From assembly GCF_011762155.1 (NCBI RefSeq), contig NZ_JAASQL010000004.1, forward strand, positions 62,001-126,000: a stretch of 64,000 nucleotides of DNA. Direction: 5' to 3'. The stretch comes from Wenyingzhuangia heitensis (lineage in GTDB: Bacteria > Bacteroidota > Bacteroidia > Flavobacteriales > Flavobacteriaceae). Numbering within the stretch: position 1 is the first letter of the stretch; every line of letters begins with the position of its first letter. The translations under genes and the position numbers were made by a program. This document shows positions 1-64,000 of the stretch, in pieces. Under the pieces are notes generated by a model, which was not told where the DNA came from, made no database searches, and worked only from the letters and a program-made list of their open reading frames with translations.

Positions 1-2283
1 AGAGGAATGTCTAAAGAGTTAAATGATTTTAGAGAAAAAAAAGGAGAAGAAGCTTTTTGGACTGATGCTGCTTTTGGTGGAATGCCCTCTTATCAGCTAA
101 GCACATATTATCCTAACAACTATATAAAAAATGTAGACAGTGTTATTCGGTTTTTACCAAGACCTGCAGATTATTTGTTTTTATATTTTGTTGGTTTTTT
201 TGTACTGCTAACTGTTTTAAAATTCGATTGGAAATTAGCCTTAATAGGTTCGTTGGCTTTTGGTTTTTCTACTTATTTTATCATTATTCTAGGAGTAGGA
301 CACAATGCAAAAGCACATGCAATTGGCTATATTCCGTTGGTATTGTCAGGAATGTTACTGTTGTTTCAAAACAAATATTTATCAGGATTTATTTTAACAG
401 CTCTAGCAATGGGATTAGAAATTCAGACGAGTCACCCACAAATGACTTATTATTTATTGTTCTTATTATTGATTACAGGCTTGTTTTATTTAGTAGAGCA
501 CCTAAAAAAAGGAGACATAAAGCAAGTTGTAAAGCCTGTTTCTTATGCAGTAGTTGCTATGGTAATAGGTTTGCTAATGAATGCACAAAGTTTATTGGCA
601 ACCAAAGAATATGCATCTAATAGTACACGTAGTAAAAGTGAACTGACAATTAGTCCTGATGGAAAATCAATAAAAGCATCTTCTGGATTGTCTAAAGAAT
701 ATATAACAGAGTATAGTTACGGGGTTTTAGAAACGTTAAACCTAATAATTCCTAGATTGACAGGTGGAGCAAATAACGAAGATGTAGGAACAGATTCTAA
801 TACTTATCAATTTTTAGCACCTAAAATAGGAGCTAGTCAAGCAGCAAATTTTTCTAAAAATGCACCTACCTATTGGGGAAGTCAGCCTATTGTTGCTGCT
901 CCAGCTTATATAGGAGTAGTTTTTGTATTGTTGTTTTTTATAGGAGCTTTTTTAGTAAAAGGTTGGATTAAAAAAGGATTAGTAGCCGCTACTATTTTTT
1001 CTATATTGATGAGTTGGGGTAAAAACTTTGATTTGTTAACTAATCTTTTTATTGATTATATGCCCTTGTACAACAAGTTTAGAGCGGTATCTTCTATACA
1101 AGTAATTGCAGAAGTATGTATTCCGTTGTTAGGAATGTTGGCGTTAAAAGAATTGTTCTCTGAGAATATTACCAAACAAGAAAAAATAGAAGCCCTTAAA
1201 AAAGGTGGTGGAATTTTAACAGGAATACTTATTGTTTTTGGATTTTTAGGAGGAATATTTTATTCTTTTGTTGGTGGTAATGATGGATATTACAATCAGC
1301 AAATACCTGGTTTTACAGGAGCTTTACAAGCAGATAGAAAAGCTATGTTAATGTCAGATAGTATTCGTTCTTTTGTTTTAGTTGCCATTACTTTAGGGTT
1401 GATTTGGGGAGTGTTAACCGTAAAAATTAAAAAACAATATGGAGTTATTGTGTTAGGTGTTGTGTTGTTGTTTGATACCATGGGGATTGCCAAAAGATAT
1501 GTGAACGATGATGATTTTTTACCAGCACATAAAGTTGAAAAACCTTTTCAGAAAACAGCTGTAGACAAACAGATTTTAGAAGACAAAGGGCATTATAGAG
1601 TTGTAAATTTAGCAGGTAATTTTATGAGTGATGGGGCTACTTCCTATTATCATAAATCTATAGGAGGTTACCATGCAGCCAAGTTGAGAAGGTACCAAGA
1701 GTTGGTAGATTTTCAATTGTCTAAAAACAATATGGAGGTGTTCAATATGTTAAATACCAAATATTTTATCACTCCAAATGAAAAAGGACAAAAGCAAGTA
1801 CAACAAAACCCAGATGCAAACGGAAATGCTTGGTTTGTAAACAATATTATAGAGGTAAAAACAGCCAATGATGAAATTTTAGCGCTGTCTGATTTTAATT
1901 CTAAAAACGATGTAATTGTAAATACCAATGAGTTTTCTGTAACCAAAACGGAGCAAGATACTACGGCGGTGGTTGCTTTAAAATCGTACCAAGCCAACCA
2001 ACTTATTTATGAGTATAAAACTGAAAAACCACAAGTTTTGGTGTTTTCAGAAATATATTACCAACCAGGATGGAACGCTTATGTAGATGGAGAATTTACA
2101 GCCCATTTTAGAGCGAATTATGTGCTAAGAGCAATGAATGTTCCTGCAGGGAAACATATTATTGAATTTAAGTTTGAGCCACAGGTAATTCAGCAAGGAA
2201 GTATGATAAGTCTTGTGGGGTATGGTTTACTTATTTTAGTATCGGGATTATTGTTTTTTGTGACCAATAAAAACAAAAAGTAA
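1..2283 (+). CDS. YfhO family membrane protein (5' partial)
   Basis: Multispanning membrane protein of the YfhO family, thought to act in glycosylation or export of cell-envelope glycans; the substrate here is unknown. The reading frame is open to base 1, and the first ATG (base 7) lies inside the family's conserved N-terminal loop (GGMPSYQ and FLPRPADYLF follow within 60 residues). The true start therefore lies outside the window. Many hydrophobic segments are seen between residues 50 and 480, then a soluble extracytoplasmic domain of about 240 residues, then a last membrane helix before a KNKNKK-like basic tail. It is the first of five same-strand genes; the next ATG follows the stop by one base. 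Family assignment is firm, function is not. Confidence 0.85.
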   Translation, partial: RGMSKELNDFREKKGEEAFWTDAAFGGMPSYQLSTYYPNNYIKNVDSVIRFLPRPADYLFLYFVGFFVLLTVLKFDWKLALIGSLAFGFSTYFIIILGVGHNAKAHAIGYIPLVLSGMLLLFQNKYLSGFILTALAMGLEIQTSHPQMTYYLLFLLLITGLFYLVEHLKKGDIKQVVKPVSYAVVAMVIGLLMNAQSLLATKEYASNSTRSKSELTISPDGKSIKASSGLSKEYITEYSYGVLETLNLIIPRLTGGANNEDVGTDSNTYQFLAPKIGASQAANFSKNAPTYWGSQPIVAAPAYIGVVFVLLFFIGAFLVKGWIKKGLVAATIFSILMSWGKNFDLLTNLFIDYMPLYNKFRAVSSIQVIAEVCIPLLGMLALKELFSENITKQEKIEALKKGGGILTGILIVFGFLGGIFYSFVGGNDGYYNQQIPGFTGALQADRKAMLMSDSIRSFVLVAITLGLIWGVLTVKIKKQYGVIVLGVVLLFDTMGIAKRYVNDDDFLPAHKVEKPFQKTAVDKQILEDKGHYRVVNLAGNFMSDGATSYYHKSIGGYHAAKLRRYQELVDFQLSKNNMEVFNMLNTKYFITPNEKGQKQVQQNPDANGNAWFVNNIIEVKTANDEILALSDFNSKNDVIVNTNEFSVTKTEQDTTAVVALKSYQANQLIYEYKTEKPQVLVFSEIYYQPGWNAYVDGEFTAHFRANYVLRAMNVPAGKHIIEFKFEPQVIQQGSMISLVGYGLLILVSGLLFFVTNKNKK

Positions 2284-2284
2284 G

Positions 2285-3472
2285 ATGCGTATAGGAATGA
2301 TTCTAGACAAAACCTTTCCACCTGATGTTCGGGTAGAAAATGAAGCAGAAACGTTGGTAAAACAAGGACACGATGTTTTTCTATTTTGTTTAAAATACAA
2401 TGACGAACAATTAGATGATGAACTTATAAACGGCATAAAAGTATGTCGTTATTCGTCTAGTCAGTTAGAATACAAATTGTCAGCTTTGGCTTATACGGTT
2501 CCGTTTTATACTTGGTTGATGACTCAAAAAATAAAGTCATTTATTAAAAAAAATCAGATAGAAGCTTTACATATTCATGATATTAGAATAGCAGATGCAG
2601 TGTTTAAAGCCAATAAAAAAAGCAAACTAAAAATAGTCTTAGATTTGCATGACAACATGCCTGAGATTATGCAGTTTTATCCACATTTGCAAAAGTTCCC
2701 TGGTAAGTATATCATCTCTCTTAAAAAGTGGAAAGTAAAAGAAGAAGAGTTTATTAGAAAAGCTGATAAAGTAATTACAGTTTCGCCAGAGTTTGTAGAT
2801 GAGGTGGTAAATAGAACTAAAATCGCATCAGATAAAATAGTATTAGTTCCCAACACGATTCGAAAAAGTTTTTACCAAGATGCTATTATTGAAGTATCTA
2901 TTATAGAAAAGTACAAAGACAGTTTTGTGATTTTGTACTTGGGAGATACACACTTAAGAAGAGGTTTGCAAACTGCCATAAGTGCTATTAAAAACGTATC
3001 AAAAGAAATAGAAAATGTAAAATTAGTGATTGTAGGAAGCAATACTACAGATGCTGTTTTAAAACAACAAACCAAAGATTTAGAGGTAGAAAAATATGTA
3101 GATTTTGAAGGTTGGCAAAATGTAGCTTTATTTCCGTCATATATAAAAGCAAGTACTATTTGTATATCTCCTTTACATAGAAATATTCAGCACGATGTTG
3201 CGTATGCAAATAAATTGTTTCAGTACATGAGTTTTGAAAAATCAGTACTTGTTAGTAATGCAACTGCTCAAAAAACGTTGATAGAAAAAGTAGATGCAGG
3301 CTGGGTTCATGCAGATAGAGATGTTGCTGATTTTACTCAAAAAATAATTGAAATTTTTAAAGATGTTAAGGGAAGACATCAGAAAGGGAAAAATGGAAGT
3401 GAATTTGTAAAAGAAGAATTTATTTGGGAAAAAACCTCTCAAAAGTTAGTAGAATTATATAATCAACTTTAA
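2285..3472 (+). CDS. Glycosyltransferase family 4-like protein
   Basis: Predicted cytoplasmic GT-B glycosyltransferase of 395 residues. The N-terminal Rossmann half begins MRIGMILDKTFPPDVR and includes HIHDIR near residue 97. The C-terminal half starts near ILYLGD (about residue 217) and contains the donor-binding region around SPLHRN and NKLFQYMSF (residues 300-325). It begins one base after the YfhO stop and is followed after five bases by another glycosyltransferase, so it is almost certainly translated from the same mRNA. The sugar donor and acceptor cannot be read from sequence; the context points to surface polysaccharide or O-antigen assembly. Confidence 0.85.
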   Translation: MRIGMILDKTFPPDVRVENEAETLVKQGHDVFLFCLKYNDEQLDDELINGIKVCRYSSSQLEYKLSALAYTVPFYTWLMTQKIKSFIKKNQIEALHIHDIRIADAVFKANKKSKLKIVLDLHDNMPEIMQFYPHLQKFPGKYIISLKKWKVKEEEFIRKADKVITVSPEFVDEVVNRTKIASDKIVLVPNTIRKSFYQDAIIEVSIIEKYKDSFVILYLGDTHLRRGLQTAISAIKNVSKEIENVKLVIVGSNTTDAVLKQQTKDLEVEKYVDFEGWQNVALFPSYIKASTICISPLHRNIQHDVAYANKLFQYMSFEKSVLVSNATAQKTLIEKVDAGWVHADRDVADFTQKIIEIFKDVKGRHQKGKNGSEFVKEEFIWEKTSQKLVELYNQL

Positions 3473-3477
3473 GGATT

Positions 3478-4731
3478 TTGAAAGTATTAATCATTACTTA
3501 TTATTGGCCACCAGCAGGTGGCTCAGGAGTACAACGTTGGCTAAAGTTTGTGAAATATTTACAAGACTTTGGTATTACTCCTGTAATTTACACCGTAGAA
3601 AATCCTGATTATCCTGTAACAGATGAAACATTACAAGCTGATATTCCTGAAGGAATAGAGGTTGTAAAGCAACTTATTTGGGAACCGTATCAGTTGGTCT
3701 CATTTTTTTCTAAAAACAAAAATGTAAAAACAAGTGCAGGGTTTTTAGGAACTAAAAAAGGAGTAATGTCTAAAGTGGCAACTTACATTAGAGCCAATTA
3801 TTTTATTCCAGATGCTAGAATGTTTTGGATAAAACCCTCTGTTGCGTATTTAGAAAATTATCTATCAGAAAATAAAATAGATACAATCATTTCTACAGGT
3901 CCACCACATACTACACATGTAATTGCTTTAAAATTAAAACAACAAAACAACATTCGTTGGATTGCAGATTTTAGAGATCCGTGGACAGAAATCGATTATT
4001 TTCATCAATTACCGTTGACTAAAAAATCCATCAAAAAACATGAAAAATTAGAACAACAAGTTTTAAAAATAGCAGATGAAGTTTTGGTAGTAGGACAAAC
4101 GATGAAAGAATCTTACGATATTTTTTCTAAAAATGTACATGTAATTACCAATGGTTTTGATGGTGATTTAAGTAGTGAAACTAATTTAGATAATGAGTTT
4201 ACCATTACCCATATAGGAATGTTAAATGCAGATAGAAATCCGTTAATTTTATGGCAGGCTTTGTCAGAATTAAAAAAGAAAATCACTTTTAAAGTTCAGT
4301 TGATAGGTAAAGTAGCTATAGAGGTTAAAGAAAGTATTAAAGAATTTGATTTGTCAGAATCGGTTTCTTTTGTGGATTATGTCCCTCATGAAGAGGTAAA
4401 AACCTATCAACAAAAATCGCAAGTTTTATTATTAGCTGTAAATAATGTGCCTAGTGCTAAGGGAATTATAACAGGTAAAATATTTGAGTATTTACAAGCA
4501 CAAAGACCTATTGTAGCCATTGCTCCTAAAAATGGAGATTTGGCTGTGATTATAGAAAAAGCAAAAGCTGGTTTTGTGGTAGATTTTAATGAAACAGAAA
4601 AGTTAAAAGAAATACTTGTAGATTTACATACACAGTACAAGCAAAAAAATTTACAAATAAATGCTGTTGGTGTAACTCAATATCATCGAAAGGCATTAAC
4701 AGCACAGTTAGCAAACATTATTAAAAAGTAA
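3478..4731 (+). CDS. Glycosyltransferase (GT-B fold, family 4-like)
   Basis: A 417-residue glycosyltransferase. The family-typical start KVLIITYYWPPAGGSGVQRW sits directly after the first codon, which is TTG. No ATG lies between the previous stop and this motif, so a TTG start is required. The C-terminal half (from about residue 235, HIGMLNADRNP) carries the nucleotide-sugar side, with KIFEYLQAQRPIVAI near residue 335 typical of GT4 enzymes. It is co-directional with, and five bases from, the upstream glycosyltransferase and one base from the epimerase gene downstream. Specific sugar unknown. Confidence 0.85.
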   Translation: MKVLIITYYWPPAGGSGVQRWLKFVKYLQDFGITPVIYTVENPDYPVTDETLQADIPEGIEVVKQLIWEPYQLVSFFSKNKNVKTSAGFLGTKKGVMSKVATYIRANYFIPDARMFWIKPSVAYLENYLSENKIDTIISTGPPHTTHVIALKLKQQNNIRWIADFRDPWTEIDYFHQLPLTKKSIKKHEKLEQQVLKIADEVLVVGQTMKESYDIFSKNVHVITNGFDGDLSSETNLDNEFTITHIGMLNADRNPLILWQALSELKKKITFKVQLIGKVAIEVKESIKEFDLSESVSFVDYVPHEEVKTYQQKSQVLLLAVNNVPSAKGIITGKIFEYLQAQRPIVAIAPKNGDLAVIIEKAKAGFVVDFNETEKLKEILVDLHTQYKQKNLQINAVGVTQYHRKALTAQLANIIKK

Positions 4732-4732
4732 T

Positions 4733-5824
4733 TTGAAAAAAATAGTAACCATATTAGGAGCAAGACCTCAGTTTGTAAAAGCTGCGGTATTAAGTAGAGT
4801 AATTTCTGAACACAATGTTATTGAAGAAGTGATTGTACATACAGGTCAGCATTATGATAATAATATGAGTATGGTTTTTTTTGAAGAGATGAAAATTCCC
4901 GTTCCCAAGTACAACCTAAACATAAACGGATTGAGTCATGGAGCCATGACTGGACAAATGTTAACAAAAATTGAAGAAGTTTTAGCATTTGAAAAACCAG
5001 ATGCTGTAGTTGTATATGGAGATACAAATTCAACTTTAGCAGGAGCTTTGGCAGCACAAAAAATGGGGATTAAAGTAATTCATATAGAAGCAGGTTTACG
5101 TTCTTACAATATGAGCATGCCAGAAGAGGTAAATAGAATTTTAACAGATAGAATTTCTAATTTACTATTATGTCCAACACAAACAGCGATAGACAATTTA
5201 GAAAAAGAAGGATTTGCCAATCATAATATAAAGGTTGTAAAGTCTGGAGATATTATGAAAGATGCCGTAGAATTTTATGGGGCTATGTCTGACGAAAAAG
5301 CAACGGTGTTACAAAATGAAAATTTAGAGCCTAATAATTTTGTGTTAGCAACAATACACAGGCAAGAAAATACGGATGATATAGTAGCTTTAAAAGGAAT
5401 TTTTGAAGGATTAACTAAAATTCATCAAACTAAAAAAGTGGTGATGCCATTACATCCTAGAACAAAATCGGTTTTAGAAAAAAATAAATTAAGGTATCCT
5501 ATTACGTTTATAGATCCTGTTGGTTATTTTGATATGTTGGCTTTGCTTAAAAATTGTGCCTTAGTGGTAACCGATAGTGGAGGTCTGCAAAAAGAAGCTT
5601 TTTTTAATAAAAAACCTTGTGTCATTGCAAGAGAAGAAACGGAATGGGTAGAGTTGGTAACTCACGGTTTTGCAACTTTGGTAGGCAGCAATGCTCAAAA
5701 AATGCAAGAAGCATATCAATTACACAGCAACAAAAATCACGATTTTTCGGTGTCTTTATATGGAGATAAAGTGGGAGAGACTATATACCAAGAAATTAAA
5801 AAGCTGATTATTCAAAAAGAATAA
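4733..5824 (+). CDS. wecB: UDP-N-acetylglucosamine 2-epimerase (non-hydrolysing)
   Basis: Interconverts UDP-GlcNAc and UDP-ManNAc in the cytoplasm, giving ManNAc-type precursors for surface polysaccharide. The 363 residues match the family length. Motifs include GARPQFVK (about 9-16), HTGQHYD (36-42), GDTNST (95-100), HIEAGLRS (116-123), MPEEVNR (128-134) and TDSGGLQKE (about 280-289); the acidic residues and His of the UDP-binding cleft are present. The start codon is TTG, one base after the preceding stop, and the family's KKIVTILGARPQ start follows it immediately. Its position in a glycosyltransferase/flippase cluster fits. Confidence 0.93.
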   Translation: MKKIVTILGARPQFVKAAVLSRVISEHNVIEEVIVHTGQHYDNNMSMVFFEEMKIPVPKYNLNINGLSHGAMTGQMLTKIEEVLAFEKPDAVVVYGDTNSTLAGALAAQKMGIKVIHIEAGLRSYNMSMPEEVNRILTDRISNLLLCPTQTAIDNLEKEGFANHNIKVVKSGDIMKDAVEFYGAMSDEKATVLQNENLEPNNFVLATIHRQENTDDIVALKGIFEGLTKIHQTKKVVMPLHPRTKSVLEKNKLRYPITFIDPVGYFDMLALLKNCALVVTDSGGLQKEAFFNKKPCVIAREETEWVELVTHGFATLVGSNAQKMQEAYQLHSNKNHDFSVSLYGDKVGETIYQEIKKLIIQKE

Positions 5825-5828
5825 AGTG

Positions 5829-5908
5829 TTTGATGAGATCGATAACCGATAGCTAAAAACCGATGATCGATGAGTGGTGGACGAAAATCGAAGAACGATA
5901 AACGAAAC
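5829..5908. repeat. Degenerate CGAT/ACGA-rich repeat tract
   Basis: Short, imperfect, non-periodic repeats of the type GATCGAT, AACCGAT, CGATGATCGATGA, AACGATAAACGAA fill the wecB-flippase junction and run up to the preferred flippase start. Base composition and word use differ from the neighbouring coding sequence. Resembles small intergenic repeats known in some flavobacteria, but I cannot assign a family. Confidence 0.5.
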
Positions 5909-7378
5909 ATGAAAATGGGAATTGTTTTAAAAGAATCATATAAAAATACGGTTACCTTATTGATCGCAATTTTGGTAGGAGCTATTAATACATTGTTTTT
6001 ATACGTTTACTTTCTTGATGTAGCTTATTATGGATTGATCACATTTGTATTATCCACAGCTTTTATTTTAAAACCTCTAATTGCTTTGGGGGTAAATTTT
6101 AGTATTGTTAAATTTTTCTCAGCTTATACAGATAAAGAAAATAAAGATAAGTTTTTAAGCTTGGCTTTGTGGCAACCACTACTTGTAGTTATTCCTTTAG
6201 GTTTTGTGACTAGTTTTTTTTATGACTTTATATCTACTTTACTTTCCGATAAAAATCCATTGGTTAAAAATTATACTTATTTAATTTTTTTGGTCGCGAT
6301 TGCCAATGCTTATTTTGAAATTTTTTATGCTTGGGCTAGAGTTCATCTAAAATCGGTATTTGGAAACATACTAAAAGAATTGTTTGTGAGAATAGTGGCT
6401 AGCTTGCTATTGGTAGCGGTTTATTTTAAAATTATCGATAGTCATCAATTTGTACTTTGTATGGTAGGTGCTTATTTTTTACAAGCCATATTTATGATGA
6501 TTTTTGCATTTAAACAATATTTACCTAAGGTTTCTTTTCAGTTGCCAAATAATTTTAAAGAAGTCATAAAATATAGTTTATATATTATTTTGGCAGGTTC
6601 TGCAGCAACTATATTGTTAGATATAGATAAATTTATGATTCCGCAAAAAGAAGTAATAGAGCAAGTTGCTTTTTATGCCGTTGCTGTTTATATAGGTTCT
6701 GTAATAGAAATTCCGGGTAGAGCTATGAGTCAGATTGTACAACCACTTACTGCAAAGGCTATAAATGAAGGTAAAGAAGATGAGGTTTTAGATTTGTATC
6801 AAAAAACATCTATTAATTTACTAATTGCTTCGGGCTTTATTTTTATGTTGGTTAATTCGAATATTTCATCAGTATATCAATTATTGCCCAAAGCCTATAC
6901 ACATGGTGTTTGGGTAGTTTTAATGATTTCGATTGCAAAATTGTACCATATGTTTTTGGGGAATAATGGAGCTATAATATCAAATTCTAAACATTATAGA
7001 ATATTATTGCCTTATGGTTTGGCAATGGCTTTTATGGTAATTGTTTTAAATAATAGTTTAATAGATCTATTAGGAATAGATGGTGCTGCATTGGCTACTT
7101 TAATAGTTGTGTTGCTTTTTAACACGTTAAAATTGTGGTACGTAAAAGCAAAATTTAACATTCAGCCCACCACAAATAAAACATGGATTGCCCTTGGGGT
7201 GATAGCTGTTTTTACAAGTATAGGGATAATGATAAACTTACCATTTCATCCAATTGTTAATCTTTTGGTTGAATCTACTTTATTATCAGGGATGTATGTA
7301 TTTGTTGTAATACAATGTAATCTATCCTTAGACATAACAAATCTGTATAAAAAAGGACTCTTATTCTTAAAAAGATAA
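5909..7378 (+). CDS. Wzx-like oligosaccharide flippase / polysaccharide biosynthesis protein
   Basis: Polytopic inner-membrane protein with about 14 hydrophobic segments across 489 residues, of the MOP/Wzx flippase type that moves lipid-linked oligosaccharide units to the periplasmic face. I place the start at 5909 because MKMGIVLKESYKNT is the typical N-terminus. An in-frame ATG at 5870 would add a highly polar stretch encoded by degenerate CGAT-rich repeats. It closes the polysaccharide cluster; no clear terminator follows before the rpsF promoter. The specific substrate is not predictable. Confidence 0.85.
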   Translation: MKMGIVLKESYKNTVTLLIAILVGAINTLFLYVYFLDVAYYGLITFVLSTAFILKPLIALGVNFSIVKFFSAYTDKENKDKFLSLALWQPLLVVIPLGFVTSFFYDFISTLLSDKNPLVKNYTYLIFLVAIANAYFEIFYAWARVHLKSVFGNILKELFVRIVASLLLVAVYFKIIDSHQFVLCMVGAYFLQAIFMMIFAFKQYLPKVSFQLPNNFKEVIKYSLYIILAGSAATILLDIDKFMIPQKEVIEQVAFYAVAVYIGSVIEIPGRAMSQIVQPLTAKAINEGKEDEVLDLYQKTSINLLIASGFIFMLVNSNISSVYQLLPKAYTHGVWVVLMISIAKLYHMFLGNNGAIISNSKHYRILLPYGLAMAFMVIVLNNSLIDLLGIDGAALATLIVVLLFNTLKLWYVKAKFNIQPTTNKTWIALGVIAVFTSIGIMINLPFHPIVNLLVESTLLSGMYVFVVIQCNLSLDITNLYKKGLLFLKR

Positions 7379-7404
7379 AGAACTTATTTTTTGGGAGTTA
7401 TACT

Positions 7405-7434
7405 TTGTATATGAATATAGAAACACTATATTTG
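7405..7434 (+). promoter_or_regulatory. rpsF operon promoter (-33 TTG / -7 TATATTTG)
   Basis: TTG at 7405-7407 and TATATTTG at 7427-7434, separated by 19 bases, match the Bacteroidota primary sigma consensus (TTTG, 17-23 bases, TAnnTTTG). It lies 35 bases upstream of the rpsF ATG and downstream of the flippase stop. Confidence 0.8.
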
Positions 7435-7468
7435 CACCCGATTTAATTTTAATTAAAAAACAATCATT

Positions 7469-7807
7469 ATGAATCATTACGAAACTGTTTTCATTTTGAA
7501 TCCCGTTTTATCTGATACTCAGGTAAAGGAAACAGTACAAAAGTTCGAGGACTATTTGGTTTCTAAAGGTGCCGAAATGTTACATAAGGAAGATTGGGGG
7601 CTAAAAAAATTAGCTTACACAATTGAAAAGAAAAAAAGTGGATTTTACCACTTATTCGAATACAAAGCTGCTGGTGAATTAGTTGCTCCTTTCGAATTAG
7701 AGTTTAGACGTGACGATAGCGTTATGCGTTATTTAACTGTAAAGTTAGATAAGCACGCTGCAGCATGGGCTGACAAAAGAAAGTCTAACTTAAAATCTGC
7801 GAAGTAA
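7469..7807 (+). CDS. rpsF: 30S ribosomal protein S6
   Basis: Small-subunit protein S6, 112 residues, which binds 16S rRNA together with S18. It starts NHYETVFIL and carries the S6 signature region [20 protein letters not shown]. First gene of the classical rpsF-rpsR-rplI operon, preceded by a strong promoter at 7405-7434 and followed after two bases by rpsR. Confidence 0.97.
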
Positions 7808-7809
7808 TT

Positions 7810-8106
7810 ATGGCAAATATCGATCAACAAGCAAAAGGTGGAGCTAAAGGAGACGTTAGATACTTAACTCCGTTAGACATTGAAACTAAGAAAGAAGCTA
7901 AATACTGTAGATTTAAGAAAAAAGGAATCAAATACATCGATTTTAAAGATGCAGATTTCTTAATGTACTTAGTAAACGAGCAAGGTAAAATTTTACCAAG
8001 ACGTTTAACAGGAACTTCTTTAAAATATCAACGTAAAGTGGCACAAGCTGTTAAGAGAGCTCGTCACTTGGCATTAATGCCATATGTTGGTGATTTATTA
8101 AAATAA
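7810..8106 (+). CDS. rpsR: 30S ribosomal protein S18
   Basis: S18, 98 residues, partner of S6 on the platform of the small subunit. The conserved core [16 protein letters not shown] and the C-terminal [10 protein letters not shown] are present. Two bases after rpsF and 13 bases before rplI, so co-transcribed. Confidence 0.97.
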
Positions 8107-8119
8107 TAAGTAGACAATC

Positions 8120-8566
8120 ATGCAAGTAATATTAAAACAAGACGTTGAGAACTTAGGGTTCACAGACGATATCGTAGAGGTGAAGAATGGTTACGGACGT
8201 AACTTTTTAATTCCTGCAAGAAAAGCTGTTTTAGCAACTGAGTCTGCTAAAAAAGTATTAGCTGAAACTTTAAAGCAACGTGCTTATAAAGAAGCTAAAG
8301 TAATAGAAAGTGCTACTGCTACAGCAGAAGCTATTAAAGGATTAGAGATTAAATTGACTTCTAAAGTAGGTCAAGGAACTAAATTATTTGGTTCTATTTC
8401 TAACATTGATGTTGCAGAAGCTTTAGAAAAAGCAGGACATTCTATTGAAAGAAAATTTATCAAAATTGCTGGAGGTTCTATTAGAAGAACTGGAAAGTAT
8501 ACTGCTGCAGTTCGTTTACACAGAACTGTAACTGCTGATTTAGATTTTGAAATTATTGCTGAGTAA
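8120..8566 (+). CDS. rplI: 50S ribosomal protein L9
   Basis: L9, 148 residues, with the N-terminal 23S rRNA-binding domain (MQVILKQDVENLG, then NGYGRNFLIP at about 28-37), the long connecting helix and the C-terminal domain (KLFGSISNIDVAEAL). Last gene of the S6-S18-L9 operon, followed by a strong hairpin terminator. Confidence 0.97.
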   Translation: MQVILKQDVENLGFTDDIVEVKNGYGRNFLIPARKAVLATESAKKVLAETLKQRAYKEAKVIESATATAEAIKGLEIKLTSKVGQGTKLFGSISNIDVAEALEKAGHSIERKFIKIAGGSIRRTGKYTAAVRLHRTVTADLDFEIIAE

Positions 8567-8586
8567 TTATCACAATAAATCTTATA

Positions 8587-8618
8587 TAAAAGCTCACTAG
8601 CAATAGTGAGCTTTTTTT
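8587..8618 (+). terminator. Terminator after rplI
   Basis: AGCTCACTA - GCAA - TAGTGAGCT stem-loop (8591-8612) preceded by A's and followed by seven T's. Confidence 0.9.
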
Positions 8619-8625
8619 ATTTTTG
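8618..8625 (+). promoter_or_regulatory. -7 element TATTTTTG upstream of the DUF6495 gene
   Basis: Matches TAnnTTTG and begins in the T-tract of the rplI terminator, 24 bases before the next ATG. No good TTG element at the usual distance, so moderate confidence. Confidence 0.45.
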
Positions 8626-8648
8626 TTTATTCTAAAAAAATATTTAGT

Positions 8649-9122
8649 ATGAAATACATTCAATTAACCAAGGAACAATTAGAGGAGTTGCACGAAGAGT
8701 TTGCTACCTTTTTAGCATCGCAACAAATTGATGTGAAAGAATGGAACGAAATAAAAAAGAACAAACCCGAAGTTGCTGACGAGGAACTAAATCTTTTTAG
8801 TGATTTGGTTTGGGAAGATGTTTTAAGCAAAGCAAAATATATAGAACATTTTTCAAAATCGAGTCTTAATTTATTTTGTTGTACAGATGGAGTTATCCAA
8901 CGTATAATGATAAAATCAAACGATGAATTGATTGATTTAAGTTCTCAAGAAGGTATTCAATATTTGTTAAATGATCCTAAAAGTAAAAAGTTTGAGTTTT
9001 TTAAAGGAGCTAAGAAATACGATAAAGAACGAAATTTAGAAATTTTTGATTTGGTTTTAAAAGGAGCAAGTATTAATAAAGAAGGTGCTTTGTATCAAAA
9101 CTTTGAGAAATTTGTAAATTAA
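8649..9122 (+). CDS. DUF6495 family protein
   Basis: Small, acidic, soluble protein of 157 residues with no signal peptide. The start MKYIQLTKEQLEELHEEF and the core PEVADEELNLFSDLVWEDVL match my memory of a Flavobacteriia-restricted family (DUF6495), whose function is unknown. It lies between rplI and a TrmH-type methyltransferase gene (five bases to the latter), so it probably shares a transcript with it. Confidence 0.7.
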   Translation: MKYIQLTKEQLEELHEEFATFLASQQIDVKEWNEIKKNKPEVADEELNLFSDLVWEDVLSKAKYIEHFSKSSLNLFCCTDGVIQRIMIKSNDELIDLSSQEGIQYLLNDPKSKKFEFFKGAKKYDKERNLEIFDLVLKGASINKEGALYQNFEKFVN

Positions 9123-9127
9123 GCTAT

Positions 9128-9802
9128 ATGATAGATCAAAAATTAGTCACTTATCTAGAAGAGTTTGTTACCGATGAACGCAAAGCTTTGTTTAAAAGTG
9201 TTTTGCAAAACAGAACTAGGCACTTTGCTGTGGTGTTAGAAGATTTGTATCAAAAACATAATTGGAGTGCTGTAGTGCGTAGTTGTGATGTTTTTGGTGT
9301 GCAAGATATTTATACTATAGAGAATAAATACAGTGCTTATATTTCTAATGGAGTAGGTAAAGGTGCTCAAAAATGGGTTGATTTTCATCGGTTCAAAACC
9401 AGAGAAAACAACACACAGGACTGTGTAGATGAGTTAAAAGCCAAAGGATATCAAATTATAGTCACGACACCACACGAAGATTCTTCTTTTGTATCTGATT
9501 TTGATATTACTAAAAAATCAGCATTTGTGTTTGGAGTAGAAGGAGCAGGAGCTTCAGATTTAGTAATGAGTCAGGCAGATGGGTACTTAAAAATACCGAT
9601 GTACGGTTTTACAGAAAGTTTAAACGTATCGGTAGCAGCAGCTATAACACTTCAAAACACAACAGATAGATTGCATAAATCGGACATAGAATGGCAATTT
9701 ACAGAACAAGAAAAAGAAGAAACCTATGTTAGTTGGTTAGAAAAATCGATAGGATCTATAAAGTTAATTAAAGAAAGATATTATAAAGATTTAGAAAAAT
9801 AG
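9128..9802 (+). CDS. trmH: TrmH-type RNA 2'-O-methyltransferase (SpoU family)
   Basis: Knotted SPOUT methyltransferase of 224 residues. Motif 1 is NWSAVVRSCDVFG (about 45-57), motif 2 FGVEGAGAS (about 138-146) and motif 3 IPMYGFTESLNVSVA (about 158-172). These give the SAM-binding trefoil knot and the catalytic Arg. The size and N-terminal helix suit tRNA Gm18 methylation, although related rRNA enzymes cannot be excluded. Downstream of the DUF6495 gene by five bases and followed by a terminator. Confidence 0.85.
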   Translation: MIDQKLVTYLEEFVTDERKALFKSVLQNRTRHFAVVLEDLYQKHNWSAVVRSCDVFGVQDIYTIENKYSAYISNGVGKGAQKWVDFHRFKTRENNTQDCVDELKAKGYQIIVTTPHEDSSFVSDFDITKKSAFVFGVEGAGASDLVMSQADGYLKIPMYGFTESLNVSVAAAITLQNTTDRLHKSDIEWQFTEQEKEETYVSWLEKSIGSIKLIKERYYKDLEK

Positions 9803-9864
9803 ACAAAACTATTATTGTAGTAAGATCTATACTAAGTAGCTACATAAAAAATATAAAATTCAAC

Positions 9865-9895
9865 AAAAAAGAGACTCACTGGGAGTCTCTTTTTT
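9865..9895 (+). terminator. Terminator after trmH-like gene
   Basis: AGAGACTC - ACTGG - GAGTCTCT stem with an A-rich 5' side and six T's on the 3' side. Confidence 0.88.
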
Positions 9896-9974
9896 GTTTT
9901 TAAAATTGAAACAAATATTTTATTTAATAATACAAATGGTTCTTAGGTGTAGAAAAGTAATAATGTCTAGTTTT

Positions 9975-10005
9975 TATCTTGTTTGTGAGTTGATATATCT
10001 TGTTT
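9975..10005 (+). promoter_or_regulatory. Direct repeat TATCTTGTTT x2, 21 bases apart
   Basis: The 10-mer occurs exactly at 9975-9984 and 9996-10005, two helical turns apart, in the otherwise gene-free 299 bases before the BNR-repeat gene. The rest of this gap holds only the trmH terminator. The spacing is typical of factors that bind direct repeats; a specific regulator cannot be named. Confidence 0.4.
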
Positions 10006-10101
10006 TTACGATGTATTTTTATTGAGCTTTCTAGAAAATAATAGGGTCAGAATAAAAGAAAGCACGATAGGATAGAAATAAATACAAACACGGATACACA
10101 A

Positions 10102-12893
10102 ATGAAAGTAAAAAAAATAATACTACTAACAATTTTAGTGTTAGTAACAAGTGTTGGAAATGCTCAGACTAGTTTTTTTAACAAATTAAAAACTAGAAGA
10201 GTAGCTTCTAGTAAAGAGGTTTTTTGGGAACAAGTAGGGCCTGGAAATGCAGGATTTGCAAATTTATTAAGATATCATCCCACATTACCAGGAGTTATTA
10301 CTCAGTGTCCAGATATGTGGAATGCCTATCAATCTGAAAACAACGGAAAAAAATGGTATGGAATTACAGATTCCGATGGAGATGCAGAATTTTTCATTTA
10401 AGAGATTTATATTATTCGGTACCTGATGCTAATTTTGGTTTGGCTTTAACTTCTTCTCAGTTATGGAAAACTCAAGATTTGGGAAAATCATGGGAAATTG
10501 TACCTTATTGTCCTTGGTATAAACAAGATGTTGACGGTACAGATAAAGAAGCTTGGAGAAAAAAAGTAGCAACTTTAGCCATAGACCCTACCAATAAAAA
10601 AGTTTGGTATGTTGCGGGTGGTGCACATGTAAGACAACAAGATTGGATGTCTTCTTTAAAAAACATTACTCAAAAAAATCCTCGAGGTGCTAAGGCTATG
10701 AATCAAGGAAAATTGTGGAAAACTAAAAATGGTGGTAAAAGTTGGAGTTTGATAACTACAGGATTGCACCCTAAAGCACAAGTGTGTAGAATTATTGTAA
10801 ACCCTAAAAATAACAAACAAGTTTTTGCAGCTTCAGATTATGGATTGTATAAATCCGAAAATGGAGGAAAAAAATGGGAGCATATTTCTAAAGGAAAATT
10901 AGAGAATGATATTATTATGGATATGGATTTTTATTACAATGCAAAAACTAAAAAGTTTGTATTGTTTTTAATAGATCAAACCCAATATATTGCCAATGGT
11001 AAAACAACAAAAATCTCAGGAGGTATTTTTTATTCTAAAGATGAAGGAAAATCTTGGAAGAATATAACAGCAGATTTAACCTTAGATATCAATCAACTAT
11101 CTGGAGGTGTACCTGCTAATTATTATCAATACATTGCTAAGTGGTTTGGTATTTCTAAAGGAAAAGCAAAACAACTATATCCAGAATTACCAACAAAAGC
11201 TTTGCAACGTTTTAATATGATTAGTGCAGATCCTAGTAGAGAAGGAGCTGTTTATGTTGGTTTTGCAGATCCACAGGTTGGCACTTCTATAATGCCTGGT
11301 CGTTTATGGACTACAGATAATTATGGAAAAAAATGGATCAATACAGCTCGCTTGTATCAAGATGCTTGGGAAAAAGATAAAGCTTATTGGCAATCTAAAG
11401 AAAATCCAACTCATGAAAATATGGAGGTAGGTCACTCGTCCCCTCATATGAGATTTGGAAAAAATTATGCACTTCGTTCTATGAGAGGTTTGTCTGTTGG
11501 AGTAAATGGTGATGTAATGATAATTTCAGATCACAGTACTATGCTAAGTAAAGATCACGGACAAACATGGAAACAAGTAGATGAAGAAAGAACATCTTCT
11601 GGAGCAATTGTAGGAACAGGTAATAGTAATTTACCAGGGTTAACAATTGCACAAGACAAACGTTTTAAAACTACTTTATTAGGTTCTGGAGAACATAGAT
11701 TGTGGATTTCTGCTACGGACAGCCCAAATGATAGAATAGCTTTAAATTTTATAGAATCTGCACAAGCAACTGTAAGTAATTTAGTATTTGATCCTTATGA
11801 CGCAAAAACAGTCTACGCAACATCTAACCGTCAGGAAGATAAACAGTATATGTTTAAGAGTATTGATGGAGGTTTAAATTGGGCAAAACATGGAATTGCA
11901 ACACCTGCAACTAACAAATGGAAAGATGATTTTTATACAAATGGATTGTTAATAGACCCTACTGATGCTAACTTTATGTATTTTGGAATTACTCAAATAG
12001 CAAATCCAAACAAAGCAACACAAGGTGGTTTTTTCTTTTCGGATAACAACGGTAAAACTTTTGAGCAGCGAAATAGTGGTTTGCCTTCTCCAGCAAGAAT
12101 TAATGATGTTCAATTTGATCCAAGAGATCCATCAGGAAAATCTTTATTTATTGCCGCGGAAAAAAACATACACAATTATGTAAAACCATTATCGGACGGA
12201 GGGTTATATCACTCTACAGATAGAGGGTTGCATTGGAAAAAAGTAAAAACTCCTAATGAAGTAAATGGGGTACAATTTGTAAAGTTTGATACTACAAACC
12301 GTATGTATATAACCACAGGATATAGAGGTGGTGGAGCAGGAGTTTGGTATTCTGATAATTTTGGAGAATCTTGGAAGCAAATTTTTGATTTGCCAGAAAC
12401 AGAGTGTATAGATGTTTCTCCTTTTGATCAAGATTTATTAGTAGTAACAGTTAAGTTTTTAGCTAAAAACCCAGGAGTTTATTTAAGTAGTGACAGAGGA
12501 ATTACTTGGACTAAAATAAATACAGGAATTACCATTCCTCATCAAATTGAAGATGTAAAGTTTGATGTTTTTAATCCATCAGAAATATGGTTAGCAACTA
12601 AAGGATGTGGTTTTTACAAAGGGAAAATTAACAACGGAACTAAAATTCAAGTTATTAAAACATTACCTGCTGTTGCAGAAAGTAGAAAAGGAGAAAGTAT
12701 TCAGTTACAAGCAAACATTATAAATTCTAAATTTAAAGGGGAAAAGATTGTATGGAAGTCTGAAAACACAAATATTGCTACTGTTGATGAAACGGGAAAG
12801 GTAACACCTATAGGAAAAGGAACTGTTAAAATATGGGCATCTACTTTAGAGGGTAGATTTACAGATTTTAGTGTGTTTACAGTATTTAAATAA
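10102..12893 (+). pseudogene. Secreted BNR/sialidase-like repeat protein with C-terminal Ig-like domain, frameshifted
   Basis: One gene split in two frames. The 5' part (10102-10401) encodes a Sec signal peptide (MKVKKIILLTILVLVTSVGNAQ) and the first blade. It stops at 10399-10401. The second part continues without interruption in the -1 frame from about 10395 to 12893. Adding one T to the five-T run at 10390-10394 restores DAEFFHLRDLYYS across the junction. Total about 930 residues: many BNR/Asp-box blades (for example SENGGKKWEH, STDRGLHWKK, SSDRGITWTK) forming a sialidase/VPS10-like propeller, then a bacterial Ig-like group 2 domain (about the last 80 residues, TNIATVDETGKVTPIGKGTVKI). Probably exported glycan-active or binding protein. 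Either a sequencing error or a recent pseudogene. Confidence 0.8.
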
Positions 12894-12906
12894 TAAAGAT
12901 TAACTT

Positions 12907-12945
12907 AAAAAAAGAGGTTCATTTTAGAAAATGAACCTCTTTTTT
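12907..12945. terminator. Bidirectional terminator between convergent genes
   Basis: AAAAAAAGAGGTTCATTTT - AGA - its complement, ending in six T's. A- and T-tracts on both sides serve both the BNR-repeat gene and the aldose epimerase gene. Confidence 0.9.
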
Positions 12946-13819
12946 AATGAATAGTATACTTATATTCACAATTAAAAGTAGTTAAACTAGTTAGTTTTAT
13001 AATACCTTCTTTATTTATTAGTTGTTGATTGTGATTGATGTGATCTGAAATTCCGTGCCAAGGCTCAATACAAATAAACGGAGAATTTCTAGTGGCAGAC
13101 CAAATTCCTAAGTAAGGAAAGTTTTTAAATTGAATAGTTATGTATTTTTTTTGAGTAGGTTGATGTACAAAAGAAACCTCTGAAAAAGGATTTTTATTAA
13201 AAACGATAGCATTGTTATCAAAAATAGTTTTTGTTAGTGCTAAAGATCCTGCGTTAGAAAATACATTAAATTTTTCATCGTTTCTATAACCTGTTTTTAT
13301 AGAAGTAGATGTAGGAGTTTCTTTTTTATCAAAAACCAAAACATATTCTTCTCTTGTTTGATTTTGTTCAAAAGGACAAGCAAATGCAGGATGTGCTCCA
13401 ATAGAAAAATACAAATCCTGTTTAGCGGGATTTGTAATTATGTATTTAGTTGTTAATCCTTGTGAGCTAAGTGTATATTTAATTTGTAAAATAAAATCAA
13501 AAGGATAAATAGTAAATGTATCTTTTGTAGCAGTAAGCTGAAAAACAAGAGTGTTTTTAGATTGTTTTACTACAGTAAATGTACTGTTTCTGGCAAAGCC
13601 ATGTTGTTTTATGTTGTATTCTTGTTCCTTAAAAATATAGGAGTCATTTTTAAGGGCTCCAACAATGGGAAATAAAACAGGAGTGTGTCTGTTCCAAAAC
13701 GTAGCATCTCCACTCCAAATATATTCAGTAGTATTTTTAATCAAGCTAATTAGTTCAGCACCTTTTGTTTTAAAGGTAGCTGTAATAAATTGATTTTTTA
13801 ACTGATACATATTACTCAT
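12944..13819 (-). CDS. Aldose 1-epimerase family protein (LacX-like)
   Basis: Galactose-mutarotase-fold protein of 291 residues. Key positions seen: KQHGFARNS (about 68-76), SIGAHPAFACPF (about 139-150, catalytic His) and CIEPWHGISD near residue 256 (catalytic Glu). The LacX subgroup is expected to act on cytoplasmic sugars or sugar phosphates; substrate not predictable. Its ATG overlaps the stop of the DUF4258 gene by eight bases, so it is translationally coupled. Confidence 0.87.
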   Translation of the reverse strand: MSNMYQLKNQFITATFKTKGAELISLIKNTTEYIWSGDATFWNRHTPVLFPIVGALKNDSYIFKEQEYNIKQHGFARNSTFTVVKQSKNTLVFQLTATKDTFTIYPFDFILQIKYTLSSQGLTTKYIITNPAKQDLYFSIGAHPAFACPFEQNQTREEYVLVFDKKETPTSTSIKTGYRNDEKFNVFSNAGSLALTKTIFDNNAIVFNKNPFSEVSFVHQPTQKKYITIQFKNFPYLGIWSATRNSPFICIEPWHGISDHINHNQQLINKEGIIKLTSLTTFNCEYKYTIH

Positions 13820-14249
13820 TTGTAATTACTTTTACCTCTTTTAAAGTTGCAACATATTCACATCTTTCAAAAATAAAAGCAAAATTGTGAGTTACAACCT
13901 TGTTGTTTATCGTTTTACCAATAGTTGTGTCAATCCAATAATCAGGACAAGGTTTTTGGTGTACGTGGCTTTTGTCTCTGTTCCAGTTTCCTTTATGTAG
14001 TACATATTCTATATCCATAGAATCTAAACTATATTGGTTTAAAGTAAGCTGAGCTGTGTTAGATATTTTAAAGGTGTCTCTTAATTTAATTTGTTTTAAA
14101 ACACGTGCATTAAAACCATAATCAAACGTAGTTCCTTTTTGTTGATTTATGTAAGATAAGGCGATTACACCTAAAGCCAATCCTCCTAAGTAATAACCAA
14201 ATCGTCTTAATAATTTGGCATCAATTTTACTTAATAAGTCTTTTATCAT
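13812..14249 (-). CDS. DUF4258-like membrane-anchored protein
   Basis: 145 residues with one N-terminal membrane helix (about 17-33, YYLGGLALGVIALSYI) and a small domain typical of the Flavobacteriia DUF4258 proteins (NARVLKQIKLRDTF, then SMDIEYVLHKGNWNRDKS, and a C-terminal Cys-containing strand FIFERCEYVATL). Function unknown. It sits between alanine dehydrogenase and the aldose epimerase on one transcript. Confidence 0.65.
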   Translation of the reverse strand: MIKDLLSKIDAKLLRRFGYYLGGLALGVIALSYINQQKGTTFDYGFNARVLKQIKLRDTFKISNTAQLTLNQYSLDSMDIEYVLHKGNWNRDKSHVHQKPCPDYWIDTTIGKTINNKVVTHNFAFIFERCEYVATLKEVKVITNE

Positions 14250-14311
14250 TTGTTGTAAATTTATGACCTCAAAAGTAAAGAAGTCAAACGGATTGTATGA
14301 GTGTTTAAGAA

Positions 14312-15517
14312 CTAAATAATTAATAAATTAATATCTGTAAAAGGAATATTAAACCAATCACCTACAGCTTTTTTAGTAACAATACCTTTGTACATATACA
14401 TACCGCTTCTAATAATTCTGTCATATTTAACAGCAGCTTCAAAACCTCCTTCATCACCTACCGTTAAAAGATAAGGGGTAATAATGTTACTAATAGAAAT
14501 AGTAGCTGTTTTAGCGTATCTGGACGGAATGTTGGGAACACAATAGTGCATTACTCCATATTTTACAAATGTAGGATTGCTATGTGTTGTTAAGTCCGAA
14601 GTTTCAAAACATCCTCCTCTATCAATACTTACATCTATAACCACCGCACCTTCTTTCATTACAGATACCATATCTTCAGAAACTATAATTGGAGCTCTTG
14701 TTTTTCCTTTGATGGCAGCAATTACCACATCGGCTCTCATTAGTGCTTTTTCTAATGCTTTATGATGTATGGTTGAGGTGTAAACAGGAATGTTTAAGTC
14801 TTGTTGTAGTTGTCTTAATTTGGTAATAGAGTTGTCAAAAACTTTAACACTAGCTCCCAATGCTTTTGCAGATTTTGCAGCAAATAAACCTACGGTACCT
14901 GCACCTAAAATAACAACTTCACAAGGAGGAACACCGCTAATATTACCTAGCAACCTACCAGAACCACCATTTTCGGCATTCATTAATTCTGATGCAATTA
15001 GAATAGAAGCAGTTCCAGCAATTTCACTTAAAGATTTTACAATAGGATAACTATCGTGTTCGTCTTTAATAAAATCAAAAGCGATGGCTGTAATTCGTTT
15101 ACTTGCCAAAGCTTTAAAATATTCTTTAGATTGTGTTTTTATTTGGAGCGATGAAACTAAAAAACTTTGAGGAATCATATACTCAATTTCTTGTAAAGAA
15201 GGCGGAGATACTTTTAAGATAAGATTGCATTCAAAAACCTCTTTAGTACTATAACAAATTCTAGCTCCAGATTCCGCATATTCTTTATCTGTAAAGTTAG
15301 AGGCTATACCAGCTCCTGTTTCTAATATAATTTGATGGCCCTGTAGTGTCATAGCAGCTACAGCATCTGGCGTTAAGCAAACTCTTTTTTCTTCGTGGCA
15401 CGTTTCTTTGGGGATTCCTATAAATAAATCTCCCTTTTTAGGTGTTATTGCCAATCGTTCTTCTTGAACATGAAATTCAATTTTACCAAATGCAGACATA
15501 CGTTTCCCCATAATCAA
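14312..15517 (-). CDS. ald: Alanine dehydrogenase
   Basis: NAD-dependent interconversion of L-alanine and pyruvate plus ammonia. 401 residues with the AlaDH/PNT N-terminal domain (IGIPKETCHEEKRVCLTPDAV, starting at about residue 34) and the NAD-binding Rossmann fold (VILGAGTVGLFAAKSAKALGA, about 202-222). Start uncertain: ATG at 15517, 15511 or 15499 (MSAFGKIEF) are all plausible. It lies 24 bases downstream of tsaE, an arrangement common in Bacteroidota. Confidence 0.9.
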   Translation of the reverse strand: MIMGKRMSAFGKIEFHVQEERLAITPKKGDLFIGIPKETCHEEKRVCLTPDAVAAMTLQGHQIILETGAGIASNFTDKEYAESGARICYSTKEVFECNLILKVSPPSLQEIEYMIPQSFLVSSLQIKTQSKEYFKALASKRITAIAFDFIKDEHDSYPIVKSLSEIAGTASILIASELMNAENGGSGRLLGNISGVPPCEVVILGAGTVGLFAAKSAKALGASVKVFDNSITKLRQLQQDLNIPVYTSTIHHKALEKALMRADVVIAAIKGKTRAPIIVSEDMVSVMKEGAVVIDVSIDRGGCFETSDLTTHSNPTFVKYGVMHYCVPNIPSRYAKTATISISNIITPYLLTVGDEGGFEAAVKYDRIIRSGMYMYKGIVTKKAVGDWFNIPFTDINLLII

Positions 15518-15541
15518 TCTGTGTAAGCAAGTGAGTGTTGG

Positions 15542-15946
15542 TTACTTAAGACAGAGAGTTCTGGTGTTGTCAGAGTTTGTCTTAATGGTAATCACCTGTG
15601 CATCTAAAGGTAGTAAATTTTCTACATTCTCAGGCCATTCTATAAAAGCCCATTGGTTATTATATAGGTATTCTTCAATTCCCATATCGTATGCTTCGTT
15701 TTCATCTTCTATGCGATAAAAATCAAAGTGATATAAGATTTGATTTTGAGCTGTTTCATATTCATTAACCAAAGCAAAAGTAGGAGATGAGCTAATATTA
15801 CATCCTAATTGGCTAGCAAGTTCTTTGATTAATGTTGTTTTACCAGTTCCCATAGTTGCATAAAATAAAATAGTTTTACTTTTTGTATGCTCTATAATTT
15901 GTTTTGCAACGGCAGGTAAATTGTTTAAAGAATAGGTGATTTCCAT
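15542..15946 (-). CDS. tsaE: tRNA N6-threonylcarbamoyladenosine ATPase subunit TsaE
   Basis: ATPase of the TsaB-TsaD-TsaE complex that makes t6A37 in tRNAs reading ANN codons. 134 residues, Walker A ATMGTGKTTLIKELA (about 30-44), then SSPTFALVNEY and the Walker-B-like HFDFYRIED (about 73-81). Follows a small lipoprotein gene by about 20 bases and leads into ald. Confidence 0.93.
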   Translation of the reverse strand: MEITYSLNNLPAVAKQIIEHTKSKTILFYATMGTGKTTLIKELASQLGCNISSSPTFALVNEYETAQNQILYHFDFYRIEDENEAYDMGIEEYLYNNQWAFIEWPENVENLLPLDAQVITIKTNSDNTRTLCLK

Positions 15947-15967
15947 TGTGTAGATCTTAACTAAGGA

Positions 15968-16375
15968 TTATTTTTTTTCAAATGTATAATCCATGTGATA
16001 TATGCTAGATTTTTGATCTATTAATTGATAGCCATTTTTATCCATAAAGTTTTTAAAATCAGTATTACTTTTAAACTTTAAATTGTTTCCTTTTTCATCA
16101 ACAAGATAAAAAAATGCAACATCAAAATTTTTGTTGGTTTCTGTTTTAGGAATTTCTTTACGAGCTATAAATTCAAAACCCTTGTTTTCAGGATGTAAAC
16201 CAATCTTAAAAGAAGCATCTTTTAAAGTGTCTAGTTTTTTTTCAAATTTATTGTCTTTAAGACTTATAAAAGTGATGGTTTTGGTTAAAATTGCCGATGT
16301 TTTATTGTTCTTTTTTGATGAACATGATAATAACGATGCTAAAACAATTGATAAAAGAATTTTTTTCATAATCAA
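15968..16375 (-). CDS. Small predicted lipoprotein, function unknown
   Basis: 135 residues with a lipoprotein signal ending in LASLLSC (Cys about 18). The start may be the first ATG or the third codon (MKKILLS). The mature part is polar and contains an NLKFKSNTDFKNFMDKNGYQLI segment. No family recognised. First gene of the tsaE-ald transcript, downstream of tRNA-Leu on the same strand. Confidence 0.65.
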   Translation of the reverse strand: MIMKKILLSIVLASLLSCSSKKNNKTSAILTKTITFISLKDNKFEKKLDTLKDASFKIGLHPENKGFEFIARKEIPKTETNKNFDVAFFYLVDEKGNNLKFKSNTDFKNFMDKNGYQLIDQKSSIYHMDYTFEKK

Positions 16376-16409
16376 CTTTTTTAATATTTGAATAGATAAT
16401 TATACTTAG

Positions 16410-16492
16410 TACACCTAACTGGATTCGAACCAGCACGTCCTTAGGACACTACCCCCTCAAGGTAGCACGTCTACCAATTCCGCCATAGGTGC
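16410..16492 (-). tRNA. tRNA-Leu (GAG)
   Basis: Class II tRNA of 83 bases without encoded CCA. Anticodon stem CTACC/GGTAG encloses loop TTGAGGG, giving anticodon GAG. There is a long variable arm (TGTCCTAAGGACG) and a T-arm CTGG-TTCGAAT-CCAG. The acceptor is GCACCTA/TAGGTGT with a terminal G-U pair and discriminator A. Reads CUU/CUC. Confidence 0.95.
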
Positions 16493-16557
16493 AATAATAC
16501 AAGGGATGCAAATATCTTTAATTTAATTGAATTTTGCATAAATTTTTTAAAAAGCAA

Positions 16558-16590
16558 AGGAGGGAATTAAATTGATTAATTCCCTCCTTA
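16558..16590 (-). terminator. Hairpin after the aldehyde dehydrogenase gene
   Basis: AAGGAGGGAATTAA - 5-base loop - complement, 14-bp stem, about 20 bases beyond the gene's stop on the minus strand. T-tract on the exit side is interrupted (TTTGCTTTTT), so a somewhat weak terminator. Confidence 0.65.
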
Positions 16591-16611
16591 AAAAAAAGTA
16601 TGTAGTTACTA

Positions 16612-18069
16612 TTAAAACAATGCTGTTGATACACGTTTTTTAACCAGATAATCATCTAAAGCTAAATGAGAACAATCATGACCAATTCCACTGTTTTTAA
16701 TTCCTCCATGAGGTAAATAAATAGAATATTTTACACCGTTAATTTGAATTTCTCCAAATTCTAATTCGTCAGTAAAACGTTCAATTCTTTTATGATTGTT
16801 TGTAAATATATAAGAAGCCAATCCAAAGTCGGTATCGTTGGCTAATGCTAAAACTTCATCATCAGAATCAAAACTCATAATTCCTGCAACAGGACCAAAA
16901 GTTTCTTTTCTAAATAAATCCATTTCAGGAGTAATTCCAGATACTACAGTTGGTTCTATCCAGTTTCCTTTTTCAGGTAATCCTTCAGGAATTTTACCTC
17001 CATATTCTAAGGTAGCTCCTTTGCTAACAGCATCCTTCACCAAATCAAACATTCTATCTCTGTCTGCACGAGCAACTACAGGTCCCATAAATACATCGGG
17101 ATTTTCTTTGGTTCCAAAACCTAAAGTCAATTCAGAAGCTTTTTTAATGTAAGCTTTTAAAAATTTATCATAAATATTTTTGTGAACCATTATTCTGTTA
17201 GCAGCCACACATATTTGACCAGAATTGCTGTATTTTAATCCGATAGCTAGATTTAAAGCTTTTTCAAAATCGGCATCTTCAAAAACAATAAAAGGAGCAT
17301 TTCCACCTAATTCCATTCCTAGTTTTTTAATAGAGGTAGTACTATCTGCAATTACTTTTTGACCCGTAGCAGTAGAACCAATCATGGTTAATACGGCAGG
17401 AATAGTACTAGTTGTTAAAGTTGTAGCAACCTCTTTACTAGGTCCTGATAAAATATTAATGACTCCTGCAGGAAAATTTATTTCGTGTAAAATTTCTCCT
17501 ATCATATAAGTAGATAGTGGAGACAATGCAGATGGTTTTATAATGATTGAGCATCCGGCAGCTAGTGCAGGTCCTAGTTTAAAACCAACATTTAATAAAG
17601 GGAAATTCCATGCCAAATAAGCCACAGCTACTCCAGCAGGCTTAGATACCATTTTATGAGTATGTGTGTTTTCGTAATCTGGAATTTGTTCTTCTCTTAG
17701 GTTTTTCATGGCATTAGGATACCAATCTAAAGCATTCACTAGAGCCTCAATATCTTCGGCAGCACCTCCATAGGTTTTACCCATTTCGTGAACCATAGCT
17801 GTTTTTAACTCGTGTTCTTTAGCCAGTATAGCGGTACGTAACTTTTGCATCCACTCTGTTCTTTCTGCTAAAGTTAGTTTAGACCAATATTTAAACCCTT
17901 TTTGTGCGGTAATTAAGGCTTTTTCAGCATCTTGTTTACCTGCTTGTGCAACTTCTGCAATTGTTTCTCCTGTTGCAGGACAAATTACTGCTGCCCTTTT
18001 TTTATTTTCTGAATCGACTAAAGTACCGTCGATATATAATTTTTTATATCCAAAATTTTGAGTCACCAT
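16612..18069 (-). CDS. NAD(P)-dependent aldehyde dehydrogenase (succinate-semialdehyde dehydrogenase-like)
   Basis: Aldehyde dehydrogenase of 485 residues. The catalytic set is complete: Asn in AWNFPL (about 154), Glu in ELGGNAPF (about 252) and Cys in SGQICVAANR (about 286). NAD-site region IKPSALSPLS is also present. The closest family by sequence feel is SSADH; the C-terminal INGVKYSIYLPHGGIKNSG is a slightly unusual version of the substrate loop, so the physiological aldehyde is uncertain. Single-gene unit with its own -7 box at 18087-18094 and a hairpin downstream. Confidence 0.85.
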   Translation of the reverse strand: MVTQNFGYKKLYIDGTLVDSENKKRAAVICPATGETIAEVAQAGKQDAEKALITAQKGFKYWSKLTLAERTEWMQKLRTAILAKEHELKTAMVHEMGKTYGGAAEDIEALVNALDWYPNAMKNLREEQIPDYENTHTHKMVSKPAGVAVAYLAWNFPLLNVGFKLGPALAAGCSIIIKPSALSPLSTYMIGEILHEINFPAGVINILSGPSKEVATTLTTSTIPAVLTMIGSTATGQKVIADSTTSIKKLGMELGGNAPFIVFEDADFEKALNLAIGLKYSNSGQICVAANRIMVHKNIYDKFLKAYIKKASELTLGFGTKENPDVFMGPVVARADRDRMFDLVKDAVSKGATLEYGGKIPEGLPEKGNWIEPTVVSGITPEMDLFRKETFGPVAGIMSFDSDDEVLALANDTDFGLASYIFTNNHKRIERFTDELEFGEIQINGVKYSIYLPHGGIKNSGIGHDCSHLALDDYLVKKRVSTALF

Positions 18070-18086
18070 ATTTTATTCATTTTAAA

Positions 18087-18094
18087 CAAAGATA
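18087..18094 (-). promoter_or_regulatory. -7 element TATCTTTG for the aldehyde dehydrogenase gene
   Basis: TATCTTTG (minus strand) fits TAnnTTTG and sits 17 bases before the ATG. Confidence 0.6.
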
Positions 18095-18234
18095 GGTTTT
18101 GAAAGTGCTTTTTTTTGGTACTAAATAGTCAATTTATGGCTGTATTTTTACCATTTTTAATAAAAACTAAGATTTATAAGTGTTGATCTGTTAATTTTAA
18201 GGGTAAAAAATAAGACGGATGCTTTTTAACAAAA

Positions 18235-18267
18235 AAAAATAGCTCCCTTAAAAAAGGGAGCTATTTT
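18235..18267 (-). terminator. Terminator of tRNA-Lys
   Basis: AAAATAGCTCCCTT - AAAA - AAGGGAGCTATTTT hairpin with flanking A/T tracts immediately beyond the tRNA 3' end on the minus strand. The 135 bases between this hairpin and the aldehyde dehydrogenase promoter contain nothing I can recognise. Confidence 0.85.
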
Positions 18268-18269
18268 TG

Positions 18270-18342
18270 TGACCGGGCTGGGGCTCGAACCCAGGACCCT
18301 CTCCTTAAAAGGGAGATGCTCTACCAACTGAGCTACCAGGTC
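18270..18342 (-). tRNA. tRNA-Lys (TTT)
   Basis: 73-base cloverleaf: D-arm GCTC/GAGC, anticodon stem TCTCC/GGAGA with loop CTTTTAA (anticodon TTT), T-arm CTGGG-TTCGAGC-CCCAG, discriminator A, no encoded CCA. The acceptor stem GACCTGG/CCCGGTC carries a T5-C68 mismatch; all other arms pair perfectly. Confidence 0.95.
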
Positions 18343-18352
18343 AATGAGGGGG

Positions 18353-18360
18353 CAAATATA
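18353..18360 (-). promoter_or_regulatory. -7 element TATATTTG of tRNA-Lys
   Basis: TATATTTG on the minus strand, 10 bases before the mature 5' end of the tRNA. Confidence 0.65.
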
Positions 18361-18444
18361 AAGCTTTTTTTAAATCGTGAAAACTTTTTTTAGGTTGTTT
18401 TTTTCTTTGATATTTGCGAAGTCTAATTTGCAATGTATAAAAAC

Positions 18445-18954
18445 ATGAAACTGATTCTTTTAGGGTATATGGGCTGTGGTAAATCTGCTATTTCAAAATC
18501 ATTAAGTCATCAATTAAATTCTAAAAGAATTGATCTAGATGATTATATAGAGAAAAGAGAAGGGATGAAAATTGCAGATATATTTGCAAAGAAGGGAGAA
18601 ATATATTTTAGAAAATTAGAAACTACTTGTCTAGAAGAGTTGTTAGATAGTAAAGAGGATTTTATTCTATCGTTAGGTGGTGGAACTCCTTGTTTTGGAA
18701 CTAATATGGAATTGATTAATGAAAAATCTACTTCTGTTTATTTAAGCGCAAATATCCCAACATTAGTAGCAAGATTACTTCCTGAAAAAAGTAAAAGACC
18801 GTTAATTGCTAGAATTAATGATGATGATTTACCTGAATTTATAGGAAAACATTTGTTTGAAAGAAGACCTTTTTATTTACAGGCTAAAATAGCAGTGTCT
18901 GTAGATCAGAAATCGGTAAATGGTATTGCCAAAGAAATAGTTGCTGCATTGTAA
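18445..18954 (+). CDS. aroK: Shikimate kinase
   Basis: Phosphorylates shikimate at the 3-OH in chorismate synthesis. About 169 residues from the preferred ATG at 18445 (MKLILLGYMGCGKS); an in-frame ATG at 18433 adds four residues. P-loop GYMGCGKSAISKSL, shikimate-binding DLDDYIEKREG and SLGGGTPCF, and the lid arginines in KSKRPL and FERRPFY are all present. Convergent with the phosphoribosyltransferase gene, three bases apart, with no terminator between them. Confidence 0.95.
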   Translation: MKLILLGYMGCGKSAISKSLSHQLNSKRIDLDDYIEKREGMKIADIFAKKGEIYFRKLETTCLEELLDSKEDFILSLGGGTPCFGTNMELINEKSTSVYLSANIPTLVARLLPEKSKRPLIARINDDDLPEFIGKHLFERRPFYLQAKIAVSVDQKSVNGIAKEIVAAL

Positions 18955-18957
18955 ATG

Positions 18958-19458
18958 TTAGCATAAATAAGCAATAGCATCATTTTCTTGACTAAAATCT
19001 ACTTCTATATGTTCTTGTAAAGAGGTAGATAGAGACAATCCCTTAAAATCTGCTTTTACAGGATATTGTTTGTGATTTCTGTTTACCAACACAGCTGTTT
19101 TAAAAGAAGCTAAAGGAACTTGTAAAAAGTGCTTTACACCGTAAATAAGTGTTTTTCCAGAACTTAAAACATCATCAACCAAAACAAGATTTTTATGTTG
19201 ATATTCTTCTTGAGGAATACTAGAAGTAATTTCTGTTAGTGGATTTTTTTTGTCTAAAATTAATTCACATAAAGTAATTTTAACATCGCTAATTTCTTCC
19301 AAATGAGCTTTTAGGTGTTTAGAGAAAATGAACCCATTTCCATTAATACCAGCTAAAATTATTTCATCTGCCTCACAATTACTTTCCAAAATTTGAAAAG
19401 CAATTCTTCTTGTTTTTTGTGTGATTTCTTGATGATTTAATATAATAGACTTATTCAT
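18958..19458 (-). CDS. PRPP-binding phosphoribosyltransferase family protein
   Basis: Type I phosphoribosyltransferase fold, 166 residues from the preferred start MNKSIILNHQEI (19458). A longer reading from 19485 would overlap the upstream S4 gene by 17 bases. The PRPP motif is VLVDDVLSSGKTL (about 102-114). It resembles PyrR-like proteins of Flavobacteriia; substrate base unknown. Co-transcribed with the S4-domain gene. Confidence 0.85.
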   Translation of the reverse strand: MNKSIILNHQEITQKTRRIAFQILESNCEADEIILAGINGNGFIFSKHLKAHLEEISDVKITLCELILDKKNPLTEITSSIPQEEYQHKNLVLVDDVLSSGKTLIYGVKHFLQVPLASFKTAVLVNRNHKQYPVKADFKGLSLSTSLQEHIEVDFSQENDAIAYLC

Positions 19459-19468
19459 GCGTGTCAAT

Positions 19469-19855
19469 TTAATTTTCGTTGTCAAAAGTACCGTTTTCTT
19501 GGTATTCGTCTAAATCTCTTCTGTCTTTTTTACTAGGTCTACCTGCACCTTTTTTTCTGTAATAGTCTTTGGCAAACTTTAACATGTCTGTACGTTCAAA
19601 AGCTTCTTTTGGAGTGGTGTCTTTTCTGTATAGATCTACCAATTTTGCTCCAACTCTGTTGGGTGGAATGTCTAAAACCTCTAATTGGTAGTTAATTTGA
19701 TTCTTACGAACTGTAATTTTTTCGCCAATATACACATCTTTAGATGGTTTGGCATTAACATTGTTAAGTTTAACATGACCTTTTTTACATGCATCAGTAG
19801 CTATAGATCGAGTCTTAAACATTCTAATGGTCCATAAATATTTGTCAATTCTCAT
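19469..19855 (-). CDS. S4-domain RNA-binding protein (Hsp15-like)
   Basis: 128 residues. The N-terminal S4 fold (MRIDKYLWTIRMFKTRSIATDACKKG, residues 1-26) is followed by a basic, disordered C-terminus (YYRKKGAGRPSKKDRRDLDEY). Hsp15 relatives bind nascent-chain-blocked 50S subunits; whether this protein does so is inferred only from the fold and length. Confidence 0.85.
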   Translation of the reverse strand: MRIDKYLWTIRMFKTRSIATDACKKGHVKLNNVNAKPSKDVYIGEKITVRKNQINYQLEVLDIPPNRVGAKLVDLYRKDTTPKEAFERTDMLKFAKDYYRKKGAGRPSKKDRRDLDEYQENGTFDNEN

Positions 19856-19926
19856 TAGTTATTTGTAAATGATTCTTTCCGCTAAGATATGAAAATTGTA
19901 AATTGCGAGTTGAAAAACAATAGATA

Positions 19927-20544
19927 ATGAATTTTAAAAAGATAATACTAGCTGTGTTAGCAGTTTTAGTAATTGGTTGTCAGGATGATACAGAGGTTTT
20001 TGACCATGCAGGACAATACAAAATAGAAAAAGTAGAAATAGCAACTTATTTGGCTACGCATTATTATAATAGTGAAAACGATCAGTTTGAAAACTTGGTA
20101 GAAGGAAAAACATCTTTAGCCAATGATGAAAAATTAAAAGCAGTTGAAACCAATTATAATAATATTGATTATACAATGTATACTTATGAAACTGTAGTTG
20201 GTACAGGTAATAGTCCTGATACTAATGATATTGTAAACATAGTGTACAAGTTAACATCTTTAGAGAATGAATTGTATCAAGAAAATGATGTGAATGATGG
20301 ATTCTTAGATTTAACAACAGTAATACCAGGTTGGCAAATAGGATTGCCTAGCTTTAAAGAAGGTACTTATGATGAAACAACAGATCCATCTATACCAAGA
20401 CAATACAAAGATTCTGGAGAAGGGTTGATGATTGTTCCTTCGGGATTGGCTTATCAAAATTTTGGAAGTGGATTAATTTCTGCGAACGAAACCTTAGTCT
20501 TTAAGATTGTATTAAGATCTGTAGGTCAAATAGAAAACGAATAA
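19927..20544 (+). CDS. FKBP-like peptidyl-prolyl isomerase lipoprotein
   Basis: 205 residues with lipoprotein signal LAVLVIGC (Cys about 19). The C-terminal third (VIPGWQIGLPSFKEG, then GEGLMIVPSGLAYQNFGSG) follows the FKBP pattern of a buried aromatic and the VPSxLAYG strand. The N-terminal region is family-specific. Expected to be in the periplasm or outer membrane as a folding helper; activity uncertain because the FKBP domain is divergent. Divergent from the S4 gene. Confidence 0.75.
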   Translation: MNFKKIILAVLAVLVIGCQDDTEVFDHAGQYKIEKVEIATYLATHYYNSENDQFENLVEGKTSLANDEKLKAVETNYNNIDYTMYTYETVVGTGNSPDTNDIVNIVYKLTSLENELYQENDVNDGFLDLTTVIPGWQIGLPSFKEGTYDETTDPSIPRQYKDSGEGLMIVPSGLAYQNFGSGLISANETLVFKIVLRSVGQIENE

Positions 20545-20563
20545 TAGATAGGTCATAAATTAT

Positions 20564-20600
20564 AAAAAAAGCTCCAAAATAATGTTTTGGAGCTTTTTTT
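20564..20600. terminator. Bidirectional terminator
   Basis: AAAAAAAGCTCCAAAA - TAATG - TTTTGGAGCTTTTTTT between the FKBP-like gene and the convergent DUF1697 gene, just touching the stop of the latter. Confidence 0.92.
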
Positions 20601-21123
20601 ATGCGCTAGCCATAGTAATTAATTTTTGTACAGTATTGTAATTACGAGTAGTTGCGGTAGTGTTTAAAAGTTTCTCAACACAATTGTTATTCAGTTTAGA
20701 GTCGCTGTATTTGGTTGCATATTTTACATGAATAATTGATTTTTGAACAATATAGTCATCATTTCCAAAGTCTTTTTCTTGTAAACCGTTAGAAGTTTTA
20801 TACCCGTTTAACGTAAAAACAAAATAATTTTTGCCTGTTTCTATATTAAAAGGATGAGAAGCTATTAGTTTTTTAAAAGTTAAAAAAGAATAACTAAATA
20901 CTTCTAGGTGATATCCGTAAATTTCTTCGATACTATTTTTAATTTTTAATGAAACATTTTTAGAAGATGTTAGCGTACTTTTAAGTATAAAATTTCCGCT
21001 TTGGATATAGCTATTAACTTTTGTAAATTCATCACAATTAGTTAGTAGGTTTACAAAATCTTTCATTATAATTTTGTTTTTACCTGCTACGTTTACCCCT
21101 CTTAAAAGTACAATATAAATCAT
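20599..21123 (-). CDS. DUF1697 domain-containing protein
   Basis: 174 residues. The conserved start YIVLLRGVNVAGKNKI and the motif YIQSGNFIL (about 39-47) define DUF1697, an alpha+beta family of unknown function with no catalytic residues established. Soluble and single-gene. Confidence 0.9.
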   Translation of the reverse strand: MIYIVLLRGVNVAGKNKIIMKDFVNLLTNCDEFTKVNSYIQSGNFILKSTLTSSKNVSLKIKNSIEEIYGYHLEVFSYSFLTFKKLIASHPFNIETGKNYFVFTLNGYKTSNGLQEKDFGNDDYIVQKSIIHVKYATKYSDSKLNNNCVEKLLNTTATTRNYNTVQKLITMASA

Positions 21124-21188
21124 GTTAAATTAATAGAAATAAATATAAAAGTATGATATATATTATATTATTTAGAATTATTATGTGT

Positions 21189-21196
21189 TATTTTTG
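21189..21196 (+). promoter_or_regulatory. -7 element TATTTTTG for pta-ackA
   Basis: Fits TAnnTTTG and lies 20 bases before the pta ATG; no convincing TTG partner. Confidence 0.5.
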
Positions 21197-21216
21197 TTTA
21201 AAACTATAGAACTATT

Positions 21217-23310
21217 ATGAGTAAAGCTATTTATATTGCTGCTTCACATTCCAACAGTGGAAAGTCAATTGTAACCCTTGGTTTAATGAGGTTATTGTTA
21301 GGTAAAACAACAAAAGTTGGATATTTAAAACCAATTATTACCAGTAAAAACAATGAAAAAGATTTTCATATAGAGACCATTTTATCACATTTTGATTTAG
21401 ATATAGAATACAAAGATGCCTATGTATTTACTGGAAAAGAGGTGATTACAAAAAGAAATCAAGGTAAGAGTGGAGAGATTATAGACACCATTATCAAACG
21501 TTATAAAAAATTAGAATCTAAGTACGATTTTATATTGGTTGAAGGTACCGATTTTGAAGGAGATGCAACTTCTTACGAAGCAGAACTAAATGTGTTAATA
21601 GCCAAAAATTTAGGAATTCCTGCCTTGATTATTAGCAAAGCCAAAAAAGGAATTTCTGTACACGATTTGATAGAGAACACCAAGTTGATATATGATACTT
21701 TTACAAGTGATCAAGTAAATGTACTATCTGTAGTTATTAACAAAGCAAATAAAAACCATAAGGAAATGATTACGGAGCATTTAAATAAAATACTCCCAGT
21801 ATCTGTAGTTAAATCTGTAATTCCTTATTCCGATAAATTGTCAAATCCAACAGTAGCAGAAATTGTAAGAGAATTAAATGCAGAAGTCTTGTTTGGAGAG
21901 GCCGGATTAAACAATCCTATTGGTGCTTACGGTGTTGGAGCCATGCAGTTAAGAAACCACTTGGAGCATTATGTAGATAATTATTTAGTAGTAACACCAG
22001 GAGATAGGGCCGATATTATTTTAGGATCTTTACAAGCAAATAGTTCTAAAAATTATCCAAAAGTATCAGGAATTGTATTAACAGGAGGTTTAAAACCAGA
22101 AAAAACAATTTTAAAATTAATTGATGGATTATCTGATGTAGTACCAATTTTATCTGTAAAAACAGGAACTTTTGAAGCGACTACAGATGTTGCCAATGTA
22201 CAAGCTCAAATATATTCAGAAAACACAGATAAAATTTTAGCATCACTTAGAATTTTTGACAAATACATTCCTACTGAAGAGTTAACCAATAAATTAATCA
22301 ATTTTAAAGTAAACGGAATGACTCCTAAGATGTTCCAATACAATATGATTGATAGAGCAAGTAAAACAAAAAAGCGAATTGTTTTACCAGAAGGAAATGA
22401 TCCACGAATTTTAGAAGCTGCAGCAATGTTGGCTACCTTAAATATTGTAGATGTAGTATTGTTAGGTAATATTGAGGAATTAAAAATAAAAGCAGAAAAA
22501 ATAGATGTTGCTATTAATTTTGATAAAATAAAAGTAATCAATCCTATAGATTCAGAATACTTTGAAGATTTTACCAATACACTTTATGAATTAAGAAAAC
22601 ATAAAGGGATGAATTTAGATACTGCCAAAGATACTATGACAGATGTATCGTACTTTGGTACCATGATGGTTCATAAAGGATTGGTAGATGGTATGGTTTC
22701 GGGGGCTGTAAATACCACACAACATACCATTAGACCTGCCTTACAGTTTATAAAAACCAAACCAGGAGTATCTGTAGTGTCTTCTATCTTCTTTATGTGT
22801 ATGGAAAACAGAGTTTCAATCTTTGGAGATTGTGCTATTAATCCAGATCCAACAGCAGAACAATTAGCTGAAATAGCTATTTCATCAGCAGATTCTGCCG
22901 CTAATTTTGGTATTGAGCCAAGAGTAGCTATGTTGTCTTATTCTTCAGGGTCATCAGGAAAAGGTGCACAGGTAGATAAAGTACGTACTGCTACAGAAAT
23001 TGTAAAACAAAAAAGACCCGATTTAAAAATAGAAGGACCTATTCAGTACGATGCAGCTGTAGATCCTGGAGTAGCAAAAAGTAAAATGCCAAACTCAGAA
23101 GTTGCAGGAAAAGCAACTGTATTGGTGTTTCCAGATTTAAATACTGGAAACAATACCTACAAAGCCATTCAGAGAGAAACAGGAGCTTTGGCAATTGGAC
23201 CTATGTTACAAGGATTAAACAAACCCGTAAACGATTTAAGTAGAGGTTGTACCGTAGACGATATTTTTAATACAGTAATTATCACCGCTATACAAGCACA
23301 AGAATTATAA
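21217..23310 (+). CDS. pta: Phosphate acetyltransferase
   Basis: Converts acetyl-CoA plus phosphate to acetyl phosphate. Long form, 697 residues: N-terminal P-loop domain of the BioD/CobQ type (HSNSGKS, residues 9-15), the DRTGG regulatory domain (about 215-320, GAYGVGAMQLRNHLEHYV) and the C-terminal catalytic PTA domain (from about 370, RIVLPEGNDPRILEAA). Forms an operon with ackA, which starts three bases after its stop. Confidence 0.96.
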   Translation: MSKAIYIAASHSNSGKSIVTLGLMRLLLGKTTKVGYLKPIITSKNNEKDFHIETILSHFDLDIEYKDAYVFTGKEVITKRNQGKSGEIIDTIIKRYKKLESKYDFILVEGTDFEGDATSYEAELNVLIAKNLGIPALIISKAKKGISVHDLIENTKLIYDTFTSDQVNVLSVVINKANKNHKEMITEHLNKILPVSVVKSVIPYSDKLSNPTVAEIVRELNAEVLFGEAGLNNPIGAYGVGAMQLRNHLEHYVDNYLVVTPGDRADIILGSLQANSSKNYPKVSGIVLTGGLKPEKTILKLIDGLSDVVPILSVKTGTFEATTDVANVQAQIYSENTDKILASLRIFDKYIPTEELTNKLINFKVNGMTPKMFQYNMIDRASKTKKRIVLPEGNDPRILEAAAMLATLNIVDVVLLGNIEELKIKAEKIDVAINFDKIKVINPIDSEYFEDFTNTLYELRKHKGMNLDTAKDTMTDVSYFGTMMVHKGLVDGMVSGAVNTTQHTIRPALQFIKTKPGVSVVSSIFFMCMENRVSIFGDCAINPDPTAEQLAEIAISSADSAANFGIEPRVAMLSYSSGSSGKGAQVDKVRTATEIVKQKRPDLKIEGPIQYDAAVDPGVAKSKMPNSEVAGKATVLVFPDLNTGNNTYKAIQRETGALAIGPMLQGLNKPVNDLSRGCTVDDIFNTVIITAIQAQEL

Positions 23311-23313
23311 AAC

Positions 23314-24504
23314 ATGAATATATTAATTATCAATTCAGGAAGTTCATCAATAAAATATCAATTGATTGAAATGCCTCTAGAAAAAGTTGTTTGTGAAGGC
23401 TTGATAGAACGTATTGGAGTAGGACAAGACAACTCAAACTTTGTTTACAAGCCCATTAATGGTGATGAAATTACAATACAAGGTGCTATTGCAGATCACA
23501 AAGAAGGATTGTCTTTATTAGTTTCTCATTTGTTTGATGAAAAAGTTGGAGTAATTGCTGAAAAAGAAGATTTAAAAGTAATAGGACATAGAGTTGTACA
23601 CGGTGGAAGTGCTTTTAACAAAGCAGAGATCGTGACTCCAGAAGTAAAGGCAGAAATTAAAGAATTATTTTCTTTAGCTCCCTTACACAATCCTGCGCAT
23701 TTATTAGGTATAGAAGTTTGTGAAGACTTGTTTCCACAAGCAAAACAGGTGGTGGTTTTTGATACCGTATTTCATCAAACCATGCCAGCTAAAGCTTATA
23801 AATATGCATTGCCTAAAAAGCTGGCAGAAGAAAAAAAGATTCGTGTTTACGGATTTCATGGTACGAGTCATAAATATGTATCCGAAAAAGCAAATGAGTT
23901 TTTAGGAACTACTACTACCAAACTAGTTACTTTGCATATAGGGAACGGAGCCTCTGTATCTGCTGTGCAAAATGGACTTTGTGTAGACCATTCTATGGGA
24001 TTTTCTCCAACTACAGGTTTAGCAATGGGAACTCGAACAGGAGATATTGATCCTGCCGTTATTGTACATTTGGTTAAAAATTTAGGATATTCAGGACAAG
24101 AAGTAAGTGATTTAATCAACAAGCAAAGTGGAATGTTAGGTATGACTGGCTACTCAGATTTTAGAGATTTGGTAAATCAATCTAAGAGCGGAAATAAAGA
24201 ATGTACCGAAGCGTTAGAATTGTATGCCTATAGAGTTAAAAAATATATTGGAGCTTATGCAGCGGCTATGAATGGATTAGATGCTATTGTTTTTACCGCT
24301 GGAGCAGGAGAAAATTGTATTGAAATTCGTGATTTAGTATGTAAAGATTTAGAATATTTAGGAATTGAAATTGATAAAGATTTAAATAACCAAAGACCAA
24401 AACAATTAACCGAAATTCAAGTTAAAAACGCTAAAGTTAAAATTTTTATTATTCCAACAAACGAAGAGTTAGAAATAGCAAAACAAAGCTTTAACTTAGT
24501 ATAA
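23314..24504 (+). CDS. ackA: Acetate kinase
   Basis: Makes ATP and acetate from acetyl phosphate, completing the Pta-AckA overflow pathway. 396 residues with NSGSSSIKY (6-14), GHRVVHGG, FHGTSHKYV, LHIGNGASVSAV and MGFSPTTG, all typical of the ASKHA-fold acetokinases. Followed by a strong terminator and then by the decayed Crp/Fnr fragment. Confidence 0.97.
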   Translation: MNILIINSGSSSIKYQLIEMPLEKVVCEGLIERIGVGQDNSNFVYKPINGDEITIQGAIADHKEGLSLLVSHLFDEKVGVIAEKEDLKVIGHRVVHGGSAFNKAEIVTPEVKAEIKELFSLAPLHNPAHLLGIEVCEDLFPQAKQVVVFDTVFHQTMPAKAYKYALPKKLAEEKKIRVYGFHGTSHKYVSEKANEFLGTTTTKLVTLHIGNGASVSAVQNGLCVDHSMGFSPTTGLAMGTRTGDIDPAVIVHLVKNLGYSGQEVSDLINKQSGMLGMTGYSDFRDLVNQSKSGNKECTEALELYAYRVKKYIGAYAAAMNGLDAIVFTAGAGENCIEIRDLVCKDLEYLGIEIDKDLNNQRPKQLTEIQVKNAKVKIFIIPTNEELEIAKQSFNLV

Positions 24505-24525
24505 AAACAACTTTAAAAATTACAC

Positions 24526-24558
24526 AAAAAAGCCTCTATTAAAAATAGAGGCTTTTTT
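24526..24558 (+). terminator. Terminator after ackA (copy 1)
   Basis: AAAAAAGCCTCTATT - AAA - AATAGAGGCTTTTTT, then GTGT. A near-identical copy is at 26261-26293. Confidence 0.92.
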
Positions 24559-24585
24559 GTGTCTAATTAATTTAACTACTTTAGA

Positions 24586-24699
24586 ATGTTTTAATAATTG
24601 TGGTTTGCAAAACAGGTTTATTTTTTTGTATAAACTTATACTCATAAATTTAAAGAATATACATCTCTTAACAAGCTCTTGAATTTAAAAAAATGATTG
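24586..24699 (+). pseudogene. Decayed 5' fragment of a Crp/Fnr regulator gene
   Basis: This stretch aligns without gaps to the first 38 codons of the intact Crp/Fnr gene at 26352. It shares a 20-base exact match (24641-24660 with 26407-26426). Read in the same frame it gives M-F-stop-stop-LWF, then HKFKEY at the same position and LNLKK against LNFKK. At least four in-frame stops (TAA, TAA, TAA, TGA) show that it is dead. The similarity fades after about 24700. The remaining gap to 24825 holds only the TGGGCTA direct repeat. Confidence 0.8.
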
Positions 24700-24741
24700 T
24701 CTTTTTTCTTCAAATGGAATAAAAATCATAAAATACCCGAT

Positions 24742-24769
24742 TGGGCTACTCTTTTGTCTTAATGGGCTA
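24742..24769 (+). promoter_or_regulatory. Direct repeat TGGGCTA x2, 21 bases apart
   Basis: TTGGGCTACT and ATGGGCTATT share TGGGCTA at 24742-24748 and at 24763-24769 (one base of tolerance at the first position of each arm), about 60 bases before the T9SS-tail gene. Spacing of two helical turns suggests a direct-repeat-binding regulator. Confidence 0.35.
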
Positions 24770-24825
24770 TTACAAAATATTTATATCATATAATTTTACG
24801 GTTGTATTAAATTAAACTATTAATT

Positions 24826-25302
24826 ATGAAACACAAAAAGACAATTACAAATCTTACCGTTATTCTTCTTGGGTTAGGAGGAGTGCAAGCACAAGAAAAT
24901 ATGGTAGCTGTAGGAGGAGAAATTAAGACAACAGGTGGAACTGTTAATTATTCTGTAGGACAAGTATTTTACACAAACTCTGTAGGCTCAAGTGGGAGTG
25001 TAGAACAGGGGGTAAATCAGCCCTACACAATTTCTTCTACATTAGGTGTTGATGAAAAATATATTCTTTTAGAATTATCTGTTTATCCAAACCCAACTAC
25101 TGACTTTTTAAACTTAAAATTAAAGGATTTTGAAAATGTGAATTTTCAACTGATGGATTTGTTAGGTAGGCAGGTTGAAACTAAAAAAGTAACGGAAAAC
25201 AATACATTAATTTCCATGAGTGCCTTACCCAAAGCTACTTATTTTTTAAGTATCGTTAAAAACAATCAAATCGTAAAAACATTTAAAATTATTAAAAACT
25301 AG
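24826..25302 (+). CDS. Short secreted protein with T9SS type A sorting domain
   Basis: 158 residues: Sec signal (LTVILLGLGGVQAQ), a small central region rich in Gly/Val (VGGEIKTTGGTVNYSVGQVFY), then a complete Por secretion tail (LSVYPNPTTDFLNLKL, about 84-99, ending TFKIIKN). Exported by Sec and then the type IX system to the cell surface or medium. The central GGTVNYSVGQ type region is common in small Bacteroidota surface proteins of unknown role. The next gene starts five bases after the stop. Confidence 0.85.
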   Translation: MKHKKTITNLTVILLGLGGVQAQENMVAVGGEIKTTGGTVNYSVGQVFYTNSVGSSGSVEQGVNQPYTISSTLGVDEKYILLELSVYPNPTTDFLNLKLKDFENVNFQLMDLLGRQVETKKVTENNTLISMSALPKATYFLSIVKNNQIVKTFKIIKN

Positions 25303-25306
25303 AAAC

Positions 25307-26242
25307 ATGAAAAAAACATTACAATTAATTATTGCTTTATTAATAAGTATTAACACATGGGCACAAGCACCCGAAAAAATGAGCTATCAAGCGGTAATCC
25401 GAGATACAGAAAATAACTTAGTTGTTAACCAAAACTTAGGAATACAAGTTAGTGTTTTAAAAGGAGGACAGTCTGGTACTGCTGTTTATGTAGAGAGACA
25501 AACTCCAACTACAAATGCTAATGGATTAGTGAGTTTAGAAATAGGTACGGGTAATGTTAGTACGGGAGTTTTTTCTAATATTGATTGGAGTAATGATACT
25601 TATTTTATCAAAACAGAAACAGATATTACAGGAGGTACAAATTATACAATTACTGGAACTAGTCAAATGATGAGCGTACCATATGCATTATATGCAAAAA
25701 CATCAGGTAGTTCTTCTTCAAACTTACCTCAAACTCCAACTGCTGGAGATATGACTTATTGGAATGGTTCTTCTTGGGATAAAGTAGCTGCACCATCAGA
25801 GAGTAGTATGGTATTAACTTACTGTGAAGATAAACCTGTTTGGACAAAAGATGGAAAATGTCCGATAAAAGTTGGTACACGAGCTGAAGGAGGTATTGTA
25901 TATAAGATATTTCAAAATGGAGATACAGGTTATGTTGAAGGAGAGACACATGGTTTGGTGGCATCAAGTACACAAGCAAGAGTACCTTATTCTCAATCAG
26001 GTAATTATGTTAATGCTTTAAATGAAGGAACTTATAATAATTGGCATATGCCTTCGGTAGCTGAACTAGTAGAGATTCGAGGAACTGTAGGAAATCAAAA
26101 TTTCTTTGCGTATGATTATCACTGGTCTACATACTCATCATCTTATGCAACTCAAGAGCTAGCTAATCCAACATTTGGAGAAGGTAATACTTATCAAAAT
26201 TGGTCTCATTCATTTTCTGTTTTATGTGTAAGAGAATTTTAA
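25307..26242 (+). CDS. Secreted surface protein with C-terminal DUF1566/Lcl-like domain
   Basis: 311 residues with a signal peptide ending in NTWAQ. The N-terminal domain (PEKMSYQAVIRDTENNLV, residues about 21-130, ending MMSVPYALYAKTS) is typical of Bacteroidota surface and tail-fibre-like proteins. It is followed by a short linker with a TYWNGSSWDKV segment and a C-terminal domain (GGIVYKIFQNG, then NWHMPSVAELVEI, HWSTYSSS, VLCVREF) of the DUF1566/Lcl type. Encoded with the preceding T9SS-tail gene; lacks a T9SS tail itself. Confidence 0.78.
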   Translation: MKKTLQLIIALLISINTWAQAPEKMSYQAVIRDTENNLVVNQNLGIQVSVLKGGQSGTAVYVERQTPTTNANGLVSLEIGTGNVSTGVFSNIDWSNDTYFIKTETDITGGTNYTITGTSQMMSVPYALYAKTSGSSSSNLPQTPTAGDMTYWNGSSWDKVAAPSESSMVLTYCEDKPVWTKDGKCPIKVGTRAEGGIVYKIFQNGDTGYVEGETHGLVASSTQARVPYSQSGNYVNALNEGTYNNWHMPSVAELVEIRGTVGNQNFFAYDYHWSTYSSSYATQELANPTFGEGNTYQNWSHSFSVLCVREF

Positions 26243-26260
26243 AGTTATAATTTACTATAT

Positions 26261-26293
26261 AAAAAAGCCTCTATTTTTAATAGAGGCTTTTTT
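26261..26293 (+). terminator. Terminator after the DUF1566-like gene (copy 2)
   Basis: AAAAAAGCCTCTATT - TTT - AATAGAGGCTTTTTT, then GTGTAATTAA. Same stem as the ackA terminator, with only the loop changed. Confidence 0.92.
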
Positions 26294-26351
26294 GTGTAAT
26301 TAATCATAAAATAATTCGACATATGTAGTACTTCAACTATCCCTAAATAGA

Positions 26352-27032
26352 ATGTCTAAACAATTATGGTTTGTAGAAAATGTTAATTTATTTGGAAAAC
26401 TTTGTCCTCATAAATTTAAAGAATATGCTTCATGTCATCAGTTTTTAAACTTTAAAAAAAATGAATATGTTTATTTTTCTGCAGATAGAGCGAATAAATT
26501 ATTTTTAATTCAATCTGGAAAAATAAAAATAGGTTATTACACTGCCGAAGGAGATGAGGTGATCAAAGCTATTTTAAGTAAAGGGCAGGTCTTTGGCGAA
26601 AAAGCTTTGTTGGGGCAAGATACCAGAAGTGAATTCGCAAAAGTATTAAATAGCTCAACGACTGTTTGTCCTATAGAAGTTGCTACACTACATGATTTAA
26701 TGAAAGACAATCAAAATTTTGCTTTAAATATTTACAAGTTCATCAACTATAGAATAAAAAAATTAGAAAGAAGGTTAGAAATTTTAATGTTTAAAGATTG
26801 TAAAACAAGAGTAACAGAATTTTTAACAGATCTTTCTAACGATTTTGGAGTTGTAAATAAGAGTAATCAAACCATAGAAATAGAACATCCCTACACTCAA
26901 AAAGATATTGCAAACTTAATAGGAGCCTCTAGACCTAGTTTAAATATTATTTTAAATGAATTAAAAGAAGAAGGGCAGATAGAGTTTACAAGAACTAAAA
27001 TTATTTTAAAAAAAAGCTTAAGTGTTAGCTAG
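26352..27032 (+). CDS. Crp/Fnr family transcriptional regulator
   Basis: 226 residues: cyclic-nucleotide-binding-type beta-roll (about 30-125, LIQSGKIKIGYYTAEGDEV and GQVFGEKALLG), a connecting helix (YRIKKLERRLEIL) and a C-terminal winged helix-turn-helix (about 180-215, YTQKDIANLIGASRPSLNIIL). No Cys cluster for an iron-sulfur centre is apparent. Ligand unknown. Downstream is a lipoprotein gene. A dead copy of its 5' end lies at 24586-24699. Confidence 0.9.
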   Translation: MSKQLWFVENVNLFGKLCPHKFKEYASCHQFLNFKKNEYVYFSADRANKLFLIQSGKIKIGYYTAEGDEVIKAILSKGQVFGEKALLGQDTRSEFAKVLNSSTTVCPIEVATLHDLMKDNQNFALNIYKFINYRIKKLERRLEILMFKDCKTRVTEFLTDLSNDFGVVNKSNQTIEIEHPYTQKDIANLIGASRPSLNIILNELKEEGQIEFTRTKIILKKSLSVS

Positions 27033-27093
27033 CTAACAAAACATAAAAAAGATCTGTTCTACATTTGATTTTATAATTAAAAATCAATTTAAA

Positions 27094-28026
27094 ATGAATA
27101 AGAAATTTTTTACAGCAGGTGTTTTAGCCTTTGGAATGTTACTAGGATCGTGTGATAATGATGATGATACAAAGTCAATAATAGAGAGTAATACAAACTT
27201 AGAATTATCTATAAATGGATTGGCAAACTTAGGTGATGATTTTGTTTATGAAGGATGGATAATTGTAAATGAAAATCCTGTGTCTACAGGAGTATTTACC
27301 ATAAATGATTCAGGAGATTGGTCTGCAAATTCTTTTACTGTAGATAAAACAAATTTAGCAAATGCGACAAAATTTGTCTTGTCTATTGAGCCAACGGTAG
27401 ATAATGATCCAGCACCATCTGCAACTAAAATTTTAGCAGCAGATTTTTCAGGGAATTCTGCAATAGTAGTTGCTAATACAATTCCGGGGATTAATACAAA
27501 TGGAGATGGAGAGTTTACTGAGGCTTGGGGAAAGTTCTTTTTAAGAACTCCAACAGATGAAACAGGAACTAATAACGGAAATGATGAAAATGGAATATGG
27601 TATGGTACTCCAGGGACTCCGCCAACAGCAGGTTTAGGAGGTATGCCAGAGTTGGAGGCAAGTTCTGGTTGGAGGTATGAAGGTTGGGTTGTTGTAAATG
27701 GAACACCTATATCTACAGGAACATTTATTAGTTTTACAGAAAGTGATGCAAGCAATCAGTTTAGTGGAACAGAAGCAAATGCAGGACCACCAATTCCAGG
27801 AGAAGATTTTTTATTAAATGCACCAACAGGAGTTACGTTTCCTTTAGACGTTAGAGGAAAAACAACAGTAATCTCTTTAGAGCCTTATCCAGATAATTCG
27901 GTAAAACCGTTTTCTATAAAACCACTCTTAGTTACTATTGCTACAGATGCTGCAATAGCACCAACAACCCATAACTTAAATACTAATCTATCAAGTTTTC
28001 CATCAGGATCTATTATAAGAAAGTAA
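27094..28026 (+). CDS. Lipoprotein with two copies of an RskA-like domain
   Basis: 310 residues, lipoprotein signal GMLLGSC (Cys about 20) followed by an acidic DNDDD stretch that may act as surface-export signal. Two halves repeat the same pattern: VYEGWIIVNENPVSTGVFTI (about 49-68) and RYEGWVVVNGTPISTGTFI (about 190-208). Each is followed by a strand ending in LSIEP..DN or ISLEP..DN. The YxGWxxVxGxPxSTGxF pattern recalls the anti-sigma-K C-terminal domain; homology is my inference. Placed 61 bases after the Crp/Fnr gene. Confidence 0.65.
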   Translation: MNKKFFTAGVLAFGMLLGSCDNDDDTKSIIESNTNLELSINGLANLGDDFVYEGWIIVNENPVSTGVFTINDSGDWSANSFTVDKTNLANATKFVLSIEPTVDNDPAPSATKILAADFSGNSAIVVANTIPGINTNGDGEFTEAWGKFFLRTPTDETGTNNGNDENGIWYGTPGTPPTAGLGGMPELEASSGWRYEGWVVVNGTPISTGTFISFTESDASNQFSGTEANAGPPIPGEDFLLNAPTGVTFPLDVRGKTTVISLEPYPDNSVKPFSIKPLLVTIATDAAIAPTTHNLNTNLSSFPSGSIIRK

Positions 28027-28050
28027 GAAAAGAAGTGTATTGTTTTTATA

Positions 28051-28088
28051 AAAAGGTTGATCCATTCCAAATGGATTAACCTTTTTTT
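28051..28088 (+). terminator. Terminator after the lipoprotein gene
   Basis: AAAAGGTTGATCCAT - TCCA - ATGGATTAACCTTTTTTT stem with one G-T-type bulge pair. Confidence 0.85.
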
Positions 28089-28167
28089 GTTTTTAAATTA
28101 ACATATATACATTCTTTCGGCATTGCACTTGTATATATCATAACATATTAATTATAAAAAATATATT

Positions 28168-28775
28168 ATGAAAAAAGTATTACTTAGTGTGTTGTTTTTA
28201 ACAATGTTGAGCGTATCTGCTCAAGAAATAGAATTTGAATCGTCGTATTCTAAAGGAGAAGCTATACTGTTGGAGGTAGTTTGTCAGCAGGAAAATCAGA
28301 AACAGAAAATGTTGATGGAACTAATTATGAAAGTAAAAGTTTCTCAATCAATCCATCTGTTGGATATTTTATAGAAGATAATTTGGTTGTAGGTCTTTCT
28401 GCAAGGTATAACAAAATAAAAACTAAAGAAAACTCTAATACAGAGTATGATGATTCTAATTATGGTGTAGGTGTGTATGCAGAAAAATATTATAAACTCT
28501 ATAAAAGTTTCTTTTTAAGTGTTTCTGGTAATGCTAATTTTATTAACAACGATAATGATAAAAACGATATTGAAAATAGATTTTATACTATAGGTGTTTC
28601 TCCAAGTATAAGTTGTGTACTTAACAAGCATATGTCTATCAAAGTTGGGTTTGATAATGTTTTAGGATATACTTATAGAACATACAATAATCAAGGAAAT
28701 AGTGGAAGTTCTAGCGGTTTTGTAACAGATTTAGGAGATTCTGATTTATCTGTAGGGTTTAGATACTTTTTCTAA
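28168..28775 (+). pseudogene. Outer-membrane beta-barrel protein (OmpW/OmpA-like small barrel), frameshifted
   Basis: The 5' frame (28168 onwards) gives a signal peptide (MKKVLLSVLFLTMLSVSAQ) and then runs into a wrong frame, stopping at 28374. The real continuation is in the next frame, where SYTVGGSLSAGKSE leads into FSINPSVGYFIEDNLVVGLSARY and alternating beta-strands up to the C-terminal aromatic end SVGFRYFF at 28775. Adding one A to GGAGAAGC at about 28259 joins the two as KGESYTVGGSLS. Total about 202 residues. Either a sequencing error or a recently broken gene. Terminator follows. Confidence 0.8.
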
Positions 28776-28793
28776 TAACTACTGAATTATGGT

Positions 28794-28831
28794 TTAAAAA
28801 AAGCTCGATAGAATTTCTATCGAGCTTTTTT
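28794..28831. terminator. Bidirectional terminator
   Basis: AAAAAAAGCTCGATAGA - ATT - TCTATCGAGCTTTTTT between the beta-barrel gene and the convergent terC-like gene. Confidence 0.92.
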
Positions 28832-28839
28832 GTTAGGGT

Positions 28840-29532
28840 TTATTTTTTAACTGTTTTAATCTGTATCAAATCTACTAAAAAGGCAAATAACATAGAAAAA
28901 TAAATGTATCCTTTAGGGATTTCAAAATGGAGACCTTCTCCAATTAAAGAAACACCAATCATCATTAAAAAACACAACGCTAATATTTTAAAAGAAATGT
29001 GTTTATTGATAAAGTTTACGATGGGTTTAGAAGCAAAAATCATGATTAAAACACTTATTATTACAGCAGCATACATTACATATAGATTGCTAACCATACC
29101 TACGGCAGTAATAATAGAATCTATAGAAAATACAATATCTAGAATAAGAATTTCAATTAATAAATTAGTAAAGGTTGAATTTTTTACTTTTTTATTACTA
29201 GCATTTACTTCTGTTTCAGTATGATGAAAAATTTCAGAACTAGCTTTGTAAAGTAAAAAGATTCCACCTATAAGTAGTATGATGTTTTTTCCGCTAAAAC
29301 CTAATCCAAAAACAGAGAATAAATTATTATCTAGCTTTAAAATCCAAGAAACAACAGTTAACAATCCTATTCTAATAATAGCCGCTAAAGCCAGTCCTAT
29401 AATTCTTAATTTATCTCTTTTTTCTTCAGGAAGTTTATCTGTTAAAATGGATATAAATATAATATTATCTATTCCTAACACCACTTCTAAAAAAACGAGC
29501 GATACTAATGGGATGATTATTTCTTGTAGCAT
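28840..29532 (-). CDS. TerC family integral membrane protein
   Basis: 230 residues and about seven membrane helices. The family signature LEVVLGIDNIIFISIL (about 15-30) and its second half DIVFSIDSIITAVGM (about 130-144) carry the paired acidic residues. TerC/Alx-type proteins are linked to tellurite resistance and Mn export or metal loading of secreted proteins; the specific role here is unknown. Monocistronic. Confidence 0.88.
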   Translation of the reverse strand: MLQEIIIPLVSLVFLEVVLGIDNIIFISILTDKLPEEKRDKLRIIGLALAAIIRIGLLTVVSWILKLDNNLFSVFGLGFSGKNIILLIGGIFLLYKASSEIFHHTETEVNASNKKVKNSTFTNLLIEILILDIVFSIDSIITAVGMVSNLYVMYAAVIISVLIMIFASKPIVNFINKHISFKILALCFLMMIGVSLIGEGLHFEIPKGYIYFSMLFAFLVDLIQIKTVKK

Positions 29533-29563
29533 AGTTTAATTTTTTCATCAAATGTAATAAATT

Positions 29564-29593
29564 AAAAAACCCTCTAACAAAAGTTAGAGGGTT
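29564..29593 (-). terminator. Terminator of the thrS-infC-rpmI-rplT operon
   Basis: On the minus strand AACCCTCTAAC - TTTT - GTTAGAGGGTT followed by a T-tract, about 30 bases after the rplT stop. Confidence 0.9.
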
Positions 29594-29621
29594 AAAATAT
29601 AAGCAAGATATTATTTTAAAT

Positions 29622-29966
29622 TTATTTTACTTTTTCGACGATGGCCTTAAAAGCTTCTGGGTTGTTCATAGCCAAATCAGCTAAAACCTTACGGTTTAAT
29701 TCGATGTTTTGAGCTTTTACTTTCCCCATAAACTGAGAATAAGACAATCCATGAATACGAGCACCCGCGTTAATACGAGTAATCCATAAAGCACGGAAAC
29801 TTCTTTTCTTGTTTTTTCTATCACGGTAAGAGTAAGACATTGCTTTCTCAACCGCATTTTTTGCTACTGTGTAAACGTTTTTACGTCTTCCAAAATAACC
29901 TTTTGCTTGCTTCAAGATTTTTTTTCTTCTTCTTCTTGAGGCTACTGAATTTACTGATCTAGGCAT
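29622..29966 (-). CDS. rplT: 50S ribosomal protein L20
   Basis: L20, 114 residues, needed for early 50S assembly. Starts [20 protein letters not shown]; basic N-terminal helix and C-terminal globular domain ([13 protein letters not shown], then VLADLAM) are intact. Last gene of the infC-rpmI-rplT group, 113 bases after rpmI. In other phyla L20 represses this operon by binding the leader; a binding site here is only possible, not shown. Confidence 0.97.
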
Positions 29967-30079
29967 AATTTCAATGTTTTTTGTAGTGAGGCGATTACGT
30001 AATTACTTAGTCGTAATTGTTAATACTTTTATTGCCCACTCCATGGTTAATAATTAAATATTCCCTTGTTATACTTAAA

Positions 30080-30277
30080 TTACTTTAAGTTTAACATGTT
30101 TTTAATACTCGCTTCGTCGTTCTTGTGAACTAAACCGTCGTGAGTTAATTTTAATTTACGCTTTTTAGACTTCTTTGTTAAGATGTGACTTTTAAAAGCG
30201 TGCTTTCTTTTTAATTTTCCAGTTCCAGTTACTTTGAATCTCTTCTTAGCACTAGATTTTGTTTTTAATTTAGGCAT
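30080..30277 (-). CDS. rpmI: 50S ribosomal protein L35
   Basis: L35, 65 residues, very basic ([20 protein letters not shown], then [14 protein letters not shown]). Between infC and rplT as in most bacteria, 156 bases after infC. Confidence 0.97.
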
Positions 30278-30316
30278 CTCTATAAGTTTTTATTCTTGCT
30301 TATTTTATTTTGAGTA

Positions 30317-30338
30317 ATAGCTATTGTTAAATAGCTAT
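30317..30338 (-). promoter_or_regulatory. Hairpin in the infC-rpmI spacer
   Basis: ATAGCTATT - 4-base loop - AATAGCTAT, nine paired bases, within the 156-base leader of rpmI. No T-tract follows on the minus strand, so it is not a terminator; possible translational control or processing site. Confidence 0.4.
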
Positions 30339-30433
30339 ACTTTACTTTTTATGTTGATAGAAAGTAGAAAAGGTTGTTGAGTTTACGTTATGTATAAAAC
30401 CTAATAGACTTTAAACATAAAGAGGTCTGTCAA

Positions 30434-30988
30434 CTATTTTTTTACTTTAGCAGCCATAAACATAATCATACGTTTACCTTCTAACTTAGGCATTTGCTCT
30501 ACTTTACCATATTCTTCTAATTCTTGAGCTAATTTTAATAGTAAAATTTGCCCCTGATCTTTAAATATAATAGAACGACCCTTAAAGAATACATATGCTT
30601 TTAGTTTTGCACCATCTTGCAAAAATTTAATGGCATGTTTCTTTTTAAATTCGTAATCATGCTCATCTGTCTGAGGTCCAAAACGAATTTCTTTTACAGT
30701 TACTTTAGTAGCTTTCGCTTTAATAACTTTATCACGTTTCTTTTGCTCGTACAAAAACTTTTTGTAATCTATAATTTTACAAACAGGAGGGACAGCTTTA
30801 GGAGATATTTCTACTAAATCTAACTCTTGTTCTCTAGCGAATCTTTTGGCATCAGCAATTGGATATACTCCAACTTCGATGTTTTCACCTACTAAACGCA
30901 CTTCATCCACAAAACGAATATCGTTATTAATTCTATGTGGATTTTCCTTAATAATTCTCGCAGGTCCTCGGGACCTTCTTCTCTTAAT
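30434..30988 (-). CDS. infC: Translation initiation factor IF-3
   Basis: IF-3 prevents premature subunit joining and checks the start codon. Core motifs are [54 protein letters not shown] and the final [14 protein letters not shown]. The reading frame is open upstream to a TGA, yet it has no ATG. The only conventional start (GTG 30910) would remove the first conserved strand. ATT at 30988 gives a 184-residue protein beginning with [21 protein letters not shown], close to the usual length; E. coli infC also starts with ATT. ATA at 30994 is an alternative. Operon with thrS, rpmI and rplT. Confidence 0.9.
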
Positions 30989-31037
30989 TGCTATGGCTTT
31001 ATCTTTTTGCTCTCATATTACTATGAGAAGTTAAACT

Positions 31038-32981
31038 CTATTTAAATGGTACTAAGGTTTTGTCTATTTCGTTAGTTACATGTTTGATAAAATCATTTAC
31101 AGAAAAAGATCCTAAATCTCCTTCACCATGTTTTCTAACAGATACACTTTCTTCTCCTTCTTCTTTTTCTCCTACAATAATCATGTAAGGGATTTTACTA
31201 ACCTCAGCATCTCTAATTTTTCGACCTGTTTTTTCATTCCGGTCATCAATTAGCGTGCGAATTTCGGAATTTTCTAGCAATTCTGAAACTTTTTCTGCAT
31301 ATTTCTGATATTTCTCACTGATTGGTAAGATAATAACTTGTTCTGGCATTAACCAAAGTGGAAAATTACCACCTGTATGTTCTAACAATACAGCAATAAA
31401 ACGTTCCAAAGATCCAAAAGGAGCTCTGTGAATCATAATAGGTCTATGTTGTGCATTGTCAGATCCTTTGTAGGTTAAGTCAAATCTTTCAGGCAGATTG
31501 TAGTCTACTTGAATAGTTCCTAACTGCCAACTTCTTCCTAATGCATCTTTTACCATAAAGTCTAATTTAGGTCCATAAAAAGCAGCTTCTCCTGTTTCTA
31601 CAACATAATTTAAACCTTTTTCTTTGGCTGCATTTAAGATTGCATTTTCTGCCTTTTCCCAATTTTCATCAGAACCAATGTATTTTTCTGGATTTTCAGG
31701 GTCTCTTAAAGAGACTTGAGCTGTAAAGTCTTCAAAACCTAAAGAACCAAATACATATAATACTAAATCAATAGCATCTTTAAACTCTTGATCTAATTGA
31801 TCTGGAGTACAAAAAATATGTGCATCATCTTGTGTAAAACAACGTACACGAGTCATTCCATGTAATTCACCACTTTGCTCGTATCTATAAACGGTACCAA
31901 ATTCAGCATAACGCTTAGGTAACTCTTTATAAGACCAAGGTTTGTAGTTAAAAATTTCACAGTGATGAGGACAGTTCATTGGTTTTAATAAGAATTCTTC
32001 ATCCATTTTTGGAGTTTTGATAGGTTGAAAACTATCTTCTCCATATTTTTCATAGTGACCAGAAGTCACATACAACTCTTTTTGGCCGATATGTGGTGTT
32101 ACCACCATCTCGTATCCACCTTTTTTAAGCGCTTTTTTTAAGAAGTCTTCTAAACGTTGCCTTAGGGCAGCTCCTTTTGGTAACCATAAAGGCAATCCTT
32201 GTCCAACTTTTTGAGAAAAAGTAAACAATTCTAATTCTTTACCCAATTTACGGTGATCACGTTGCTTTGCTAATTCTAATAATTCTAAATATTCAGTCAA
32301 CAACTTCGCTTTAGGGAAAGTGATTCCATAAATACGAGTTAACTGAGGATTTTTTTCATCACCTCTCCAATAAGCACCTGCAGCACTCATTACTTTAACT
32401 GCTTTTAAAATTCCTGTATTTGGAATATGACCTCCACGACATAAATCAGTAAAATCATCATGATCGCAGAAAGTAATTTCTCCATCGGTTAAGTTTTCTA
32501 TCAACTCAACTTTAAAAGGATTTTCTTCTTCTTTATATTTAGCTAAAGCATCTGCCTTAGAAACTTCACGCAATGTAAATTCGTGTTTTCCTCTAGCCAA
32601 TTCTAAAAATTTAGCTTCTATTTTAGGGAAGTCTGTTTCAGAAACTTTGTGTTCACCAAAATCAATATCGTAATAAAAACCGTTTTCTATGGCAGGACCA
32701 ATAGTTAATTTTACACCAGGATATAATTTTTGAATAGCTTGTGCTAAAACGTGTGCAGAAGAGTGCCAAAAAGCTTTTTTTCCTTCGGGTTGATCAAATG
32801 TAAATAAGGTTAAATTACCGTCCGTGGTTAATGGGGTTTTGGTTTCAACGGTATTTCCATTAAAACTTGCAGAAATTACATTTCTTGCTAAACCGTGGCT
32901 AATACTCATGGCCACATCCATTGGCGTACTATTTTGTTCGTACGCTCTTACACTCCCATCGGGTAAAGTAATATTAATCAT
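31038..32981 (-). CDS. thrS: Threonine--tRNA ligase
   Basis: 647 residues from ATG 32981. Domains in order: TGS ([19 protein letters not shown]), the editing domain with [11 protein letters not shown] and [10 protein letters not shown], the class II catalytic core with [10 protein letters not shown] (zinc Cys/His) and [14 protein letters not shown], and the C-terminal anticodon-binding domain. A longer reading from TTG 33005 is rejected because that codon lies inside the -7 box. First gene of the thrS-infC-rpmI-rplT operon. Confidence 0.96.
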
Positions 32982-33002
32982 TATAAATATTTTTTTGCAT
33001 TG

Positions 33003-33010
33003 CAAAGATA
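33003..33010 (-). promoter_or_regulatory. -7 element TATCTTTG of thrS operon
   Basis: Perfect TAnnTTTG on the minus strand, 21 bases before the thrS ATG; no exact TTG at 19 bases. Confidence 0.6.
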
Positions 33011-33060
33011 GTCGTTTAATTGTAGATTAAAAACGTAAGACAAAAAAGAATTAAGATGTT

Positions 33061-33678
33061 TTAAGTTAACAGTAAATAATATTCATCAAGACCTTTTTTA
33101 GTTAAATAAGGGTAGATGGATTCGGTTATAATTTTAACATACTTATCAGTTGTTTTTTTATCAATTAATGTATTTTCTATAGTTATAGATGACATCCAAA
33201 AGTCACTCAAAATCTGAATTCGAGTATACAAATCGTCAAATTCATTTTTAAACTGTTCGTTTCTCATTAATTTGTTTGCAACAAGAGTGTTGAATAAGTC
33301 TAGAGTTTGCTGTTTTCTTATTTTAACCAATTGATTGTAATGTGTTTTAACTACAGGTTGTTCTCTCATAATTTGAGTAAAGTCTAATAAAAAAAAGCGA
33401 TACTCATAAAACAGATGTAATACAGCACTAGACAATTGGTGTAATGTTTTAACATTTATTTGGTTCTGATTGATATTGAGCATTGTTTTGTCAATATCTG
33501 CAACCAAACTAAAATAAAGAGTTTCTATAATATCTTCTCTTTTTTTGTAATGATAATTTAAGTTTCCCTGACTTATGTTTATCTCCTTAGCAATTCGTCT
33601 TAAAGTTACCTTGTAAAGGCCTTGCTGGTTAAACAAATCTAAAGAAGTTTTTAATATTTTTTGTTTTGTTGTATTCAT
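33061..33678 (-). CDS. TetR/AcrR family transcriptional regulator
   Basis: 205 residues. The N-terminal helix-turn-helix (about 1-48) includes KILKTSLDLFNQQGLYKVTLRRIAKEI and SQGNLNYHYKKREDIIETLY. The C-terminal ligand domain is all helical and not assignable. Divergent from the FAD monooxygenase gene, 76 bases apart, with an inverted repeat between them. It probably represses that pair, and perhaps itself. Confidence 0.9.
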   Translation of the reverse strand: MNTTKQKILKTSLDLFNQQGLYKVTLRRIAKEINISQGNLNYHYKKREDIIETLYFSLVADIDKTMLNINQNQINVKTLHQLSSAVLHLFYEYRFFLLDFTQIMREQPVVKTHYNQLVKIRKQQTLDLFNTLVANKLMRNEQFKNEFDDLYTRIQILSDFWMSSITIENTLIDKKTTDKYVKIITESIYPYLTKKGLDEYYLLLT

Positions 33679-33694
33679 GGACTGTAAATATAAT

Positions 33695-33736
33695 TATTTA
33701 GTATAGATGACCTACTAAATATAATTAGTACATTTG
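33695..33736. promoter_or_regulatory. Putative TetR operator and monooxygenase promoter
   Basis: TATTTAGTA (33695-33703) and TACTAAATA (33713-33721) form a perfect 9-base inverted repeat, spacer 9. The right arm also pairs with TTAGTA (33725-33730), so there are three half-sites. The last runs directly into TACATTTG (33729-33736), a TAnnTTTG -7 box for the monooxygenase gene 18 bases upstream of its ATG. Binding there would block that promoter. Confidence 0.65.
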
Positions 33737-33754
33737 ACCTAATTTAGATGTTTT

Positions 33755-34882
33755 ATGATGATAATAGATATTATAGGAGGAGGTATAGGAGGTTTAACCA
33801 CAGGAATTTTCTTAAAAAGAAAAGGGTTTAACGTGCGTGTTTTTGAACAAACAAAAGAGGTGAGATCCTTAGGTGCTGGTATTATCTTGGCAAATAATGC
33901 CATGCAGGTTTACCAGAAACTTAATCTGTCTGATAAAATAACAGCACAAGGATCTTATGTTTCTTCTGTAAAAATTGTTGATGAAAAATTAGAAACTATT
34001 TCAGAAACAGATTTGTCGGTTTTTGAAAGTAAATATCAACTTAAAAACATAGCCATTCACAGAGGAAAACTCCAGAGAATATTGATGGATGAATTTGAGT
34101 CAGACGAACTTTTTTTAGATCATCAACTTAAAGGAATAAAAAAGAAATCTAACGGATGTCTTTTAAAGTTTAATAATGATAAGGATTATAATTCAGAAGT
34201 TGTTATTGGAGCAGATGGTATTCATTCTAAAGTTAGACAACTGTTGTTTGAGTCTGTTAAAATAAGAAAAGCACAACAAATATGTTGGAGGGGGGTATTG
34301 AATTATAATCTACCGGAAAAATACAGTCATCAAGCTGTAGAAAGTTGGGGGAAAGGAGTTCGTTTTGGTTTTGTTAAAATTAACGATCAAAAGGTGTATT
34401 GGTATGCATTAAAATCGATTCATAAATATAGGAAGCAAAATATAAATATAAATGATTTTAAAGTGTTTGATTCTTTGGTTGCTGATATTATTTCTAAAAC
34501 AGATGAAAAAAACATTCATACTGCTGAAATAATGGATATTGCACCTTTTAAAAATTGGAGTGTTGATTGTATTTGTTTGTTGGGGGATGCAGCACATGCC
34601 ACCACACCAAATTTAGGGCAAGGAGCTTGTCAGGCTATAGAAGATGCTTTTGTGTTGGCAGAATGTATAGAAAAACACCATATTCTAAAAGCTTTTAAAG
34701 AGTATGAAAAATTAAGAATAAAGAAAGCACATAAGATTGTTTTAACAAGCTATAAAATAGGAACAATAGCACATTGGTCAAATTCTCTGTTGGTGTGGTT
34801 AAGGAATAGAATAGTAAAAACGATTCCGTTATCTATTCAAGAAAAACAAATGGAAGCTATTTTTAAACTAGTCATAATATAG
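33755..34882 (+). CDS. FAD-dependent monooxygenase (PHBH-like)
   Basis: 375 residues. The FAD dinucleotide-binding motif is IIGGGIGGLTTGIFLKRKG (about 6-24), then the GAGIILANNAM region, the DG motif VVIGADGIHSKVR (about 149-161) and the GD motif CLLGDAAHATTPNLGQG (about 273-289). Group A flavin monooxygenases hydroxylate aromatic or related compounds using NAD(P)H; substrate unknown. Divergent from the TetR gene; the DUF2867 gene starts directly at its stop. Confidence 0.88.
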   Translation: MMIIDIIGGGIGGLTTGIFLKRKGFNVRVFEQTKEVRSLGAGIILANNAMQVYQKLNLSDKITAQGSYVSSVKIVDEKLETISETDLSVFESKYQLKNIAIHRGKLQRILMDEFESDELFLDHQLKGIKKKSNGCLLKFNNDKDYNSEVVIGADGIHSKVRQLLFESVKIRKAQQICWRGVLNYNLPEKYSHQAVESWGKGVRFGFVKINDQKVYWYALKSIHKYRKQNININDFKVFDSLVADIISKTDEKNIHTAEIMDIAPFKNWSVDCICLLGDAAHATTPNLGQGACQAIEDAFVLAECIEKHHILKAFKEYEKLRIKKAHKIVLTSYKIGTIAHWSNSLLVWLRNRIVKTIPLSIQEKQMEAIFKLVII

Positions 34883-35374
34883 ATGAAGAAAGTAATAAAA
34901 GAGAAGTCTCTTAAAGAAGATTACCAAGGCTGGGTTTTGAATCAAATTGATTTTTTAGACACGTTTGCTACCACCAATCATAAAAATACGGTTACAGAAA
35001 TAGCAAATTTGATTTTTAATACGATGCCTGTGTGGATAGATTTTTTATTTAAAATCAGAAATGTATTAGTGTCGGTTGTAGGGTTAAAAACAGTGCAGCC
35101 AATAGATTATTCTGTGGAATATAAAATAGGAGGATATATTGGTTTTTTTAGAATTTACGAATTAAAAGCAACTGAGATAGTTTTAGGAGTAAATGACAAG
35201 CATTTAAATTTTAGAGTTGTTGTTGGTAAAACAAAATCAGAATTTTACAATGTTAAAATAACTACTTTGGTAACGTATCACAATAAGTTTGGAATGGTCT
35301 ATATGAATGTGATTAAGCCATTTCATAAATTGGTTGTAAAACATATGGTCAAACAGGCTTACAGAAAACCATAA
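34883..35374 (+). CDS. DUF2867 domain-containing protein
   Basis: 163 residues, no signal peptide. Features DYQGWVLNQIDFLDTF and GGYIGFFRIYELKATEIVLG suggest a DUF2867 member, a START-like small domain of unknown function. Its ATG immediately follows the stop of the monooxygenase, so the two are translated together; a substrate- or product-binding helper would make sense but is inference. Confidence 0.75.
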   Translation: MKKVIKEKSLKEDYQGWVLNQIDFLDTFATTNHKNTVTEIANLIFNTMPVWIDFLFKIRNVLVSVVGLKTVQPIDYSVEYKIGGYIGFFRIYELKATEIVLGVNDKHLNFRVVVGKTKSEFYNVKITTLVTYHNKFGMVYMNVIKPFHKLVVKHMVKQAYRKP

Positions 35375-35391
35375 AACCACTTCTTAAATTT

Positions 35392-35421
35392 TTGTAGTCA
35401 ATAAATAAAAAGTTACTTTTG
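35392..35421 (+). promoter_or_regulatory. guaA promoter (TTG / TACTTTTG), leaderless
   Basis: TTG at 35392-35394 and TACTTTTG at 35414-35421 with a 19-base spacer, the same as the rpsF promoter. The guaA ATG lies at 35425, only three bases after the -7 box, where transcription is expected to begin. Confidence 0.75.
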
Positions 35422-35424
35422 CGC

Positions 35425-36957
35425 ATGCAACAAAAAGTACTTATTCTAGATTTCGGATCTCAAGTTACGCAGCTGATAGCTCGTCGAGTGAGAGAGTTGA
35501 ACATTTATTGTGAAATTCATCCATACAACAGCGAAAAATATAATTTTGCTGATTATAAAGCAGTTATTCTATCAGGTTCTCCACACTCAGTAAGAGGAGA
35601 AAATGCACCTAAAATAGATTTATCAGAAGTAAAAGGTAAAAAACCATTATTAGGAATCTGTTATGGAGCTCAATACTTAGCACACTTTTTTGGTGGAGAA
35701 GTAGGAGCATCAAACACCAGAGAATATGGTAGAGCCAACTTATCTTTTTTAGATCATACAAATCCTTTGTTTGATGATATTAAAGAAGGAAGTCAAGTTT
35801 GGATGAGTCATTCTGACACCATTTTAAACTTACCAGATAATTACGAATGTATTGCAAGTACACCAGATGTAAAAAATGCAGCATATCACGTTAAAGGAGA
35901 AGATACTTACGCAATTCAATTCCACCCAGAGGTATATCACTCTACAGATGGAGCTAAATTATTAGGAAACTTTTTAGTGAAAATTGCAGGAGTTGCTCAA
36001 GAATGGACACCTAATAATTTTGTAGAAACTACCGTTCAAGAAATTAAGGACAAAGTAGGAAACGATAAAGTAGTTTTAGGACTGTCTGGAGGGGTAGATT
36101 CTACCGTAGCAGCCGTTTTATTAAATAAAGCTATAGGAGATAATTTATACTGTGTATTTGTTAACAATGGATTACTACGTAAAAACGAATTTGAAGGTGT
36201 GTTAAAGCAATACGAAGGTATGGGCTTAAACGTAAAAGGAGTAGATGCTACCGACAGATTTATGAAAGAATTAGAAGGTTTGTCTGATCCTGAATTGAAA
36301 CGTAAAGCTATTGGTAAAGCATTTATTGATGTTTTTGATCAAGAATCTCATTTGATAGAAAACGTAAAATGGTTGGCACAAGGAACTATTTATCCTGATG
36401 TAATTGAATCTGTTTCTGCAGATGGAGGACCATCAGCAACAATTAAATCTCATCATAACGTAGGGGGGTTGCCAGACTTTATGAAATTAAAAATTGTAGA
36501 GCCTTTACGTATGATTTTTAAAGATGAGGTTCGTAGAGCAGGAAAATCTATGGGAATTGATCCGGAACTGTTAGGTCGTCATCCTTTTCCAGGACCAGGA
36601 TTGGCAATTAGAATATTAGGAGATATTACCCCAGAAAAAGTAGCGATGTTACAAGAAGTAGATGCTATTTTTATTAACGGGTTAAAAGAACACGGATTGT
36701 ATGATTCTGTTTGGCAAGCCGGAGCTATTTTATTACCTGTACAATCTGTAGGGGTAATGGGAGATGAGCGTACATACGAAAAAGCGGTTGCTTTACGTGC
36801 TGTTGAGTCTACAGATGGTATGACTGCTGACTGGGTAGATTTACCATATAAATTTTTACAAGAAATATCAAACAAAATAATAAACAGTGTAAAAGGAGTA
36901 AACAGAGTTGTTTATGACATTAGCTCTAAACCACCTGCTACTATTGAGTGGGAATAA
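35425..36957 (+). CDS. guaA: GMP synthase (glutamine-hydrolysing)
   Basis: Aminates XMP to GMP. 510 residues: class I glutamine amidotransferase ([32 protein letters not shown] with catalytic Cys about 80, [10 protein letters not shown]), then the ATP pyrophosphatase domain ([16 protein letters not shown], about 218-233) and the C-terminal dimerisation domain with [15 protein letters not shown]. The ATG at 35425 is preferred over an upstream TTG, which is part of the -7 box. Strong terminator downstream. Confidence 0.96.
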
Positions 36958-36974
36958 GGTTTTATTATAAAATT

Positions 36975-37008
36975 AAAAACACCAACTTTAAAAGTTGGTG
37001 TTTTTTTA
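36975..37008 (+). terminator. Terminator after guaA
   Basis: AAAACACCAACTTT - AA - AAAGTTGGTGTTTTTTT. Confidence 0.92.
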
Positions 37009-37068
37009 TACCTATATTTTGTTAATATGTATCTAGGTTTTAACGTATGTTAGGTTCTTATATTTGGT

Positions 37069-37076
37069 ATAATATA
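37069..37076 (+). promoter_or_regulatory. -7 element TATATTTG for LysM gene
   Basis: Fits TAnnTTTG; 20 bases before the first ATG of the LysM gene. Confidence 0.5.
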
Positions 37077-37096
37077 TGTAATATTGTGTTCTGAAA

Positions 37097-39247
37097 ATGA
37101 ATCCCAATATGATACAAATATGTAAAGCTTTTAGTTTGTTGTTTTTTATGATAAGTTTCTCTTTATCAGCACAAGAACTAAAAGAGTATAAGGTGAAAAG
37201 AGGAGAGTCTTTAAAGGATATTGCAGAAAAATTTGATGTAAGCTACACTGCTTTGTTAAAAGCAAACCCAGATATCCCTAAAAAGCCAAAGAAAAAAACG
37301 TTGATAAAAATTCCTGTCAGAAATTTTAAATCAACAAAACCCCCTAAAGATCTAAGGCCAGATGCTAGCAGAGATTATTTTAAATTTTCTGAACAAGAAA
37401 AAGATTCTTTGGCGGTACATAAAGTAAAGGCAAAAGAAACGTTGTATAGTTTATCTAAACAATACAATATATCTATGTCTAATTTGCTAAAACAAAATCC
37501 TGTTTTAGCAATAGATGGATTAAAAATAGGACAAGAATTACAGATTTTAACGGTAAAAAAACAAGCCCCTGCAAAGCAAACCATAAAAACACATACCGTT
37601 GCTGCAAAAGAAACTTTGTATGGAATTTCTAAAACATACGGAGTTAGTATTCCTGATTTAAAAAAGGCTAATTCAGTTGTGTTAAGCGAAGGGTTAAAAC
37701 TTGGAACCGTTTTAATAATACCTACACTTAGTAAGGAAGAAATTGAATCAGATCCTAGTAAACATATTATTGCTAAAGGAGAAACCTTATATAGTGTTTC
37801 TAAAAAGTACGGAATTAGTGTTTCAGAATTATTAGCTGTTAATGATACCGTAACTATAGACAGTTTGGTAATTGGTTCAGCTATTCAATTGCCAAGTAAA
37901 GTAATTGCCAAAGTGACCAAAAGTACTGTTGCACCAATATACAAAAGATCTCCTTTAACATATTCTTATCAACAAGGAGATTCTATAGAAGTGGTTTTGG
38001 AAGAGTTAGGAATAAGCAAAGATTCTTTAAAGTCTATAAATCCTAGTTTTGATTCTATTCTAGAAAATGGAGGAGATTTATTGGTAGGATTAAAAAGAAC
38101 TCATGTGTTGTTTGAAGATCATCAATGGTTTAAAGATTCTATAGTAATTGATAAAGTGGTAAATACAATGATTATGTTGCCTTTTGATTTTAAAAAGAAT
38201 GATACGTTAAGTCAAGAGATCTTATTTGCAAACCCAAATGGATTGCCTAGTATTGTTTCCGATTTTTACTTAGGAGCATCTATGGCAATTGATTCTTTAC
38301 AAAAACAAGGAGTTAAAGTAAATTTATCTGTTGTAGATACAGAAAAATCGGTAGACTCTATTCATAAAAATATGGAGGTTATAAAAGCACATCACCCAGA
38401 TGTTATTATAGGTCCTTTGTATACCAATAATGCAATGTATGTAGCTACTCAATTTCCATCGGTTCCTGTGTACTATCCTATTTATTCTCAAAAACAAAAC
38501 CGTTTTAGAAATAGTAATATAATCAAAACAGCTACTAATAAAGATTTGTTAGAAAAAGAAGTGTTGTCTTTTATTAAAGAAAATAGAAAAGGACAACATT
38601 TAATTATTGTGGGAACTAAACAAAATATGACCGCTTTAAAAAATTATAAAAGCATACTAGCTAAAAGAGATAAGTTAGGAGCCATTATAGAAAACGATGT
38701 TAGCTTATTAACGTTGTCTAAAGGATATATTTCTAGACAAGAATTTTTAAGCCAACTAAAGTTAGAGCAACCCAATTGGATTTTAATTGTAGAAAATAGC
38801 AATGTAATTACTGCTGATGTTTTTAACAACACAGGGTCTATTCCTAAAAAAGATTTATTAGATACACCTGTAAGAGTTTTATCTTTTGAAAAATCGGACT
38901 ATGCAAATAAGATTTCATACGAAACCTTGGCAAAATACAATTACACTTATGGTACAGATGAGGTAGAGTATATTGCTGTAAAAAACAAAAAGGTAGAAAA
39001 AGCTTATTCTGTTAAGAACAGTGCACTACCAAGCGAGTATGCCATTAGAGGGTTTAACGTTACTTATGATGCTGTTTTAAGAACAATAAAAGGGAATTCT
39101 AAAGATGTTAATGGGGCATCTCACAGATACAAACAAGCTTTTTATTATACTAAAAACGGAGAGCAGGTAAAAGAAAATCAAGCTGTATTTGTAAATGCAA
39201 TAGAGAATACAAAAGAAGAGGGATTAAAAATTATTAGATTAAGGTAA
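37097..39247 (+). CDS. LysM-repeat protein with C-terminal periplasmic-binding-like domain
   Basis: 716 residues, signal peptide ending in SLSAQ. Four LysM domains at about 30-75, 100-143, 165-208 and 222-264 (for example VKAKETLYSLSKQYNIS and VAAKETLYGISKTYGVS) and a degenerate fifth (about 290-335). The remaining 370 residues carry a type I periplasmic-binding fold (HPDVIIGPLYTNNAMYVA, FPSVPVYYPI), as in LpoA- or amino-acid-binding-like proteins. Likely periplasmic, bound to peptidoglycan. The 3' end overlaps the convergent epimerase gene by nine bases. Confidence 0.85.
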   Translation: MNPNMIQICKAFSLLFFMISFSLSAQELKEYKVKRGESLKDIAEKFDVSYTALLKANPDIPKKPKKKTLIKIPVRNFKSTKPPKDLRPDASRDYFKFSEQEKDSLAVHKVKAKETLYSLSKQYNISMSNLLKQNPVLAIDGLKIGQELQILTVKKQAPAKQTIKTHTVAAKETLYGISKTYGVSIPDLKKANSVVLSEGLKLGTVLIIPTLSKEEIESDPSKHIIAKGETLYSVSKKYGISVSELLAVNDTVTIDSLVIGSAIQLPSKVIAKVTKSTVAPIYKRSPLTYSYQQGDSIEVVLEELGISKDSLKSINPSFDSILENGGDLLVGLKRTHVLFEDHQWFKDSIVIDKVVNTMIMLPFDFKKNDTLSQEILFANPNGLPSIVSDFYLGASMAIDSLQKQGVKVNLSVVDTEKSVDSIHKNMEVIKAHHPDVIIGPLYTNNAMYVATQFPSVPVYYPIYSQKQNRFRNSNIIKTATNKDLLEKEVLSFIKENRKGQHLIIVGTKQNMTALKNYKSILAKRDKLGAIIENDVSLLTLSKGYISRQEFLSQLKLEQPNWILIVENSNVITADVFNNTGSIPKKDLLDTPVRVLSFEKSDYANKISYETLAKYNYTYGTDEVEYIAVKNKKVEKAYSVKNSALPSEYAIRGFNVTYDAVLRTIKGNSKDVNGASHRYKQAFYYTKNGEQVKENQAVFVNAIENTKEEGLKIIRLR

Positions 39248-40240
39248 TTTAGAACAAATTTCTTTAATTACAGTAGTAAAAGGGGTATAGCTAAAATTAG
39301 TTATACTCTTTTTTATTAGATCTCCTTTGTAATATCTTTTTTTATGAGCAGCACGTGCACTGTATTTGTTCAAGCCAAAGTTAATAGTTCCAAAAGTTAA
39401 GCTAGACACAAGATGATTTAATCGCCAAGCAATTTCTGTAAAAGTTTTACTGGCTTTAAATTTTGGAGGTTTTACATTTAGAGTCTTAGCAATTAAAGAA
39501 AAAATGTTGTGGTAACTAAGATTTTCTGCAACCATAATAAAACGTTGATTGATAACAGTACTATTCATCAAAGTAATCATTGCAAATATTACATCTTGTA
39601 CTCCTACAACACCAACAGTTCCGTTGGTATAAAACGGCAAACCTTTTTTTATTTTAGAAAATAGTTGGCTAGAGTTTAGATTCCAAGCTCCAAAACCAAA
39701 AATAACCCCAGGGTTTACAATTACTACGGGCAACCCTTCTTGAGAACCTCTCCAAACTTCTATTTCTGCACCATATTTAGTAATGCTATAATCACTATGG
39801 TCTCCTTCGGGATTCCATTCGCAATCTTCGTCAATAAAATCAATACCAGGAGTTTTGGCTAATGTTGCAATAGAGCTAACGTAACATAATTTTTGTATTT
39901 TGTTTTTAATACAGAGATTTACAATATTGGCCGTTCCTTCTATATTTATTTTTCTTAGCTGTTCACTATCGGAAGCTTTAAAAGATACTTTTGCGGCCGC
40001 ATGATATACATGTGTAATCCCAATAAAAACTTTTTCTAGTTCAGGAATATCAACAATGTCAGCTTTTTTCCAGACAATGTTTTTATAGTTTGTTGTGTCA
40101 CCATACAATTCAAAAATTTCTTTGGTTATGTTTTGTGTGTTTTTATTTCTGTAAGTTGCTACTACTGTGTTGTTTGTGCTACACAAATGGTATAACAAAT
40201 GAGCTCCTACTAAACCTGTACCTCCTGTAACTAAAATCAT
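39239..40240 (-). CDS. NAD-dependent epimerase/dehydratase family protein
   Basis: Extended short-chain dehydrogenase, 333 residues. The NAD motif VTGGTGLVGAHLLYHL (4-19) and the catalytic YSITKYGAE (Tyr-x3-Lys, about 151-155) are present, along with a SER/THR region around CYVSSIATLAK. Close to sterol/dihydroflavonol reductase-like proteins by overall feel; substrate unknown. Upstream divergent from the 5-formyl-THF cyclo-ligase gene. Confidence 0.85.
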   Translation of the reverse strand: MILVTGGTGLVGAHLLYHLCSTNNTVVATYRNKNTQNITKEIFELYGDTTNYKNIVWKKADIVDIPELEKVFIGITHVYHAAAKVSFKASDSEQLRKINIEGTANIVNLCIKNKIQKLCYVSSIATLAKTPGIDFIDEDCEWNPEGDHSDYSITKYGAEIEVWRGSQEGLPVVIVNPGVIFGFGAWNLNSSQLFSKIKKGLPFYTNGTVGVVGVQDVIFAMITLMNSTVINQRFIMVAENLSYHNIFSLIAKTLNVKPPKFKASKTFTEIAWRLNHLVSSLTFGTINFGLNKYSARAAHKKRYYKGDLIKKSITNFSYTPFTTVIKEICSKLP

Positions 40241-40304
40241 AACTCTAAATTAGTGAATTTTGAGAGATATTAATTGTTAATTTTGTTTTTCAAAGTATTT
40301 TAAA

Positions 40305-40877
40305 ATGACTAAAAAAGAGTTACGAAAAAAATATAAAAAATTAAGAGCTACTTTATCAAGTGACGAGATAACATCAATTACTTTACAAATTGCAAATCAG
40401 CTTTTAAAAGCACCTATTTGGAATAAAACATATTATCATTTGTTTTTAAGTATTGTAGATTTAAAAGAAATAGATACAGATCAAATTTTACATGTTTTAT
40501 TTGCTAGAAATAAAGAAGTTGTCGTTTCAAAATCAGACTTTATCAAAAATACCTTGTCTCATTTTTTATTAACCGAAAACACTAAGTTTGTTATTAATTC
40601 TTACGGAATTCCAGAACCACAAAATGGATTGTCTGTGCCAGAAGATAATATTGATGTTGTTTTTGTTCCTTTACTAGCCTTTGATATAAGTGGAAACAGA
40701 GTGGGATATGGCAAAGGTTTTTATGATGATTTTTTAAGTAAATGTAAATCGGATGTTTTAAAAGTAGGATTGTCTTTTTACGAAGCTGAAGAACAAATAG
40801 AAGATGTTTACTTAGGAGACATTCCTTTAGATTATTGTATAACTCCACATAAAATATATCAATTTAATGAATCATAA
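40305..40877 (+). CDS. 5-formyltetrahydrofolate cyclo-ligase
   Basis: Converts 5-formyl-THF to 5,10-methenyl-THF with ATP. 190 residues with KKELRKKYKKLR at the start, the folate-binding YGIPEPQNG region (about 105-113) and the C-terminal signature GNRVGYGKGFYDDFL (about 129-143). Its end overlaps the ATG of the HD gene by eleven bases. Confidence 0.93.
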   Translation: MTKKELRKKYKKLRATLSSDEITSITLQIANQLLKAPIWNKTYYHLFLSIVDLKEIDTDQILHVLFARNKEVVVSKSDFIKNTLSHFLLTENTKFVINSYGIPEPQNGLSVPEDNIDVVFVPLLAFDISGNRVGYGKGFYDDFLSKCKSDVLKVGLSFYEAEEQIEDVYLGDIPLDYCITPHKIYQFNES

Positions 40878-41517
40878 TACAATCAATAATACCATTGCTT
40901 TTGTAAAAGAACAATTAAAAAATGCCGAAGGAGGTCACGACTGGTTTCATATAGAAAGAGTGTATAAAAATACTTTGCTAATTGCTAAAACAGAAAATTG
41001 TGATTTAGAAATAGTTTCTTTAGGAGCCTTGTTACACGATATTGCAGATTCTAAATTTTATAATGGAGATGAACAAGTTGGACCTAGGGTAGCTACACGT
41101 TTTTTAAAATCAGAAAATGTAAAAGATGAGGTCATTAATCATGTGGTAAAAATTATAGAAAACATTTCTTTTAAAGGAGGAAAAGAGAAGCAGACTTTTG
41201 CTTCGGTAGAGTTAAATGTGGTACAAGATGCAGATAGATTGGATGCTATTGGAGCTGTGGGAATTGCAAGAGCTTTTAATTATGGAGGTTTTAAAAACAG
41301 AGCGATGTACAATCCAGAAATTGCTCCCAATTTAAACATGACTAAAGAGGAGTATAAAAAAAGTACAGCACCCACAATTAATCATTTTTATGAAAAGTTA
41401 TTGTTGTTAAAAAATAAGATGAATACAAAGACGGGAAAACAGATAGCCAACCAAAGACATCAATTTATGGAGTTGTATTTAGAGCAATTTTATAAAGAAT
41501 GTGAAGGGAATTTGTAA
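40867..41517 (+). CDS. HD-domain phosphohydrolase (YedJ-like)
   Basis: 216 residues. Metal-binding HD pattern: HDWFHIERV (about 20-28), LLHDIADSKF (about 57-66, HD pair) and QDADRLDAIGAVGIARAF (about 120-137). Predicted metal-dependent phosphohydrolase; nucleotide or other phosphoester substrate unknown. Overlaps the folate enzyme gene and is followed by a terminator. Confidence 0.9.
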   Translation: MNHNTINNTIAFVKEQLKNAEGGHDWFHIERVYKNTLLIAKTENCDLEIVSLGALLHDIADSKFYNGDEQVGPRVATRFLKSENVKDEVINHVVKIIENISFKGGKEKQTFASVELNVVQDADRLDAIGAVGIARAFNYGGFKNRAMYNPEIAPNLNMTKEEYKKSTAPTINHFYEKLLLLKNKMNTKTGKQIANQRHQFMELYLEQFYKECEGNL

Positions 41518-41547
41518 GGAGTTAATTTATAGTGCGACCTAATAGAC

Positions 41548-41570
41548 GTTAAGCAACTGCTTAACTTTTT
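41548..41570 (+). terminator. Terminator after the HD gene
   Basis: GTTAAGC - AACT - GCTTAAC then five T's. Confidence 0.7.
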
Positions 41571-41583
41571 CATAGCAATTTTT

Positions 41584-41620
41584 CCTCCGGTATCATTTTT
41601 TGGTGCCGGAGGTTTTATTT
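41584..41620 (+). terminator. Second hairpin CCTCCGG...CCGGAGG
   Basis: CCTCCGGTATCA - loop - TGGTGCCGGAGG with a T-rich tail (TTTTATTTTTC) on the plus strand; also touches the 3' end of the SCO gene on the minus strand. Confidence 0.65.
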
Positions 41621-42286
41621 TTCGGATATTAATAGATAAATGTCTTTTATAGCTTGTTCAACTTCTAGTTTGTTGGTTCCGTCATAAAAACCTCTAATTC
41701 TTTTTTGGGTATCTATCAGTATAAACTGTTCTGTGTGAATAAAATCTTGATCCCCACCATCTCCTTCATCTAAAACAGCAAAATAATTTTTACGAGCCAA
41801 GTTGTAAATTTCTTTTTTATCGCCAGTAGTAATGTGCCACTTTCCAGAAATTGCTCCATGTGCCTTCGCATAAGTTTTTAAGACAGGAACGCTATCCATA
41901 ACAGGAGTTACAGAGTGAGATAAGAATTTTATAGAGGAATTATTGATGAATTCTTGTTGAAGGATATACATGTTGTTAGACATAATAGGGCAAATAGTAC
42001 CACATCTGGTAAAAAAGAAATCGGCAATATAAATTTTGTTATCAAAGTCAGACTCTGTTACTGTGTTTCCGTCTTGGTCGGTTAGTTTAAAAGCCCCTAT
42101 AATGTGATTTTTTGACTTGTTTAAAAGACTTTCATCTACTAATCTTGGATTAATGTCTATAGGGTTATATATTGGCAAAGATTTTGCTTTGTTGTTTAGG
42201 TGATATAAATAAGAAATAATAATCACAGACAATACACCCATAGCAATAAAGGTGTATTTAGATTTGGCAAAAAAGTTTTGACTCAT
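41615..42286 (-). CDS. SCO1/SenC family protein
   Basis: Copper-binding thioredoxin-fold protein of the type that metallates cytochrome c oxidase CuA. 223 residues from ATG 42286, with an N-terminal membrane anchor (YTFIAMGVLSVIIISYLY), the CxxxC motif FTRCGTICPIM (about residues 95-105) and the conserved His in FIHTEQFIL. An upstream in-frame ATG (42334) is rejected since it would lie beyond the -7 box TAACTTTG at 42301-42308. No neighbouring oxidase genes in the window. Confidence 0.9.
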   Translation of the reverse strand: MSQNFFAKSKYTFIAMGVLSVIIISYLYHLNNKAKSLPIYNPIDINPRLVDESLLNKSKNHIIGAFKLTDQDGNTVTESDFDNKIYIADFFFTRCGTICPIMSNNMYILQQEFINNSSIKFLSHSVTPVMDSVPVLKTYAKAHGAISGKWHITTGDKKEIYNLARKNYFAVLDEGDGGDQDFIHTEQFILIDTQKRIRGFYDGTNKLEVEQAIKDIYLLISEK

Positions 42287-42300
42287 GCTTAAAATTTTAT

Positions 42301-42308
42301 CAAAGTTA
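42301..42308 (-). promoter_or_regulatory. -7 element TAACTTTG of SCO gene
   Basis: TAnnTTTG on the minus strand, 14 bases before the preferred ATG; sets the start of the SCO gene. Confidence 0.55.
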
Positions 42309-42361
42309 CAAAGCATTTTAGAAACTTTAGCCAAAAAAATAAGAACACATAATTAAAGTTG

Positions 42362-42369
42362 TACATTTG
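42362..42369 (+). promoter_or_regulatory. -7 element TACATTTG of rseP
   Basis: TAnnTTTG, 29 bases before the rseP ATG. Confidence 0.5.
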
Positions 42370-42398
42370 TTCGACTTAAAAAAGAATTACATTATTAC

Positions 42399-43727
42399 AT
42401 GGAAAATTTAATTATTGCAGGGCAATTTTTGTTAAGCCTTTCTTTATTGATAGTATTACACGAATTAGGACACTTTATTCCTGCAAAACTATTTAAAACC
42501 AAAGTTGAAAAGTTTTATTTATTTTTTGATTATAAATTTTCTTTATTCAAGAAAAAAATTGGAGAAACTGTATATGGAATAGGGTGGATTCCGTTAGGAG
42601 GATACGTTAAAATTGCAGGTATGATTGACGAAAGCATGGATACCGAACAAATGAAACAACCTGCACAACCTTGGGAGTTTAGATCTAAACCGGCTTGGCA
42701 ACGATTGATTATTATGTTAGGTGGAGTTATTGTGAACTTTATTTTAGGATTGGTTATTTATATCATGATTTTTGCTACTTGGGGAGAAGAAGTGGTGAGT
42801 CCTAAAGGAATTAAAAATGGTTTTGCCATTCACAAACACTTTGAACAATATGGTTTTAGAAACGGAGATACTTTTTTAGCTGTTGATGGAAAACCTGTAG
42901 AAAATGTTTTAAGAGTAAGCAAGCATTTGTTTTTAAGAAACGTTAAAAATATTGAAGTTTTACATGCAGATGGTACTAAAGAAACACTATCGGTTCCCGA
43001 AGATATAGGAAAACAAATGTGGCAGCAAAACATTATGGAGCCATTTACTCCAATGTTTCCTGCAGTTATAGATTCTGTAATAGCTAATAAACCTGCTTTT
43101 AAGTCAGGATTTATAAAAGGAGACAAGGTTGTGTCTGTAAACGGAGAAGCAACACCTTATTGGTCAGATTTTACGGCTAAAATTCAGCAATCAGAAGACA
43201 AGCCTTTAGAGGTTTCTGTAAATAGAGGAAATGCATTAGTAACCTTAACAGTCACCCCAGAAGAAAGTAAAATAGGAGTTGCTCCTTTATTTGTTACCGA
43301 AGAAGTTGCTACTGTAGAACATAAAAAATACAGTTTAGATGAAAGTTTTTCTAGAGGATCTACAGCAGCATATTGGACTTTAAAAGATTATATGGCTCAG
43401 TTTAAGTATGTATTTACTAAAAAAGGAGCTAGTAGTATGGGAGGTTTTATTTCTATTGCTAAAATTTTTAAACCTGTATGGGATTGGAAAGTGTTTTGGA
43501 CAAACACAGCTTTCTTGTCTATTATGTTAGGGTTTATGAACTTGTTGCCAATTCCTGCATTGGATGGTGGACATGTAGTGTTTACTTTATACGAAATGAT
43601 TACTGGTAGAAAGCCAGGAGATAAATTTTTAGAATATGCCCAAATAACAGGATTTGTATTGTTATTATCTCTTTTAGCCTTTGCAAATGGTAATGATATT
43701 TACAAACTTATTGTTGGTTGGTTGTAA
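42399..43727 (+). CDS. rseP: Site-2 protease RseP
   Basis: Intramembrane zinc metalloprotease, 442 residues. Zinc motif LHELGHF in the first helix (about 21-27), two PDZ regions (about 140-200 and 215-285, with KSGFIKGDKVVSVNGE) and the second catalytic motif LLPIPALDGGH (about 387-397). It would cleave anti-sigma factors and leftover signal peptides. Monocistronic with its own promoter and terminator. Confidence 0.95.
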   Translation: MENLIIAGQFLLSLSLLIVLHELGHFIPAKLFKTKVEKFYLFFDYKFSLFKKKIGETVYGIGWIPLGGYVKIAGMIDESMDTEQMKQPAQPWEFRSKPAWQRLIIMLGGVIVNFILGLVIYIMIFATWGEEVVSPKGIKNGFAIHKHFEQYGFRNGDTFLAVDGKPVENVLRVSKHLFLRNVKNIEVLHADGTKETLSVPEDIGKQMWQQNIMEPFTPMFPAVIDSVIANKPAFKSGFIKGDKVVSVNGEATPYWSDFTAKIQQSEDKPLEVSVNRGNALVTLTVTPEESKIGVAPLFVTEEVATVEHKKYSLDESFSRGSTAAYWTLKDYMAQFKYVFTKKGASSMGGFISIAKIFKPVWDWKVFWTNTAFLSIMLGFMNLLPIPALDGGHVVFTLYEMITGRKPGDKFLEYAQITGFVLLLSLLAFANGNDIYKLIVGWL

Positions 43728-43748
43728 ATTTAAAAAGAACATAAATTT

Positions 43749-43787
43749 AAAGCTGCTCTTAACATGTTAAGAAGCAGCTTTTTTTAT
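43749..43787 (+). terminator. Terminator after rseP
   Basis: AAAGCTGCT - inner TTAACATGTTAA - AGCAGCTTT followed by T's; one C/G interruption in the stem. Confidence 0.85.
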
Positions 43788-43838
43788 GGTATGAATTTTA
43801 TAAAAAATAAGTATTTTAGAATTTCAAATATTGATTAG

Positions 43839-45680
43839 ATGATAGAGTTAGCAGGAATTATTATTTTAGGGATTATAGCACAATGGGCAGCTTGGAAATT
43901 AAAGTTACCTGCTATTTTGCCATTAATCTTAATAGGGTTGATTGTAGGACCTGTTTCTACACTAATTACAGAGGATGGTTCTAAATGGATAGAGCCTGTA
44001 TGGAACGGAACCAATGGTTTGTTTGCAGGAGAAAGTTTATTTTATTTTGTGTCTCTTGCTATTAGTATTATTTTATTCGAAGGAGGGTTAACCCTAAAAA
44101 AGAAAGAGGTTTTAAATGTAGGGCCTTCTATCATTCGGTTAATTACTATTGGTACTATCATTACCTTTTTTGGAGCCGGAATTGCAGTTCATTATTTATT
44201 TCAACTAAGCTGGTCTATATCTTTGTTATTTTCTTCTTTAATTATTGTAACAGGTCCTACGGTAATTACTCCAATTTTAAGAAACATACGATTAAAAAGA
44301 GATGTCTCTGCTATTTTAAAATGGGAAGGAATTTTAATAGATCCTATTGGAGCATTAGTTGCTGTATTGGTTTTTGAGTTTATTAGTGTAGACAACACAA
44401 GCGATTATACTCAAACCGCTATCATAGAGTTTAGTAAAATTGTACTGTTTGGATTTACTTTTGGATTTACTTTTGCTCATGCATTTAATTTTATTTTAAA
44501 AAAGAGCTTAGTTCCTAAATATTTATTGAATGTATTTACACTGGCTTATGTATTGGGAGTTTTTGTATTGTCCGATTCTTTTGCACATGAGTCTGGTCTG
44601 TTGTCTGTAGTAATCATGGGAATGGTTTTAGGAAATATAGACATGCCTCATTTAAAAGAAATTTTAGACTTCAAAGAGTCATTAAGTGTTTTGTTAATCT
44701 CTATTTTATTCATTCTGCTATCTGCTAATATGAATGTTAAAGATTTTGACTTGATAAATAATTGGCAAACTTTGGCTTTGTTTGGAATTATTATTTTAAT
44801 TGTTAGGCCTTTGGGAGTATTTTTAAGTACCAAGGGATCTGGGTTAAAGTTCACCGAAAAAACATTTATTAGTTGGGTAGGGCCAAGAGGGATTGTTGCA
44901 GCAGGAATAGCCTCTTTATTTGGATTAAAGTTGGTGGCAAAAGGAGAAGCAGGGGCAGAGTATATTACTCCGTTGGTTTTTGTAATTGTATTAGGAACCG
45001 TATTGTTAAACGCAACCACTGCAAGATTAGTAGCAAGGTTGTTGGGGGTGTATGTAAGATCTTCTAAAGGGATTTTAATAGTAGGAGCCTCAGAGGTTTC
45101 TAGAGTAATTGCTCAGTATTTAGAAAAAAGAAATAGATATGTAGTGTTAATAGATAACAATGCAGATAAAATTAAACTGGCTCAAGATATGGGCTTAAAT
45201 GCTGAGGTGGTAGATGTGTTTTCTGATGATGTTAGTAACAATATAGAGTTTACAGATATTGGATACTTGTTAGCATTAACAGGAAGTAAAAAAGTAAATA
45301 CACACACAATTCATAGTTTTAGAAAAAGAATAGATGCTTCTTCGGCATTTAGATTCGTATCAGAAACAGAATTAAGTGATGGAAAACGTGATGTGGATGC
45401 TAATTTGTTATCTCTAGAAGATGACTTTATAAGATTTAGTGAGTTGATTAGAGAGTATCCTCAGGTAAATGAGATTAATTTAACATCGCAAGAAGATTTT
45501 ACAGCAAAAAACAAACAATTAACAGAGCAACTTAATACCATACCTTTATTTGTTTCGGATGAAAAAGGTGAGTTATATGTAATTGCTGCAGCTAATGAAA
45601 AAATTAAAATTGGTAAAAACTGCAAATTAATTTATATAGGTGAACCACTGTCTAAAAAACAGGTAGTTATAGATAAATAA
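43839..45680 (+). CDS. Cation:proton antiporter (CPA1) with C-terminal TrkA-N domain
   Basis: 613 residues: about 12 membrane helices (1-400), with the antiporter core region GPTVITPILRNI and WEGILIDPIGALVAVL (the DP pair near 165) and GPRGIVAAGIASL. Then a cytosolic Rossmann/RCK domain (ILIVGASEVSRVIAQYLEKRN, about 409-429, with the DN pair LIDNNADK) that should sense nucleotide. Predicted Na+/H+ or K+/H+ exchange. Monocistronic. Confidence 0.9.
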   Translation: MIELAGIIILGIIAQWAAWKLKLPAILPLILIGLIVGPVSTLITEDGSKWIEPVWNGTNGLFAGESLFYFVSLAISIILFEGGLTLKKKEVLNVGPSIIRLITIGTIITFFGAGIAVHYLFQLSWSISLLFSSLIIVTGPTVITPILRNIRLKRDVSAILKWEGILIDPIGALVAVLVFEFISVDNTSDYTQTAIIEFSKIVLFGFTFGFTFAHAFNFILKKSLVPKYLLNVFTLAYVLGVFVLSDSFAHESGLLSVVIMGMVLGNIDMPHLKEILDFKESLSVLLISILFILLSANMNVKDFDLINNWQTLALFGIIILIVRPLGVFLSTKGSGLKFTEKTFISWVGPRGIVAAGIASLFGLKLVAKGEAGAEYITPLVFVIVLGTVLLNATTARLVARLLGVYVRSSKGILIVGASEVSRVIAQYLEKRNRYVVLIDNNADKIKLAQDMGLNAEVVDVFSDDVSNNIEFTDIGYLLALTGSKKVNTHTIHSFRKRIDASSAFRFVSETELSDGKRDVDANLLSLEDDFIRFSELIREYPQVNEINLTSQEDFTAKNKQLTEQLNTIPLFVSDEKGELYVIAAANEKIKIGKNCKLIYIGEPLSKKQVVIDK

Positions 45681-45718
45681 TTTTTAAATGAACAAGTAAA
45701 GGAGTAAGAAAATAATTG

Positions 45719-45726
45719 TATATTTG
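45719..45726 (+). promoter_or_regulatory. -7 element TATATTTG of rpsP
   Basis: TAnnTTTG followed by GC as in rpsF; 51 bases upstream of the rpsP ATG, giving a leader of about 45 bases. Confidence 0.65.
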
Positions 45727-45746
45727 CACTCTTAAAAATTAATAAC

Positions 45747-45763
45747 GTAGGTCGTGAACCTAC
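45747..45763 (+). promoter_or_regulatory. Hairpin in the rpsP 5' leader
   Basis: GTAGGT - CGTGA - ACCTAC, six paired bases, lying between the promoter and the rpsP ATG (14 bases before it). No T-tract follows. Confidence 0.5.
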
Positions 45764-45776
45764 ACAATTTTAAATT

Positions 45777-46322
45777 ATGTCAGTAAAAATTAGATTACAA
45801 AGACACGGTAAAAAAGGAAAACCTTTTTACTACGTAGTAGCAGCAGATGCTCGTGCAAAAAGAGATGGTAAATTCTTAGAAAAATTAGGAACTTACAATC
45901 CAAATACGAATCCTGTTATCATTGAATTAGATGTTGATGCATCTGTAAAATGGTTAAACGATGGAGCACAGCCTACTGATACTGCAAAAACAATTTTATC
46001 TACTAAAGGAGTTTTGTTAAAAAAACACTTACAAGGTGGAGTTAAAAAAGGAGCTATAACAGAAGAGCAAGCTGAAGCTAAGTTTGCAGCATGGTTAACT
46101 GAAAAAGAAGCTTCTATTCAAGCTAAAAAAGATGGTTTAACTGCTGAGCAAGCTGCTGAAAAAGCAAAAGTTTTTGAAGCTGAAAAAGCTGTAAACGAAG
46201 CTCGTGTTTCTGCTGCAAAAGAAGCTGAAGAAGCTTTAATTGCTGAAGCTAAAGCTGCTGAAGAAGCTGCTAACGCTACAGAAGAAGTTGCTGAAGAGTC
46301 TACAGAAGAAACTGCTGAGTAA
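45777..46322 (+). CDS. rpsP: 30S ribosomal protein S16, long form
   Basis: S16 core of about 80 residues (VKIRLQRHGKKGKPFYYVV, KFLEKLGTYNPN, WLNDGAQPTDTA) followed by about 90 extra residues rich in Ala, Glu and Lys (from about residue 115), probably helical. Such tails are usual in Bacteroidota S16. First gene of the rpsP-rimM pair. Confidence 0.96.
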   Translation: MSVKIRLQRHGKKGKPFYYVVAADARAKRDGKFLEKLGTYNPNTNPVIIELDVDASVKWLNDGAQPTDTAKTILSTKGVLLKKHLQGGVKKGAITEEQAEAKFAAWLTEKEASIQAKKDGLTAEQAAEKAKVFEAEKAVNEARVSAAKEAEEALIAEAKAAEEAANATEEVAEESTEETAE

Positions 46323-46340
46323 TTTCTAAAATACGATTTT

Positions 46341-46868
46341 ATGCATAAGAATGATTGTTTTTATTTAGGTAAAATCGTTAGAAAACACAGTTTTAAAGGG
46401 GAAGTGGTTATCAAATTAGATACTGACGAACCTGAACTTTACAAAAATATGGAATCAGTCTTTGTTGAACACAGCAAAGATCTGATTCCATTTTTTATTG
46501 AAGAAAGTTTGCTGCAAAAAGGAAATCAATTACGTGTGCGTTTTGAAACTGTAGATACAGAACAAGATGCAGATGCTATTATGAATGCAGGAATCTACTT
46601 ACCTCTTCACTTTTTACCCAAATTAAAAGGAAATAAGTTTTATTTTCATGAAGTAATTGGATTTACAGCTGTAGATGTTAATTATGGGGAATTTGGTTCT
46701 ATAACAGGAATTAATGATAGTTCTGCACAAGCATTGTTTGAAATTGATAATGATGGAGTAGGAGTTCTTATTCCAATGATTGATGAATTTATCAAAGAAA
46801 TAGATCGTGATGGAAAGCGTGTTGTTTTAGAAACACCTCCAGGCTTAATAGAGATGTATTTGTCGTAA
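46341..46868 (+). CDS. rimM: 16S rRNA processing protein RimM
   Basis: Assembly factor that binds S19 during 30S maturation. 175 residues: N-terminal RimM domain (FYLGKIVRKHSFKGEVVIKLDTD, 7-29) and C-terminal PRC-barrel (FHEVIGFTAVDVNYGEFG, then IPMIDEFIKEID). 18 bases after rpsP. Confidence 0.95.
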   Translation: MHKNDCFYLGKIVRKHSFKGEVVIKLDTDEPELYKNMESVFVEHSKDLIPFFIEESLLQKGNQLRVRFETVDTEQDADAIMNAGIYLPLHFLPKLKGNKFYFHEVIGFTAVDVNYGEFGSITGINDSSAQALFEIDNDGVGVLIPMIDEFIKEIDRDGKRVVLETPPGLIEMYLS

Positions 46869-46913
46869 CATTCTTAGTAAACATTTGTATTTTTACGTCT
46901 GTAAAATATTTTT

Positions 46914-47609
46914 ATGTTTCAATTCAAACAATTTTCTATTACTCAAGATAAATCAGCCATGAAAGTGGGGACTGATGGAGTTTTATTAGGAGCATGGACT
47001 CCTGTAGAAAAAGCAACACAAATTTTAGATATTGGTACCGGAACAGGATTGATAGCCTTAATGTTGGCACAAAGAAATTCTTTTTCTAATATAGATGCTG
47101 TAGAGATTGATATATCTGCTTGTTTAGAGGCAGAGGAGAATTTTAAGAGCTCTAACTGGAAAGATAGGATAAGTTTGTTTAAAACGTCTATCTCGCTATT
47201 TAAACCGACTATTAAGTATGATTTAATCGTATCTAATCCTCCTTATTACACAGACACCTTTAAATCGGAAAAAACAAAAAGAACTTTGGCTAGACATGTA
47301 GATGGTCTGTCTTTTAAAACACTATTATCTTATTCTAAAAAATGGTTAACAGATAAAGGAATTTGCACATATATTATTCCTTATAAAGAAGAAAATGATT
47401 TTATTTTGTTGGCTTTAGAAATGGAATTGTATTTGATAAAACAAACACGTGTAAAAGGTAGAAAAGAGTTAGAATATAAAAGAAGTTTACTATGCTTTTC
47501 TAAAACACCAGAAGACTGCGAAAAAAAGGAGTTGATTATTGAAATTGATAGACATATTTATACCGAAGATTATATTAAATTAACAGCACCTTTTTATTTA
47601 AAAATGTAA
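46914..47609 (+). CDS. trmN6: tRNA1(Val) A37 N6-methyltransferase
   Basis: SAM-dependent methyltransferase, 231 residues. Starts FKQFSITQDKSAMKVGTDGVLLGAW, with motif I LDIGTGTGLIALMLAQR (about 39-55) and the N6-adenine motif VSNPPYYTDTF (about 105-115). Known members modify A37 of tRNA-Val1. Five bases before the DUF423 gene. Confidence 0.92.
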   Translation: MFQFKQFSITQDKSAMKVGTDGVLLGAWTPVEKATQILDIGTGTGLIALMLAQRNSFSNIDAVEIDISACLEAEENFKSSNWKDRISLFKTSISLFKPTIKYDLIVSNPPYYTDTFKSEKTKRTLARHVDGLSFKTLLSYSKKWLTDKGICTYIIPYKEENDFILLALEMELYLIKQTRVKGRKELEYKRSLLCFSKTPEDCEKKELIIEIDRHIYTEDYIKLTAPFYLKM

Positions 47610-47614
47610 TACCT

Positions 47615-48001
47615 ATGAAAAAATATATAGTACTGGCAGCTCTTAGTGGAGCTACATCTGTAGGTCTGGGAGCTTTTGGGGCTCATGGATTAAGAAATGT
47701 ATTGTCTGAAACGGCATTGAATAGTTTTGCAACAGGGGTTAGGTATCAGGCTATACACAGTTTGTTGTTATTAATTGTAGTGATGTTACCGATAATTTCA
47801 ATTTCTCAAAAAAGAAAAATAGCCAATATATTAATTGCGGGTATTGCAATGTTTTCGGGGTCTATTTATTTATTGGCTCCGGGTTTGGTAGCTGCTAAAT
47901 ATTTGTGGTTTGTAACTCCTTTGGGAGGAACTTTGTTGTTAGCTGCTTGGCTAATGATTGCTTTTTATACACTAAAACAAAAAACGACTTTAGATTCCTA
48001 A
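47615..48001 (+). CDS. DUF423 domain-containing membrane protein
   Basis: 128 residues, four membrane helices. The family signature AFGAHGLRNVLSETALNSFATGVRYQ (about 20-45) and the end LAPGLVAAKYLWFVTPLGGTLLLAAWL are well preserved. Function unknown. Its stop codon lies within the terminator stem. Confidence 0.9.
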   Translation: MKKYIVLAALSGATSVGLGAFGAHGLRNVLSETALNSFATGVRYQAIHSLLLLIVVMLPIISISQKRKIANILIAGIAMFSGSIYLLAPGLVAAKYLWFVTPLGGTLLLAAWLMIAFYTLKQKTTLDS

Positions 48002-48013
48002 AGTCGTTTTTTT
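47981..48013. terminator. Bidirectional terminator overlapping the DUF423 stop
   Basis: AAAACGACTTTAG - ATTC - CTAAAGTCGTTTTTTT between DUF423 and the convergent DUF4296 gene. Confidence 0.9.
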
Positions 48014-48014
48014 A

Positions 48015-48419
48015 TTATTGAATAGAGTCCTTTTTTTTATTGAGCTCTTTTGCTTCTTTCTGTTTTTTTTCTACCTCTTTGGCTAGTTCTTTTTCTACTA
48101 GAGAAAGTTTTTGTTGAAGTTGATTTTCTACTTGTTTTAATACTTCTTCGTGTTGTTTAATATCCGAAGTGTAGTATTTTAAACTATTGTGAAAGCTTAA
48201 AGAGTCTACATTGTATTTTGTATAAATAAGTGAATGGTAGTTTATACTTCTATCTCCGTTTTTATTGACGGAGTTTTTAGCCGTTCTGGCTAAGTAAGAA
48301 TCTGCCAAAATAGTAGCCATTTTATCCTGAGGGATTAAATTATCTGGTTTTTTTGGAATGGTATTACTATCACAAGCAACTATGAATAGAAAAAATAAAG
48401 AGAAAAAGTAAGGCTTCAT
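48015..48419 (-). CDS. DUF4296 lipoprotein
   Basis: 134 residues, lipoprotein signal FFLFIVACDS (Cys 16). Core KPDNLIPQDKMATILADSYLARTA is the DUF4296 pattern; then a coiled-coil C-terminus very rich in Lys and Glu (about 95-134). Function unknown. Last gene of the GT2-pyrC-DUF4296 unit. Confidence 0.85.
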   Translation of the reverse strand: MKPYFFSLFFLFIVACDSNTIPKKPDNLIPQDKMATILADSYLARTAKNSVNKNGDRSINYHSLIYTKYNVDSLSFHNSLKYYTSDIKQHEEVLKQVENQLQQKLSLVEKELAKEVEKKQKEAKELNKKKDSIQ

Positions 48420-48428
48420 AAAATTGTC

Positions 48429-49766
48429 TTATCTGTTAAAAGTGATTCTTTTTCCTTTGTTTTCTTCGTTAAAAACACCATTGTCATAAATAAGGTTTCC
48501 GTTTACAAAAGTATGGGTAATTGAGTTATTAAAAGTAGTTCCTTCAAAAGGACTCCACCTACATTTGTATAAAATATTATCTTTGGTTACGGTCCATTTT
48601 TTTTCTGGATCAATTAAAACCAAATCCGCATAATACCCTTCTTTTACATAACCACGTTTTTCAATTTCAAAAAGTATAGCAGGGTTGTGACACATTTTTT
48701 CAACTACCTTTTCAATTGTTATTTTACCTTGATCAACAAAATTTAACATTGCAGGTAAAGCATGTTGTACTAAAGGACCTCCGCTTGGTGCTTTTGTGTA
48801 GTTATTTTGTTTTTCTTCTAATGTATGTGGAGCGTGGTCGGTTGCTATAACATCAATTCTGTCGTCTAATAAAGCTTTCCACAAGGCTCCTTGGTCATTT
48901 TTTGTTTTAACAGCAGGATTCCATTTTATAAAAGTTCCCTTTTTAGCATAATCATCACTATTAAAGTTTAGGTGATGTACACATACTTCGGCAGTAATTT
49001 TTTTGTCTTTTAAAGGAATGTCATTTCTAAATAATTCTGTTTCAATGGCTGTAGATAGATGAAAAACATGTAATCTAGCTCCTGTTTTTTTAGCTAATTC
49101 AATAGCTTTAGATGAAGATAGATAGCAAGCTTCGGCACTTCTAATAATAGGGTGTTGTGCAATAGGAATTTCTTCTCCGTATTGATCTAGTGCTTTTTGA
49201 AAGTTGTCTTTGATGGTTTGTTCATCTTCACAGTGAACTGAAATTACCATATCGGTTGATGAGAATATTTTTTCTAATACTTCAGGGTTATCTACCAACA
49301 TGTTTCCTGTTGATGAACCTAGAAATAATTTAATTCCAGCAACTTTTTTAGGGTCTGTTTTTAATAATTCCTCTAAATTATCATTAGTTCCACCAAACAT
49401 AAAAGAATAGTTAACATAAGAGTCTTTAGAGGCAATGGTAAATTTGTCTTCTAGTAAGTCTTGTGTAGTAGCTTGTGGTACTGTGTTAGGCATTTCTATA
49501 AAAGAAGTAATTCCTCCAGCAGCAGCAGCTTTACTTTCGGTAGCTATGTTTGCTTTGTGTGTTAGACCTGGTTCTCTAAAATGTACTTGGTCATCTATAG
49601 CTCCGGGAATTAAAAATTTACCTTTCGCTTTTATTACCGTGGCAGATCTAGGAACTTTTATATCTTTTGCAATCGTTTTAATGATTTCGTTTTCAATCAA
49701 AAGATCGCGTTTAAAAATTTTCCCTTCGTTAATAATACTCGCACCTTTTATAACAGTACATCCCAT
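48429..49766 (-). CDS. pyrC: Dihydroorotase (Bacteroidota type)
   Basis: Amidohydrolase of 445 residues in pyrimidine synthesis. IPGAIDDQVHFREPGLTHK (about 55-73) stands where most type I enzymes read IDxHxHLREPG: the first metal-ligand His is Gln. Also present: GIKLFLGSSTGN (candidate carboxylated Lys), VHCEDE, and TDHAPHTLEEK (about 306-316). I remember the DQVHFREPG version as common in this phylum, so it is a lineage trait. It starts three bases after the GT2 gene. Confidence 0.9.
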   Translation of the reverse strand: MGCTVIKGASIINEGKIFKRDLLIENEIIKTIAKDIKVPRSATVIKAKGKFLIPGAIDDQVHFREPGLTHKANIATESKAAAAGGITSFIEMPNTVPQATTQDLLEDKFTIASKDSYVNYSFMFGGTNDNLEELLKTDPKKVAGIKLFLGSSTGNMLVDNPEVLEKIFSSTDMVISVHCEDEQTIKDNFQKALDQYGEEIPIAQHPIIRSAEACYLSSSKAIELAKKTGARLHVFHLSTAIETELFRNDIPLKDKKITAEVCVHHLNFNSDDYAKKGTFIKWNPAVKTKNDQGALWKALLDDRIDVIATDHAPHTLEEKQNNYTKAPSGGPLVQHALPAMLNFVDQGKITIEKVVEKMCHNPAILFEIEKRGYVKEGYYADLVLIDPEKKWTVTKDNILYKCRWSPFEGTTFNNSITHTFVNGNLIYDNGVFNEENKGKRITFNR

Positions 49767-49769
49767 AAT

Positions 49770-50489
49770 TTATTTTTTTGTCAATCCTTTAAATTTCATT
49801 TTTATCACTCCAAAAATAGCTTCACTTATTATAGAGCTATCTAATTTTGAAGTTCCTTTGGTTCTATCGGTAAAGATAATAGCTACTTCTTGAATAGAAA
49901 AATTACGAAGCCATGCTTTAAATTTCATTTCTATTTGAAAAGCATATCCTGTAAAACGAATATTGCTAAAATCAATACTCTCTAGTACTCTTTTTTTATA
50001 ACAAATAAAGCCAGCAGTAGTATCAAATACAGGAATTCCTGTGACGAATTTCACATACTTAGAAGCAGTATAAGATAATATCAATCTTTTAAAATCCCAG
50101 TTAATTACGTTTATTTTGTTGTTAATATACCTGGAACCAATGGCTAAATCTGCTCCTTGTTCACATGCATTAATTAGTCTTGGTATGTCTTTTGGATTGT
50201 GAGAAAAATCTGCATCCATTTCAAGAATATATTCGTAATCTTTTTTTAGAGCCCATAAAAATCCGTGTATATAAGCTTTTCCTAATCCTCTATTTTGGGT
50301 TCTAATTTCTAAATAAAGGTTAGAGTTTGTGTGCTGTAATTGTTGTATTGCTTTTATAGTACCATCTGTAGAATTATCGTCTACAATTAAAATGTGATAA
50401 TTGGCATTAATAGTAAATACAGCATTAATAATAGCGTGGATGTTTTCCACTTCATTAAGTGTTGGTATAATAATTAATGCTTGCTGCAT
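49770..50489 (-). CDS. Polyprenol-phosphate mannosyltransferase-like GT2
   Basis: Family 2 glycosyltransferase, 239 residues from ATG 50489. Starts QQALIIIPTLNEVENI; DDNSTDGT (about 34-41), EMDADFSHNPKDIPRL (the DxD region, about 89-104) and GSRY match dolichol/polyprenol-phosphate mannose synthases. No membrane helices at the C-terminus, as in soluble DPM1-like enzymes. A longer reading from TTG 50510 lies in the -7 box and is rejected. Heads the GT2-pyrC-DUF4296 unit. Confidence 0.88.
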   Translation of the reverse strand: MQQALIIIPTLNEVENIHAIINAVFTINANYHILIVDDNSTDGTIKAIQQLQHTNSNLYLEIRTQNRGLGKAYIHGFLWALKKDYEYILEMDADFSHNPKDIPRLINACEQGADLAIGSRYINNKINVINWDFKRLILSYTASKYVKFVTGIPVFDTTAGFICYKKRVLESIDFSNIRFTGYAFQIEMKFKAWLRNFSIQEVAIIFTDRTKGTSKLDSSIISEAIFGVIKMKFKGLTKK

Positions 50490-50508
50490 ACTTGAATTTT
50501 GTTTTGGC

Positions 50509-50516
50509 AAATTTAC
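50509..50516 (-). promoter_or_regulatory. -7 element TAAATTTG of GT2-pyrC unit
   Basis: TAnnTTTG on the minus strand, 19 bases before the GT2 ATG. Confidence 0.55.
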
Positions 50517-50574
50517 GTTTTTTTATTCCTAATTTTACAGCAACATTTGTACCCTTTTATATAGACTTAATACA

Positions 50575-51228
50575 ATGGCAGAAATCATAGATTTTACATA
50601 TTATACACAGGTAGGAATTGTATTGTTGATTCCTCTATTTTTTGTGTTTCTAATGTGCATGGTAGATTTAAAACGAACGCAATTGCTTTTTAAAAGTTTT
50701 TTTTCTAATCAGTATTTTTATACTTATTCGGTAGATAATATTGCTACCGTATCAGTCTATCATTTTTTTGGACTTGGGTTTGTTTCTACGGTTATATCCT
50801 TGTTTTTAATGCCTTTATTGTATGATAATCAATTTATTTTTATAAATTTTTCACTTCTTTTCTTTAAGGTATTGTTCTTTGTTGTTTTGTATTGTTTGTT
50901 AAAATATATACTGTACGAGTTTTTTTATTTTTTATCAAACAAAAAAAGACATAGTAAACAAATGTTTATACTGGAGACCAGCTATTTAGCTGTTGTGATG
51001 TTAGTTTTATATGTGTTGCTTTTTTATGTTTTTTTACATTTAAATCAACAAAATAATTGGTCTATTATTTTATTAATTAGCGCTTTAGTTTTGTATTTAA
51101 TTAGATTGTTAGCTCTGTTTAGCAATAATAAAAATGTACTCTCAGGTAAATTGTTTTATATAATTTTGTATCTTTGCACACTAGAAATATTTCCGTTTAT
51201 TTATTTGTTTAAGGGCTATATAGAGTAA
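50575..51228 (+). CDS. DUF4271 membrane protein
   Basis: 217 residues with about six or seven hydrophobic helices, rich in Phe, Leu and Tyr, with a conserved YLCTLEIFPFIYLFKG end. The family is confined to Bacteroidota; function unknown. It precedes hemD by seven bases, the usual arrangement in this group. Confidence 0.8.
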   Translation: MAEIIDFTYYTQVGIVLLIPLFFVFLMCMVDLKRTQLLFKSFFSNQYFYTYSVDNIATVSVYHFFGLGFVSTVISLFLMPLLYDNQFIFINFSLLFFKVLFFVVLYCLLKYILYEFFYFLSNKKRHSKQMFILETSYLAVVMLVLYVLLFYVFLHLNQQNNWSIILLISALVLYLIRLLALFSNNKNVLSGKLFYIILYLCTLEIFPFIYLFKGYIE

Positions 51229-51235
51229 GAAAAAG

Positions 51236-51985
51236 ATGAAAGTAAAAACAATATTGGTGTCTCAACCAGAACCTAAATCAGATCAACTGTCTCCGTTTTC
51301 AATATTATCAGAAAAACAAAAAGTTAAAGTAGACTTTAGATCTTTTATACATGTTGAGGGATTAACGGTAAGAGATGTTCGTAATCAAAAAATTGATTTA
51401 AGTAGGTATTCTGCTATTATTTTAACAAGTAGAAATGCAGTAGATCATTTTTTTAGAATTGCAGAAGAAATGAGGTACAAAGTACCAAATGAGCTAAAGT
51501 ATTTTTGTCAATCAGAAGCAGTAGCTTACTATTTGCAAAAATATGTAGTATACAGAAAACGTAAAATTTACGTTGGTAAAAGAAGTTTTCCTGAATTGTG
51601 TGAAGTTATAAAAAAACACAAAACAGAGAAGTTTTTGTTGCCTTCGTCTGATAAGTTAAAAGATACGATTCCAGAAGCATTAAATGAAATGGGGCTTGAA
51701 TGGAAAAGAGCGGACTTATATAGAACTGTAACAAGTGATTTGTCTGACTTAGAAAATGTATTCTATGATGTGTTAGTGTTTTTTAGCCCATCAGGAATTC
51801 AGTCGTTGTTTAAAAACTTTCCTGAGTTTAAGCAAAACAATACAAGGATTGCAGTGTACGGAAATTCAACAGTAAAAGCAGCTACAGAAGCAGGTTTAAA
51901 AGTTGATATTTCTGCTCCATCGCCAGAGAATCCTTCTATGACAATGGCTATTGAAAAATATATTAAAGAAGTAAATAAAAAATAA
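51236..51985 (+). CDS. hemD: Uroporphyrinogen-III synthase
   Basis: Cyclises hydroxymethylbilane in haem synthesis. 249 residues with the two-lobed HemD pattern: AIILTSRNAVDHFF (about 60-73) and VLVFFSPSGIQSLF (about 177-190), then RIAVYGNSTVKAATEAGLKVD near 202-222. Sequence conservation in this family is low, so identity rests on this pattern and on the DUF4271 neighbour. Confidence 0.88.
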   Translation: MKVKTILVSQPEPKSDQLSPFSILSEKQKVKVDFRSFIHVEGLTVRDVRNQKIDLSRYSAIILTSRNAVDHFFRIAEEMRYKVPNELKYFCQSEAVAYYLQKYVVYRKRKIYVGKRSFPELCEVIKKHKTEKFLLPSSDKLKDTIPEALNEMGLEWKRADLYRTVTSDLSDLENVFYDVLVFFSPSGIQSLFKNFPEFKQNNTRIAVYGNSTVKAATEAGLKVDISAPSPENPSMTMAIEKYIKEVNKK

Positions 51986-52004
51986 TTTTTTATTTTTGCA
52001 ACAT

Positions 52005-52039
52005 AAAAAAGAGCCTATTCTAAAATAGGCTCTTTTTTT
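52005..52039 (+). terminator. Terminator after hemD
   Basis: AAAAAAGAGCCTATT - CTAA - AATAGGCTCTTTTTTT. Confidence 0.9.
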
Positions 52040-52057
52040 ATCTAAAAATTTAAAGCA

Positions 52058-52639
52058 ATGTTTCAAATAGGGAAAACCATAGTTTCAGAGGAGGTTTTAG
52101 AAAAAGATTTTGTATGTAATATTTCTGCTTGTAAAGGCGAGTGTTGTGTTGCTGGTGATGCTGGGGCACCTGTTTTAGATGAAGAAATAAAAAAACTTAA
52201 CGAAGTATATCCGAAAATTAAACACCTTTTAAGACCCGAAGGAATTGCTGCAATAGAAGAGCAAGGAACTTATACTACATCTAAGTTTGGAGAGCATGAA
52301 ACAACTTTGGTAAATAATAAAGAATGTGCTTTTGTAACTTTTGATGAAAAAGGAATTACATCATGTGGAATAGAACAGGGTTATAATAAAGGTTTGGTAG
52401 ATTGGAAAAAACCAATTTCTTGTCATTTGTATCCTATCCGAGTTCAGGATTATTCTGAGTTTTCTGCAGTGAATTATAACACTTGGGATATTTGTGATGA
52501 TGCTTGTACATTAGGAAAAGAACTACAGGTGCCGGTGTATAAATTTTTAAAAAATGCACTAATTTTAAAATTTGGAGAAAATTGGTACATGGAGTTAGAA
52601 AAAGTTGCAGAAGAATGGAAAAAACAAAAAACTAAATAA
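52058..52639 (+). CDS. DUF3109 (YkgJ-like Cys cluster) family protein
   Basis: 193 residues, no signal peptide. An eight-Cys pattern: CNISACKGECC at residues about 22-32, then CAFVTF, CGIEQG, CHLYPIR and DICDDAC. Such clusters are expected to bind zinc or an iron-sulfur centre. Function unknown. Ends before a long palindromic terminator. Confidence 0.85.
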   Translation: MFQIGKTIVSEEVLEKDFVCNISACKGECCVAGDAGAPVLDEEIKKLNEVYPKIKHLLRPEGIAAIEEQGTYTTSKFGEHETTLVNNKECAFVTFDEKGITSCGIEQGYNKGLVDWKKPISCHLYPIRVQDYSEFSAVNYNTWDICDDACTLGKELQVPVYKFLKNALILKFGENWYMELEKVAEEWKKQKTK

Positions 52640-52656
52640 TTCTATTTTTTAGTTTA

Positions 52657-52704
52657 CATAAAACAAAAGGCTCAAAATTTTAATTTTGAGCCTTTTGTTT
52701 TATG
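52657..52704. terminator. Long perfect palindrome, bidirectional terminator
   Basis: 48 bases: arms of 23 bases with a two-base centre, all paired, core AAAAGGCTCAAAATT. Shared by the DUF3109 gene and the convergent nrdA (short form). Confidence 0.92.
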
Positions 52705-52713
52705 TGTTTAGTT

Positions 52714-54429
52714 TTAACCTTCACAACTAGTGCATTCTTTTTTCTGCTTAAATTGTTGAGCAGCATTCATACTGTGTTGATAATACAAAGATTTAACTCC
52801 CAATTCCCAAGCAGTTGTGTGAATTTTATTTAAATCTTTTATAGGCATTTCAGGATGCACCATAATGTTAATAGACTGTCCTTGATCTATATGATTTTGT
52901 CTGTTAGCTGCTTGATAAATAATAGAAAGCTGGTCTAGTTCTGCGTAGGTTTTAAACACATCTTTTTCGTGATCTGTTAAAAAATCTAAATGTTGTACAG
53001 AACCATCTCTATCTCTAATACTTGTCCAAACATCTTTTGTGTTATGCCCTTTTGTTTCTAAAAGATCTTCTAAGTATTTGTTTTTAATAGTGGTTTTAAC
53101 CTTGGCAATATCTTTAACGTAACAGTTAGACCAAATAGGCTCAATTCCCTGAGATACTTGTCCTAAAATAAATGCAGAAGAGGTTGTAGGGGCAATAGCG
53201 TTTAAAGTTGTATTTCTACGACCATATCCTTTTAACACTCCTGGTTCACCGTATAGTTTAGCCATTTCTTCAGAGGCTTTGTATGATTTTTCTTTAATCA
53301 GTTTAAAGATTTCAGAATTGTAATTATATGCTTCTTGAGAATCAAAAGCTAAGTTTTTAGATTGTAAGTAAGAGTGCCATCCTAAAACACCTAAACCTAA
53401 AGCACGATTTTCTTTAGAGAATTTATAAGCTTTTTCCATAAAGTGGAAAATTAACTGATCGTCTTTGTTTTCAGAGTCTCTGTAATCTTCTAGTTTGGTA
53501 ATAAACTCTTCTAACACAGCGTCTAGAAAGTAAGTCATGGTTTCTACAGCATCTGTATCTTTCCATTTATCATAGTGTAAAATGTTTACAGAAGATAGTA
53601 CGCATACAAAAGACCAATCATCGTTGGTAGGTAGCATAATTTCAGAACAAAGATTACTACCATAAATAGTGTGTCCTTTGTCTTTATATACATCCACAGT
53701 GTTGTTGTTTGCATTGTCTTTAAAGAATACGTAAGGATACCCTATTTCACATCTTCTTTGTAAAACTTTAGCCCAAATCGTTCTTTTTTCTTCATCACCA
53801 TCAATCATTTCTTGCATCCAATCATTACCAACACATACACCGTGTGTTAGTTCTTGAATAGGATTTCCTTCTGTACCAATTTCTAAAAACTCCATAATAT
53901 CGGTATGCTCAATATCTAAGTAAGGAGCAAAACGTCCTCTTCTTACAGATCCTTGGCTTACTACGTCTACCATGGTTTCAAAAAGTTGCATCATGTGTAC
54001 AGCTCCAGAAGATTTTCCGTTGTTGCTAATTTCTGCACCACGGGGTCTTAATTTACCAAAGTAACCAGAAGTTCCTCCTCCTAATTTAGACATCATTCCT
54101 GCTTCTGATTGTGCGTATAAAATATCACCTATGTCATCGGCTACATGAGAACCAAAACAACTAATTGGCAATCCTCTTTCTTTTCCAAAATTAGACCATA
54201 CAGGAGATGCTAAGGAATAATAACCTTGAGACATGTAGTAATAAAACTTGTCTGCAAAGCCTTCTTTTTTTAATATTTTTTCTGCGTGATCTGCTATTTC
54301 TCTAATGCGTTCTTCTGGGCTAACACCTTCTAAAAGGTATCCTGCTCCTAAAAAATGTCTACTATGATCTGTTAACCAATCAAACTCGGTTTCTTTTTGT
54401 GTTGTATTTTCTGTGTTGATATCTATCAT
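52714..54429 (-). CDS. Ribonucleotide reductase class I large subunit without ATP-cone
   Basis: 571 residues, short because the N-terminal ATP-cone is missing. All catalytic elements are kept: Cys in PISCFGSH (about 91), the SNLCSEI motif (Asn, Cys, Glu; about 253-259), the partner Cys in SFVCVLSS, the radical-path Tyr pair in SLYYQHS, and a C-terminal redox pair CTSCEG. Reduces ribonucleoside diphosphates. Transcribed after an NrdB that carries the ATP-cone, 21 bases apart. Matches the NrdA partner described for ATP-cone-NrdB enzymes of Flavobacteriia. Confidence 0.9.
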   Translation of the reverse strand: MIDINTENTTQKETEFDWLTDHSRHFLGAGYLLEGVSPEERIREIADHAEKILKKEGFADKFYYYMSQGYYSLASPVWSNFGKERGLPISCFGSHVADDIGDILYAQSEAGMMSKLGGGTSGYFGKLRPRGAEISNNGKSSGAVHMMQLFETMVDVVSQGSVRRGRFAPYLDIEHTDIMEFLEIGTEGNPIQELTHGVCVGNDWMQEMIDGDEEKRTIWAKVLQRRCEIGYPYVFFKDNANNNTVDVYKDKGHTIYGSNLCSEIMLPTNDDWSFVCVLSSVNILHYDKWKDTDAVETMTYFLDAVLEEFITKLEDYRDSENKDDQLIFHFMEKAYKFSKENRALGLGVLGWHSYLQSKNLAFDSQEAYNYNSEIFKLIKEKSYKASEEMAKLYGEPGVLKGYGRRNTTLNAIAPTTSSAFILGQVSQGIEPIWSNCYVKDIAKVKTTIKNKYLEDLLETKGHNTKDVWTSIRDRDGSVQHLDFLTDHEKDVFKTYAELDQLSIIYQAANRQNHIDQGQSINIMVHPEMPIKDLNKIHTTAWELGVKSLYYQHSMNAAQQFKQKKECTSCEG

Positions 54430-54450
54430 GGTGTGTGGGTTTGAAAAGGC

Positions 54451-55722
54451 TTAAAATAAATCGTCTTTGGTAATACTACGTGTTCTTTTGCTATAGTTAA
54501 TAGAGCGTTTTACAAAGAAATCACCATGTTTGGTTCCAATAATTTCATCATCAAACCATTCTGTTTCTGCTAATAATTTTTCATCAATTTTAAATATTGA
54601 GCTAATTCCAATACTTTCTAAAGATTTGTTAAAACGGTTTTTGATGAATTCGTTAATTACATTTACGGGTAAAAAGTCTAATTCTCCGTTTTCAAAAATC
54701 CAATTTACGACACCTGTTTCTGCTTGGTAGGCTTCTGCACAAATTAATTGAATCATTTGTTCAAAATCTTTGGTAAACCAATCTGGGTTTTCTTCTTTGA
54801 TAATCTTAAGTAAGTCAATTCCAAAATCTCCGTGAATTTGTTCTTCTTTAGAAGTTGCTTCTACGGCATTGGAAATTCCTTTTAACATGTTTTTATGCTT
54901 GTTAAAAGCCATGATAATTAAGAATTGAGAAAATAAAGAAACATGTTCTATAAATAAAGAGAATAATAAAATGGCCTCTGTGTATTCTTTGTTGTCGCTA
55001 CTTTTAGTATTTGTTAAAGACTTTTCTAAATAGTGAACCCTTTTCATAATGCTAGGGTTCTTTTTAAGATTGTTAAACTCTTCATTCAACCCTAAAACCT
55101 CTAATAAGTGAGAATAGGCATCGTGATGTCTAACTTCACTTTCTGCAAATGTAGCTCCAACGGCACCAATTTCTGGTTTGGGCATTTTGTGATGTAAATC
55201 TCCCCAAAAGTTTTTTACCGCAACTTCTATTTGAGAAATGGCCAACATGGTGTTTTTTATCGCACTCTTTTCTGTTGGATTTAATCTAGATTTAAAATCT
55301 TGCACATCGCTTGTAAAGTTAAATTCTGTATGAATCCAATAGGAGTGTCTAATAGCATCCACATACTCATTCAGTTCTGGGTATTCGTAAGGTTTAAGGT
55401 TTAAGCGTTTTTCAAAAATATTTTTTTTACGTTTTCTTTTTTGCTCATTTCTATATAATATATATGCCTTTGCAACTTCTAAAAACTCACTGTGCATTAA
55501 CTCTGCTTCTACCATGTCTTGAATGTCCTCAACAGTAGGTGTGTAGTATTTAGTTTCTTGAGAACGAATATTTAGTTTTTCTAAAACTCTAATAGCTATG
55601 GAGTTAGCTTCTGTAAAAGAACCTGTGTTAACAGATTTCATAGAGGCATATATAGCGCTACTAATTTTAGAAATTTTAAAATCAGTGGTGGTATGGTCTC
55701 TTTTTATGATTTTCGATATCAT
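54451..55722 (-). CDS. Ribonucleotide reductase class I small subunit with N-terminal ATP-cone
   Basis: 423 residues. N-terminal ATP-cone about 1-95 (ISKIIKRDHTTTDFKISKIS, then VEDIQDMVEAELM), fused to a ferritin-like NrdB. Metal-ligand regions: QIEVAVKNFWG (about 165), where Glu replaces the usual first-ligand Asp; AESEVRHHDAYSH (about 197-209, ExxH and the position-matched Tyr); FIEHVSL; and EEQIHGDFG. This matches the NrdB group studied in Leeuwenhoekiella blandensis, in which dATP acts through the small subunit; that enzyme was reported with a Mn centre and no tyrosyl radical. Metal here is inference. Upstream of the short NrdA. Confidence 0.92.
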   Translation of the reverse strand: MISKIIKRDHTTTDFKISKISSAIYASMKSVNTGSFTEANSIAIRVLEKLNIRSQETKYYTPTVEDIQDMVEAELMHSEFLEVAKAYILYRNEQKRKRKKNIFEKRLNLKPYEYPELNEYVDAIRHSYWIHTEFNFTSDVQDFKSRLNPTEKSAIKNTMLAISQIEVAVKNFWGDLHHKMPKPEIGAVGATFAESEVRHHDAYSHLLEVLGLNEEFNNLKKNPSIMKRVHYLEKSLTNTKSSDNKEYTEAILLFSLFIEHVSLFSQFLIIMAFNKHKNMLKGISNAVEATSKEEQIHGDFGIDLLKIIKEENPDWFTKDFEQMIQLICAEAYQAETGVVNWIFENGELDFLPVNVINEFIKNRFNKSLESIGISSIFKIDEKLLAETEWFDDEIIGTKHGDFFVKRSINYSKRTRSITKDDLF

Positions 55723-55747
55723 GGCAGTTGCTGGTTTTTGTGACTTA

Positions 55748-55755
55748 CAAAATTA
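55748..55755 (-). promoter_or_regulatory. -7 element TAATTTTG of the ATP-cone nrdB
   Basis: TAnnTTTG on the minus strand, 25 bases before the ATG. TTG (complement of 55778-55780) lies 22 bases upstream as a possible -33 element. Confidence 0.55.
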
Positions 55756-55777
55756 TCGAATAAATAGAGATTTTTAA

Positions 55778-55818
55778 CAACTTTGAGAATTTAGATATCC
55801 ACAATTTAAACAAAGTTG
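55778..55818. promoter_or_regulatory. Inverted repeat CAACTTTG...CAAAGTTG
   Basis: Perfect 8-base arms at 55778-55785 and 55811-55818, in the 385-base gap between the two RNR operons. The left arm contains the possible -33 element of the minus-strand promoter. Between and beside the arms are ATATCCACA (55795-55803) and TTATCAACA (55861-55869), each one base off the DnaA box. The rest of the gap (to 56107) is AT-rich with no gene and no clear plus-strand promoter. Confidence 0.45.
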
Positions 55819-56107
55819 CTAGGGGTTGATATTGTTGCTTTTGAAAGAAAAAACAATAATTTATCAACATTAAAAAGGCAAGAATGTTAAAAAACTGGAA
55901 ATTTTTTTTTGGCGGATGAGCTAATGTTTTTAATCGTATTTTTATGTGAAAAATAAGATTAAAATAAAGAGAGCTAGATTTTAATATTTTGGTCAATTTG
56001 TTAAGAACTTTAACTTTTTGTGGAAAAGTATGTCTTTCTTTTACTACTATTTTTTACAATCTTTGTTAGGTACAATAAAATGCTAATCAATTCATAACAA
56101 GATAACA

Positions 56108-57079
56108 ATGTCTCAAATAGAACCAATTTTACAGGATGATCCCAATAGATTTGTAATTTTTCCGATACAACACCAAGATATTTGGGAGTGGTATAAAAAA
56201 CAAGAAGCAAGTATTTGGACTGCCGAAGAAATTGACCTACACCAAGACGTAGTAGATTGGGAAAATAAGTTAAGTGATGACGAGCGTTACTTTATAAAAC
56301 ACATATTAGCTTTTTTTGCTGCTTCTGATGGGATTGTAAATGAAAATTTAGCAGAAAACTTTGTAAGTGAAGTTCAATATGCCGAAGCTAAGTTTTTTTA
56401 TGGTTTTCAAATCATGATGGAAAACATTCATTCAGAAGTGTACTCTTTATTAATTGATACCTATGTAAAGAACGATGAAGAAAAAAACAAATTGTTTAAA
56501 GCGATAGAATATTTTCCTGCCATTAAGTTAAAAGCAGATTGGGCTTTAAAATGGATAGAATCAGAATCTTTTGCAGAGCGTTTAATTGCGTTTGCAGCGG
56601 TAGAAGGTATTTTCTTTTCGGGTAGTTTTTGTGCTATTTTTTGGATGAAAAAACGTGGTCTTTTACCTGGGTTAACATTTTCTAACGAATTAATTTCTAG
56701 AGATGAAGGATTGCATTGTGATTTTGCAGTGCATTTACACAACAACCACATTGTAAATAAAGTACCAAAAGAACGTATCAAAGAAATTATAATTGATGCC
56801 TTAGATATTGAAAAAGTATTTATAACAGAATCTTTACCTGTAAGTTTAATAGGTATGAATTCTAAATTGATGAGTCAGTATTTAGAATTTGTAACCGATA
56901 GATTGTTGGTGGAGTTTGGATGTGAAAGAGTGTATAACTCTTCTAATCCTTTTGATTTTATGGATATGATTTCTTTAGAGGGAAAAACAAACTTCTTTGA
57001 GAAAAGAGTATCAGAATATCAAAAAGCAGGAGTAAAATCTGGTGGAACAGGAGAAATAAGCTTTGATGCCGATTTCTAA
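56108..57079 (+). CDS. nrdB: Ribonucleotide reductase class I small subunit (no ATP-cone)
   Basis: 323 residues, eukaryote-like NrdB. Ligand and radical positions: LDxxxxDW-type region [23 protein letters not shown] (Asp about 73), [23 protein letters not shown] (Glu, His, Tyr of ExxHxxxY, about 105-112), a second Glu in [12 protein letters not shown] and [11 protein letters not shown]-terminal tail ISFDADF is the expected NrdA-docking peptide. Generates the Tyr radical with Fe or Mn/Fe. Followed by nrdA after 94 bases. Confidence 0.94.
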
Positions 57080-57108
57080 AATATAAACAACAAACTATTT
57101 TTAATGTT

Positions 57109-57139
57109 CTTACACTATCACCCTTAGTGGCAGTGTAGG
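57109..57139 (+). promoter_or_regulatory. Hairpin in the nrdB-nrdA spacer
   Basis: CTTACACT...AGTGTAGG outer stem with inner CAC/GTG around CCTTA; one A-C mismatch and two wobble pairs. No T-tract. Confidence 0.45.
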
Positions 57140-57173
57140 AATGTTATTCTCTATAAATTAAAACTTTAAGACT

Positions 57174-59555
57174 ATGTATGTAATCAAAAGAGATGGGCAC
57201 AAAGAGTCTGTGATGTTTGACAAGATCACGGCCAGAATTAGAAAAATATGTTACGGGTTAAATCCATTAGTGGATCCTGTAAAAGTAGCCATGCGTGTGA
57301 TTGAAGGTTTATATGATGGGGTAACAACATCGGAACTAGACAACTTAGCAGCAGAAATAGCAGCAACCTTAACAACCGCTCATCCAGATTATGCAAAGCT
57401 AGCAGCCAGAATATCAGTATCTAATTTACATAAGAGTACTGAGAAATCTTTTTCTGGAACTATGAAAAAATTATACGAGTATGTAAATCCTCGTACAGGT
57501 TTAGAGTCTCCATTGTTGTCTGATGAGGTTTATAATGTAATTCAAGAAAACTCAGCAGTTTTAGATTCTGCCATTGTATATGATAGAGATTTTAATTACG
57601 ATTATTTTGGTTTTAAAACTTTAGAACGTTCTTATTTACTAAAAATTAATGGAGAAATAGTAGAACGTCCACAACACATGCTAATGCGTGTTTCTATAGG
57701 AATTCACTTAAATGATATTGAAGAGGCGATTGAGACGTATAATTTAATGAGTAAAAAGTTCTTTACCCATGCAACACCAACATTATTTAACTCCGGAACT
57801 CCAAAACCACAAATGTCTTCTTGTTTTTTATTACAAATGCAAGATGATAGTATTGATGGTATTTACGATACTTTAAAACAAACAGCAAAAATATCACAAT
57901 CGGCAGGAGGTATTGGTTTGTCTATTCATAATATTAGAGCTACGGGTTCTTACATTCGTGGGACTAACGGAACTTCTAACGGAATCATTCCCATGTTAAA
58001 AGTTTATAATGATACGGCTCGTTATGTAGATCAGGGAGGAGGAAAGCGTAAAGGTTCTTTTGCTATTTATATTGAGCCTTGGCATGCTGATGTTTTTGAG
58101 TTTTTAGATTTAAGAAAAAATACAGGAGCAGAAGAAAAACGTGCAAGAGATTTGTTTTTAGCCTTGTGGATTTCTGATTTGTTTATGCAACGTGTAGAGC
58201 AAAATGCAGAATGGACATTAATGTGTCCAAATGAATGTCCTGGTCTATATGATACATATGGAGAGGATTTTGAGGCATTGTATACAAAATACGAAACGGA
58301 AGGAAAGGGAAGAAAAACCATTAAAGCTCGTGAATTATGGGAAAAAGTTTTAGAGGCTCAAATTGAGACAGGAAATCCATACATGTTGTATAAAGATGCA
58401 GCTAACCGTAAGTCGAATCAAAAGAATTTAGGAGTGATTCGTTCTTCTAATTTGTGTACAGAGATTATGGAATATACAGCAAAAGATGAAGTTGCTGTGT
58501 GTAATTTAGCATCTATTGCCATTCCAATGTTTGTAGAAACAAATGAGCAAGGAGAAAAATTCTTTAATCACGATAAATTATACAAAGTAGTTAAAAAAGT
58601 AACCAGAAATTTAGATACGGTAATTGATAGGAATTACTATCCGGTTAAAGAAGCAGAAAATTCTAATAAGAGACATCGTCCTGTAGGATTAGGAATTCAA
58701 GGACTGGCAGATGCGTTTATTATGTTGCGAATGCCATTTACATCTGACGAAGCAAAACAATTAAACAAAGATATTTTTGAAACTTTATACTTTGCAGCTG
58801 TAGAATCATCTATGGAAATAGCAACTAAAAAAGGTGCTTACTCTACATTTAAAGGATCTCCAATGTCACAAGGAGAGTTTCAATTTAATATGTGGGGAGT
58901 AAATGATGAAGATTTAAGTGGTCGTTGGAACTGGGGCAAGTTAAGAACAGAAGTGCAGAAAAACGGAGTGCGTAACTCTTTACTGGTAGCTCCAATGCCA
59001 ACAGCATCTACCTCTCAGATTTTAGGGAATAACGAAGCTTTTGAACCTTATACATCTAACATATACACACGTAGAGTATTGTCAGGGGAGTTTATTGTAG
59101 TAAATAAACACCTGTTAGAAGATTTGGTTGAGTTAGGGTTGTGGGACAATGCATTAAAAGAAGAGTTGATGAGAGCTAATGGTTCTATTCAGCATATCGA
59201 AGAAATTCCACAAGAATTAAAAGATTTATACAAAACGGTTTGGGAGTTAAGCATGAAAGATATTATTGATATGTCTCGTCATAGAGGATATTTTATAGAT
59301 CAATCTCAATCACTAAACTTATTTATGGAAGATGCTAACTATTCTAAATTAACATCTATGCATTTTTACGCTTGGAAATCAGGGTTAAAAACGGGAATGT
59401 ATTATTTAAGAACAAAATCTGCTGTAAACGCAATTAAATTTACCTTAAATAATGATAAAAAAGAAGAAGACAAGCCTATGTCTCCAGAAGAATTTAAGGC
59501 AATGGTTTTACAATCTAAAGAAAACCCAGATGATTGTGAAATGTGTGGATCTTAA
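57174..59555 (+). CDS. nrdA: Ribonucleotide reductase class I large subunit with ATP-cone
   Basis: 793 residues. N-terminal ATP-cone about 1-95 ([21 protein letters not shown]). Catalytic Cys in MSSCFLLQ (about 216), specificity region [22 protein letters not shown] (about 424), VAVCNLAS, Tyr pair GMYYLRT (about 743) and C-terminal CEMCGS redox pair. Typical class Ia allosteric large subunit: ATP activates and dATP inhibits through the cone. Operon with nrdB; terminator downstream. Confidence 0.95.
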
Positions 59556-59583
59556 AAAAAATATTAAAATACACTATAAAAAT

Positions 59584-59610
59584 GTTGCTCTGAAAAGAGC
59601 AACTTTTTTT
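59584..59610 (+). terminator. Terminator after nrdA
   Basis: GTTGCTCT - GAAA - AGAGCAAC followed by seven T's. Confidence 0.92.
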
Positions 59611-59727
59611 ATTTAAATTCACTTTGAATATCACTAGATACCTGCTATTCAGATTTTTCTAAGGTTAAGGATTTAAGTTTTTTAACATAAGTTAATTGTT
59701 TTAAGAGGAGATTTGAGTTAAATGTGG

Positions 59728-59735
59728 TACTTTTG
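59728..59735 (+). promoter_or_regulatory. -7 element TACTTTTG of the giant surface protein gene
   Basis: TAnnTTTG, 15 bases upstream of the ATG; no TTG at the usual distance. Confidence 0.5.
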
Positions 59736-59750
59736 TAAAAAAACCAAATT

Positions 59751-62700
59751 ATGCCCCAATATCTAAAAATAATAATAACCTTATATTTATTACCCCTGTG
59801 TTTATTTGCACAAAAAGGACCGGGAGGTGTAGGTAGTACAAACGGATCAGATATGTATTTGTGGTTAAAGGCAGATGTAGGTGTGACTGTTGCAACTGGA
59901 GTAAGTGCATGGGCAGATCAGTCTGGTAGTGGAAATAACGTTACAGCTCCCTCAGCGAGCCAACAACCTGTTTACAATACAAGTTCACTTATATATAATA
60001 GTATGCCTGTTGTTGAGTTTGATGGTGAAGATACAGCCAATGGTGATGAGTTGTTTTCTAGTTCGTTTTCTGATATAACAGATACAAGTCATACAGCTTT
60101 TATAGTTTGGGATATAGATGAAAATATTCCTGAAAATGAATCAGCTTTATATGGAATGCAAGGAAGTTTTGGTACTGGTGGTTTTCAAATAGATGCATAT
60201 GATGGAGATTTATGGTTATTCTCTAACAATTCAACAATTATAGAGCCTTTCCCTAACTATGATGCACCTATTATTACTAATTTTTTTAGAAAATCAAATA
60301 ATAGATTTGATGTTTATAAAAATGAAGAAATAATTCTTTCAAACTACGCTTTAAATAATGGTTCCGTAGATATGGGGACTCGATTTGTTTTGGGAGTAGA
60401 AAGAAATTTAACAGATTCTAGACATTTAGAAGTTAATATATCGGAAATTATACATTATAAAAAAACATTAAATCTTGCGGAAAGAATTATTGTTAGCAAT
60501 CACTTAAGTTCAAAATATAATATTCCATTAAGTTCAAATAATTTTTATAATGAAGATGATTCAGATAATGGGAATTTTGATTTTGATGTAATTGGAATTG
60601 GACGAGCAACAGATGGGACTAGCAGTTTAAGTGCACAAAGTAATGGTATTATAGGTGTAAATACGCCTTCTACTATTGCTAATGATCGATTTTTAATGAT
60701 AGGTCATAACAACGTGTCTTTAGAGGTGGATGAAGAAATTAATGTTCCTTCAGGAATAAGAAATCGATTAACACGTTTGTGGAGAGCTAGTAAAAGAAAT
60801 GATTTAGGAACTGTAACAGTAGCTATGGATATCAGTTTTTCTGTAAATAAAGCTAATTTTTCTACAGCCAATCTAAGATTATTAGTAGATACGGATGATA
60901 ACTTTACGTCAGGAACAGTAACCTATACAGCAACTAGCTACAATTCAACAACAGGAATTGCTACTTTTAATAATGTAGCAATTGCAGATAATAATTATGT
61001 AACAATTGCTTCTACAGCTACCAACCCATATTATTTTGGGAGCTTGGGATCTGCAGGAGGAGCTAATGGAGAAGATATTGGTGTAGCAGGTATTGATGGA
61101 CCAGGAGGAATAGGTTCTGTAAACGGATCTAGTATGTATATGTGGATGAGACCTGATGCTGGAGTAACAACTTCTTCAGGAGAAATTACAGCTTGGGCTG
61201 ATCAATCAGGTTTTTTACACAATGGAACAAATGCTTATTCATTAACACCTAATACAACAAACCCAGAGTTTGGAACAAATGCCATGAACGGTTATGATGT
61301 TTTAACCTTAGATGGTACTGCCGATGCTATGGTTTTTGATGTAGACGATATTACAGATGACTCTTATGATATGTATTTTGTTTGGAAAAAACTAGAAGCA
61401 CAAGAACAGAACGCTTCACTTTTTTCAAATGCTGATAATAGTGGAGATACCGGGTCTTTTCAAATAGCTCATAGTAGTGGTTCTGGTTTTTATTTGAATA
61501 TAAGGAGTAATAGTAATGTAGATTTTGGTAACTATTCATTTACGGAATCAAACAACATTTTAGGGTTTAGTAGAAGAGGAGATAACACTTTAGATGCATA
61601 CATAGATGGAAGTGTTCAGCAATCGAATTTTACTTTATCAAATTCTGATATAATGTCGGTTTTTAGTAAATTTAAGTTAGGAGTAAATAGAGGTTCAGGG
61701 AAGTTTTTAGGGTTAGATTTGGCAGAAGTGTTAATGTTTAATAGAAATGTTAATACTACACAAAGAATTATATTGCAAAACTACTTAAGTGCTAAATACA
61801 ATATTACTTTAGGAGCAAATAATAAATATACTTATGATGATGGATCAGGATTGTTTGATCATCATTTGGCGGGTATTGGTAGAGAAACTTCTACAAATTT
61901 ACACAAAGATGCTAAAGGGACTGGGCCTGTAAGAATTTACAACCCATCTGCTATGGGAAATGGGGAATATTTAATATGGGCTTGTGATGCTATTAATTCT
62001 ACGTTTACATTTTCTAATTTACCTAGTGAAAATTATGTAGATAGATTAGAAACTAAATGGAGAGCAGGAGGTAGCGGTGATGTAGGGACAGTTGATGTAG
62101 AGTTTACTTTATCAGAATTAAATGTTGTGTCTTCAGTCTCTGAGTCTTGTAGAAATTATGTATTAATTATAGATAATAACTCAAACTTTAGTTCACCAGA
62201 ACACAGAATTAAGATGTCTGTTGTGGGGGATGTTTTAAGAGCAACTGGAGTAGATTTAGACGGAGGTGACTATTTTACAGTACAAATAGATAATACTATT
62301 TCTTATACAGGAGGAACTTGGTCTCATCCATTATCTACAAGATCAGGATCTCCGGAACCTAATAGTGAAGATGATTGCTTTGATGTTATAGTATATGACG
62401 GAACAGTAACTTTAAGCAACTATGCTGAAGTTAACAGTGTAACTATTAATGATGCTAGTACATTAGCTATTGCAACAGGAGATGCTTTTTTGGTTTACAA
62501 CAGCATTAACACCAATAGCACGGGTAAAATGAAAATGTTAGGAGATGCTCAGTTATTACAAGATCCTTTTGAGGTCTTAACTACAAATCCAAATTCAGGT
62601 CTAGGTTTTTATAGTCAATTTACAACTGTTGCCAAAAATATATATTCATATAGTTACATAAGTCCATCAGCAAGTAATGGAACAACGTATAATCTTCAAT

Positions 62701-64000
62701 CTAATTTAAGAGATGGTAGAGGTTCTAATGCGTTAAGTACTACTGTAGATGGAGCAAATTTTGTATTTGACGAGTCTAATAGTGATGGTGTTCAAGGAGG
62801 CTCAAGCACTACATTAAGTACCGAATGGATGTATACTTATGCAAGCGATACAGACGGTTTTGTTTTAAAGAAGCATACGGGAAATATTAATGTTGGTTTA
62901 GGAGTTACAGTTAAAGAACCGGGAACAACAGCTCAAACATATATATCTAAAGGAATTCCAAATACAGGAGAGTATAGTTTTACATTAAATGAAGATTCTG
63001 TTGCTTTGTTAGCGAATCCATATCCAAGTGCAATAAATGCAACCTTATTTTTTATAGACAATCCAAAAGTAGATGTATTGTATTATTATGAAGATATGAG
63101 TTTAAGTCATGTGGAAGAAGAGTATGAAGGAGGATACGCATCATATACAAGTAATGGAGGTGGTGTTGCAGCTTCTACAACAGCATACGATGGAAGTTCT
63201 TTTTCAGGAACCATAACTCCACAACTTTATATTCCTGTAGGTCAGGCCTTTTTTGTATCTATACCTACTAATGGGGATGCAAGTACAACAGCAGATGTTG
63301 TCTTTAAAAATGGACAAAGAGTCAATAAGTTTTTAGGTAGTAATTCTGTTATTTTTAAACAGAAAGAATTAAATATTTTGAACTCTAAGCCGGATCCAGA
63401 ATCTTTAAGATTAGGGTTTGAGTTTACATTAAATGATGGAGGAGTTTACCATAGACAGATAGGTGTTAACTTTAGTGAAGGTAACAGCTTGTCTACGTAT
63501 GATATTGGCTTTGATGCTCCTCTTTTTGATGAAAAAAGCAAAGATGCATATATTGAAAATCAAAATCAAAAATTTGTGCTAGCAGGTGTTGGGGAATTGT
63601 CAGATGAGTTAGAGGTGCCTATTAAAGTCGTTTTAGATGAAGACAAAGAGGTTACTTTTATGTTAGATGACATTAAAGATATTGAAGAAGTATACTTAAA
63701 GGATAATGTAGAAGAAACAGAATTACCGTTGAAAGGAAAAATAGTTAAAAAAACATTAACGTCAGGGGTGTATGATAATCGATTCTCTTTAACATTTAAA
63801 AAACAAGAAACACTGTCTAATGATAATCTAGAACAGGATAAGTTAAAAATAGAAAATAAAGAAGGTGTTATAAAAGTTACCTCAAATGAATATAATATTT
63901 TATCTCTAAGTATTATAGATATAATGGGGAAAACAGTTCATAAAAGTAATACTAGTATAATAGACTGTTCAAAAATAAGATCAGGAATAGTAGTCTTAAA
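59751..64000 (+). CDS. Giant T9SS-secreted surface protein with two LamG-like modules (3' partial)
   Basis: Open from ATG 59751 to the window end (over 1,416 residues, no stop). Signal peptide MPQYLKIIITLYLLPLCLFAQ. Two long modules repeat: GPGGVGSTNGSDMYLWLKAD (from about residue 23) and GPGGIGSVNGSSMYMWMRPD (from about 452). Each is a LamG/concanavalin-like fold, followed by a domain with GIGRATDGTSS or GIGRETSTNLH, and ending with RLWRASKRNDLGTVTV or KWRAGGSGDVGTVDV. A further beta-rich region has LLANPYPSAINA and IPVGQAFFVSIP. The last residues (ILSLSIIDIMGKTV) open a T9SS type A sorting tail. Adhesion or glycan-binding role is inferred only. Confidence 0.85.
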   Translation, partial: MPQYLKIIITLYLLPLCLFAQKGPGGVGSTNGSDMYLWLKADVGVTVATGVSAWADQSGSGNNVTAPSASQQPVYNTSSLIYNSMPVVEFDGEDTANGDELFSSSFSDITDTSHTAFIVWDIDENIPENESALYGMQGSFGTGGFQIDAYDGDLWLFSNNSTIIEPFPNYDAPIITNFFRKSNNRFDVYKNEEIILSNYALNNGSVDMGTRFVLGVERNLTDSRHLEVNISEIIHYKKTLNLAERIIVSNHLSSKYNIPLSSNNFYNEDDSDNGNFDFDVIGIGRATDGTSSLSAQSNGIIGVNTPSTIANDRFLMIGHNNVSLEVDEEINVPSGIRNRLTRLWRASKRNDLGTVTVAMDISFSVNKANFSTANLRLLVDTDDNFTSGTVTYTATSYNSTTGIATFNNVAIADNNYVTIASTATNPYYFGSLGSAGGANGEDIGVAGIDGPGGIGSVNGSSMYMWMRPDAGVTTSSGEITAWADQSGFLHNGTNAYSLTPNTTNPEFGTNAMNGYDVLTLDGTADAMVFDVDDITDDSYDMYFVWKKLEAQEQNASLFSNADNSGDTGSFQIAHSSGSGFYLNIRSNSNVDFGNYSFTESNNILGFSRRGDNTLDAYIDGSVQQSNFTLSNSDIMSVFSKFKLGVNRGSGKFLGLDLAEVLMFNRNVNTTQRIILQNYLSAKYNITLGANNKYTYDDGSGLFDHHLAGIGRETSTNLHKDAKGTGPVRIYNPSAMGNGEYLIWACDAINSTFTFSNLPSENYVDRLETKWRAGGSGDVGTVDVEFTLSELNVVSSVSESCRNYVLIIDNNSNFSSPEHRIKMSVVGDVLRATGVDLDGGDYFTVQIDNTISYTGGTWSHPLSTRSGSPEPNSEDDCFDVIVYDGTVTLSNYAEVNSVTINDASTLAIATGDAFLVYNSINTNSTGKMKMLGDAQLLQDPFEVLTTNPNSGLGFYSQFTTVAKNIYSYSYISPSASNGTTYNLQSNLRDGRGSNALSTTVDGANFVFDESNSDGVQGGSSTTLSTEWMYTYASDTDGFVLKKHTGNINVGLGVTVKEPGTTAQTYISKGIPNTGEYSFTLNEDSVALLANPYPSAINATLFFIDNPKVDVLYYYEDMSLSHVEEEYEGGYASYTSNGGGVAASTTAYDGSSFSGTITPQLYIPVGQAFFVSIPTNGDASTTADVVFKNGQRVNKFLGSNSVIFKQKELNILNSKPDPESLRLGFEFTLNDGGVYHRQIGVNFSEGNSLSTYDIGFDAPLFDEKSKDAYIENQNQKFVLAGVGELSDELEVPIKVVLDEDKEVTFMLDDIKDIEEVYLKDNVEETELPLKGKIVKKTLTSGVYDNRFSLTFKKQETLSNDNLEQDKLKIENKEGVIKVTSNEYNILSLSIIDIMGKTVHKSNTSIIDCSKIRSGIVVL

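Follow-up and report, generated by a model that had tools for sequence, protein, structure and literature searches.

The window analysed here, a stretch of 64,000 nucleotides from Wenyingzhuangia heitensis, carries two distantly related and intact class I ribonucleotide reductases (RNRs) in divergent operons, which probably represent a co-resident intermediate in the replacement of one RNR class by another at a fixed slot. Each of the two enzymes is of a known kind; together they look like the side-by-side stage of a swap that has been resolved either way, at the same spot, in close relatives. Since RNR is essential, one may well ask how a lineage can exchange an iron-based radical cofactor for a manganese-based one and not pass through a lethal gap. 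One genus displays at one site both enzymes, class Ia alone and class Id alone, and the family displays the finished swap behind a class Ia-type promoter, so that the choice between lag and specialisation can be tested by comparing close species.

The open reading frames and their lengths agreed with those of the earlier note, and the two operons are separated by a contiguous gap of 385 bp (55723 to 56107). By sequence, the minus-strand pair belongs to RNR class Id (NrdAi/NrdBi, of the Leeuwenhoekiella blandensis type) and bears a dimanganese signature. The catalytic subunit NrdAi (52714 to 54429, minus strand, 571 aa) scored 777.8 bits against TIGR02510 (cut-off 602.25), and its best PDB match is 6dqx. 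Its Cys91, Cys261, Cys276 and C-terminal CxxC were found in the usual motifs, and presumably have the roles assigned to them in RNR catalytic subunits. The radical subunit NrdBi (54451 to 55722, minus strand, 423 aa) has an N-terminal ATP-cone (55435 to 55713, minus strand; PF03477, 73 bits) and is 72.9% identical to L. blandensis NrdB (LbNrdB, 5OLK) over 421 aligned residues, with 51.5% identity in the cone and 79.3% in the core. Its first metal ligand is Glu166 instead of Asp and aligns with LbNrdB Glu170, while Glu196, His199, Glu259, Glu294 and His297 correspond, at a constant offset of 4, to LbNrdB residues 200, 203, 263, 298 and 301. All six ligands and the Lys, Trp and Tyr residues are identical in the two proteins. 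Replacement of Asp by Glu as first ligand, with a subgroup Lys and Trp after that Glu, is a class Id hallmark (PMC6754362, in excerpt), and Lys170 and Trp173 stand four and seven positions after Glu166; the Glu in QIEVAVK pointed out earlier is real and no oddity. The earlier note also cited Flavobacterium class Id as an example of a cone-bearing NrdB, which does not hold for the characterised Flavobacterium johnsoniae protein, described in the excerpt of PMC6754362 as free of additional domains such as a cone. At the cone interface of NrdBi, the equivalents of Asp73, Met80, Lys89, Ile92, Arg95 and Arg102 are kept and Ile93 is changed to Leu; residue 76 is Glu in both aligned rows (NrdBi and LbNrdB), where the literature names Asp76. 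The predicted cofactor is Mn2(IV,III), which should be made with superoxide or peroxide, and dATP should shut the enzyme off via NrdB tetramers.

The plus-strand pair consists of NrdBe (56108 to 57079, 323 aa; best PDB match 2uw2, an M2 (R2) subunit, E = 2.2e-138) and NrdAe (57174 to 59555, 793 aa; best PDB match the large subunit 3hnc, 1191 bits, which we take to be human RRM1). NrdAe has an N-terminal ATP-cone at 57174 to 57434 (PF03477, about 60 bits, 59.8 to 61.6). Both subunits match R1 and R2 PDB entries, presumably human and mouse, nearly end to end. The motif residues Asp74, Glu105, His108, Tyr112, Glu166, Glu200 and His203 were located in NrdBe; by analogy with R2, we take Asp74 as the first ligand, Tyr112 as the radical tyrosine and the others as ligands. 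With the cone on NrdA and iron/tyrosine-type ligands, the pair is assigned by its best PDB matches to eukaryote-type class Ia. Its cofactor should be a diiron-tyrosyl centre, and its shut-off by dATP should proceed via NrdA oligomers. The placement of the cones on opposite subunits, as proposed earlier, was confirmed by Pfam: PF03477 covers residues 4-96 of the 423-aa NrdB and residues 1-87 of the 793-aa NrdA, and is absent from the 571-aa NrdA and the 323-aa NrdB. Ligands and Pfam matches likewise support the proposed combination of one Mn-type and one Fe-type class I RNR, whose ATP-cones look intact and sit on different subunits.

In the rest of the genome, PF03477 gave no match at E <= 0.001 beyond these two nrd genes and no NrdR, a Zn ribbon protein with an ATP-cone, was found, so NrdR control was rejected as there is no further ATP-cone. 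PF02867 had no genomic match beyond the two NrdAs, and a class II partner of the kind known from L. blandensis was accordingly rejected; the genome does encode a class III NrdD elsewhere.

The adjacency of the two pairs, taken alone, could suggest one recent duplication. The two NrdBs share just 21% identity over 209 aa and the two NrdAs 26% over 591 aa, and the nearest structures of the two pairs belong to different subclasses; such a duplication, which the earlier note had named as the finding that would speak against it, is ruled out by these identities and its probability is negligible. It is also very unlikely that either pair is silent or decaying. Functional redundancy was named as the null hypothesis by Lundin 2010 (PMC3019208, in excerpt), but frames, ligands and Cys motifs are intact, and dN/dS was 0.01-0.07 for all four nrd genes among the genome pairs listed. 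These values correspond to strong purifying selection, and neither pair therefore looks decayed.

Among seven Wenyingzhuangia genomes, the divergent pair was present in three, class Ia only in three and class Id only in one, always at the same site. The order is DUF3109-[Id antisense]-Ia in the window's genome, G149 and G153, DUF3109-Ia in G150, G151 and G152 as well as in the outgroups G002, G113 and G047, and DUF3109-[Id]-hisS-folE in G154. Wenyingzhuangia aestuarii DSM 105044 is one strain with both enzymes. G154 is an 85%-complete metagenome-assembled genome, so that it may hold a class Ia copy elsewhere. G153 falls with the Ia-only clade in the rpoB tree (support 98%), and the Id genes of all four carriers cluster as a single clade (support 1.0 and 99.6 in two analyses); the simplest account is thus Id loss in G150 to G152, the deep rpoB splits within the genus being weak (57 and 62). 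Examination of the emptied sites revealed no convincing Id remnant in the Id-free genomes and no convincing Ia remnant in G154, and the losses are consequently read from tree and gene order. The sister of the Wenyingzhuangia Id genes, a candidate donor, had support of just 0.87 and 52.5 in two analyses.

The following sequence of events would explain these states. The resident would be the eukaryote-type class Ia operon nrdBe-nrdAe, which lies close to DUF3109 in most of the family. Before the Wenyingzhuangia species sampled here split from one another, a class Id operon nrdBi-nrdAi with its own promoter would then have entered between DUF3109 and the Ia promoter in antisense orientation. Afterwards Id would have been lost in three species and Ia in one, three having kept both. 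In other genera the swap would be complete, and in two Id clades the Id genes stand behind an Ia-type promoter.

The pair could instead be, much as the earlier note suggested, a stable division of labour, kept as a working pair with Id serving under iron scarcity or superoxide stress and Ia during iron-replete growth. We consider this rather unlikely, given the opposite single-enzyme states within one genus and the mutual avoidance of the two enzymes across the family; it is favoured by the strong purifying selection on both pairs in the three species keeping both, and by the both-state spanning the genus tree and hence having lasted. Moreover, class Id is Mn-dependent and activated by superoxide in characterised relatives (PMC6754362; PMC8463856, both in excerpt). 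A fixed division of labour accounts for the opposite states in one genus no better than replacement or redundancy does. The retention of all four genes in three species counts against replacement, since a mere delay between gaining one enzyme and losing the other does not predict it over long times.

The earlier note had called for a survey of the divergent pair in Flavobacteriaceae. It proved not to be conserved there, being present in one of the 149 genera sampled and, within that genus, in the three genomes of seven given above. Both RNRs occur together in 8 of the 149 genera against 22 expected (Fisher p = 1e-10, a value that overstates since genera are not independent), and they are adjacent solely in the window's genome. 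The RNR slot is marked by a conserved left neighbour, a DUF3109 gene (52058 to 52639, plus strand, 193 aa; PF11307, 263 bits). Between it and the convergent nrdAi lies a terminator-like inverted repeat (52660 to 52701), whose two 20-bp arms, checked individually, flank a 2-nt centre. DUF3109 lies upstream of Ia nrdB, on the same strand and within 25 kb, in 107 of 117 genomes, calls that include G031 (37% identity) and the contig-end fragments G081 and G106. Where cone-bearing Id occurs without Ia, Id occupies the same DUF3109 slot in 8 of 20 genomes. Among the loci listed, the Ia-type promoter block precedes 35 of the 37 Id loci that have a same-strand DUF3109 upstream and just 2 of the 32 without DUF3109 in the locus. 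In the Id loci L091 and L104, DUF3109 lies upstream but the Ia-type pattern has no match; in L104, from another genus, a 27-residue match to the NrdBe N-terminus (E = 1.1) hints at a possible Ia remnant. These loci are the best 80 of 577, and since 62 of them hold at least 21 kb, neighbours may be missed in the remainder. DUF3109 itself is near universal (144/149 genomes, 125/125 good genomes) and also occurs in 4 of the 6 genomes that yielded neither class I enzyme, which leaves its candidacy as an RNR-dependent factor unsupported.

The 385-bp gap, previously regarded as a single control region for both pairs, looks rather like two promoters of different age, because its right end is the older Ia promoter, which species lacking class Id have as well. 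This resident block (55998 to 56069, plus strand) shares 83-85% identity with the Id-free sites of G150 to G152 over 72 bp, and contains TGTTAAGAACT-N9-TGTGGAAAAGT at 55999 to 56029 and AATCTTTG at 56058 to 56065. Of 49 Ia loci, 47 have it; among 351 control gaps there were 11 matches, all of which end, by their coordinates, just upstream of nrdBi, and the other 340 had no match. Class Id has a -7-like element of its own, TAATTTTG (55748 to 55755, minus strand), which begins 33 bp before nrdBi; TAATTTTG/A stands at 30-33 bp in all four Id-carrying genomes of the genus, and TAnnTTTG is what we take as the consensus for such an element. Two DnaA-box-like sites, each with one mismatch, were matched by motif: one upstream of the Id promoter (55795 to 55803, minus strand; ATATCCACA on the plus strand), whose position has two mismatches in G149 and G154 and one in G153, and a second, TTATCAACA, at 55861 to 55869 (plus strand). 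One bidirectional region co-regulating both operons might be expected from head-to-head starts 385 bp apart with DnaA-box-like sites on both sides, but it is improbable in view of the Ia block kept in species without Id, the separate Id element 33 bp from its start, and the stretch between the two blocks, which looks little conserved in the four-genome alignment.

The tandem DnaA-box-like element was enriched upstream of both RNR types relative to control gaps and is not RNR-specific. The 343 control gaps used here probably include some nrdB upstream gaps missed by the filter, and the 40 Ia upstream stretches were not chosen at random, most of them coming from high up in the ranked list of 117. 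Away from RNR genes, the element is also present in Wenyingzhuangia. E. coli DnaA prefers box pairs 2 or 3 bp apart (PMC11317965, in excerpt). An integron origin was considered for the cassette-like loci with the same upstream element, and an integrase over the family cut-off was found in 0 of 7 genomes. A wider reading, which we advance tentatively, is that Flavobacteriaceae may possess a fixed slot next to DUF3109 where radical chemistry is swapped like a cassette: iron-tyrosyl Ia would have been replaced there more than once independently by Mn class Id, which came to lie behind the resident promoter, whose tandem boxes would bind DnaA and couple the slot's enzyme to replication, the Wenyingzhuangia pair being the swap with both enzymes in place.

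In the open-licence literature, subscription papers being outside its scope, no paper was found on Wenyingzhuangia together with ribonucleotide reductase, on DUF3109, or on the combination of RNR, DnaA box and Bacteroidetes; among the papers listed on transfer or replacement of RNR in Flavobacteriaceae, no title or abstract start was about this swap.

Compared with known systems, the minus-strand pair falls in the same subclass as the L. blandensis class Id RNR (NrdAi/NrdBi with ATP-cone; PDB 5OLK, 6SF4, 6SF5), the likeness extending to the six Mn ligands, Lys174 and the nearby Trp and Tyr, which are identical, and to most cone-interface residues. L. blandensis reportedly has a class II RNR in addition to class Id (PMC5794259, in excerpt), whereas the present genome has class Ia next door and class III elsewhere. 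The eukaryote-type class Ia of marine Bacteroidetes (Lundin 2010, PMC3019208, in excerpt) likewise has its cone on NrdA, but here the slot is shared with a class Id operon. As in E. coli nrdAB with its DnaA boxes (PMC8203912, in excerpt), putative DnaA-box-like pairs stand upstream of nrd, although in Wenyingzhuangia the box-like element is found at places other than the RNR genes too.

The four open reading frames reported by the earlier note, their lengths and the 385-bp gap between the divergent nrdB starts (55723-56107) were all confirmed on the sequence. The class Id pair lies on the minus strand (nrdBi, 54451-55722, 423 aa; nrdAi, 52714-54429, 571 aa) and the class Ia pair on the plus strand (nrdBe, 56108-57079, 323 aa; nrdAe, 57174-59555, 793 aa). 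In Pfam searches the ATP-cone shows up, as had been claimed, in the 423-aa NrdB and the 793-aa NrdA; their partner subunits lack it. These are the only two PF03477 matches genome-wide at E <= 0.001, so that no NrdR was seen by this search. The genome has no PF02867 large subunit beyond the two NrdAs and does have a class III NrdD; its RNR set is thus class Ia, class Id and class III. The class III enzyme (contig 1, near 1144.8 kb; locus L147, 901-3135) is a single 744-aa frame in which an N-terminal activase-like 4Fe-4S segment (Fer4_12, CPLRCNGCHSP) is fused to NrdD, with no detectable ATP-cone. Both NrdBi and NrdBe miss the NCBIfam cut-off (best 153.5 vs 237 and 169.7 vs 309, respectively), which is an annotation gap in both families.

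Among seven Wenyingzhuangia genomes (G000, that of the window, and G149-G154), cone-NrdBi occurs in four and NrdBe in six, and the divergent pair is present in G000, G149 and G153. In G150, G151 and G152, DUF3109 and nrdBe are just 281-284 bp apart; the order in G152 is DUF3109, nrdBe, nrdAe, hisS, folE, and the outgroups G002, G113 and G047 have DUF3109, nrdBe, nrdAe. G154 carries DUF3109, nrdAi, nrdBi, hisS, folE, and Ia was not found in this MAG, which is 85% complete. In the rpoB tree, G153 groups with the Ia-only clade (98%) and G000 with G149 (91%), the deeper genus splits being weak (57 and 62). The Id genes from all four carriers cluster as a single clade (support 1.0 and 99.6 in two trees). 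On the simplest account, the ancestor shared by G153 and G150-G152 would have had Id at the slot, with a later loss in G150-G152, and G154 would have lost Ia. In the Wenyingzhuangia genome pairs printed, dN/dS was 0.027-0.064 for nrdBi, 0.032-0.070 for nrdAi, 0.010-0.023 for nrdBe and 0.023-0.047 for nrdAe, rough figures, as a number of the dS estimates approach or exceed 1. Judged from sequence, neither pair looks like a relic. The stretch between nrdAe and hisS is variable: its very large, related ORFs number three in G000 (59751-63998, continuing into locus L135), two in G149, one in G150 and none in G152.

In the family survey (149 genomes, one per genus), 117 genomes carry Ia, 28 carry cone-Id and 8 carry coneless Id; three Ia calls are weak (G031, 37% identity; G081 and G106, fragments at contig ends). 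Cone-Id and Ia co-occur in 8 genomes vs 22 expected from the counts (Fisher p 1e-10), and any Id with Ia in 10/149 (p 2e-15), p-values that are only guides because genera are not independent. The divergent pair, put forward for such a survey, proved not to be conserved: Id and Ia are adjacent in three of seven genomes in the genus and in one of 149 in the family, G000. Among the Id loci of the best 80 of 577 relatives (62 spanning at least 21 kb), nrdAi was found in all and a strong NrdBe match in two, both Wenyingzhuangia. The head-to-head architecture is a rare arrangement, here seen in one genus.

DUF3109 (52058-52639 in the window) is a near universal, cysteine-containing protein of unknown function in the family, and its gene often stays beside the slot whichever class I RNR occupies it. 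In 107/117 genomes it lies upstream of nrdBe in the same orientation and no more than 25 kb away, and in 64 the distance is no more than 1.5 kb. Id occupies this slot in 8 of the 20 cone-Id genomes without Ia (six within 1.5 kb of DUF3109, one at 5.3 kb and one antisense). The gene content F13, DUF3109, RNR and F27 is common to G113 (Ia), G044 (Id) and G076 (Id antisense).

An Ia block, TGTT[AG]A[AG]AACT, a 30-60 bp spacer and AT[CA]TTTG, precedes nrdBe in 47 of 49 Ia loci (40 drawn largely from the higher-ranking Ia matches, six genus genomes and three outgroups); in the window it falls in 55998-56069 and is 83-85% identical to Id-free sites. In 39 of the 80 Id loci (from the best 80 of 577 relatives) this block recurs 111-305 bp upstream of the mapped nrdBi start: in 35/37 where DUF3109 precedes it in the same orientation, 2/32 without DUF3109 in the locus (35/2 vs 2/30, Fisher p 7e-15), 0/4 with convergent DUF3109 and 2/7 with short flanks. 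In the control, it occurred in 11/351 other gaps, all 11 being by coordinate the nrdB gap itself. The 39 loci fall in two supported Id clades (27 and 11 sequences, both 99.9) plus L093 and L108, the 11 of the smaller clade including G044, which likewise has the block; if these clades are right, Id would therefore have come to lie downstream of an Ia-type promoter on at least two occasions. In Wenyingzhuangia, by contrast, Id has a separate TAATTTTG/A element 30-33 bp upstream of its start in 4/4 genomes. In the Id locus L104, a short frame (MLQKEPNLHQNTDQF...) located some 110-190 bp upstream of where nrdBi is mapped to start, with an Ia-like upstream element on its other side, resembles the NrdBe N-terminus (E = 1.1) and is possibly a relic of the replaced gene.

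The Ia block contains 9-mers close to the DnaA box, whose consensus we take to be TTATCCACA. Boxes with at most one mismatch to TTATCCACA occur in 16/49 Ia and 31/80 Id upstream regions (shuffles 3.9 and 6.3; Id regions from the best 80 of 577 relatives) and in 15/343 other gaps. Pairs of less strict boxes, 2-3 bp apart, occur in 20/49 Ia, 38/80 Id and 12/343 other gaps and in no shuffles, and pairs 11 bp apart, the form at the window's Ia, in 22/49 Ia and 3/80 Id. In E. coli, DnaA is described as controlling nrdAB (PMC8203912) and as favouring box pairs 2 or 3 bp apart (PMC11317965). DnaA might hypothetically act at these nrd boxes; against this, the genus Id-side boxes are weak, with two mismatches in both G149 and G154, and G000 has five copies of the 31-bp Ia form (one at nrdBe) and G153 nine, many of them before accessory genes. 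Six Wenyingzhuangia genomes each hold 3-9 copies of this element (55999-56029; TGTTAARAACT-N9-TGTGRAWAAGT, up to two mismatches; loci L197-L224), counting the one at nrdBe; G154 has none, and the reversed-pattern control gave 0. Copies often precede accessory genes (SEFIR-like, nucleotidyltransferase-like, regulator-like and unknowns, named from translations alone), in G153 within cassette-like clusters.

Taken together, an RNR swap appears to have been caught in several states, with a single genus showing the one slot in three states and other members of the family showing the swap completed behind an Ia-type promoter. dATP gives inactive oligomers of human R1. From characterised relatives, ATP would keep both the Id and Ia enzymes active, and dATP would drive NrdAe into inactive oligomers and NrdBi into tetramers (the latter as described in PMC5794259).

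Both enzymes are of known kinds, with 21% identity between NrdBi and NrdBe over 209 aa and 26% between NrdAi and NrdAe over 591 aa. NrdBe and NrdAe match R2 and R1 structure entries, presumably human/mouse, almost end to end. By these sequence matches, the plus-strand pair would fit the class I RNR of eukaryote type described in Lundin 2010 as transferred from eukaryotes to marine Bacteroidetes (PMC3019208). NrdAi clears the TIGR02510 cut-off, with 6dqx and 6dqw as closest structures. Class Id is described as needing Mn and superoxide or peroxide (PMC6754362), Mn(II) and superoxide alone sufficing in vitro, unlike class Ib (PMC8463856). NrdBi aligns end to end with L. blandensis NrdB (5OLK; 678 bits), and 72.9% of the 421 residues aligned are identical (cone 51.5%, core 79.3%). 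The counterparts of the six Mn ligands given for LbNrdB in PMC6754362 are Glu166, Glu196, His199, Glu259, Glu294 and His297, so the Glu of QIEVAVK, noted earlier as standing in place of the first-ligand Asp, is no anomaly but the class Id signature. Lys170 corresponds to LbNrdB Lys174, and the nearby Trp and Tyr are the same as in 5OLK.
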